Shown here piece by piece: positions 1-34,984 of a stretch of DNA of 34,984 nucleotides. A model generated the notes under the pieces. That model saw only the letters and a program-made list of their open reading frames with translations, ran no database searches and had not been told where the DNA came from. Positions within the stretch are counted from its first letter, which is position 1. Every line of letters begins with the position of its first letter. The translations under genes were made by a program, and so were the position numbers. Source of the stretch: Bacteroidota bacterium (GTDB taxonomy: Bacteria; Bacteroidota; Rhodothermia; Rhodothermales; Bin80); NCBI GenBank assembly GCA_028873925.1, contig JAPPNA010000085.1:1-34984 (forward strand). The letters are read 5' to 3'.

Positions 1-173
1 CGCGCAGAGGTACGGGGCTTCCTCGTGCAGTGCGCTTTTGCCTCAGCGTACTGCTCATTGTTTTCGCTCAGCAGGTAGTTCCAAACAAAGCGGATGGCAC
101 CGGCCAACCGGTCGAGCCGCTGGTAGCCCGCGACCGATCCTGTCCACATTCGGTACTCGCTGGTGCCGTAGCA
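1..173 (-). pseudogene. TnpB-like (IS200/IS605 OrfB) N-terminal fragment, cut by window edge
   Basis: Read on the minus strand, this frame contains QRLDRLAGAIRFVWN followed by YLLSENNEQY. That matches the N-terminal helix-turn-helix segment of IS200/IS605 OrfB/TnpB proteins, whose usual form is RLYPT..Q...L....G..RFVWN. The expected KYRLYPT lead-in is degenerate (EYRMWTGS), and an in-frame TAG lies immediately upstream at 174-176. The only nearby ATG is at 147-149. The reading frame is open to position 1, so the rest of the gene, its RuvC domain and any omega-RNA lie outside the window. It is probably a decayed insertion sequence, but an intact element with an unusual N-terminus cannot be excluded. 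The family call rests on one short motif block. Confidence 0.42.
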
Positions 174-230
174 CTATTCGGCGGTTGATGCGTTGAGTCC
201 AGCAGCGGCCATGGTATCATTCTGGAACAG

Positions 231-257
231 CCCGGCAGCATTTGCTGCTCGGCCGGG
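231..257. other. Imperfect hairpin between the TnpB-like fragment and the sugar gene cluster
   Basis: CCCGGC (231-236) can pair with GCCGGG (252-257), and AGCA/TGCT can pair inside it, giving a GC-rich foldback. No T-run follows on either strand. It could be a subterminal hairpin of an IS200/IS605-type end or a weak terminator. Nothing else is recognisable between 174 and 367. Confidence 0.2.
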
Positions 258-367
258 GGCGTGCTCTTAATGAGTCGGCAAATGTCCGGTTCCAGAGTCT
301 TGCAAAAGGCTCTTCAGTCTAAACCGCCTATCTTGGGGCAATCTCATATTCAAACTTTTCAGTATAT

Positions 368-1366
368 ATGGCACGACCTGTCACACTCTTTACCGGCCAG
401 TGGGCCGATCTGACGCTGGACATCCTGGCCGCCAAAGCGGCCTCCTGGGGCTATGATGGCCTGGAGCTGGCCTGCTGGGGCGATCATTTTGATGTCCAAC
501 GGGCCCTGAACGAAGAGGATTACTGCCAGGAGCGGCATGAGCTGCTGGCCCGGCACGGCCTGCAGGTGCACGCAATCAGCAATCACCTGGTCGGACAGGC
601 TGTCTGCGACCTGATTGACGGGCGGCATCAGGCAATCATCCCGCCGCATGTGTGGCAGGATGGGGATCCGGAAGGGGTGCGCACGCGGGCCGCCCGGGAA
701 ATGATGGATACCGCACGCGCGGCGGCAAAGCTGGGCGTTGGTGTGGTCAACGGGTTTACCGGAAGCAGTATCTGGCCGCTTTTGTACTCGTTCCCACCGA
801 ATGCGCCCTCCATGATTGACGCAGGGTTTGAGGACTTTGCGCTGCGTTGGAATCCGATTATGGACGTGTTTGACGAAGTAGGGGTCAAATTCGGACTTGA
901 GGTGCATCCCACGGAAATTGCCTTTGACATTGCCAGCGCCGAGCGCGCGCTGGAGGCGATTGGACACCGCGAAGCATTTGGGTTCAACTACGATCCGAGT
1001 CATTTCGGGTATCAGGGCGTGGACTATGTGGCCTTTATTGACTCGTTTGCAGACCGCATCTACCATGCGCACATGAAGGATGTCTGGTGGTCAGACCGCC
1101 CTATGCGGGCGGGCGTGTTTGGAGGGCATACCGACTTCAATACGCCCGGGCGGTTCTGGGACTTTCGGTCCATCGGGCGGGGTCGGATTGACTTTGAAGC
1201 AATCATCCGGGCACTCAACAGGATCGGATATCAGGGCCCGCTGTCCATAGAATGGGAAGACGGAGGCATGGACCGTGAGCATGGGGCCGAAGAGGCCTGC
1301 GCGTTCGTCAGAAACGTCGACTTCAAGCCCTCAGCGGCAGCGTTCGATGCTGCGTTTGCCAACTAA
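368..1366 (+). CDS. Sugar phosphate isomerase/epimerase-like TIM-barrel protein (cytoplasmic)
   Basis: A 332-residue protein of the xylose-isomerase-like TIM-barrel superfamily (AP_endonuc_2 fold). Candidate metal ligands and catalytic acids sit in the usual places at the barrel strand ends: E in FGLEVHP, D and H in [10 protein letters not shown] and D in HAHMKDVWW, and E in SIEWEDGG. Unlike the paralogs downstream it has no signal peptide and starts [12 protein letters not shown], so it should act in the cytoplasm. It is the first gene of a plus-strand cluster, and the next gene overlaps its 3' end. The substrate is unknown; a sugar, polyol or keto-sugar isomerase or epimerase is the family expectation. 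No clear Shine-Dalgarno sequence precedes the ATG. Confidence 0.88.
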
Positions 1367-2342
1367 AGCCGTTTGCGCGGGACTTGGGGTGCTGCTGGGC
1401 ATCTGGGCCGCAGACTCAGCCGCACAGGAGGCGGCCACCCTTGAAGTGGTAACCGATACCATCCCCGGTGCCGGGGTTACGTTTTCGCTGGTACATCTGC
1501 CCGGCGGCATGTTTGTAATGGGTACGCCGGACGATGAATCCGGGCGTGACGAGGACGAGGGGCCGGTGCGCCAGGTGCAGGTGGGTGCCTTTTATATGGC
1601 CACCCATGAGGTGACTTACGAAGCTTTCGCCGTGTTCAAGAGCCGCGACAGCGACAGTTTCGCAAGTGCTCCCGGGACTCAATTCGATCCGGATCTGGTA
1701 GCGCGCCCCAGCCCTCCCTATGAGGATCCCGCCCATGGTATGGGCACGACAGGGCATCCGGCGGTCGGCATGACGCAGTGGAGCGCGCTCCAATATGCGC
1801 GCTGGCTGTCGGAAAAAACGGGTCAGTTCTACCGGCTGCCGACAGAAGCGGAGTGGGAATACGCCTGCCGGGCTGGCACGCAAACAGCCTTCAGTTTCGG
1901 CGACGAAGTCGCAGACCTGGAGGCCCATGCCTGGCATTACGGCAACAGCGGCGAAGTGTACCATGCGGTCGGAGAGAAAGCCCCCAATCCCTGGGGGTTG
2001 TTTGACATGCACGGCAATGCCGCGGAATGGACCCTGGATCAGTACGCGGCATCGTTCCTCAAGGACCTGGAGGCTGAACCGGCCGTTGACCCTTGGTCAG
2101 AGCCGACACGTCTGCATCCGCGTACCGTGCGGGGTGGGGCCTACGATGATGACCCCGAAGCCCTGCGCTGCGGCGCGCGCCTTGAGTCAACGCTGCGTTG
2201 GAAACGGCGCGATCCGCAAATCCCCCGCAGTATGTGGTGGAACACCGATTCACCGTTCGTGGGCTTCCGAATCATACGGCCGGCTGCGCCGCCATCTGCC
2301 GAAGAGCAGGAAATGTTCTGGTTGACCGTATTGGGCGGATAA
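1347..2342 (+). CDS. Exported formylglycine-generating-enzyme-fold (SUMF1-like) protein
   Basis: A 331-residue protein with an N-terminal signal peptide ([18 protein letters not shown]...SAAQ) followed by an FGE/SUMF1-type domain. Diagnostic blocks are [67 protein letters not shown] and FVGFRI. The longer frame from 1275 adds a non-signal-like leader deep inside the upstream gene, so the ATG at 1347, with a 20-nt overlap, is preferred. True FGEs have two catalytic cysteines between GGS and RCAAR. Here that stretch is [13 protein letters not shown] and both are absent, so sulfatase activation is unlikely. No sulfatase gene is present in the window. It may be a binding or structural relative working with the neighbouring exported oxidoreductases. 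Confidence 0.87.
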
Positions 2343-2403
2343 TTCGGCAACTGTTGCGATAACTTGGTAAATTCACTGCGTTAACATAGAAATCGGACTG
2401 ATT

Positions 2404-3774
2404 ATGGACACCAAGAACAGACCTGCCTCCTGGACCCGCCGCGACTTCGTCAAAGGCGGCACCGCCGCGGTCGTGGGATCCGCGGTTGCGAGCCAGTTCC
2501 CGCTCAGGGCCAGCGCCTACTACGGGGTGGACGATACCATCCGCGTCGGGCTGATTGGGTGCGGAGGCCGCGGCACAGGCGCGGCCGTACAGGCACTTCA
2601 GGCCGCTGAAAACGTGCAGCTGGTCGCTATGTGCGATGCCTTTATGGACCGCGTGGAAGAAAGTTACGGCAATATCGTCGCACCGGAGAATTCGGATCCG
2701 CTGCCGGAAGATGTGCTGGCGCGCGTGCAGGTGCCCAAAGAGCACATGTTTGATGGGTTTGATGGCTACCAGAAGGTGCTCCCGCTGGTGGATGTGGTAA
2801 TCCTGACGACACCTCCGGGATTCCGGCCGGTGCATTTTGATGCGGCCGTGGAAGCCGGAAAGCAGGTGTTCATGGAGAAACCGCTGGCCACTGACGCGCC
2901 AGGTGTGCGCCAGATCCTGGCTACCGGAGAGAAGGCGCGGGCCAGGAAGCTTAATGTGGTGGTTGGCCTGCAGCGCCACTATCAGACGGTTTACCGCGAG
3001 TGGGTCAGCCGTCTGCATGCGGGCGCGATTGGGGACATTATCTTGGGACGCGTTTACTGGAATGGCGGCGGCGTGTGGGTCCGTGACCGGGCCTCGCTTG
3101 AAGAGGAAGCTCAGCGCAAGATCACCGAAATGGAGTACCAGATGCGGAACTGGTATTACTTCAATTGGCTGTGCGGCGATCATATTGTGGAGCAGCACAT
3201 CCACAACATTGATGTCGGCAACTGGGTGATGAAGGGTCATCCCGTGCGCGCCCAGGGTCAGGGCGGCCGGCTGGTACGTACCGGTATGGATCACGGCGAG
3301 ATCTATGACCACCACTTTGTGGAATTTGAGTATGCCAGTGGAGCCCGGGTGCTGAGCCAGTGCCGCCATATGCCGGACTGCATGAATCGCGTATCGGAAG
3401 GCTTTCATGGCAGCCGCGGTGCCGCGCCCAGTCCTGGAGAGATCATCGGTACGTTCGGCAATGTGATTTACAAGCATCGTGACAAAGATGACCCCAATCC
3501 CTATCAGGTTGAACACGATGAGCTGTTCGCAGCCATCAACGCCGGGGAATTCAAGTACGAGGATACCCAAAACGGTGCGGAGGCCACGATGAGCTCCATT
3601 ATGGGACGTATGGCCACCTATACCGGGCAGGTGATTACCTGGGAAGATGCCATCAACGACGATGTGCAGCTGGTCCCGGACAAATTGGCGTGGGATGTGG
3701 ATCCGCCTGTGATGCCGGATAAGCATGGCCGGTACAAGATCCCTCTTCCGGGCGTTGCTAAGCCCGACGCGTAG
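2404..3774 (+). CDS. Tat-exported Gfo/Idh/MocA family oxidoreductase
   Basis: A 456-residue protein starting with a twin-arginine signal (TRRDFVKGG, then a hydrophobic stretch ending near ASA). A Rossmann dinucleotide-binding motif, VGLIGCGGRGTGA, follows, then the family's MEKPLATD block containing the EKP catalytic lysine. A second conserved block, NWYYFNWLCGDHIVEQ..HN.D..NWV, is shared with the oxidoreductase at 4794. Family members oxidise or reduce sugars or cyclitols with NAD(P). Exported members, such as glucose-fructose oxidoreductase, keep the cofactor tightly bound. It probably acts in the periplasm on a sugar or glycoside together with the TIM-barrel proteins in this cluster. The 61-nt upstream gap leaves room for a promoter, but none is clear. 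Confidence 0.92.
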   Translation: MDTKNRPASWTRRDFVKGGTAAVVGSAVASQFPLRASAYYGVDDTIRVGLIGCGGRGTGAAVQALQAAENVQLVAMCDAFMDRVEESYGNIVAPENSDPLPEDVLARVQVPKEHMFDGFDGYQKVLPLVDVVILTTPPGFRPVHFDAAVEAGKQVFMEKPLATDAPGVRQILATGEKARARKLNVVVGLQRHYQTVYREWVSRLHAGAIGDIILGRVYWNGGGVWVRDRASLEEEAQRKITEMEYQMRNWYYFNWLCGDHIVEQHIHNIDVGNWVMKGHPVRAQGQGGRLVRTGMDHGEIYDHHFVEFEYASGARVLSQCRHMPDCMNRVSEGFHGSRGAAPSPGEIIGTFGNVIYKHRDKDDPNPYQVEHDELFAAINAGEFKYEDTQNGAEATMSSIMGRMATYTGQVITWEDAINDDVQLVPDKLAWDVDPPVMPDKHGRYKIPLPGVAKPDA

Positions 3775-3778
3775 CGTG

Positions 3779-4759
3779 ATGTCGTTGTGCTGCACGCTGT
3801 CATGGTTGGCAGCCGGTGCAGCCCTTGGGCAGCCCTTGGAGCGGTTTTTGTTTGACCGCCCCCAGATGGGGGCCGTGGTCCGCGTGGTGCTCTATGCGCC
3901 GGATTCAGTGCGGGCGCACCAGGCCGCCGCAGCCGCATTCGCTCGGATAGACTCGCTGAACGCACATTTGAGCGACTGGATTCAGGACAGTGAGCTCAAT
4001 CGGCTGTCCAGGACTTATGGTCAGCCTGTTCAGGTAAGCGATGATCTCTGGATGGTTTTGAGTACGGCCCAAGCGATCGCAGCGGCCTCCGAGGGGCATT
4101 TTGATGTGACTGTGGGTCCGCTCACGCGATTGTGGCGCTGGGGGATGCGCAGGAATCAGCTGCCGAACCCGGCGGAGGTGGAGAAAGCGCTACGCTCGGT
4201 GGGCTACCGGTATCTGGACTTGGATGCTCTTCATCAGACCGCGCGGCTCTTGCGATCGGGCATGCGACTGGACCTGGGGGGAATTGCCAAAGGGTATGCC
4301 GCCGATGAGGCTTTACGTGTTTTGCAGGAGCTGGGCTACGCGGCATCTACGGTGGATGCCGGAGGAGATATGGCCATCGGCGCACCACCGCCGAACAGCG
4401 CAGGTTGGCCTGTGCAGATTACGGTTGCCGATTCGACCGGCCGCCGCGTGCGGAAGGAACTGATCCTGGCCCACTGCGGCGTGGCCGCATCCGGGGCCAC
4501 ATACCGGTTCATTGAGCACGAAGGCACACGCTTTTCCCACATAGTAAGCCCACTAACCGGCATGGGGATCACCTTTGATCGGATCGTTACTGTTGTCGCC
4601 TCCAGCGGGATGCAGGCGGATGCCTGGGCCTCAGCCTACAGTGTCATGGAGGCCGCGGCGGATCATGCCGTGTATCAGGCGCAATTGGATCTGTACCTGG
4701 TACAGCGTTCAGGCGGAAAGGAGCGGATGTGGGTCAGCCGGAATCGCGTGCCGGAGTAG
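3779..4759 (+). CDS. apbE: ApbE-family FAD:protein FMN transferase
   Basis: A 326-residue protein with a signal-like N-terminus (MSLCCTLSWLAAGAALGQ). ApbE signatures are LDLGGIAKGYAADEAL, STVDAGGDMAIG, GVAASGATYR, HIVSPLTG and the C-terminal ADAWASAYSVM with its metal-binding Asp. The enzyme covalently attaches FMN to Thr/Ser of exported proteins such as NqrB/C, RnfG or FMN-bind domain proteins. The start at 3779 lies 4 nt after the upstream stop. A longer frame from 3725 would overlap the oxidoreductase by about 50 nt and hide the signal peptide. It lies between two Gfo/Idh/MocA genes, an unusual position since those use NAD(P). No obvious FMN-acceptor protein is encoded in the window. Confidence 0.9.
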   Translation: MSLCCTLSWLAAGAALGQPLERFLFDRPQMGAVVRVVLYAPDSVRAHQAAAAAFARIDSLNAHLSDWIQDSELNRLSRTYGQPVQVSDDLWMVLSTAQAIAAASEGHFDVTVGPLTRLWRWGMRRNQLPNPAEVEKALRSVGYRYLDLDALHQTARLLRSGMRLDLGGIAKGYAADEALRVLQELGYAASTVDAGGDMAIGAPPPNSAGWPVQITVADSTGRRVRKELILAHCGVAASGATYRFIEHEGTRFSHIVSPLTGMGITFDRIVTVVASSGMQADAWASAYSVMEAAADHAVYQAQLDLYLVQRSGGKERMWVSRNRVPE

Positions 4760-4793
4760 ATATGTATACGATAGTGTATATTGGTCTGGCTAA

Positions 4794-6122
4794 ATGCAGG
4801 ATTTCATGGATAAATCATTGGATCTTACAAGGCGGACTTTTTTGAAGGCTTCGGCTGCCGGTACGCTGGGGCTGATGGCATCGGGCAATTTTGCCTATGC
4901 GGGGGGCAGTGATGTGCTCAAGGTGGGGGTGATTGGTTGCGGCGGTCGCGGGACCGGCGCAGCCCGGGACGCTGTCGTATCGGCGGAGCAGGTGCAGATT
5001 ACAGCTATGGGCGATCTGTTTGAAAACAGACTGGACGCGTCCATAGAGAACCTGCGCGATGAAATCGGCAATGCCTTCCAGGTGGATAAGGATCACAAGT
5101 TTGTGGGATTTGATGCCTATCAGCATGTCATCGCCAGCGATGTGGACATGATTATTCTGGCTACGCCCCCGGGATTCCGGCCGATGCATTTTTCGGCGGC
5201 CGTGGAAGCCGGCAAGCATGTCTTCATGGAAAAACCGGTTTCGGTGGATGTCGCCGGGGCCGTTGAGATTGTAAAAACCGGCAAAGTGGCTACGGAGAAA
5301 GGGCTGTCTGTGGTCGCCGGCACCCTGTACCGCCGGCAGAACAGCTTTGTGGAGGCAGTGCGCCGCATCCATGATGGCATGATCGGTCAGATCGTAGCGG
5401 CCCAGGAATACTACATGACCGGTCCGATCTGGCTCAGGCCCCGCAAGAGCGGGATGTCGGATATGGAGTGGCAATGCCGCAACTGGTACTACTTCACCTG
5501 GCTCAGCGGCGACCACATTGTGGAGCAGTTCGTGCACAATCTGGATGTGCTCAACTGGGTCCTCCAGGCCCATCCGGAGTCGGCGCTTGCTATGGGCGGA
5601 CGCATTGAGCGCGTGGATCCGTCATACGGTCACATTTATGATCATTTCAGTGTGGAGTATCTGTATCTGGGCGGCATCCCGGTGGAGGCTAAGTGTCGCC
5701 AGATCAACCAGGCGACCAATCGTGTCACCAACAGGATCGTCGGTACCGAAGGCGTAGCGGAACTGCACCCGCGGTATTCAAAATTAACTTCGCACTCAGG
5801 TTCACTCCTGTATGAGATGACGGAGCCTGGCAACAACGGGTACGTGCAGGAGCACGCGGATCTGATCAGGGCCATTCGTACGGGAACGCCCATAAATGAG
5901 GCGCGCCAGATTGCCGAGAGCACGCTGACGGCGGTGTTGGGCCGTGAGAGCGCCTACACGGGACAGCTGCTTTCCTGGCAGGACCTGCTTGATTCCAATC
6001 AGGATCTGGTACCGAAGAAATTTGCGTTCGGCAGCATGCCGCTGCCACCGGTGCCGGTACCGGGCAAAACCAAACTCAACCGCGCGCCCGTCTGGCAGGA
6101 TTTTACCGCGTCCGCCGGGTGA
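4794..6122 (+). CDS. Tat-exported Gfo/Idh/MocA family oxidoreductase (second copy)
   Basis: A 442-residue protein with a twin-arginine signal (LTRRTFLKAS...GLMASGNFAYA). A second ATG at 4806 would also keep the whole Tat motif. The Rossmann motif is VGVIGCGGRGTGAA and the catalytic block is MEKPVSVDVAG. It is a clear paralog of the protein at 2404, sharing the CRNWYYF.WL.GDHIVEQ region and a similar C-terminal layout. It probably catalyses a related NAD(P)-dependent oxidation or reduction of a sugar or cyclitol in the periplasm. The following isomerase gene begins 24 nt after its stop, which suggests co-transcription. Confidence 0.92.
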   Translation: MQDFMDKSLDLTRRTFLKASAAGTLGLMASGNFAYAGGSDVLKVGVIGCGGRGTGAARDAVVSAEQVQITAMGDLFENRLDASIENLRDEIGNAFQVDKDHKFVGFDAYQHVIASDVDMIILATPPGFRPMHFSAAVEAGKHVFMEKPVSVDVAGAVEIVKTGKVATEKGLSVVAGTLYRRQNSFVEAVRRIHDGMIGQIVAAQEYYMTGPIWLRPRKSGMSDMEWQCRNWYYFTWLSGDHIVEQFVHNLDVLNWVLQAHPESALAMGGRIERVDPSYGHIYDHFSVEYLYLGGIPVEAKCRQINQATNRVTNRIVGTEGVAELHPRYSKLTSHSGSLLYEMTEPGNNGYVQEHADLIRAIRTGTPINEARQIAESTLTAVLGRESAYTGQLLSWQDLLDSNQDLVPKKFAFGSMPLPPVPVPGKTKLNRAPVWQDFTASAG

Positions 6123-6146
6123 GCGCGCATCTGCAACCGACCATAG

Positions 6147-7037
6147 ATGAGACGCCGTGATTTCCTGAAGACCTCCGCCATCGGGCTGACCGGCCTGGCC
6201 TTCGCGGAACCCCGCTGGCACGCCGGCACGATCCGCAAAGCGGTTAAGTTCGGTATGGTGGAGGAAGAGGGCATGTCCATATTGGAGAAGTTTCAGCTAC
6301 TGAATGATCTGGGGTTTGACGGGGTGGAAATGGACAGTCCCAGCAGTCTGGACCGCGATGAAGTGATCGCCGCCCGGGATGCAGTAGGCCTTCCGATCCA
6401 CGGCGTGGTCGATTCGGTGCACTGGCAGAAAACGCTGTCTGATGCGGATCCTGCGGTTCGGGCGGAAGGGGTGGCCGGATTGCGTACGGCGTTGGATGAT
6501 GCGGCCGCGTACGGCGCGTCCACGGTACTGTTGGTTCCTGCGGTGGTGAACAAGAATGTGTCCTATGCGGATGCCTACACACGCTCGCAGGCGGAAATCC
6601 GTAAGGTGCTTCCGATGGCTGAGGAGCTGGGTGTCAGGATTGCCATTGAAAACGTGTGGAACATGTTTCTGCTCAGTCCGCTGGAGTGCGCCCGGTATGT
6701 GGACGAGTTCGAAACCGATGCCATTGGCTGGTATTTCGATGTCGGCAATATTGTCAATTACGGGTGGCCGGAACACTGGATCAGGACACTCGGTCATCGG
6801 ATCCTGAAGCTCGATATAAAGGAGTACAGCCGCAGCAAACGGGATCAGGAAGGACCCTATGCCGGCTTCAGGGTGCCGCTGGGAGAGGGAGACTGTGATT
6901 GGCCGGAAGTTGTCAAGGCATTGGACGATATCGGGTATGAAGGCTGGGCTACGGCTGAAATTGCAGGCGGCGACACCGAGCGGCTGCGTGAAATCGCCGA
7001 GCGGATGAATCGCATCCTGCCCACCGTTCAGAAGTAA
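6147..7037 (+). CDS. Tat-exported sugar isomerase/epimerase-like TIM-barrel protein
   Basis: A 296-residue protein beginning with a short twin-arginine signal (MRRRDFLKTSAIGLTGLAFA). The remainder is a xylose-isomerase-like TIM barrel of the L-ribulose-5-phosphate 3-epimerase / hydroxypyruvate isomerase type. Probable metal-binding positions are E in RIAIENVW, D in WYFDVGNI, D in LKLDIKEY and E in ATAEIAGG. Export implies that its substrate is an unphosphorylated sugar or keto-sugar, probably the product of a neighbouring Gfo/Idh/MocA enzyme. The stop is followed 10 nt later by the next isomerase gene, so the genes are likely co-transcribed. Confidence 0.9.
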   Translation: MRRRDFLKTSAIGLTGLAFAEPRWHAGTIRKAVKFGMVEEEGMSILEKFQLLNDLGFDGVEMDSPSSLDRDEVIAARDAVGLPIHGVVDSVHWQKTLSDADPAVRAEGVAGLRTALDDAAAYGASTVLLVPAVVNKNVSYADAYTRSQAEIRKVLPMAEELGVRIAIENVWNMFLLSPLECARYVDEFETDAIGWYFDVGNIVNYGWPEHWIRTLGHRILKLDIKEYSRSKRDQEGPYAGFRVPLGEGDCDWPEVVKALDDIGYEGWATAEIAGGDTERLREIAERMNRILPTVQK

Positions 7038-7047
7038 TCAATCCTCA

Positions 7048-7896
7048 ATGGAACGACGCGAATTTGTCAGGACCGGCCTGCTGGGTGCCGTTGCGGCTGG
7101 CTTTGGGCCTGCATCAACACCGCTGAAAGGCAACATCAATCATTCCGTGTGCAAGTGGTGTTATCCTGACCTGACGGTTGAGGAACTGGCACAGGCTGCG
7201 GCGACCATGGGCATAAAGTCCGTTGAGCTGCTGCACCCGGAGGAGTGGCCGGTACTCAATAAGTACAACCTTACGTGTGCGTTGCCGTTTGGTCCGGTCA
7301 TTGATGGCAAGCGCCGCATCCCGGATGGCTTCAATGATCCGACCAACCACGAGTGGCTCATTCCGATGTTCAATGAGCGGATTGCCCAGGTGGCGGAGGC
7401 AGGGTATCCCAGTGTGATCTGTTTTTCCGGGAACCGCCGGGGCATGGATGATGAGACGGGCCTTGAAAACTGCGTGGCCGGGCTAAAGCACATTATTCCT
7501 ACCGCGGAGCGTATGGGTGTCACGGTCTGTATGGAGCTGCTTAACAGCAGGGTTGATCATGCGGCCTACATGTGCGACCGGACCTCTTGGGGTGTGGAGC
7601 TGTGTGATCGGGTTAATTCCGACCGATTCAAGCTGCTTTACGACATTTACCATATGCAGATCATGGAGGGGGATGTGATCCGCACAATCCGGGAGTTCCA
7701 TCCCTACATCGGGCATTACCACACCGGCGGCAATCCGGGCCGTAACGAGATTGATGACTCGCAGGAGCTCAATTATCCGGCAATCATGCGGGCCATTGTA
7801 GAATCCGGGTACACCGGATTTGTGGGGCAGGAATTTGTGCCGAGTCGGACACCGCTGATTTCTCTTCGGGAGGCGGTCCATACGTGTGACGTGTAG
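7048..7896 (+). CDS. Hydroxypyruvate-isomerase-like TIM-barrel protein with Tat-type N-terminus
   Basis: A 282-residue protein starting MERREFVRTGLLGAVAAGFG, a short Tat-like signal. The barrel resembles the hydroxypyruvate isomerase (Hyi) branch: VCMELLNSRVDH holds one catalytic Glu, YDIYHMQIMEGD the Asp/His ligands, HYHTGGNPGRNE the second His, and FVGQEFVP the second Glu. Hyi-type enzymes interconvert hydroxypyruvate and tartronate semialdehyde, but exported relatives most likely act on other keto-sugars. NPGR and YH.QI blocks are shared with the next gene, indicating a local duplication. The true substrate cannot be deduced. Confidence 0.9.
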   Translation: MERREFVRTGLLGAVAAGFGPASTPLKGNINHSVCKWCYPDLTVEELAQAAATMGIKSVELLHPEEWPVLNKYNLTCALPFGPVIDGKRRIPDGFNDPTNHEWLIPMFNERIAQVAEAGYPSVICFSGNRRGMDDETGLENCVAGLKHIIPTAERMGVTVCMELLNSRVDHAAYMCDRTSWGVELCDRVNSDRFKLLYDIYHMQIMEGDVIRTIREFHPYIGHYHTGGNPGRNEIDDSQELNYPAIMRAIVESGYTGFVGQEFVPSRTPLISLREAVHTCDV

Positions 7897-7926
7897 GTAC
7901 AGTCAGCTCAATCAAAGAATTTTGTC

Positions 7927-8826
7927 ATGAACAGGCGTGATTTTGTTTCCACCGGATTAATGGGTGCGGCGGCATTGGGCTGCGGCACGATGCAGGCCCA
8001 TGAGTCGGGGGCTGCCTTCAAACTGAAGTATGCCCCGCATTTTGGGATGTTCAGCAACAGTGCGGGCGGTGATCTGGTGGACCAGATCATGTTTGCCGCC
8101 GACCAGGGCTTTACCGCTTGGGAGGACAACGGGATGAAGGGCCGCTCAGTAGAGGTGCAGGAGCGCATTGCCCGGGCGATGGCGCAGCGGGACATGCAGA
8201 TGGGTGTCTTTGTGGCACACACGATTCACTGGCGCGAGCCGAATCTGGCGGGGGGTGATGAAGATCTGCGGGCGCAGTTTTTGAATGAGATTGAGGAATC
8301 CGTAGAAGTGGCTAAGCGTGTCAACGCCACTTGGATGACCGTGGTGCCCGGCTTTGTGGATTTGCGGCTGGACATGGGCTATCAGACCGCAAATGTGGTG
8401 GAAAGCCTGCGCCGGGCCAGTGACATACTGGAGCCGCATGGTCTGGTGATGGTGTTGGAGCCGCTCAATCCGCTCAATCATCCGGGCCTGTTTCTGACCA
8501 AGATTCCGCAGGCCTACCAGGTATGCCGCGCGGTGGACAGTCCGGCCTGCAAGATTCTCAATGATCTGTATCACCAGCAGATCACCGAGGGCAACCTGAT
8601 CCCGAACATTGATCGGGCCTGGAGTGAGACCGCGTATTTCCAGATTGGTGACAATCCCGGCCGCAAGGAGCCTACCACCGGCGAGATCAATTATAGGAAT
8701 GTGTTCAAGCACATTCACTCCAAGGGCTTTACGGGTATTTTGGGCATGGAGCACGGCAACTATCAGTCCGGCAAGGAGGGTGAGGAGGCCCTGATTGCCG
8801 CTTACCGCTCGGTGGACGACTTTTGA
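7927..8826 (+). CDS. Hydroxypyruvate-isomerase-like TIM-barrel protein with Tat-type N-terminus (second copy)
   Basis: A 299-residue protein starting MNRRDFVSTGLMGAAALGCG, a Tat-like signal; the cysteine after ALG could also form a lipobox (LGC). The Hyi-like barrel shows VMVLEPLNPLNHPG (Glu), NDLYHQQITEGN (Asp/His), IGDNPGRKEPTTGEINY and ILGMEHGN (Glu). It is a diverged paralog of the upstream gene, separated from it by 30 nt. The cluster therefore encodes three exported TIM-barrel isomerases in a row, probably acting on successive or alternative intermediates. After its stop there is no gene for about 500 nt. Confidence 0.9.
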   Translation: MNRRDFVSTGLMGAAALGCGTMQAHESGAAFKLKYAPHFGMFSNSAGGDLVDQIMFAADQGFTAWEDNGMKGRSVEVQERIARAMAQRDMQMGVFVAHTIHWREPNLAGGDEDLRAQFLNEIEESVEVAKRVNATWMTVVPGFVDLRLDMGYQTANVVESLRRASDILEPHGLVMVLEPLNPLNHPGLFLTKIPQAYQVCRAVDSPACKILNDLYHQQITEGNLIPNIDRAWSETAYFQIGDNPGRKEPTTGEINYRNVFKHIHSKGFTGILGMEHGNYQSGKEGEEALIAAYRSVDDF

Positions 8827-9337
8827 CCATCAGCCATCGGTGATTCCGATTGCGAAACCGCGGTGCGTCAGAACTGATGCCCGGCAAGTGCCGGAGTGGG
8901 CAATCCACGGGCCATTGCATTCACTGGGTATCCCAAAGGCCTTTGCAACAAAAACGGTCTGCTATCTACCCTCAATTGGGCGGCCTTGATCTAAACCCCG
9001 AGAGTGCCCATGGTACGGTAGGCGACCCTTCGTTTGCAGAAGCCAGGCGGCAACAGCTCAGTTACTATATGCCACCCGATCTCTCCCGTAATCACTTACG
9101 ACTCCGTGAGTTACATGGCCTGCCTCAGCAGAGCTGGCGAAGATTGCCATCCCCAAAAGCTGGAGCAATACCCCCATTGAATACTCTACCCACAGGCATG
9201 AGGGAAGAGCCCAATTTCTTGTATGTTGTTAGTGCTCGCTGTGAGCTTTTCGGTTTTACCGGTTTCAGGTGGTCCGCGCCCGAACGGTTCAGCACGCGCA
9301 CATCCCGGGTTGCCACCATGGTCAGGAATTGGGCAAA
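8827..9337. other. Gap of about 510 nt without a recognisable gene
   Basis: No frame on either strand shows a recognisable family. A 165-codon plus frame (8850-9347) and a shorter minus frame (9343-9125) are open. Their translations are rich in Arg, Pro and Ser with no domain-like pattern, and the plus frame runs into the start of the downstream oxidoreductase. The stretch probably contains the terminator of the isomerase genes and the promoter of the next gene. No strong hairpin plus T-run was found. Confidence 0.4.
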
Positions 9338-10417
9338 ATGCAATTAAGCGAAACCCTCAGATTTTCCGTGGCACTTCTGCTATTGCTGTCTGGATGGGAG
9401 CCGCGGCCAACCCCGGTGCGCATTGGGGTCGTAGGGCTGGTGCACGGTCATGTGGGGTGGATTCTGGGGCGGGAGGATCTGCAGGATGTGGAGGTGGTGG
9501 GTATCGCCGAGGCCGACCGGGAACTCGCACAGCGATTTGCAGAACGGTTTGGCTTCAACATGCGGATGGTCTACAGTACCGTGGACGAAATGTTGGACGC
9601 GACCCAACCGGAAGCCATCACCGTGTTTTCCAACATTCATGACCATCTGGCGGCGACCGAAGCGGCCGCGAAGCGCGGCGTACATGTGATGGTGGAAAAA
9701 CCGCTGGCGGTCTCGTTGGATCATGCCTTGCAAATGAAGGCACTGGCCGATTCTGCTGGCATCCACCTGCTCACCAACTACGAAACCACCTGGTACCCCA
9801 CCGTTCATTACACCAAGAATCGCCTCCGGGACTTGGGACAGTTGCGGAAGATCGTCATCCGGGATGGCCACGAGGGACCCATTGAAATAGGGGTCGGTGA
9901 GGAGTTTTCCTCGTGGCTGCTGACGGAAGAGAAAAACGGCGGCGGCGCAATCATGGATTTCGGGTGCTACGGGGCAAATTTGTCAACCTGGCTCATGGAT
10001 GGCGCACGGCCAACCTCAGTGACCGCGGTGACCCAGGTGTTCAAGGAGGTGCCCTATGGCGAGGTTGATGATGAAGCCACTATCATTCTCACCTACCCCG
10101 ACGCACAGGCGATCATTCAGGCATCCTGGAATTGGCCCTTCAGCCGCAAGGATATGTCAGTGTACGGTACGGCAGGGTACATTATGGCCGATGATGCCAA
10201 ACGGGGACGCGTCCGAATCGGAGCCGATTCAGAAGCCCATTTTGAGCTGGATAGTGAGATGACCGACCCTTTCGTCTATCTGGCTGGGGTGGTTCGCGGC
10301 CAAATTGACCCTGGCAACGATCTTTACTCGCTGCCTGTCAATATGGTGGTCATGGAGATTCTGGATGCTGCGGTGGGGTCTGCCAAGAGCGGCAGGACCG
10401 TGCTGCTGGATCCCTAA
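9338..10417 (+). CDS. Gfo/Idh/MocA family oxidoreductase with N-terminal signal or membrane segment
   Basis: A 359-residue protein starting MQLSETLRFSVALLLLLSGWE, a Sec-type signal or membrane anchor rather than Tat. The Rossmann strand is VRIGVVGLVHGHVGW and the catalytic block MVEKPLAVSLDHA contains the EKP lysine. HLLTNYETTW and GGGAIMDFGCYGANL match the typical C-terminal substrate domain. A frame from 9269 adds an unlikely leader, so the ATG at 9338 is chosen. The dinucleotide motif is altered (GLVHGHVG in place of GCGGRGTG). The gene ends in a 4-nt tail-to-tail overlap (10414-10417) with the minus-strand operon. Confidence 0.89.
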   Translation: MQLSETLRFSVALLLLLSGWEPRPTPVRIGVVGLVHGHVGWILGREDLQDVEVVGIAEADRELAQRFAERFGFNMRMVYSTVDEMLDATQPEAITVFSNIHDHLAATEAAAKRGVHVMVEKPLAVSLDHALQMKALADSAGIHLLTNYETTWYPTVHYTKNRLRDLGQLRKIVIRDGHEGPIEIGVGEEFSSWLLTEEKNGGGAIMDFGCYGANLSTWLMDGARPTSVTAVTQVFKEVPYGEVDDEATIILTYPDAQAIIQASWNWPFSRKDMSVYGTAGYIMADDAKRGRVRIGADSEAHFELDSEMTDPFVYLAGVVRGQIDPGNDLYSLPVNMVVMEILDAAVGSAKSGRTVLLDP

Positions 10418-11562
10418 CGAGGGGCCCATTCAGGCGGGCGGTACTCTTTCGGGGCCTGATCCGCAATACGTTCAAAGGCATAGTACCCGTACACCACCAC
10501 GCCGTACGGGTCGATCACTTCTCCGTTCTGATCCACCAATGTGGGTCCGTGGTTCAGCTCCATGAATGAACGCTGAGGGCCTGGTCGCGCCCATTCAGCC
10601 ATCCGCTGCCAGCGCCGGAATGCTTCGGTCTCAAACTCTCCGGTGTATACGATCTCAAGTATGCCGTGAAACGTGAGCAGATGCTCCAGCGGGGTAGGGC
10701 CGGGTTCAAGGAGGGTGCCGGGGTCCACCCGGAATCTTCCGGCACTGCGGTCAAACGAAGAGCGCCGCAAGACTTCAAATCCCTCGTCTGCGGTACGTTG
10801 CGCAATCAGAGCCAGAAGAAAATGACGCTGCGAGCCCAGAAAAGCCTGTCGCCGGCCGGCCTCCCAGAAGGCCGCCTGCGCGCTGTCCGCCGGTTCAAGC
10901 TCGGTGTAGGAGGGGTCACCATCGTATTTGATCGTGCTTCCGAAATGCTCGAATTCCTTCAGGTAGTACCGGATGTGGTACCCGAGGGCGCGATTTTCAA
11001 TAATCAGGGGTGCACTGGCGGAAGCCGACAGATTACCCAGTCTGCTCTTGAAACTGAGGACATGGGGATTGACGATGGTGGTCTCGGAGCTGTTGGTTGT
11101 TTCGCCAAGAAACAGGCGCTCAAATTTGAGCAGCCGCCGCTGCCAGCGCCGGGCCTGCCGGGCATTTACCACTACTTCCTCTAACGGAACGGCTTTACTC
11201 GGCAGACTGAAGGAGAACTCGTAGCGTTGGTCGGCGCGGATGAGCGTATCGCGGATAGCCGGCGCATAGCCGAGCATCGTGATCATCAGCCGATGGGATC
11301 CGGGCGGCACCCGGCTGAGGGCAAATCGTCCATGGGCATCGGATGAGGTGCCCAGCAGTGAGGAGGCGATGAACACATGAGCATCCTGCAGCGGCATACC
11401 GGAGGCGGAATCCACCACCGTGCCCTCAAAGGTGGCGTATTGCGCGTATACAGGATCGGCGAAGCACAGGCATACCGCCAGCAGCAGGCCCTTAGTAGCT
11501 GCTATCCGCGATCCAGGGACGATACTCCCTGGGCATTTGGTCACCCACGCGTTCATACGCAA
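10414..11562 (-). CDS. Exported CarboxypepD_reg-domain protein, paralog 2
   Basis: A 382-residue protein. A long basic leader and hydrophobic segment (LLLAVCLCFADPVYAQ) form a probable signal peptide. A carboxypeptidase-regulatory-like beta-sandwich follows (YATFEGTVVDSASGMPL.DAHVFI...GHFALS-type pattern), ending at VPLEEVVV as in TonB-receptor N-terminal domains. There is no receptor barrel after it. Instead there is a domain of about 250 residues with FLGETTNSSETTIVNPHVLSF and PLIIENRALGYHIRYYL, blocks typical of a Bacteroidota family of unknown function. The start at 11562 overlaps the upstream paralog's stop by about 70 nt. No later ATG would keep the signal, so translational coupling is likely. 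Confidence 0.82.
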   Translation of the reverse strand: MRMNAWVTKCPGSIVPGSRIAATKGLLLAVCLCFADPVYAQYATFEGTVVDSASGMPLQDAHVFIASSLLGTSSDAHGRFALSRVPPGSHRLMITMLGYAPAIRDTLIRADQRYEFSFSLPSKAVPLEEVVVNARQARRWQRRLLKFERLFLGETTNSSETTIVNPHVLSFKSRLGNLSASASAPLIIENRALGYHIRYYLKEFEHFGSTIKYDGDPSYTELEPADSAQAAFWEAGRRQAFLGSQRHFLLALIAQRTADEGFEVLRRSSFDRSAGRFRVDPGTLLEPGPTPLEHLLTFHGILEIVYTGEFETEAFRRWQRMAEWARPGPQRSFMELNHGPTLVDQNGEVIDPYGVVVYGYYAFERIADQAPKEYRPPEWAPR

Positions 11563-12613
11563 AATACCCTCCGTAGAATGTTACGCCGTACGGATCAAGC
11601 GTATCCCCCTTCAGGTCCACGACCGTGGCCCCCTTGTCCAGCCTGATGGTGGAAGTCTGGTATCGTGCTCGTCCGGTGCGGCGCTGGAGCGCCAGGAAGG
11701 CGGCGGTCTCAAGTTCATTCACATACACAATGTCAATGAATCCCTGGAAGTCAAGAATGCGTTCATCAGGTCCGCTGCCGGCACGAATGATTTCGCTGGC
11801 CTTGATCGGGAATCGGTTGCTGGTATTGCCGAATCCGGCCTGTCCCCGTTGCAGGGCAGGTGTCCCGCCCGATCCCGGACTGCTGTAAATCCTGTACCCC
11901 TGCTCTTCAACCTGATCGTTGATCACTGCTAGCAGGAAGTGTCGGAACGAGCCGTAGAAGGCGGAATCCCTCCGGGCATTCCATTGAGCAGATTCCTCGG
12001 CACTTGAAGGCTCCAGCGGCTCAAACAGGGGCTCGCCATCCCACCGCGTACTGGTGGGCTCAGAAACAAACTCATTCAGAAAATATGTCAGTTTGTATCC
12101 CAGTCCCCTGTTCTCTATGATCAGCGGTTCGCTGGACTGCGCCCGGAATTCCCCGCCGCGCCCGGAAAAATCAATCACCTCGGGGTTGAGGATCTTCGTT
12201 TGCCGAGCATTGGGGCTTTCACCGATAAACAGCTCCGTGAACCGCTCCAGCTGCCGTTTCCACCGCCGATTGTCCGCAGTTACAGTAAGCGCACCCAGTT
12301 CGTAGACCTTTTCGTGCAGCTGAAAATCCCGCGTGTACACGCGGGCTTCGCGGACAAAGAGGTCTTCATGCTGCGACTGATACCCAACACTCGAAACCAC
12401 CAGGCGCAGCGTACCCAACCCTACGCCGGGGATCGTGTATCGGCCGGCATCGTCTGTTGTGGTGCCGACCGTGGAGGTGGCGATAAAGACATTAGCGTTG
12501 GATATGGGAGCTCCGGTGGTGTCGGTCACCGTGCCGCTAAGCGTGGCGGCAATCTGAGACAGGGCGGTCCCTGCCGGCACGGTAAGCAAGAGCAGCAGGA
12601 GTGTACGGCGCAT
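11492..12613 (-). CDS. Exported CarboxypepD_reg-domain protein, paralog 1
   Basis: A 373-residue protein with a signal peptide (MRRTLLLLLLTVPAGTALSQ) and a CarboxypepD_reg domain (ATLSGTVTDTTGAPISNANVFIA...GRYTIPGV). A C-terminal domain of about 250 residues carries FIGESPNARQTKILNPEVIDF and PLIIENRGLGYKLTYFL. The same blocks and the same C-terminal DPYGV..YGYFAYER pattern occur in the next gene, so this is a tandem duplication. It starts 3 nt after the aldo/keto reductase stop, so the genes form one operon. A cell-envelope location is expected. The function is unknown. Confidence 0.85.
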   Translation of the reverse strand: MRRTLLLLLLTVPAGTALSQIAATLSGTVTDTTGAPISNANVFIATSTVGTTTDDAGRYTIPGVGLGTLRLVVSSVGYQSQHEDLFVREARVYTRDFQLHEKVYELGALTVTADNRRWKRQLERFTELFIGESPNARQTKILNPEVIDFSGRGGEFRAQSSEPLIIENRGLGYKLTYFLNEFVSEPTSTRWDGEPLFEPLEPSSAEESAQWNARRDSAFYGSFRHFLLAVINDQVEEQGYRIYSSPGSGGTPALQRGQAGFGNTSNRFPIKASEIIRAGSGPDERILDFQGFIDIVYVNELETAAFLALQRRTGRARYQTSTIRLDKGATVVDLKGDTLDPYGVTFYGGYFAYERVGDQMPREYRPWIADSSY

Positions 12614-12616
12614 CAG

Positions 12617-13576
12617 CTATGATTTGTAGAATTCAACCCGTCTTCCGGCCATATCGACAACACGCTCAATAAGCGTGCCACGCTCCTCTTCGGTCAGGGC
12701 CGTGAAGGATCGGGCCAGTTCAATTTTTTCCTGAAGCTGGTTGATATTGTCAGGCCCGGTAACCAGCACGCTGATCGGAAGGGACCATGCGAAGTACAGG
12801 GCATCTCTGATGGAGATTCTGTTGGGTACCACCCTCGGATTGCTGCCGTGCTGGCCATGACTGCTGCCGCCGAAGAATCCTCCGTTGGCCAGCGTTTTCA
12901 TAGCGATGACTCCTATGTCCCGGTCCACCAGTTCCGGTAGTACGGTGCGCACAAAGCTCTTATAACTCACATCCGCGACATTCACCGGCATTTGGACCGT
13001 CTGGAAGATATCTGTTGAGGCCAGCATGTGGCGGTGAGCGGCCGGATCGTTGTGTCCTGTAAATCCGATATGGCGGGTCTTGCCTTCACGTACCGCCTCC
13101 AGTGCGGTATCCAGCAGGCCGCCTGCAATTCGGCCATCCACATCCTGCGGTGTCATGATAGCATGCACCTGCCATAAGTCCAGGTAGTCGGTATTCATGC
13201 GCTTCAATGAGGCCTCCAGATGCCTTCGGGCAGCCCGCCCTGTCCGTGCGGTGGTCTTTGTCATCAGGTATACCTGATCCCGATACTTCGGGGACAGGAA
13301 ACGGCCAAGGTAGCGCTCGCTTCCGCCGGATTGGTACGACTCGGCTGAATCATAGAAACGGATGCCTCCAGCCATGGCAACCTCCACTGCCTCCTCAGCG
13401 ACGCGCTCATTCATGCGCCCCAAGTGCCAGCCGCCCAATCCCAGCATGGTCACATATTCGTCCGTACTGCCCAGGCGCCGGCGGGGTAGCTCATCATCAG
13501 CAGGAACTTGGCGGGAGACTGCCGGCACCATGATGCCAGCTGCAGCAGCCCACTGGAAAAATTCTCTTCGATTCAT
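12617..13576 (-). CDS. Aldo/keto reductase with Tat-type N-terminus
   Basis: A 319-residue aldo/keto reductase. A Tat-like leader (MNRREFFQWAAAAGIMVPAV) precedes an AKR barrel with the catalytic tetrad visible as D76 and Y81 (FYDSAESYQSG), K107 (MTKTTA) and H138 (WQVHAI). AKRs reduce carbonyls or oxidise sugars and alcohols with NADP(H). A frame from 13627 adds 17 non-signal residues that overlap the upstream gene, so the start at 13576 is preferred; it lies 7 nt after the phosphoribosyltransferase stop. The Tat leader parallels the exported oxidoreductases on the other strand. Confidence 0.9.
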   Translation of the reverse strand: MNRREFFQWAAAAGIMVPAVSRQVPADDELPRRRLGSTDEYVTMLGLGGWHLGRMNERVAEEAVEVAMAGGIRFYDSAESYQSGGSERYLGRFLSPKYRDQVYLMTKTTARTGRAARRHLEASLKRMNTDYLDLWQVHAIMTPQDVDGRIAGGLLDTALEAVREGKTRHIGFTGHNDPAAHRHMLASTDIFQTVQMPVNVADVSYKSFVRTVLPELVDRDIGVIAMKTLANGGFFGGSSHGQHGSNPRVVPNRISIRDALYFAWSLPISVLVTGPDNINQLQEKIELARSFTALTEEERGTLIERVVDMAGRRVEFYKS

Positions 13577-13583
13577 GGGGTCA

Positions 13584-14009
13584 TTATTGGGTTGGCTCGG
13601 ACCACGGCCAATTGACGCAAGTCTCAATACCGGGCAGCATCACATAATCTGCTCTGCCCTTCATGACCACCGTGGTAATGTGGCTGTCCTCCAGGAGTTT
13701 TCTGGCAGTGGCCAGCGTCTTCCCCGACACGGAAACATCATCCACCAGCAGTAGGGTCCCGCCATCCGACGGAGGTGCCCATTGGGCGATCAGTTTGGGG
13801 TCTGCATATCGTGGGCGGTTCTGACGGTCACGGTAATTGAGCCAGAGGATCGAAAGGGGCAGATCAAGATGGAACGCAATCAGGGTGGCGGGCACGATTC
13901 CACCGGATCCAATCCCCACGACCCGGTCCGCATCAGGTAAGGGGGCTGAGCGGATGGCCCCGGCGATCCTGTCCAGCGTGACGGTTTGTCTTGCGGCGAT
14001 CTGACTCAC
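13584..14009 (-). CDS. Phosphoribosyltransferase (xanthine/guanine PRT-like)
   Basis: A 141-residue type I PRTase. The PRPP-binding loop is TLLLVDDVSVSGKTL, preceded by the VVGIGSGGIVPA phosphate loop. The end, PGIETCVNWPW, resembles the hood and C-terminal part of Gpt-like xanthine/guanine phosphoribosyltransferases. Such enzymes join a purine base to PRPP; the actual base is uncertain. It is the first gene of a four-gene minus-strand operon with the aldo/keto reductase and the two CarboxypepD_reg proteins, an odd partnership for purine salvage. The gene is divergent from the SDR. Confidence 0.88.
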   Translation of the reverse strand: MSQIAARQTVTLDRIAGAIRSAPLPDADRVVGIGSGGIVPATLIAFHLDLPLSILWLNYRDRQNRPRYADPKLIAQWAPPSDGGTLLLVDDVSVSGKTLATARKLLEDSHITTVVMKGRADYVMLPGIETCVNWPWSEPTQ

Positions 14010-14058
14010 GGTGTCTGCGACATTGTGCTGCAGCTTAATATATTGGATGCTTGCACGC

Positions 14059-14086
14059 CGGGCACGGTAGAGGATTCGGGTGCCCG
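14059..14086. promoter_or_regulatory. Inverted repeat between divergent genes
   Basis: CGGGCAC (14059-14065) and GTGCCCG (14080-14086) form a perfect 7-bp inverted repeat with a 14-nt spacer. It lies in the 116-nt region between the divergent phosphoribosyltransferase and SDR genes. It could be an operator or a 5'-UTR hairpin. No promoter boxes are convincing. Confidence 0.3.
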
Positions 14087-14125
14087 ATCTATTGTGCTCG
14101 TACTTGGGATAAAGCGGTCTGATCT

Positions 14126-14812
14126 ATGTCGTGTGTGGTGGTAACGGGAGCCAGTCAGGGAATTGGAGCGGCGATTGCAGCTGCATTCGCCGAATCAGCA
14201 GATTTGCCGATCGCGCTGGTGGCGCGGACGCAGAGCAACTTGGATCGGGTGGCCGATCAGACCCGAGGAGTGACTTTTTCTTGTGATGTTACCCGCGGCG
14301 ACGCAGTCAGTGCAATGGCTCAGGAGGTCATTACGCGGTTTGGCGCGCCTGCCGTGCTGGTCAACAATGCGGGCCGGTTTGTTCCGGGATCCATTATGGA
14401 CACCGACACATCAGCATTCATGGATCAGTTGGAGGTCAATCTGGTGAGTGGTTATATGGTGACCCGGGCGTTTCTGCCTGCGATGCTGGAGCAGGGGGCG
14501 GGGCACTTGTTTTTCATGGGATCGGTCGCCTCCATCAAGGCCTATCCGGGGGCCGCCGCCTATTGTGCCGCTAAGCACGGGCTCCTGGGGCTGGCCCGCT
14601 GTTTACGTCAGGAGACCAAGTCCGCCGGACTCCGCGTGACGACCCTGATGCCGGGCGCTACGCTGACTCCCAGTTGGGATGGCTCCCAGCTGCCCCCGTC
14701 CAGGCTCATGGATGCCGCGGACATCGCCCAGACGGTCGTGGACATCTGGCGCTTAAGTCACCGGACGGTGGTTGAAGGCATCGTGCTTCGCCCACAGGAG
14801 GGTGATATCTGA
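14126..14812 (+). CDS. Short-chain dehydrogenase/reductase (SDR)
   Basis: A 228-residue classical SDR. The cofactor motif TGASQGIG is at 7-14, NNAG at 80-83, the catalytic Ser lies in MGSVAS (about 133-136), and the Tyr and Lys are in Y146CAAK150. R34 in VART after strand 2 suggests NADP preference. The family catalyses NAD(P)-dependent interconversion of alcohols and ketones; the layout resembles 3-ketoacyl-ACP reductase-like and small-substrate SDRs. The substrate is unknown. It stands alone on the plus strand, divergent from the phosphoribosyltransferase operon and 180 nt upstream of the NYN-NACHT cassette. Confidence 0.92.
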   Translation: MSCVVVTGASQGIGAAIAAAFAESADLPIALVARTQSNLDRVADQTRGVTFSCDVTRGDAVSAMAQEVITRFGAPAVLVNNAGRFVPGSIMDTDTSAFMDQLEVNLVSGYMVTRAFLPAMLEQGAGHLFFMGSVASIKAYPGAAAYCAAKHGLLGLARCLRQETKSAGLRVTTLMPGATLTPSWDGSQLPPSRLMDAADIAQTVVDIWRLSHRTVVEGIVLRPQEGDI

Positions 14813-14845
14813 GGTTGGGATGACGGGTGTTGACAGGGCTGGGGC

Positions 14846-14862
14846 CGGTTTTTCCAAAACCG
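14846..14862. promoter_or_regulatory. Palindrome upstream of the NYN-NACHT cassette
   Basis: CGGTTTT-TCC-AAAACCG is a perfect 7-bp inverted repeat with a 3-nt spacer, and CGGTTTT recurs once about 70 nt downstream. It lies 33 nt after the SDR stop and 131 nt before the NYN start. It could be an operator for the cassette or a terminator hairpin of the SDR gene; no U-tract follows. Confidence 0.3.
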
Positions 14863-14992
14863 TAACAATCCAGCGTAAAATCCTGCGGCTGATCACTTTA
14901 TCATTGACGGGACACGGTTTTCAAAGATTGATGATTTCGGCAATTGGCTCCGGCCAGATTGATTGTCAAAAGGATGAGTGCTGGAACAGGCA

Positions 14993-15718
14993 ATGGCATC
15001 TTACGACATGATTGTACTGGTTGATTTCGACAATTTGCGGGGACAATGGCGTAGTGGGCGCTTGTCACAGGTGATCGACCTGTTGACTGACAGACTCTAC
15101 GCCTCGGAGGTCCGCAGTGGGAGCGAGGTCAGATTTAGGCTCTACGGAGGATGGTTCTTTAACGTTCGGCCCTCATACCAGGCCGCGGAATTGTTGACAC
15201 AAATCTCCTCCAGCGAGTTCCCCAGGTCGCGCAGGATTCCAGGTAGTGGTGATAGGGTGATGGTCCATGTAGAATTGGCCAAATCGCTGGCCTGCGACCC
15301 CACGCAGGTGCTCACCCATACCTTCAGGCACAATCGTCCACCTCGGAAACTCACTTGCCGTAAAATGCCGTTCGATGGGTGTGCGTACATGCACGACTGT
15401 AGGCTATGGGCAGTCCGTAAACTAGTCCAACGCAGTCAGTGCCCCGGCAAAAAGTGCGAAACGAGACTACCTCAAGTGCTCAGGCGCTCGGAGCAAAAGC
15501 TGGTTGATTCCATGATGGTGGCGGATCTGGCCCATTACGCCAATAATCCAGCGCGGCCTGTTGCGGTAGTGTCTGGTGATGATGACCTGTGGCCCGGAAT
15601 CCGCCTAGCGTTACTTAGCGGAGTGCGTGTGACGCACATCGTTCCCGATGGGCACAAGTATCGTTCTAGAGCATATAAGGGGTTGACGACGAACCTGTAT
15701 TCCCGGGTCAACATTTAG
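14993..15718 (+). CDS. NYN/PIN-like nuclease-domain protein with internal cysteine cluster
   Basis: A 241-residue protein. The N-terminal strand IVLVDFDNLRG (D11, D13), KLVDSMMVADLAHYA (D172, D178) and the VAVVSGDDDLWPGI strand (D196-198) reproduce the acidic active-site layout of NYN domains, which are PIN-like ribonucleases. Between them lies an insertion with C122, C130, C136, C150 and C155 (C-x7-C-x5-C, then C-x4-C), probably a zinc-binding knuckle. The ATG at 14993 is preferred to a GTG at 14978. It ends 11 nt before the NACHT-type ATPase gene, so the two are co-transcribed. The likely role is an RNA-cleaving effector of the cassette. A housekeeping RNA-processing role is the alternative. 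Confidence 0.85.
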   Translation: MASYDMIVLVDFDNLRGQWRSGRLSQVIDLLTDRLYASEVRSGSEVRFRLYGGWFFNVRPSYQAAELLTQISSSEFPRSRRIPGSGDRVMVHVELAKSLACDPTQVLTHTFRHNRPPRKLTCRKMPFDGCAYMHDCRLWAVRKLVQRSQCPGKKCETRLPQVLRRSEQKLVDSMMVADLAHYANNPARPVAVVSGDDDLWPGIRLALLSGVRVTHIVPDGHKYRSRAYKGLTTNLYSRVNI

Positions 15719-15729
15719 CTACGCCAGTA

Positions 15730-17733
15730 ATGACAGATCTTGCTTCCTTTGAGCGCATTGTTACGAGTTTCGTGGACGATTACGATTTTCGGCGTGGAAT
15801 TCTCATAATGGAACGCGGTGACGAACTCGTAGAGGTTTCCGTTACCGCCACTCCCAAAGGAATCACAGTGACCAGAGACGGAGGTGCGTTGCCGGCTACA
15901 GAATGGATCTACAAGGACCTTGCTAAGCTGGAATTACTGGCACGCAGGATCGTTGACCTCGTTCATCCGCCGGAGCATTTTGTGTCCCCGCGCGGCAAAC
16001 TCGTTGATGGTGTGGATGTGGATCCTGATGGCACCGAACGAACGATTGATGATGCGTGCGGCACATTGCGAAATGTCTTGGGACGACCCCTGGCCGGGAC
16101 TACATCTGTCCTCTATCTGACTTCCGAAGCCGGTGAAGGTAAGACATCCCTGATAGAGCAGGTTGCCGTGCAACAGGCCGAGGCATACTTGAAGAAGAAG
16201 GCAGATTGGCTTCTGCTGCCGGTACCTCTCGGAGGCAGGCCATTCCTACGACTTGATGATGCTATTGTTGCTGCGTACGTAAACAGGCTCAAATTCCCAT
16301 ACTGGTATTACGGGGGGTTCATTGAGCTCGTGCGCCTGGGAGCTATTGTGCCCGCGTTCGATGGCTTTGAGGATATGATCGCAGACTCGCGGTCTCAAGC
16401 GGCAAGGTCCGCTTTCAAACATCTGATTGGCGAGCTGGAATCCCAAGGCAGTATTCTCGTTGCCGCGCGTCGGGCATTTGTTGACCTGTCATTTGGAAGC
16501 CAAGCGGACCTGTGGAAGGCTGAATCTCCGGGTCAGGATGTGCAGTTGCGTCGATTGGCTCTCAATAGATGGGATAAGAGCGTGTTTCTCCGGTATGCAC
16601 GAAAGAGGCAGGTAATCCTGCCCGAGGCACTTTATGAGGATGTGACGGAACAGCTGCGCACCCCCAAGCATCCAGTGCTGACCCGAGCGGTGTTGGTGAG
16701 GCGCTTGATTGATGTAGCGCTGGAGGAGAATGACCTTTCGGCGTTCCTTGCCCGAATCAGCGAAGATCAGACGAATTATTTTTATGAATTCGTTGAAAGC
16801 ATCGTTAGGCGGGAAGTTGAGTACAAATGGCATGATCTGTCGGGGGACAAGAATGCCCGCCTACTGAGTCTGGAGCAGCACCATCAGCTGCTCTCCATGT
16901 TGGCAGGCGAGATGTGGCTGTGCTCAGTTGAAATGCTGGGGAGGGAGATGCTGGACATGGTGGTGGAGATTTTCGCGGAAGATCAGGATCTTCCACCCTC
17001 TGTTGCATGGCAGGTACGTGAGCGCATTGGTGACCACGCTCTCCTGCATGTGCAGAGAGAGAATAGACGTGACACCGTGGAATTTGATCACGATGACTTC
17101 CGCTTGTTCTATTTGGGGCAGACCCTTGGACACGCTTTGGTTAATGCTGATGCTACATCCGTCGAACAGATCTTGGATACTAAGACTCTGACCGCACCAG
17201 CTATCGCTGAAGCGACCCGTCTCGTACGACAGGCCAGACCCACGGCCGCGCGCGAAGTGTTGGACCTCCTGGATGAGACCCTTAAGTATGCATCTCAGGT
17301 GTCATATCTCAGAGAAAACGCGGGAATGCTCCTGCTTTCACTGCTTGACAATCTGGGTATCGGGCACACCATCAGGAGGGGTACTTTTGGACTGGATTCT
17401 CTGGCGGGACGCAGTTTTTCAGGTCTCGTCGTGAAAGATTCATCTTTTGCTGCGACCAGACTTAAGGACACTCAACTGCACCGGTGCACCTTTAGTCGCT
17501 GCCGCTTTGAGAGGCTGGTTATCGATGAACCACGGGACATTCAGCATACGGAGCTGAATGAGTGCCAACTGGATTCGATCGCAATAGGCCAAAGCGGTGG
17601 TGAGATGCGCTCTTACTTTGATACTGCGGATATTCGCTGGCAACTCAATCATCACGGATTCAGCCTTGGTGCGCAGGGCCAGGACGAGGACGCGGCGGAG
17701 ACTCCATCAGGAACGATTTCAAGCTGGATATAG
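15730..17733 (+). CDS. NACHT/STAND-type P-loop ATPase with pentapeptide-like C-terminal repeats
   Basis: A 667-residue protein. Residues 1-120 form an N-terminal region of unknown family. The Walker A motif is SEAGEGKTS (132-140). The Walker B-like VPAFDGFEDM (207-216) has the acidic pattern of NACHT ATPases, and LVAARRAF fits the sensor-1 strand. A helical region follows, including the IEFDH/VEFDHDDFRLFYLG block common near the end of NACHT modules. Residues about 553-616 show pentapeptide-like spacing (SFSGL, SFAAT, TFSRC, RFERL). NACHT proteins are signal-activated oligomerising switches, many of them antiphage sensors in bacteria. The tight linkage to a NYN nuclease suggests it senses a trigger and licenses the nuclease. 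The acidic C-terminus ends just before a small gene in another frame, possibly its lost C-terminal domain. Confidence 0.86.
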   Translation: MTDLASFERIVTSFVDDYDFRRGILIMERGDELVEVSVTATPKGITVTRDGGALPATEWIYKDLAKLELLARRIVDLVHPPEHFVSPRGKLVDGVDVDPDGTERTIDDACGTLRNVLGRPLAGTTSVLYLTSEAGEGKTSLIEQVAVQQAEAYLKKKADWLLLPVPLGGRPFLRLDDAIVAAYVNRLKFPYWYYGGFIELVRLGAIVPAFDGFEDMIADSRSQAARSAFKHLIGELESQGSILVAARRAFVDLSFGSQADLWKAESPGQDVQLRRLALNRWDKSVFLRYARKRQVILPEALYEDVTEQLRTPKHPVLTRAVLVRRLIDVALEENDLSAFLARISEDQTNYFYEFVESIVRREVEYKWHDLSGDKNARLLSLEQHHQLLSMLAGEMWLCSVEMLGREMLDMVVEIFAEDQDLPPSVAWQVRERIGDHALLHVQRENRRDTVEFDHDDFRLFYLGQTLGHALVNADATSVEQILDTKTLTAPAIAEATRLVRQARPTAAREVLDLLDETLKYASQVSYLRENAGMLLLSLLDNLGIGHTIRRGTFGLDSLAGRSFSGLVVKDSSFAATRLKDTQLHRCTFSRCRFERLVIDEPRDIQHTELNECQLDSIAIGQSGGEMRSYFDTADIRWQLNHHGFSLGAQGQDEDAAETPSGTISSWI

Positions 17734-17750
17734 CCCTTAAATTCCTCAAC

Positions 17751-17978
17751 ATGTTCCTGAGAGCGACCTCGCTGCCGGAACAGACGATCCGCACCAGACT
17801 CGGCGGGAAGGCGGGCTATTTCTTCAACAAGGAATTACCCGTGCTGCAGCGATCTGGAATTGTAGGGGACTTTGGGTCCTCCAGCCGCCGGATGAGGCTA
17901 ATGGTGCCCTTGGACAAAATTGAAGAGGCCAATAGGAACGCTAGGGGGTCATTTGACAAGTTCATCAGCTCATTTTGA
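17751..17978 (+). CDS. Small winged-helix-like protein, third gene of the NYN-NACHT cassette
   Basis: A 75-residue basic protein starting MFLRATSLPEQTIRTRLG. The pattern (helix, turn, helix, then SGIVGDFGSSSRRMRLMVP) resembles a winged helix-turn-helix. It begins 18 nt after the ATPase stop. The same frame is open upstream of the ATG and reads NDFKLDIALKFLN, an amphipathic-helix-like segment that overlaps the ATPase 3' end. The real product may therefore start at a non-ATG codon, or be joined to the ATPase by a -1 frameshift. It could be a DNA-binding regulator of the cassette or the C-terminal domain of the ATPase. The fold call is by eye and tentative. Confidence 0.62.
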   Translation: MFLRATSLPEQTIRTRLGGKAGYFFNKELPVLQRSGIVGDFGSSSRRMRLMVPLDKIEEANRNARGSFDKFISSF

Positions 17979-18005
17979 ATCGATTTGTCGGAGGATCGCA
18001 GATAG

Positions 18006-18578
18006 ATGGATCCACGGATCCTAAATCAAATTGCCCGCAAAATGGATCAGTCTGCCTCATTGCGGTATCCCATTGGGTACCGTGAGAAACCGTCCGTAGT
18101 AACGTCGGCCCATCGGGCTGCATGGATCGAGGAGATCAGGGCGGCACCCGGTGCCCTGCGCAATGCGGTCGCCGATCTCACGCAAAACCAACTGGACACT
18201 CCCTATCGGCCGGGCGGGTGGACCATCCGGCAGGTGGTGCACCACCTGCCGGACAGCCATATGAACGCCTATATCCGCTTCCGTTGGACCCTGACGGAAG
18301 AGGCACCGGTCATCAAGACCTACCGCGAAGCACAGTGGGCGGAATTGCCGGATGGTAAGTCGGGTGATATTGAGCTTTCCCTGAATCTGCTGGAAGCCCT
18401 GCACCGGCGCTGGGTGGTCCTGCTGCGGTCGCTGAATGAGGAAGACTGGAAACGGACCTGCGTGCATCCCGAGGATGGTCCGAGGTCACTTGAGGATTTT
18501 CTGGCGGTGTACGCGTGGCATGGAAAGCATCACATTGCTCATATTCAGTCGCTAAGGGAGCGCCGCGGCTGGCAGTAG
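18006..18578 (+). CDS. DinB/YfiT-like putative metal-dependent hydrolase
   Basis: A 190-residue DinB-superfamily protein closest to YfiT/BstA. Diagnostic segments are LRYPIGY near the start, YRPGGWTIRQVVHHLPDSHMNAYIR with metal-binding His, and YAWHGKHHIAHI with the C-terminal metal His. The family binds Ni or Zn with three His; characterised members are bacillithiol or mycothiol S-transferases, but many are unassigned. GGAGG (17990-17994) precedes the ATG at 18006. An internal ATG at 18042 would match the usual family N-terminus better. It lies just downstream of the NYN-NACHT cassette and is convergent with the Na/Pi transporter. Confidence 0.88.
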   Translation: MDPRILNQIARKMDQSASLRYPIGYREKPSVVTSAHRAAWIEEIRAAPGALRNAVADLTQNQLDTPYRPGGWTIRQVVHHLPDSHMNAYIRFRWTLTEEAPVIKTYREAQWAELPDGKSGDIELSLNLLEALHRRWVVLLRSLNEEDWKRTCVHPEDGPRSLEDFLAVYAWHGKHHIAHIQSLRERRGWQ

Positions 18579-18599
18579 CAGGGGGGTGTTAGCACCTGC
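18578..18599. terminator. Possible bidirectional terminator hairpin
   Basis: GGTG-TTAG-CACC, with outer GCA/TGC pairing across a bulge, lies between the convergent DinB-like and Na/Pi cotransporter genes. It has no clear T-run, so the call is tentative. Confidence 0.3.
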
Positions 18600-18619
18600 C
18601 GTTCAATACGGCGTGTCGG

Positions 18620-19786
18620 TCAGGGCTGCTCCACCTGTTCAACGGCGGGGCTGTTGCCGCCGTAGAAGGAGGTGTCCAGATTGCGGGTGGCCAGAATAAT
18701 GAGCAGGGGCAGCACAAAGAATATCAGCGCAATATACCCGAACGCATAGGCCCTGTTTTTCACCACGAGTCTACCTAGCCATTCGGCCAGGACTATCGGG
18801 ATCTGTCGCAGGCGCTTGAACGGCAGGAATAGCAATACGCCGCAGCAATTGAACATCAGATGCGCCAGCGCGACCTGCAGCGCAAACATACCGTGCTCAC
18901 TGCCGCCACCGGCAAAGACCAGTGCGGCTAACAGTGCGGTAATTGTGGTGCCGATATTCGCACCCAGGACAAAGGGGAAAATCTGAGACACCGTTACGAT
19001 CCCGGCACCCACCAGCGGCACCGTGACCGAGGTGGTAATGGACGAGCTCTGCACCATCACCGTGACCAGTGTACCAAACAGCAAAGCGACAACGGCGGGA
19101 CCGAACAGATAATTGTTGATCAGACGTTCGGACCGTCCCAACAGCAGGGCGCGCAGCATGATCACCAGATAACGGAGTGATAGGAACAGGCATGTTACGC
19201 CGACGATCAGTACCAATACGCCGTTCTGGCCCATCAGGTCGATCATCAACCCTACTACCGGAGCGGTCAGCACCTCAACAAAGTTGAGCAGCTCAGTTCC
19301 GCCTACATCTGACAGCGCGTTTGCCAGGCCATCCGCGGAACGAGACAGAAAGCCCGTGACCAGCTCCAGCGGAAAAAAGATGGCTACGGCCATGAGATTG
19401 AAAAAATCATGCACTGTCGCCGCACCCATCGCACGCCCGAATTCATCCTTACGGACGATATGTCCCAGCGATACGATGGTATTGGTCACGCTGGTGCCGA
19501 CGTTGGCCCCCAGCATAATAGGAATCGCCCCCGGCACGGTGAGTCCGCCTGCAGCCACCAAGCCGACCACCAGGGACGTAACCGTGGATGAGCTCTGCAC
19601 CAGCGAAGTGGCCAGAATGCCCACAAACAGGCCCACAAACGGATTGGCCGTGGACTGAATCAGACGTTCCGCGAACCCGGATCCGAGGAGCTTGACCGAC
19701 TCCCCCATAAGCTCAAGACTCGCGAAGAACAACAGCAGCACGGCTAGGAGGGCCAGAATGCGCAGCAATGTGGCGGACCGACTCAT
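18620..19786 (-). CDS. Na+/phosphate cotransporter (NptA/SLC34-like)
   Basis: A 388-residue polytopic membrane protein with two inverted-repeat halves, each carrying the family's QSSS motif (64-67 and 246-249). Each QSSS is followed by a glycine-rich LGANVGTS or LGANIGTT block. SLC34/NptA-type proteins import inorganic phosphate with Na+. The length fits forms that lack the C-terminal PhoU-like domain. It is the last gene of a minus-strand operon, 34 nt after a T9SS surface protein and downstream of a TonB-dependent receptor. This points to a joint outer- and inner-membrane phosphate acquisition system. A PhoB/PhoP-like box precedes the operon. Confidence 0.92.
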   Translation of the reverse strand: MSRSATLLRILALLAVLLLFFASLELMGESVKLLGSGFAERLIQSTANPFVGLFVGILATSLVQSSSTVTSLVVGLVAAGGLTVPGAIPIMLGANVGTSVTNTIVSLGHIVRKDEFGRAMGAATVHDFFNLMAVAIFFPLELVTGFLSRSADGLANALSDVGGTELLNFVEVLTAPVVGLMIDLMGQNGVLVLIVGVTCLFLSLRYLVIMLRALLLGRSERLINNYLFGPAVVALLFGTLVTVMVQSSSITTSVTVPLVGAGIVTVSQIFPFVLGANIGTTITALLAALVFAGGGSEHGMFALQVALAHLMFNCCGVLLFLPFKRLRQIPIVLAEWLGRLVVKNRAYAFGYIALIFFVLPLLIILATRNLDTSFYGGNSPAVEQVEQP

Positions 19787-19820
19787 AAATTCGGGCGGTT
19801 ATCGTGGGGCAAGAGCAGGA

Positions 19821-21578
19821 CTACTTTACCAGTGTCATCGTGTGGGCCATGCTGCCGGATTCGGTATCCAATCTGTACATGTACAGCCCGCTGGGCAGAT
19901 GAGAGGCATCATAGGTCACTTTATAGGTGCCGGCCGCCATCTGCTCATCCACCAGGACGCTGATTGCGCGTCCCATCAGGTCGTAGACCGTAAGGCGTAC
20001 GGATTGGGCCTGATCCAGACCAAATTCGATCGTCGTGCTCGGGTTGAAGGGATTGGGATAATTCTCTCCCAATCCAATGTCCGCCGGAACCGGCCCGTCC
20101 ACGCCCTCGACCGCTACCGCAAAGTCTCCCACAAAACCCAGTTCATTGAGCGCGGTCCATCCCGTCAGCCAGTGATCAGCTCCGAAGGCACCGACAAAAC
20201 TGACCTCGGTAAAAAATGTGTCATTGGCCGGATACGGAGAGCGCGCCATGGAAAAGGCCGGGCTTTCACTGAATGGACGCGGATCCAGCATGCCGCCTCC
20301 CTCAAGGCCGAAGGGGCCTTCAACACCACGGTCGATCCCGCGGAGCATCGGGTCGGCGGCTACGTTGCCGTTGGCCCGCAGATGCCCGAGCACCGCCGCA
20401 CCGAAGGCCGGATCGTCCACATCAATCCAACTGGTCAGGTCCGGGCCTGCACCGAAATCCCACCATAGGTTGTGGTGCAGGGCAAGATCCCCGGCCTCAA
20501 AGCGCTGGCGGCTGTCCTCCGTCTTGGATCCCGTGTTATCAATGTCCTCAATATGCAGGGCAAATCCACCTTTGCTTGAATTGAATTGCGTGAAAATGGA
20601 GTTGTGATAGAAACCACCGGTATTGTCGCGGAACATGAGCATTTCGCCGCGATCCGACTCAGGGGACGCCGACGAGCCTGCGCCGACATAAGTGGCATTG
20701 TAGATGGTGGGACGGGCATACGGTTGGAAGTGCTCATCTCCGCTGGCCCCATCCTGCTCGGCCGCTGCTCCGGCCTTGTCGGGTGCCTGAAGTACAAACC
20801 AGAACTGGCCGTTTCCCCGCCAGCCCTGATCCCAGTCCACGGCATCGTCGGAATTAAAGACGCTCACGAAGTACCTGATGCTGACCGTGCCGCCGAAGAA
20901 TTCCACGCCATCGTCACCACTGGCATAGACCTCAATGTACTCCAGCGTGGTACCGCTGCCGACCGCGCCAAGCGTGAGGCCCTGGATTTCATTGCCATCG
21001 CTTTCCCCAATGTTGATCCCAGTATGGCGGATGGACGCATAGCGCATCACCCCGGAATCGTCGTCGTCATGGTTGCCGCCGTATTCCGCACGAGTGTCGC
21101 CATCCGCCAGCACCTCGTTGACCCCTTCAATCTCCCTGAAATCACCATTCGCATCGCCCGGGTTATTGGTTTGCGCACGGCCCAGAATGACCACGCCGCC
21201 CCACAGGCCGCGATCAGTGTAATCCAACAGGTCCGGTCCGGAAATATTGTCCTGGACTGACGTGAAGATAATGGGCTTGTCGGCGGTACCCTCGGCCATA
21301 ATCCTGCCGCCGCGAGCGATCACCAGACCGGCGGCATCCACATTCTGTGTGTCTTCGGCCTTAATGACCGTGCCGGCCTCAATTGTCAGTACGGCTCCCT
21401 CTTCAACGATGACGAGCTCGTCCAGCCTGTATACATTCTTAGCGGTCCAGGTTACTGCCTGTCCTGCCTGAATGGAGGCATCTGTAACCAGGATCACCGG
21501 GCGCATTTCAACATCCGGATTCTGGGCTTGGGCCAGCGTTGGAAGCAGCGGGGCAAGGAAGAAAGCAAGATGTTTCAT
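19821..21578 (-). CDS. T9SS-sorted surface protein with beta-helix-like repeats
   Basis: A 585-residue protein with a signal peptide (MKHLAFFLAPLLPTLAQAQ). A region of repeated short beta-strands follows (LTIEAGTVIKAE, GLVIARGGRIMAEG, YASIRHTGINIG, LEYIEVYASGDDGVEFFGG), consistent with a right-handed beta-helix, and includes an acidic NHDDDDSG patch. The C-terminal 80 residues are a type A T9SS sorting domain (NYPNPFNPSTTIEFGL, VYDLMGR, LPSGLYMYRL). A frame from 21629 adds a leader ahead of the signal, so 21578 is chosen. It sits between a TonB-dependent receptor and a Na/Pi cotransporter and may capture a phosphorus-containing substrate at the surface. That role is inferred from context only. 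Confidence 0.88.
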   Translation of the reverse strand: MKHLAFFLAPLLPTLAQAQNPDVEMRPVILVTDASIQAGQAVTWTAKNVYRLDELVIVEEGAVLTIEAGTVIKAEDTQNVDAAGLVIARGGRIMAEGTADKPIIFTSVQDNISGPDLLDYTDRGLWGGVVILGRAQTNNPGDANGDFREIEGVNEVLADGDTRAEYGGNHDDDDSGVMRYASIRHTGINIGESDGNEIQGLTLGAVGSGTTLEYIEVYASGDDGVEFFGGTVSIRYFVSVFNSDDAVDWDQGWRGNGQFWFVLQAPDKAGAAAEQDGASGDEHFQPYARPTIYNATYVGAGSSASPESDRGEMLMFRDNTGGFYHNSIFTQFNSSKGGFALHIEDIDNTGSKTEDSRQRFEAGDLALHHNLWWDFGAGPDLTSWIDVDDPAFGAAVLGHLRANGNVAADPMLRGIDRGVEGPFGLEGGGMLDPRPFSESPAFSMARSPYPANDTFFTEVSFVGAFGADHWLTGWTALNELGFVGDFAVAVEGVDGPVPADIGLGENYPNPFNPSTTIEFGLDQAQSVRLTVYDLMGRAISVLVDEQMAAGTYKVTYDASHLPSGLYMYRLDTESGSMAHTMTLVK

Positions 21579-21710
21579 GGTCAGCAGTAATGGAAAGCGC
21601 ACTGCCGGTCCGTTAAGACATCCCGACACGATTCACCGGAGCGGCCGGCCGCAGTCGCGATGCGTTGCCCGTGCGGGAGAAACCATACCGGCAGGTCCAC
21701 ATGCTGTGGC

Positions 21711-24700
21711 TCAGTCAATGACATAGGTGATTCCCACAGAAAAAATGCGTCCTCTTGAAAACGACAGGTAGTCATAAGTCTGACCCTTGAAGGTCTGGAT
21801 CTGCCGCACGCTGGTGCCCAGGAGATTCTTGGCCGAAAGCTTGACACGGAAGTTTATCGGCAGATCCTGGGTGAAGGTGACATCCAGATCACGACGCGCT
21901 TTTTCAAAGACATCCGGCGTAGCTCCCTGGGTCACCGCCAGCAACCGGTCGCCGAACACGGTGTAGTACACCCCAAGTGTGGTGCCCGTACGGAAGTTTT
22001 CGTAGCTCGCATTGAGATTCAGCAGGTACGGAGACTGCCCCTCCAGAGATCGGGTGGTGGCAGCACCAGGGTCGGAAGCCCGGATGATGATCAGCTCTTC
22101 TTCCGGAATATCCACCACCGACTGGACCCGGGAAAAATTGCCGCCCAGAGAGATATCGCGAAGCACGGGGACCTGTATCCAGGTATCCAGCCGCTTGCGG
22201 GCCTCAAATTCAGCCCCATACACACGGGCTCGGTCCACATTCTGAAAGGACACGAAGCGGCCTTCGCCCACATTGCGGAGCACTCGTTCAATGGGATCCT
22301 CAAACGTCTTGTAGAATCCGCTGACTGCCAATAGCTCGCCGGAGCGCATAAACCACTCCCAGCGCACATCAAGATTGGTGATCAGGGTACGGTTCAGCAG
22401 GGGATTGCCCTCCTGAATATCGCCCCCGACAAAGTTGAAGCTCTGAAACGGTGCAAGCTCCCGGTAGGTCGGGCGCGCCAGCGTCCGCGTTGCCGCCAGG
22501 CGGGCGTTCATGTTCTCGCCCAGCGCCATCACCACATTCAGGGCCGGCAGCCAGTCGGTCTGGCGCAACACGCCGCGGCGCAGGGAGTCGGGGAGCATGT
22601 CATCAAAGCTCTCGGTGACCATTTCCGTGGACTCAACACGGGCACCGCCGATTACACGCACGGTACGCGCAAGCGGCATATCAAGCATGACATACCCGGC
22701 CCGAACATCTCGTGAGGCATCATAATTGGCCCGGTCCGGGGAGTTTTCCAGCACATACAACCCGGCATTGTAGGCAGTGATGTCACCGAGTGAGAGTGTG
22801 TCCCGGACCCCCAGGTTAACCTCATTGAAGTAGGCCGCCGGATCGCCGTGAAAATCGGAGAAACTGATTTCGCGGCCTTCCACATACTCAAACCGCCGCT
22901 GGCGGAACTCACGCTGCGAGTCGTCATAACGCGCGCCGAAGATCACGCGGGCCCCCAGGCCGTTCCATTGCCGGAACGGAATCGTAACATCCAGGATGGC
23001 TCCCCGGGTGTCTTCCTCCAAGTCCCGAAAATACCGTTGAGGGGGTGGGGCGTTGCCGCCGCCGAGTGTCCAGGTGGTGTCGAGTCCACCGGAGGTCTCA
23101 AAGATGTTTCGGTCGGATGAGAAGAACCGCAGATCCGGCTCATTCTGGGTGTTGCGCGCTACCGAGACACTCCACGCCATCTGAATGAGTCGGAATCCAT
23201 GCTCGCCGCGCAGCTGATAACTGCTCATCGACCGCTCTTTGTAGTCCAGGGATCGGGTGAAAAAGGTGGCGTTTCTGCTCTGGTCACGGTATCCTCCCAG
23301 CATGGTGGCTTGACTGGTTCCGCTCTGGGTGCGCAGCAGTGTGAAGGCGAACTCATGGTTGTCAGCTGGCTGGAAGGCCAATGTGCCGGAGCCGCCCCAG
23401 TTCACTTCGTCAGTCCCGCGCACATTCATAAAGGAGCCTGCCTCAAGCGGGTCTGCACGCGTAATGAGGGTCAGGTCCAGATCCGGCCCGAAATATGTGG
23501 TGCTGATCAGGTTTTCGGAACCGGCCACATCGCCGCCAACCAGTCGCCACTGGCTGAATACGCCATCGTCATAGTACTGGTAGCTGCGATTGTACGTCAG
23601 GCTACCGCTGAGTCCGAGAGGATGCCCCAGGATGTGAAGCTTACCGCCACCGGCGACTGATAAGCTGCGGTTGATCGGAGTAGAGGTCCGACTGGGATAC
23701 ATGATGGAATTGAACGCGCGCGCAAAGCTATTCAGGGAATCTGCGCGTGCCTGCCGGATGGCATTGGTTATGCCGGTTCTCAGGTCGCGCAAGTCAGCTT
23801 CCCGTGGCATCGGAGCTCCAGGCGCTTTGTCGCCGAGGATCCCCGGCAGTGCCCGCAGGCCATCGTCGCGTCCGATCCAATCAGTCGGGCTGCCCTCGTA
23901 GGTCAGAAAATTGTCAATTCGGCTGGACTGATCGTCGTAGGACCCCGATATGGACAATTGGAAGGTGAAGCGGTCCGGGAACGCTTTGGTGGCAACATCG
24001 ACCAGCCCACCGCTGAAATCCCCCGGCTTGTCAGGGGTGAACGTCTTAAGCGTAACGATCTTATCAATCAGCGCCGCCGGAAACAGGTCCAGCTGTACCG
24101 CTTTACGGTCAGGGTCGGCACTCGGCAACGTGGAGCCGTTCAGCGTGGTATTGGCATAGCGGTCTCCGAGGCCCCTGATATAGACGTATCTGCCTCCGAC
24201 CACCGACGCGCCGGTCACTTTGGTCATGGCTGCAGCCGCGTCGCCGGATCCTGACCGGCTGATTTGTTCTGACCCGATGGCATCACTGACCGCGACCGCC
24301 TTTGCGCGCGACCGCAGCAATCCGGCTTCGGAGCCTTCAATCACGGATGCCTCAATGGTTACTTCGTCGTACTCAAGTGCCTCCGGATAAAGTTGGATTT
24401 CCAGTCGGGTCAGCTCGCCGGCTGTGACCACCACATTCTCAACGGTGACCGCTGTATAACCCAGATAGTTGACGATGAGCGTGTGAATCCCGGCCTCCGT
24501 TTCAAAGGAAAAATCACCGTTTAGATCTGTCGCATCGCCGGTTACGGTGTTGGCCACGGTGGCCGAAGCGCCAATGAGTGTCTCACCCGTACTGCCATCA
24601 ACGACCACACCGGCAATGGTGCCGGTCTGGGCGCGGGCGGCCTGCACCAATCCCAGAACTCCAATCAGAATCAGAGCGCAATTTCGCGGGACCGAGAGAG

Positions 24701-24719
24701 TAACCATAGCGGGTAACAT
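21711..24719 (-). CDS. TonB-dependent outer-membrane receptor with CarboxypepD_reg domain
   Basis: A 1002-residue protein. A signal peptide ends near VQAARAQ; an ATG at 24707 is an alternative start. A CarboxypepD_reg domain (GTIAGVVVDGSTGETLIGASA...LNGDFSF) occupies about 32-115. The plug is at about 140-260 (SEQISRSGSGDAAAAMTKVTGA, YVYIRGLGDRY, SGGLVDV), followed by a long 22-strand-type barrel ending in ISF-like YVID. Such receptors import scarce ligands using TonB energy. It is the first gene of the operon with the T9SS surface protein and the Na/Pi cotransporter. The ligand is unknown; phosphate or an organophosphate is suggested by its partners and by the upstream TTAACA repeats. Confidence 0.93.
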   Translation of the reverse strand: MLPAMVTLSVPRNCALILIGVLGLVQAARAQTGTIAGVVVDGSTGETLIGASATVANTVTGDATDLNGDFSFETEAGIHTLIVNYLGYTAVTVENVVVTAGELTRLEIQLYPEALEYDEVTIEASVIEGSEAGLLRSRAKAVAVSDAIGSEQISRSGSGDAAAAMTKVTGASVVGGRYVYIRGLGDRYANTTLNGSTLPSADPDRKAVQLDLFPAALIDKIVTLKTFTPDKPGDFSGGLVDVATKAFPDRFTFQLSISGSYDDQSSRIDNFLTYEGSPTDWIGRDDGLRALPGILGDKAPGAPMPREADLRDLRTGITNAIRQARADSLNSFARAFNSIMYPSRTSTPINRSLSVAGGGKLHILGHPLGLSGSLTYNRSYQYYDDGVFSQWRLVGGDVAGSENLISTTYFGPDLDLTLITRADPLEAGSFMNVRGTDEVNWGGSGTLAFQPADNHEFAFTLLRTQSGTSQATMLGGYRDQSRNATFFTRSLDYKERSMSSYQLRGEHGFRLIQMAWSVSVARNTQNEPDLRFFSSDRNIFETSGGLDTTWTLGGGNAPPPQRYFRDLEEDTRGAILDVTIPFRQWNGLGARVIFGARYDDSQREFRQRRFEYVEGREISFSDFHGDPAAYFNEVNLGVRDTLSLGDITAYNAGLYVLENSPDRANYDASRDVRAGYVMLDMPLARTVRVIGGARVESTEMVTESFDDMLPDSLRRGVLRQTDWLPALNVVMALGENMNARLAATRTLARPTYRELAPFQSFNFVGGDIQEGNPLLNRTLITNLDVRWEWFMRSGELLAVSGFYKTFEDPIERVLRNVGEGRFVSFQNVDRARVYGAEFEARKRLDTWIQVPVLRDISLGGNFSRVQSVVDIPEEELIIIRASDPGAATTRSLEGQSPYLLNLNASYENFRTGTTLGVYYTVFGDRLLAVTQGATPDVFEKARRDLDVTFTQDLPINFRVKLSAKNLLGTSVRQIQTFKGQTYDYLSFSRGRIFSVGITYVID

Positions 24720-24740
24720 GTACGGTTGAAGGACACGGCA

Positions 24741-24746
24741 ATTTTA
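24741..24746 (-). promoter_or_regulatory. Possible -10 box of the receptor/Na-Pi operon
   Basis: TAAAAT reads on the minus strand 22 nt before the receptor ATG. Its distance to the TTAACA repeats upstream fits an activator bound over a missing -35 box. It is assigned by position and consensus only. Confidence 0.35.
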
Positions 24747-24766
24747 CGCTGGCCCGGCGAGTTGAA

Positions 24767-24794
24767 TGTTAATTCCGCATTATCATTCTGTTAA
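24767..24794 (-). promoter_or_regulatory. Pho-box-like direct repeats (TTAACA x2, 22-bp period)
   Basis: On the minus strand TTAACA occurs at 24794-24789 and again at 24772-24767, exactly 22 bp (two helical turns) apart. A weaker ATAATG unit lies midway on the 11-bp register. PhoP boxes of Bacillus and Pho boxes of other phyla are direct repeats with an 11-bp period, and the Bacillus unit is TT(A/C/T)A(C/T)A. The site is 48 nt upstream of the receptor start and 20 nt upstream of a TAAAAT box. The operon ends in a Na/Pi cotransporter, which makes phosphate control plausible. Confidence 0.5.
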
Positions 24795-24867
24795 CAAATT
24801 GAGTGCACACTCTAGGGTCTCCTGCCCGGTGCGGGAACCGGTGCCTGCTGGCGGGATAGCCGATACA

Positions 24868-25206
24868 ATGATGAGGGTGCGCGGCCGCCCAGGGCCTTGT
24901 GCCTGCAGAGGGATCCCGGGCCCCGGAATACTCATCAGCAGGGAACGCACCGCTAACTACCAGATCACTCGTGGCATCCTTGAGATCCTGGACCGCGACG
25001 GAAACACGGACGACCTGTTTGCTCTCATCAAGGATAGGAACCTTCCTGTTGACGACATTCATGCCCGGAGACTTGCCGAGGAGTTAGTCTCCAACCCGCC
25101 CGAACTCGGATACCTCACCATATCCAACGCGCAACAACGGCGACTCCAATATTCCCATATCATCAGGATTGCCGGTGATGTTGATGGCATTGAACGGATT
25201 ACATGA
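24868..25206 (+). CDS. Small ORF upstream of the methyltransferase, possibly a remnant
   Basis: The frame is open from 24766, but the first half of the translation is low-complexity (Pro, Arg, Gly) and not protein-like. The C-terminal 80 residues (RGILEILDRDGNTDDLFALI..., PVDDIHARRLAEELV) look like genuine helical sequence. The stop overlaps the methyltransferase start as ATGA (25203-25206), suggesting translational coupling. ATGs at 24868 and 24871 are possible starts. It could be the truncated 3' end of a restriction or specificity gene, or a small partner protein. No family was recognised. Confidence 0.38.
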   Translation: MMRVRGRPGPCACRGIPGPGILISRERTANYQITRGILEILDRDGNTDDLFALIKDRNLPVDDIHARRLAEELVSNPPELGYLTISNAQQRRLQYSHIIRIAGDVDGIERIT

Positions 25207-25949
25207 ACGCGGCAGTTGAGTTTGGGGACTTTCAGACACCGCACGCTCTGTGCCGTCAGGTGTGCTATGTCCTGTCGCAATCCGGCCTGTCTCCCGCTTC
25301 CATTGTTGAGCCCACTTGCGGGAAGGGATCATTTCTTCGTACCAGCACCCGGGTCTTTCCCGATTGCCGGTCCATCCTCGGATTTGAAATCAATCCGGTC
25401 TACGCTGAAGAGGTAGCAGCTATTGATGGTATTTCCGTCAGACAGGCGGACTTTTTCGCGACCGACTGGCCGGACGTTTTCAGCATGCTGCCGGAGCCTG
25501 TTCTGGTGATTGGCAGCCCGCCATGGGTCACCAATTCCTCCATCGGCTCTCTGAACGGTTCAAATCTGCCCGTGAGATCGAATCTCCTGAACATGCCGGG
25601 CATGGCCGCCATCACGGGCAGGAGCAATTTTGACATATCCGAGTGGATGATGCTTCACCTGCTTGAGACGCTCTCAGGACGGCACGCGGTACTGGCGATG
25701 TTGTGCAAGACAACAGTGGCACGCAAGGTACTCAAGCGTGCGTGGACATCCGGGTTGCCGATCGGAACAGCTTCCATGCGGTCGATTGATGCTCTCTACC
25801 ACTTTGGCGCGGCAGTGCCAGCCAGCCTGCTTGTGTGCGAAATGGGTAACGGCGCACCAGGCCGCAAGTGCATCATGTATCCGGGTATCGCGAGTGATGA
25901 ACCGTCTGCAACATTCGTGCTGATGAACGGGGGCTGGTCAGCGACGTGA
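25203..25949 (+). CDS. DNA methyltransferase (class I SAM-dependent), N-terminal half of a split gene
   Basis: A 248-residue N-terminal half of an amino-methyltransferase of the Eco57I/N6-MTase-like group. Motif I is EPTCGKGSF (about 36-44), the acidic motif II region is LGFEINP, and motif IV is IGSPPWVTN with SPPW at 105-108. The family's usual motif is NPPW, so the catalytic Asn is replaced by Ser. SNFDISEWMMLHLLETL and AMLCKTTVARKVLK are further family-like blocks. The frame ends at a TGA just after a run of five G (25928-25932), and the following frame continues the family's C-terminal region. It is probably one gene broken by a frameshift. Confidence 0.8.
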   Translation: MNAAVEFGDFQTPHALCRQVCYVLSQSGLSPASIVEPTCGKGSFLRTSTRVFPDCRSILGFEINPVYAEEVAAIDGISVRQADFFATDWPDVFSMLPEPVLVIGSPPWVTNSSIGSLNGSNLPVRSNLLNMPGMAAITGRSNFDISEWMMLHLLETLSGRHAVLAMLCKTTVARKVLKRAWTSGLPIGTASMRSIDALYHFGAAVPASLLVCEMGNGAPGRKCIMYPGIASDEPSATFVLMNGGWSAT

Positions 25950-26632
25950 AGAACGCGGAAACATATGCAGGCCTGGAAGGCACATCGCCGCTTAGATGGC
26001 GGTCAGGTGTCAAGCATGACTGTTCGCAGGTCATGGAACTTCGTTCCTGTGGCGGGAGATTCTGGGACGGACTCGGTGAATCTGTTGAGATCGAAGATAT
26101 CTTTATCTACCCAATGATGAAAAGCTCCGACTTAGCCAGGTCAGCATGGCCTCCAACGCGTCATATGTTGGTGCCGCAGAAATTCGTCGGTGAAGATACG
26201 TCGCGGATTGCAGATGAGGCACCATCAACATGGCAATACTTGCAGGCGCACGGCCCGTACCTGGACCGGAGAGCCAGCCGCATATACAGGAATCGCCCGC
26301 GTCTCTCAATATTCGGCGTTGGCGAATATACGTTTGCGCCGTGGAAAGTGGCAATATCCGGCTTTTACAAACGGCTGGAATTCAGTGTCATGGGATCCGT
26401 TGAGGAAAAGCCGGTACTGCTGGATGATACCTGCTACTTCCTGCCGCTGGCTTCCCGGGGTGATGCCGACACGGTAGCGTCGCTCTTGCATTCGGATCTC
26501 GCGCAGGGATTCCTGCGATCCCGCATATTCTGGGATGCTAAGCGCCCTATCACGGCAGGGCTTTTGTGCAGTCTCAACCTGGCGGCTGTGGCGGATCGAC
26601 TCGGCGTTACCTTACCGTCCGCGGACCGTTGA
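25946..26632 (+). CDS. DNA methyltransferase, C-terminal half of a split gene
   Basis: A 228-codon frame whose only start near the junction is a GTG overlapping the previous TGA (GTGA). Upstream of that GTG the same frame reads GLVSDV, which joins naturally to KNAETYAGLEGTSPLRWRSGVKHD, the middle of the methyltransferase family. Later blocks are YPMMKSSDLARS, MLVPQKFVGEDT, SIFGVGEYTFAPWKVAISG, LDDTCYFLPL and IFWDAKRPITAGLL, typical of the family's target-recognition and C-terminal part. The product could be made separately by translational coupling, or the two halves could be one protein in a recent ancestor. Alone it lacks the SAM-binding motif. Confidence 0.76.
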   Translation: MKNAETYAGLEGTSPLRWRSGVKHDCSQVMELRSCGGRFWDGLGESVEIEDIFIYPMMKSSDLARSAWPPTRHMLVPQKFVGEDTSRIADEAPSTWQYLQAHGPYLDRRASRIYRNRPRLSIFGVGEYTFAPWKVAISGFYKRLEFSVMGSVEEKPVLLDDTCYFLPLASRGDADTVASLLHSDLAQGFLRSRIFWDAKRPITAGLLCSLNLAAVADRLGVTLPSADR

Positions 26633-27097
26633 GGTGACAAACGGTCACAGATGAGACAACCGTTTGCCACCCAAGACCGAATCGGAGCCGAAATTCACGC
26701 TGGCCCGGCGCGCACGGTATTTCGCGACATTGGGTCCCCGCGGGGCCGTAATGCCGGGAATCACCCTGTGGCGGCGATAGGCGGACGAGCATTAACCTTC
26801 TGCTCTCGGTGGGTAATTGTCGTATTGGAATTCCTATCCGTGGTGGTCCTCAGGGGCATTGCGGTTCCCGTTTGTTTTTCTGTGGGCGTTAGGGCAGGCC
26901 AAACGCGGCTGCCCTACTGAGAGGACCTGACAGTCCTGCCGGGCGGGATTGATCCACATGTGCGGATACCCAGATCACCGTGCCACACGAGACGGTGGGG
27001 GTAAGTGCATCCTCCCCCAACAAATCGGATTCAGGGGCGTATCCTGTAAAGAGAGCTTGAATTGCGTTATGCTGGTGCCAATCAGATTCGTGAAGTC
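26633..27097. other. Gap of about 465 nt upstream of ppk1, with two adjacent hairpins
   Basis: No recognisable gene was found; an 89-codon frame at 26651-26920 has no family-like pattern. TAGGGCAG (26890-26897) pairs perfectly with CTGCCCTA (26909-26916). Six nucleotides later AGGAC (26922-26926) pairs with GTCCT (26933-26937). CCCCGCGGGG (26736-26745) is a further palindrome. The hairpins could end the methyltransferase transcript or form a leader structure for ppk1. Confidence 0.4.
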
Positions 27098-29260
27098 ATG
27101 AAAGTCGGTGATTTGACGACCCCGGCAGAAGGGATTCGGTCTGTGGAAGATGTGTCGCTTAAGGACCCCGGTCTGTACATCAACCGGGAACTGAGCCTGT
27201 TGGACTTTCAATACCGTGTCTTTGAAGAGGCTCAGGACGAGGACAACCCATTGTTGGAGCGGCTAAGGTTTTTGGCCATTGTGGGCTCGAATATGGACGA
27301 GTTCTACATGGTTCGGGTCGGCGGCCTGAAAAAGCAGATTGACCATGGGATCGTGGAGCGCTCCCCGGATGGACTGGCACCACATGAACTCTTCGTCCGC
27401 GTGCGCAACAAGGCGCAGGGGCTGCTTCAGGCGGTCCACATCTATCTCACCGATACGCTGATTCCGGAATTGGCCGACCACGGGATTTGCATCATGAATT
27501 ATGCGGATCTGTCCGAACGGCAGAAAAACCACGCGCGTAATCAGTTTGAGTCGTCCATTTTCCCGGTGCTTACCCCGCTGGCCTTTGACTCGGCTCATCC
27601 GTTCCCGCATATTTCTAATCTCAGTCTGAACCTGGCCGTTCTCATCAAGGATGAGCATGAGTATGAGCGGTTTGCCCGGCTGAAGGTCCCTGGCAGCATA
27701 CCCAGGCTGCTGCCGATCGTACCGGAACACGCAAGCCGGGCCAGCGCATGTTCGCACACCTTCGTCTGGGTTGAGCAGGTCATAGCGGCAAACCTCAAGA
27801 TGCTGTTCCCGGGGATGAAGGTCGTGGAATCGCATCCGTTCCGGATCACGCGTAATGCCGACATGACACTCCAGGAGATGGAGGCCGACGATCTGCTTGA
27901 AACCATGGAGCAGGGGGTCCGCCAGCGCCGGTACGGCTCAGTCCTTCGCCTCACCTTCCTGAAGGAAATGCCCCCGCGTATGCGCGAAATCCTGATCAAA
28001 AACCTGGAGGCCGACGAACGGGACTGCTACGAGATGAACGGACCGCTGGGTACCCGCAGCCTGATGAGCCTGCCCGGTGTCACCGAGCGGTTTGATCTGA
28101 TGTTTCCACCGTTTGTGCCGTTTACGCCGCCGCGCCTGAATAAGGACAAGCGGGATGGCGATGCGTTCATGATGATCCGGTCCCAGAACCACCTGGTTCA
28201 TCACCCCTACGATTCTTTCTCGCCGGTGATTGAGTTTCTGGAGGCTGCGGCTGAAGATCCCGCCGTGCTGGCCATCAAGATGACGCTTTACCGGGTCGGC
28301 TCACACTCTCCGGTCGTCAATGCTCTGATGCGCGCACGCGAAAACGGCAAACAGGTGGCCGTACTGGTTGAGCTTAAGGCGCGCTTCGATGAAGAAAGCA
28401 ATATCGGCTGGGCACGGATTCTGGAGCAGGAGGGAGTACATGTCATCTACGGCCTTATCGGACTTAAGACGCACTCCAAGATTGCCCTGGTGGTACGCAA
28501 GGAGGCGGATCGGATCCAGCGCTATCTGCACTTGGCCACCGGCAATTACAATAACGTTACTGCTACCCAGTATGAGGACCTGGGGTTCTTTACCGCCGAT
28601 CCTGAACTGGGTGCCGACGCAACGGATCTGTTCAACTTCTTGACCGGCTACTCCGAAAAGCGCAGCTACCGGAAACTTCTGGTAGCCCCCATAAACCTGC
28701 GCGCCCGCTTTGAGAAACTCATTCAACGCGAAATCAAACACCAGCAGGACGGACATCGGGGTCGCATGATCCTCAAGACCAATTCCCTGGTGGACACCGG
28801 TATCATTCGGCTGCTGTATGAGGCATCCCTGGCCGGCGTGCAGATTGATCTATTGGTGCGCGGCATTTGCTGCCTCAAGCCTCAGGTTCCCGGCATCAGC
28901 GACAATATCCGTGTAATCAGCGTGGTGGGCCGCTTCCTGGAGCACAGCCGCATCTACTATTTCCGCAACGGCGGACATGAGGAGATCTATCTGGGCAGCG
29001 CGGATCTAATGCCCCGCAACCTCAACAGGCGGGTGGAGGTGCTGTTTCCGGTCACCGATAAGCGGTACGTTCGGTATCTGCGTGATGATGTACTTGAGGC
29101 GTATTTGGAGGATACCATCAAGGCCCGGTATCTCCAGAGCACTGGCGAGTATGTACGGCCGCCGCGCAACGAGTCTCACCCGGCCGTGCAGAAGCGTATG
29201 CTGGCCTTGCGGGAGGAATGGCATGAGGAGGAGAAAGGTCACTTCTGGGAGCTGTTCTGA
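27098..29260 (+). CDS. ppk1: Polyphosphate kinase 1
   Basis: A 720-residue PPK1, normal length for the family. It shows the N-terminal INRELSLLDFQYRVFEEAQD, the SNMDEFYMVRVGGLK block, and the two phospholipase-D-like modules. The phosphorylated histidine is expected at H459 (GLKTHSKIALV) and the second at H627 (FRNGGHEEIYLGSADLMPRN). It reversibly polymerises the gamma-phosphate of ATP into polyphosphate at the membrane. A TTG frame from 27062 exists, but the ATG at 27098 gives the usual N-terminus. The stop abuts that of the convergent pdxH gene with no spacer. PPK2 is encoded close by. Confidence 0.96.
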   Translation: MKVGDLTTPAEGIRSVEDVSLKDPGLYINRELSLLDFQYRVFEEAQDEDNPLLERLRFLAIVGSNMDEFYMVRVGGLKKQIDHGIVERSPDGLAPHELFVRVRNKAQGLLQAVHIYLTDTLIPELADHGICIMNYADLSERQKNHARNQFESSIFPVLTPLAFDSAHPFPHISNLSLNLAVLIKDEHEYERFARLKVPGSIPRLLPIVPEHASRASACSHTFVWVEQVIAANLKMLFPGMKVVESHPFRITRNADMTLQEMEADDLLETMEQGVRQRRYGSVLRLTFLKEMPPRMREILIKNLEADERDCYEMNGPLGTRSLMSLPGVTERFDLMFPPFVPFTPPRLNKDKRDGDAFMMIRSQNHLVHHPYDSFSPVIEFLEAAAEDPAVLAIKMTLYRVGSHSPVVNALMRARENGKQVAVLVELKARFDEESNIGWARILEQEGVHVIYGLIGLKTHSKIALVVRKEADRIQRYLHLATGNYNNVTATQYEDLGFFTADPELGADATDLFNFLTGYSEKRSYRKLLVAPINLRARFEKLIQREIKHQQDGHRGRMILKTNSLVDTGIIRLLYEASLAGVQIDLLVRGICCLKPQVPGISDNIRVISVVGRFLEHSRIYYFRNGGHEEIYLGSADLMPRNLNRRVEVLFPVTDKRYVRYLRDDVLEAYLEDTIKARYLQSTGEYVRPPRNESHPAVQKRMLALREEWHEEEKGHFWELF

Positions 29261-29917
29261 TCAGGGGTAGAGCCTCTCTGCCTGCCAGGGATCCTGTTCG
29301 TCACGGGTGAAGACCACCCGCTCATGCAGCCGGCTCCCGCGCTCCTGCCAGAATTCCATACGGCGGGGGACCAGCAGGTACCCGCCCCAGAACGGTGGAA
29401 GCGGCACATCTTTCCCCTCAAATTCGTTTTCAAAGCGCCGCACTCGGTCAAGCAGATTCCGGCGTTCAGGCAGTGCTGCGCTCTGCCGGGAGGCCCAGGC
29501 ACCGATCCGGCTCCCCCGCGGTCGGGTTTGGAAGTACGCATCCGACTGGCCCCGCGGCAGCTTGGCCACCCGGCCTTCAATGCGGATCTGGCACTCCAGC
29601 ACATGCCAGTGCAGCGTCAGCGCGGCGTGGGGGTTGTGGGCCAGCTCCCGGGCCTTATCGCTGGTATAGTTCGTAAAGAACACAAATCCGCGCTCATCAA
29701 AGCGCTTCAGCAGCACAATCCGGGCGCGGGGGCGTCCTTTGGCATCACAGGTAGCCAGCGTCATGGCTTCCGGCAAACAGATGGGTGCCTCGCAGGCGGC
29801 ATTGAACCAGGCGGCAAACAGATCGATTGGATCATCGTCAATTCGGGCGGCAGGCAGGTCTCGCACGCCCGTCGGGGCCGCGCCGGTTCCAGTCCGCTCC
29901 TTGTCCGACAAAGCCAT
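29261..29917 (-). CDS. pdxH: Pyridoxamine 5'-phosphate oxidase
   Basis: A 218-residue PNP/PMP oxidase, the same length as the E. coli enzyme. It oxidises pyridoxine or pyridoxamine phosphate to PLP using FMN and O2. Conserved blocks are EAMTLATCDAKGRPRARIVLLK, RGFVFFTNYTSDKARELAHNPHAALTLHW, IRIEGRVAKLP, SRIGAWASRQSA and the C-terminal PPFWGGYLLVPRRMEFWQ..SRLHERVVF. A frame from 29989 adds 24 poorly conserved residues; MALSDKERTG at 29917 fits the family better. It is convergent with ppk1 and upstream of metY, which needs PLP. Confidence 0.95.
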   Translation of the reverse strand: MALSDKERTGTGAAPTGVRDLPAARIDDDPIDLFAAWFNAACEAPICLPEAMTLATCDAKGRPRARIVLLKRFDERGFVFFTNYTSDKARELAHNPHAALTLHWHVLECQIRIEGRVAKLPRGQSDAYFQTRPRGSRIGAWASRQSAALPERRNLLDRVRRFENEFEGKDVPLPPFWGGYLLVPRRMEFWQERGSRLHERVVFTRDEQDPWQAERLYP

Positions 29918-30124
29918 TAGGCTGGTAGCAGTTTTGCGCTTTCGTACAGTGCTGCTGGCGGCAGGTTCAGAACCGCAATTGGACTTCACAATCGTTCCAT
30001 GTACACGCAGACCCGCGCGGAGCCGTTAGCACTCGGCGAAGCATGGAGAATTGCCTGCCGGAGTCGGCATCAGACCTGTATTGCCTCCCCGCACCGGCAT
30101 GGCACACCGCCAGCGGTCACTTTC

Positions 30125-30958
30125 TTATCCCCTGTTAACAGGCTTTTTGCGAGGTTTAACCATGGACTCATACCGATCCGGTACAAAGCGTTGGGTATCC
30201 ATGGGGGGCCGGATATAGTCCTGGTGTTCCTGCAAGGGGGGCAGGGCAATCGGAGGTCTTGGGATTTCTTCGTAGCGGATAGTATCCAAGAGGTGGCTGA
30301 TGCAGTTGAGGCGTGCCCGGCGTTTGTCGTTTGAATTGACGACATTCCAGGGGGATTGCGGACGGTCCGTGTACAAGAACATCTGATCTTTCGCCCTGGA
30401 GTAGTCCACCCAGCGTGACCGGGATTCCAGATCCATGGGGCTGATTTTCCAGCGCCGCTTCGGATCGTCTATCCTGCGCTGAAAACGTCGCGCCTGCTCC
30501 TCCGCACTCACGGAAAACCAGTACTTGATCAGCGTGATACCGCTCTGGATCAGCATATCTTCAAAGGTGGGACACGTTCGAAGAAATTCATGGTATTCGC
30601 GGTCGCTGCAGAACCCCATGACCCGTTCCACGCCAGCCCGGTTGTACCAGCTTCGATCAAACAGAGCCATTTCGCCCGCGCAGGGCAATTGGGCGGTGTA
30701 CCGCTGGAAGTACCATTGGGTGCGCTCACGTTCGGTGGGTTTGTCCAGAGCCACGACTTTGCAGACGCGCGGGTTGAGCGGCTGGGTAATGCGCTTTATC
30801 GTGCCTCCTTTACCGGCGGCATCCCTGCCTTCAAACAGCACCACGATCTTCTTCTCGCGCAGCCGGATGTATCGCTGCAGGCGCGCGAGTTTGGTGTGGA
30901 GTCGCGAAAGTTCCTTCTCGTATATCTTCTTGGGTAGGCGGGCAACCTGTGTGCTCAT
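30125..30958 (-). CDS. ppk2: Polyphosphate kinase 2 family protein
   Basis: A 277-residue single-domain PPK2 of class I type. The Walker A motif is EGRDAAGKG (43-51), the Walker B/LID region is MALFDRSWYNRAG (98-109), and KYWFSVSAEEQARRFQRR is followed by KRRWKISPMD, the substrate-lid basic residues. PPK2 transfers phosphate between polyphosphate and nucleoside mono- or diphosphates, usually favouring nucleotide synthesis. It is divergent from metY and lies about 0.2 kb beyond pdxH. Having PPK1 and PPK2 within 2 kb of each other suggests coordinated polyphosphate synthesis and use. Confidence 0.95.
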   Translation of the reverse strand: MSTQVARLPKKIYEKELSRLHTKLARLQRYIRLREKKIVVLFEGRDAAGKGGTIKRITQPLNPRVCKVVALDKPTERERTQWYFQRYTAQLPCAGEMALFDRSWYNRAGVERVMGFCSDREYHEFLRTCPTFEDMLIQSGITLIKYWFSVSAEEQARRFQRRIDDPKRRWKISPMDLESRSRWVDYSRAKDQMFLYTDRPQSPWNVVNSNDKRRARLNCISHLLDTIRYEEIPRPPIALPPLQEHQDYIRPPMDTQRFVPDRYESMVKPRKKPVNRG

Positions 30959-31076
30959 GGCAGCTAATCGGACATGTCAGTTTGCCTTAAGGTAGGGCCT
31001 GCGGCTCATAGGTGTGTGAAGGGGAACAGAATTACCTCAATTTTGTGAGACCGTTGGCTACTTTCGGTTCCAACGA

Positions 31077-32363
31077 ATGAGTACTGAAGATCGCAAATTC
31101 GGGTTTGAAACCCGCATGCTGCATGCGGGACATATCCCGGATGCCGTCACGGGTGCGCGGGCGGTCCCCATTTATCAGACCACCTCCTATGTATTTGACA
31201 GTGCGGATTATGCGGCCCAGCTGTTTGACCTCAAGCAGTACGGCAACATCTACACCCGCATCAATAATCCGACCACGGCGGCGTTTGAAGAGCGCATTGC
31301 CTCCTTGGAAGAGGCTGCCGGAGCGGTGGGCACCGCCAGCGGAATGGCTGCGCAGCTGGCCATCATGATGACGCTGCTGGAGCCCGGAGACGAGGTGGTT
31401 TCGTCGCAGCATCTGTATGGAGGCACGCGTACGCAGTTTGTGCACACCTTCCGCAAACTTGGTATTGAGGCACGTTTTGTGGATCCAGACGATTTTGAGG
31501 CGTGGGAGGCCGCGATCACGCCCAGGACGCGCCTGCTCTACGGAGAGACGATCGGCAATCCGCAGGGTAGCGTGCTGGATATTGAGCGCCTGGCGGCCAT
31601 CGCCGGGGAGCACCATGTTCCGCTGGCCATTGATAACACCTTCGCCACGCCGTACCTGTGCCGGCCCATCACGCACGGTGCCCACATTGTTGTGCACTCG
31701 GCGACCAAGTTTATCGGCGGTCACGGCAATTCTATCGGCGGGGTGGTGGTGGAATCCGGTGAATTCAATTACCACCATTTTCCGACGATTGCCGCGCCTT
31801 CGCCCGCCTACCACAACCTGCGCTTTTTTGACACGTTCGGCCACCACGCCTTCCTGATGAAGGCACGGGTGGAGACGCTAAGGGACACCGGTGCCTGCCT
31901 GTCGCCGTTCAACGCCTTCCTGCTGATTCAGGGCTTGGAAACGCTCTCGGTCCGGATGGATCGCCATGTGGCTAATGCTCAGGCCGTGGCGGAGTTTTTG
32001 GAAGGTCATGAGAAAGTTGAGTATGTGGCCTATCCTGGACTAAAGAGCAGCCCTTACCATGAGGCCGCCCGAAAGTACTGTCCGAAGGGGCCGGGCGCGG
32101 TGTTCTCCTTCGGCATTGGTGGCAGCGACAAGCGGGAGATTGGCAAAACGTTCATTGATTCGCTGAATCTGTTCTCCCATTTGGCGAATGTGGGAGATGC
32201 GCGCAGTCTGGTGATTCATCCGGCTTCCACGACGCACCAGCAGCTTTCCGACGAGGAGCTGGAGGCCAGCGGAGTCGGCCCCGGCATGATTCGCTTATCA
32301 ATTGGATTGGAATCAACCGACGATTTACTATGGGATCTGGATCAGGCCTTGCGTGCGATTTAA
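31077..32363 (+). CDS. metY: O-acetylhomoserine sulfhydrylase
   Basis: A 428-residue PLP-dependent Cys/Met metabolism enzyme, typical in length for MetY. The PLP lysine is K211 in [16 protein letters not shown]. Other signatures are [57 protein letters not shown] and a C-terminal [15 protein letters not shown]. It makes homocysteine from O-acetylhomoserine and sulfide. The region between this gene and ppk2 (30959-31076) holds the divergent promoters; no SAM riboswitch was recognised. A CoA-binding-domain gene follows 29 nt downstream, as is common beside metY. Confidence 0.95.
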
Positions 32364-32392
32364 CGCTGAATTCCGCCTTAAGCCCGGAGCTT

Positions 32393-32872
32393 ATGGCGCG
32401 CTATCAGAATCAGGCAACCGTACGGCGGGTGTTAGGGCGGTCACGGACGATCGCCATGGTGGGACTGTCCACGCATCGCCAGAAGGCCAGTTCCTTTGTG
32501 GCCACTTATCTGCAGAGTCACGGTTTCAAAATCATTCCGGTCCACCCCAAGGCAAAGGAGATTCTGGGTGAGCCGGCGTATCCGACGCTGTTGGACATCA
32601 ATGGGGAGGTGGACATTGTGAATATCTTCCGGCCGCCCAGAGAGTGCCCGCTATACGCCCAGCAGGCCGTAGCCATTGGTGCTAAAGCCTTTTGGCTGCA
32701 GCTGCGGCTCATCAGTGAGGATGCGGCGGCTATTGCGGATGGTGCTGGTCTGGATGTGGTAATGGACCGGTGCATCAAAATGGAACACGGCCGCTACGAT
32801 GGCACCATGCACTTTGTCGGGCTGAATACCGGAATCGTCACAGCCCGTCGTGCAAGGCAGTGGCTCCGCTGA
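32393..32872 (+). CDS. CoA-binding domain protein (YccU-like)
   Basis: A 159-residue protein of the small CoA-binding Rossmann family. TIAMVGLSTHRQKASSFVATYLQSHGFKIIPVHPKAKEILGEPAYPTL-type blocks are visible in short segments (AMVGLS, KIIPVHPKA, VDIVNIFRPP), and AKAFWLQ and VMDRCIKMEHGR follow. The start at 32393 leaves a 29-nt gap after metY; the frame from 32330 would overlap metY and adds an unlikely leader. Family members bind CoA or acyl-CoA, and their role beside metY is not established. It is likely co-transcribed with metY. Confidence 0.9.
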   Translation: MARYQNQATVRRVLGRSRTIAMVGLSTHRQKASSFVATYLQSHGFKIIPVHPKAKEILGEPAYPTLLDINGEVDIVNIFRPPRECPLYAQQAVAIGAKAFWLQLRLISEDAAAIADGAGLDVVMDRCIKMEHGRYDGTMHFVGLNTGIVTARRARQWLR

Positions 32873-33687
32873 CCGACAACTGGCGAAATGGGCACGCCGG
32901 CGTTCAGGATCTGACGACGAAGCTTGGAAGCAGCATCGCTGCGCTCGCAGGCAGCTTCGTATGCTGGTGCCCTCATGAGTCAGAGTATGGCGGCCGGCTG
33001 CTTTCAGATCTGCATCGGGGCTGCCCTGAGGTTGGCATAAGGCGGCGGAATCATCTGACCGAATGCCAGTTGGCCAGTCCAGGCGATGTTGGCTCAGAGG
33101 TGGCAAATTTCCGTTGAGAACTACCAGCCTGAATGTACGACTCTGCAATTCCTTGTCCTCAATAGTCCTGCTGACTGCGGTGTCAGTCTCCTGGACAGTT
33201 GTCGCCTGCGTGACGGACTTGTTGGACGCGGCCTCTTTTTTCGTCAGGCAGGTTATCTTCACGCGGCACCTGTGCAACATTTTCAACGGATGCGTCCTGC
33301 GGGGTTTGCCGCGCGATGTGAACAAGTTCGTACATAGGCATGTAGTCGCACTTCGTTCTCCGGGCGTAGCTCAGCGTATTTCTTATCCGCTGAGGCGTGA
33401 TCTCCGGCACGCTTATCCGACTGATCCTCATTGCCCTCGGCTCCCGCTCCGGTACAGTTGTCCGTCCAACCCATAATGGGGTTGTTGCGGTAGAATGACT
33501 TCGGGTGCGGCGAAGACATCATCTACAGAGAACAGGCCGCATGCAGCCCGCCCTGATACCGCTCTGCATTCGCGTGCTGTGGGGGCCGGGTCCCGGATGC
33601 CTCTCTTTCGGCAGATGGATCACCAGGAAGTATAGATCTTTGCCCCGGATTTTTCATGACGATTCGGAATAGTATTTTTCCGGCTCA
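32873..33687. other. Gap of about 815 nt without a recognisable gene
   Basis: Several short frames are open on both strands, for example 33063-33476 plus and 33522-33183 minus, but none shows a family-like pattern and they overlap each other. The composition and lack of coding periodicity suggest degraded or intergenic DNA. A nested foldback lies at 32917-32960. The promoter of the proline dehydrogenase gene should lie near 33600-33687. Confidence 0.4.
32917..32960. repeat. Nested foldback (possible cruciform or structured RNA)
   Basis: Outer arms ACGAAGCT (32917-32924) and AGCTTCGT (32953-32960) are an exact 8-bp inverted repeat. Inside them GCAGC-ATC-GCTGC (32930-32942) and, alternatively, CTGCG-CT-CGCAG (32939-32950) form further perfect stems. 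It lies 45 nt after the CoA-binding gene. It may be a REP-like element or a 3'-end structure; no T-run follows. Confidence 0.4.
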
Positions 33688-34545
33688 ATGCTTCGCTTGC
33701 CCTTCTTTCTCGCCAAGGGATTTGTGGCCGCGGAATCCTTTGAGGGTGCGATTCCCGTCATCGCTCGGATGCATCGACAGGGATTGCTGACCACCGTAGA
33801 CCTGCTGGGCGAGCATGTGAGGAGGAAACAACGGGAGCTGGCCGGGAGAGACACGTACATTCATCTCCTGCGGACGCTGGCGGCATCCGATGGCCTGGAC
33901 CGCAATATTTCCATAAAGCACTCGATGATCGGCCAGGTCCTCAGCGAGGAGTTCTGCCTGGACAACTTGCGGGCCATATTGGAGGTTGCCTGGGGAACGG
34001 GTGCGTTTGTCCGATTGGACATGGAGGACACCGGGCTGATTGATTCCACGCTGGCGATATTTGAGGCCACCTACCCGGATTATCGCGACCATGTGGGGGT
34101 CGTGTTGCAGGCCTACTTGAAGCGTACCGGGCGTGATGTGGATCGGATGTGCGACCTGCGGGCCCGCGTGCGTCTGTGCAAGGGAGCTTATAAGGAGCCT
34201 GCGAATCTGGCCTCGCAGCGCATGTCCGTCATTCGGAAGCACTTTGTCGCTCACATGCGCACTCTGCTGCAACATGGCCGTTATCCGGCGATTGCGACCC
34301 ATGATGATTTGATGATCGAGGCTACCCGGTCCTTTGCGCGGTCTGCTGGCATCACTACGGATAGGTTTGAGTTCCAGATGCTGTTCGGCCTCCGGCCCCG
34401 GACGCAGCTGCAGATTGTACAGCAGGGCTACAACATGCGGGTCTACATTCCGTTTGGTGACATGTGGCTGCCGTACTACTCTCGCCGGCTGCGCGAGCGT
34501 CCCGAAAACATCTTGTTCCTGCTGCGCAACCTGTTCCGCAGGTAG
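33688..34545 (+). CDS. Proline dehydrogenase (monofunctional)
   Basis: A 285-residue FAD-dependent proline dehydrogenase of the monofunctional (PutB/FadM-like) type, close to the usual 300 residues. Barrel blocks are GLLTTVDLLGE, ISIKHSMIGQVLSEEFC, AFVRLDMEDTGLIDSTL, GVVLQAYLKRTGRDVD, RVRLCKGAYKEP, AIATHDDLMI, FEFQMLFGLRP and the end YIPFGDMWLPYYSRRLRERPENI. It oxidises L-proline to pyrroline-5-carboxylate, feeding electrons to quinone. The usual GxxWxPY block is present as DMWLPYY. It stands alone; no P5C dehydrogenase is in the window. Confidence 0.93.
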   Translation: MLRLPFFLAKGFVAAESFEGAIPVIARMHRQGLLTTVDLLGEHVRRKQRELAGRDTYIHLLRTLAASDGLDRNISIKHSMIGQVLSEEFCLDNLRAILEVAWGTGAFVRLDMEDTGLIDSTLAIFEATYPDYRDHVGVVLQAYLKRTGRDVDRMCDLRARVRLCKGAYKEPANLASQRMSVIRKHFVAHMRTLLQHGRYPAIATHDDLMIEATRSFARSAGITTDRFEFQMLFGLRPRTQLQIVQQGYNMRVYIPFGDMWLPYYSRRLRERPENILFLLRNLFRR

Positions 34546-34755
34546 GTCAGTAACGGCCTGTCCAGCGCCGACGGGAACGATGCAACAAAGGGCGGATTTG
34601 CCGGGTGTCCCTCGGGGAAATCTAAAGGCAATCGCGGGAAGTCAGAGTCGCGGCTGCCTCTCCAGACGGGCCCGTCCAATTAGAAATTCCCGCAATCCAT
34701 GGCTTTCCTGTATTTTCTCGCTGTCTTTCCCCGCGCAGGCAATGCGAGTATCACA

Positions 34756-34984
34756 ATGTTGAGAAGGCTCACGATCCTCTTGTATACCATAGGAGTCGGC
34801 CTACTGATATTTGTGGCTGAAAAGTGGATCCGTGCGCTCCAGCGCCCTGACGAGGTGCACCCGGTTGTCGCGGTTGACGAGCCATTTAACTTTGAGGCTC
34901 TTACAGATTCGGACGGGTTCACGCTGTACGGGTCGGCGACAGAACGAGCGCCCGGCGCGTTGCTGGCCATCTTTACGATGCCCG
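34756..34984 (+). CDS. Partial ORF, membrane-anchored protein, runs off window end
   Basis: The frame is open from the ATG at 34756 (or 34699) to the window end without a stop, giving at least 76 residues. It starts MLRRLTILLYTIGVGLLIFVAE, a single N-terminal membrane anchor, followed by a soluble stretch (EPFNFEALTDSDGFTLYGS, then LLAIFTMP) that would suit the first strands of a thioredoxin/peroxiredoxin-like fold. Too little is present to name a family. The 210-nt region between proline dehydrogenase and this gene shows no other feature. Confidence 0.55.
   Translation, partial: MLRRLTILLYTIGVGLLIFVAEKWIRALQRPDEVHPVVAVDEPFNFEALTDSDGFTLYGSATERAPGALLAIFTMP

Follow-up and report, generated by a model that had tools for sequence, protein, structure and literature searches.

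ElpS, a lipoprotein of Caulobacter tied to a type II secretion system (T2SS), is induced by phosphate starvation and is encoded beside the TonB receptor CC0171, and an elpS-cc0171-T2SS synteny has been reported (PMC2996285). The lipoproteins FI-FIII of Flavobacterium johnsoniae, which occur with TonB-dependent receptors (TBDTs), are likewise induced by phosphate starvation (PMC8115612). In C. crescentus, cc0171 is expressed constitutively; deletion of elpS leaves alkaline phosphatase activity unchanged and, as far as an insensitive method can tell, has no effect on the phosphate inside the cell (PMC2996285). The locus described here resembles the ElpS/CC0171 system in that a surface protein is paired with a TonB receptor and the surface cores of ElpS-like proteins are related, but the receptor gene comes first, a Na/Pi gene trails, and the surface protein has a type IX secretion system (T9SS) tail and no lipobox. 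It also resembles PUSIII/PUSIV of F. johnsoniae, which are induced by phosphate starvation and in which a receptor is followed by an ElpS-type beta-helix protein; those, however, use a lipid anchor and have no Na/Pi gene, whereas the window has a T9SS tail, a Na/Pi gene and no phoBR beside the pair. The surface/receptor pair is thus known elsewhere, and what is new here is the T9SS anchoring, the attached Na/Pi pump and the loss of Pst and Pit; no description of this T9SS/Na-Pi variant was found in the open-licence literature searched.

Gene identities and the family of the surface protein

The window, i.e. the whole stretch of 34,984 nucleotides that was analysed, comes from a marine bacterium, and its relevant features are collected in Table 1. 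Translation of the surface protein more likely begins at position 21578, with an ATG (MKHLAFF...) that forms codon 18 in the ORF as listed. An ORF and Pfam check upholds the original prediction of consecutive receptor, surface-protein and Na/Pi genes, which keep this order and are separated by short gaps (81 bp, then 34 bp). All minus-strand sites that resemble terminators are intragenic, and their frequency does not exceed that of shuffled sequences. Because full-length relatives of each of the three proteins occur in other genomes, the locus is not a product of chance.

Table 1. Features of the locus and its context (window coordinates).
Feature	Position	Strand	Length	Basis
TonB-dependent receptor, CC0171/Fjoh_0545-like subfamily	21711..24719	-	1002 aa	Pfam domains and subfamily profile
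ElpS/FI-FIII-like surface protein	19821..21629	-	602 aa	profile searches, relatives' loci
Predicted right-handed beta-helix core, model residues 18-474	20151..21521	-		AlphaFold2, VIA-align
T9SS type A sorting domain	19848..20060	-		PF18962, TIGR04183
Predicted SLC34-like Na/Pi symporter, two QSSS repeats	18620..19786	-	388 aa	PF02690, structure 9z60
Pho-box-like direct repeat	24767..24794	-		exact pattern match, shuffle score
Polyphosphate kinase 1, divergent neighbour (context)	27062..29260	+		kept in family
Polyphosphate kinase 2 (context)	30125..30958	-		PF03976, 343 bits

The identities proposed for the three products were also borne out. The receptor carries the Pfam domains CarbopepD_reg_2, Plug and OMP_b-brl_3. 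The Na/Pi protein contains Na_Pi_cotrans twice (PF02690, 126 bits) and matches the zebrafish SLC34A2a structure 9z60 with an E of 3.5e-58. The T9SS tail claimed for the surface protein is a type A C-terminal sorting domain above both curated cut-offs (PF18962, 40.6 bits against 27; TIGR04183, 37.9 bits against 23), and Pfam finds in this protein Por_Secre_tail only. The beta-helix guess holds as well, on the basis of VIA-align and secondary structure: the AlphaFold2 model (pLDDT 86.7, pTM 0.82) aligns to right-handed beta-helix enzymes with Z of about 16-22, the closest being pectate lyase Pel9A, alginate lyases and epimerases, and polygalacturonases, at sequence identities of 7-15%. Foldseek alone returned nothing below E 0.001 for this model, and PDB sequence and profile searches gave no relative of the core.

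Judged by profile matches, the surface protein is a member of the ElpS/FI-FIII family with a homologous beta-helix core; the likeness to ElpS is drawn from ElpS-like neighbours and published descriptions, not from the named CC0170 sequence itself. A profile of the core scores 184-496 bits on ElpS-like proteins encoded next to T2SS/TBDT genes, and on Flavobacterium-like lipoproteins it scores 130-202 bits. The N-terminus, MKHLAFFLAPLLPTLAQAQ, has no cysteine and no lipobox of the kind that anchors ElpS and FI-FIII, and together with the T9SS domain, present in 27 of 38 aligned relatives, this makes the protein a T9SS-anchored relative and not an ElpS lipoprotein. To call its role unassigned, as was done originally, therefore appears too pessimistic, given that ElpS (PMC2996285) and FI-FIII (PMC8115612) are described relatives, although neither has a settled molecular activity. 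It could be an enzyme or an enzyme activator (a phosphodiesterase, lyase or epimerase-like beta-helix) whose substrates would be polymers, either phosphorylated or pectin/alginate-like; the receptor would import the fragments, and phosphate would be one product only. This possibility, which we regard as real but short of an even chance, is favoured by the best folds, by a strongly conserved acidic set (e.g. DDG-E-FGG and DD-x2-D-x-D), by the higher alkaline phosphatase activity on ElpS overexpression (PMC2996285) and by the polygalacturonase-like modelling of FI-FIII (PMC8115612), but it has to contend with the low identity to those folds, with the lack of a PDB profile match to the core and with the phosphatase inactivity of refolded ElpS (PMC2996285).

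The receptor and surface-protein pair in other genomes

As in the ElpS and FI-FIII systems, a CC0171-type TonB receptor gene adjoins the surface gene. Across phyla, a single receptor profile covers from end to end all seven receptors from Alteromonas, Pseudoalteromonas, Sphingomonas, Indioceanicola, Phocaeicola and Aureibacter that have an ElpS-like gene next to their own (317-489 bits), whereas in 10 control receptors it matched the N-terminal domain only, at no more than 109 bits. Among 80 named loci from many phyla, the receptor adjoins the surface gene in 66 of the 67 that could be evaluated, in either order. ORFs of relatives were called mechanically, longest first, with some genes missed; by such calls both ORFs are adjacent in 32 loci among the window and 40 relative loci. 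At L060, L061 and L067 a search does find the surface gene, which an antisense ORF of greater length had hidden; three loci (L054, L055 and L059) are cut, and L065, L075 and L077 were not resolved.

The adjacency of a TonB-dependent receptor gene to the gene of a surface partner recalls SusC/SusD. The window's receptor, however, lies far under the SusC/RagA cut-off (TIGR04056, 48.6 bits against 368.25) and its partner lacks a SusD domain, which Pfam finds in none of the three proteins.

In relatives, response regulators with PhoB as best match adjoin the pair. The Alteromonas pair has phoB-phoR and a phosphate-binding protein as neighbours, three Flavobacterium-like genomes have a PhoR-PhoB-receptor-FII layout, and an elpS-cc0171-T2SS-like synteny is seen in Sphingomonas and Indioceanicola. 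Genes for a PlcP-like phosphoesterase and a glycosyltransferase are also among the neighbours. Loss of the three-gene order in related genomes had been named beforehand as an outcome that would count against the original prediction; the order is retained across the window's whole family, with ppk1 found at 15 of 16 loci (the 16th contig ends short).

Pho-box-like repeats and possible regulation

Repeats of TTAACA are those of PhoP in B. subtilis. The window has TTAACA-N5-ATAATG-N5-TTAACA, with an 11-bp period, 47 bases from the receptor ATG; the 3' end originally given for the locus (24794) coincides with the end of this repeat. It is the sole exact match to DTAACN6DTAAN7DTAACA in the 3.93 Mb genome, and its score of 15 out of 18 was reached by none of 100 shuffles. 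When one mismatch is allowed, the repeat is not enriched in its own genome (3 matches vs 14 for the reversed pattern). Upstream of the receptor, the best score for three TTAACA units at 11-bp spacing is at least 13 in 22 of 33 loci, as against 7 of 302 control upstreams; upstream of the pair as a whole, that score is reached in 42 of 65 loci and in 38 of 431 controls. The repeat is wanting at several loci (score 8-10 in 10 of 65), and 12 of 20 exact matches in relatives have no evident phosphate context. The TTAACA repeat also precedes porin-pstS-phoU-pstC-...-pstB operons with a divergent nptA in two relatives (G043 and G057); in G043, the porin-like product encoded ahead of pstS matches no family over cut-off. 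Pho-box-like 11-nt direct repeats are thus present upstream both in the window and in the pst operons of two relatives. Pho boxes are given as 11-nt direct repeats (PMC4415409) and the DAP-seq motif of Riemerella PhoP as TTTAACA (PMC9603813). The E. coli-type Pho box (CTGTCAT N4 CTGTCAT), for which the best upstream site in the window reaches 8 of 14 without a pattern, was replaced by the TTAACA repeat; a sigma-70-like match overlapping the repeat was set aside, as such matches are no commoner than in shuffles.

Adjacency of Na/Pi and ppk1 to the pair is restricted to the window's family, and at 14 loci of other families the receptor has as its neighbour an MFS transporter without a phosphate transporter identity in NCBIfam. 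These genes could then be incidental neighbours of a pair handling a ligand other than phosphorus, an explanation made unlikely by the Pho-box-like repeat, by the PhoB/PhoR, phosphoesterase and glycosyltransferase neighbours and by the published starvation induction. Nor is it at all probable that the receptor is a surface sensor signalling the availability of phosphate or organophosphate and not a transporter: a sigma factor does lie two genes upstream of the receptor at one Flavobacterium-like locus (L223), and the idea of sensing has been raised (PMC2996285), but the window locus has no sigma/anti-sigma pair, and ElpS is still produced after deletion of cc0171 (PMC2996285).

The symporter and the proposed phosphate route

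The third gene is predicted to encode a sodium-driven phosphate symporter. It is like SLC34 (NaPi-II) and bacterial NptA in having two Na_Pi_cotrans repeats with QSSS motifs, but it falls under the TIGR01013 cut-off (205 vs 306 bits) and, unlike those transporters, is embedded in an outer-membrane scavenging operon. An Asp in its VHDFFN motif presumably points to electrogenic transport, an assumption not used in the analysis. In all 16 genomes of the window's family the Na/Pi gene directly follows the surface gene, and none has PstB, a PHO4/Pit protein over cut-off or a second Na/Pi gene over cut-off; 1.4% of the genome is missing. Given this linkage and these absences, the three-gene operon may be the main phosphate entry route in the family, where the symporter seems to do the work of Pst and Pit.

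It is quite probable that the three genes form a Pho-regulated phosphorus-scavenging operon; what we infer of it is that the genes are transcribed together, what the ligand is, that it is handed over and which way the flow goes. Of the original reading, control by phosphate in this organism and a SusD-like lid role for the surface protein stay conjectural; the phosphate operon is supported by the conserved order, by the Pho-box-like repeats, by the PhoB/Pst context in relatives and by the starvation induction of family members (PMC2996285, PMC8115612). Computation gave the identities of the genes, their order and the extent to which it is conserved, the repeat with its pst and phoB-like association in relatives, and the lack of Pst and Pit matches; starvation induction comes from papers on relatives, and in the window organism the promoter repeat alone speaks for it. 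During phosphate shortage, a PhoB-type regulator would bind the TTAACA repeats and drive joint transcription of the three genes. The beta-helix protein would be exported by the T9SS and retained on the outer surface, there to capture (or help to process) a phosphorus ligand, likeliest a small organophosphate or metal-bridged phosphate, and to hand it to the dedicated TonB-dependent receptor for passage into the periplasm. Periplasmic phosphate, whether arriving as such or released, would enter the cytoplasm via the Na/Pi symporter in place of Pst and Pit. We suggest tentatively, at less than even confidence, that in this Rhodothermales family the pair feeds phosphate, free, metal-bridged or from an organic ligand, directly to the SLC34-type symporter, and that one operon now supplies the cell with phosphate in place of both Pst and Pit.

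How phosphorus passes the outer membrane in Bacteroidota and their relatives is an unsolved problem, as is the job of the abundant beta-helix proteins of phosphate starvation (ElpS, FI-FIII). The window's variant narrows the question, as the pair is here linked to one specific carrier that serves inorganic phosphate at the inner membrane; since Pst and Pit were not found in this lineage, deletion should show a clear phosphate phenotype. The TTAACA promoter repeat with its 11-bp period offers a handle for reading the Pho regulon of uncultured lineages. If the proposed route is true, these bacteria would possess an energised outer-membrane path for phosphate with a sodium-driven inner step.

Organization of the probable operon and its flanks

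The three consecutive genes for a receptor, a surface protein and a Na/Pi symporter (table below) probably form a phosphate-scavenging operon. They are separated by gaps of 81 and 34 bp, neither of which holds a terminator-like site on the minus strand, and they are likely to be co-transcribed. The window lies within one contig of a 3.93 Mb draft genome (98.6% complete) that contains no full-length paralogue of the receptor; the 28 other matches in this genome cover N-terminal parts alone, none extending beyond residue 260 or scoring above 58.9 bits, against 2245 for the receptor with itself.

Coordinates of the operon, its promoter repeat and neighbouring features
Feature	Position	Strand	Remark
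ORF, 246 aa	14978-15718	+	no Pfam, NCBIfam or PADLOC family
ORF, 667 aa	15730-17733	+	no Pfam, NCBIfam or PADLOC family
Na/Pi symporter	18620-19786	-	third of three consecutive genes
Protein with C-terminal T9SS sorting domain (surface protein)	19821-21629	-	second of three
TonB-dependent receptor	21711-24719	-	first of three
Repeat TTAACA-GAATG-ATAATG-CGGAA-TTAACA	24767-24794	-	upstream of receptor, 47 bases before start codon
Type II restriction-modification remains	24766-26632	+	between ppk1 and phosphate operon

In the window's family, Bin80, ppk1 is the divergent neighbour of the operon in 15 of 16 loci, the remaining contig being cut, and polyphosphate storage may therefore share a promoter region with the operon in these relatives. 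In relatives such as L039 and L040, ppk1 and the receptor gene are divergent neighbours only 160-170 bp apart; an insert in the window has therefore parted ppk1 from the Pho-box-like repeat. Of the restriction-modification system there remain a fragment whose match to a restriction enzyme is confined to the C-terminal part, and a methyltransferase divided between two ORFs.

The receptor and its surface protein

Pfam and NCBIfam recognise the tail of the surface protein only. The protein is a member of a large family; the closest named relatives of its gene come from Rhodothermaceae/Rhodothermales metagenome genomes. Matches occur in all 59 searched genomes of the family and order (some via the shared T9SS tail alone), a search of 296 genomes of the phylum located the core in 196, and relatives are carried on 21 plasmid records, mostly from marine Gammaproteobacteria. 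An AlphaFold2 model built from 38 sequences (pLDDT 86.7, pTM 0.82) aligned over about 280 residues with proteins of the right-handed beta-helix fold, among them Pel9A, AlgE4 and polygalacturonases, at Z 16-22 and 7-15% identity, and the most conserved positions include acidic residues and glycines. The type of anchor differs among relatives: 27 of the 38 aligned relatives have a T9SS tail, relatives from Bacteroidales, Flavobacterium-like and proteobacterial genomes have lipoprotein-like N-termini, and one from the window's own order (L078) has a lipobox and no T9SS tail. The window encodes one core; two or three tandem-fused copies per ORF are found at L050, L051, L056, L073, L074, L169 and other loci.

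Among 80 named loci, 67 were evaluable (11 were cut by contig ends and two yielded no ORF), and the receptor adjoins the surface gene, in either order, in 66 of them, L191 being the lone exception. A receptor profile built from sequences of the window's order matched end to end, at 317-489 bits, all seven receptors beside ElpS-like genes (from Alteromonas, two Pseudoalteromonas, Sphingomonas, Indioceanicola, Phocaeicola and Aureibacter), whereas 10 control receptors, seven of them from the window's own genome, matched in the N-terminal domain only (at most 109 bits; one with a negligible second segment). Receptor and surface protein therefore form a stable pair across phyla, in which the surface protein could serve as a SusD-like lid. 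As the usual ligands of TonB receptors are scarce or of larger size, an organophosphate is somewhat more likely as cargo than free phosphate. In Pseudoalteromonas (L084, L086) and Alteromonas (L079), genes for ExbB, ExbD and TonB, or at least the first part of this set, adjoin the pair, as if it were supplied with its own energy.

The promoter repeat

Pho boxes are defined in the literature as 11-nt direct repeats (PMC4415409). Sites were scored as three TTAACA hexamers at an 11-bp period (maximum 18). Among 33 loci of the order, 22 had a score of at least 13 in the 200 bp preceding the receptor, against 7 of 302 upstream regions of other genes at the same loci. A second set joined the named loci with four from Flavobacterium-like genomes; here 42 of 65 reached this score upstream of the first gene of the pair, compared with 38 of 431 control regions (p 1.6e-19 by the Mann-Whitney test, an optimistic value as the loci are related), and 36 of 57 did so with nine loci of the window's order left out. 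The strict pattern matches only the window site in its own genome, where allowing one mismatch gave no enrichment (3 matches vs 14 for the reversed pattern). Across 59 genomes it matches 20 times, against three for the reversed control; eight of these 20 precede a receptor, surface gene, PhoB-like gene or porin/nptA/pst region, and 12 lie elsewhere.

The decisive link of the repeat to phosphate is its position upstream of pst operons in two related genomes, G043 and G057. There, five tandem repeats and a triple scoring 16 of 18 occupy the stretch that separates a divergent nptA from an operon of the order porin-pstS-phoU-pstC-...-pstB (phoU as scanned in G043). An independent motif, obtained experimentally for PhoP of the flavobacterium Riemerella anatipestifer, is TTTAACA, which the authors liken to the ArcA motif (PMC9603813); the hexamer alone is therefore unspecific. 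Control of the window's operon by a PhoB-type regulator is probable. The repeat also precedes genes for a porin-like protein (L236:2688-3665, L095:420-1454; about 330 aa, no family over cut-off), and a gene for such a protein heads the pst operon of G043; it may be a phosphate porin of the window's order.

Known systems and the Na/Pi step

Systems of the same kind are already known, namely ElpS/CC0171 of Caulobacter crescentus and PUSIII/PUSIV of Flavobacterium johnsoniae. ElpS (CC0170) is described as made under phosphate starvation, its gene adjoining receptor CC0171 and type II secretion genes; the reported tests gave no phosphatase activity for ElpS itself, and the reported deletion no phosphatase phenotype (PMC2996285). 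Gene order is as in Caulobacter in Sphingomonas parapaucimobilis and Indioceanicola profundi. The F. johnsoniae lipoproteins FI, FII and FIII, all described as ElpS- and polygalacturonase-related, are reported among the strongest phosphate-starvation-induced products; FI and FII genes sit with TBDTs, FII and its TBDT inside the phoBR cluster (PMC8115612). In three Flavobacterium-like genomes (L224, L228, L233) a histidine kinase and a regulator with PhoB as best match are divergent from receptor and surface lipoprotein, at one locus (L223) a sigma factor lies upstream, and in Alteromonas macleodii phoB, phoR and a phosphate-binding protein gene precede the pair. Calcineurin-like phosphoesterase and glycosyltransferase genes (each in five loci) come after the surface gene in sister families within the window's order; PMC8115612 lists these domain types under lipid remodelling. 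Outside the window's family, 14 loci (L049, L053, L056, L057, L060 and nine more) lack the Na/Pi gene and have an MFS transporter beside or divergent from the receptor, which may be an alternative inner-membrane step.

The window's Na/Pi protein is close to vertebrate SLC34. Its gene lies directly 3' of the surface gene in all 16 genomes of the family set, own included (in G001 as judged from match positions), and is the sole Na_Pi_cotrans gene over cut-off in each; a single additional weak match, below the cut-off, occurs in each of G012 and G014. PstB at E 1e-60 or better was found in none of the 16, compared with 33 of the 43 genomes from the rest of the order, and PHO4/Pit over cut-off in none against 11 of 43; the best PstB-like match of the window's own genome reaches 150 bits (cut-off 343). 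The open-licence papers searched yielded no description of a T9SS-anchored, Na/Pi-linked variant. What is new in the window's operon is the T9SS anchoring, the common TTAACA repeat and an SLC34-type symporter as an integral member, the family having given no Pst or Pit match at the cut-offs used. The strongest argument that the operon would span both membranes is the family's Na/Pi linkage together with the missing Pst and Pit.
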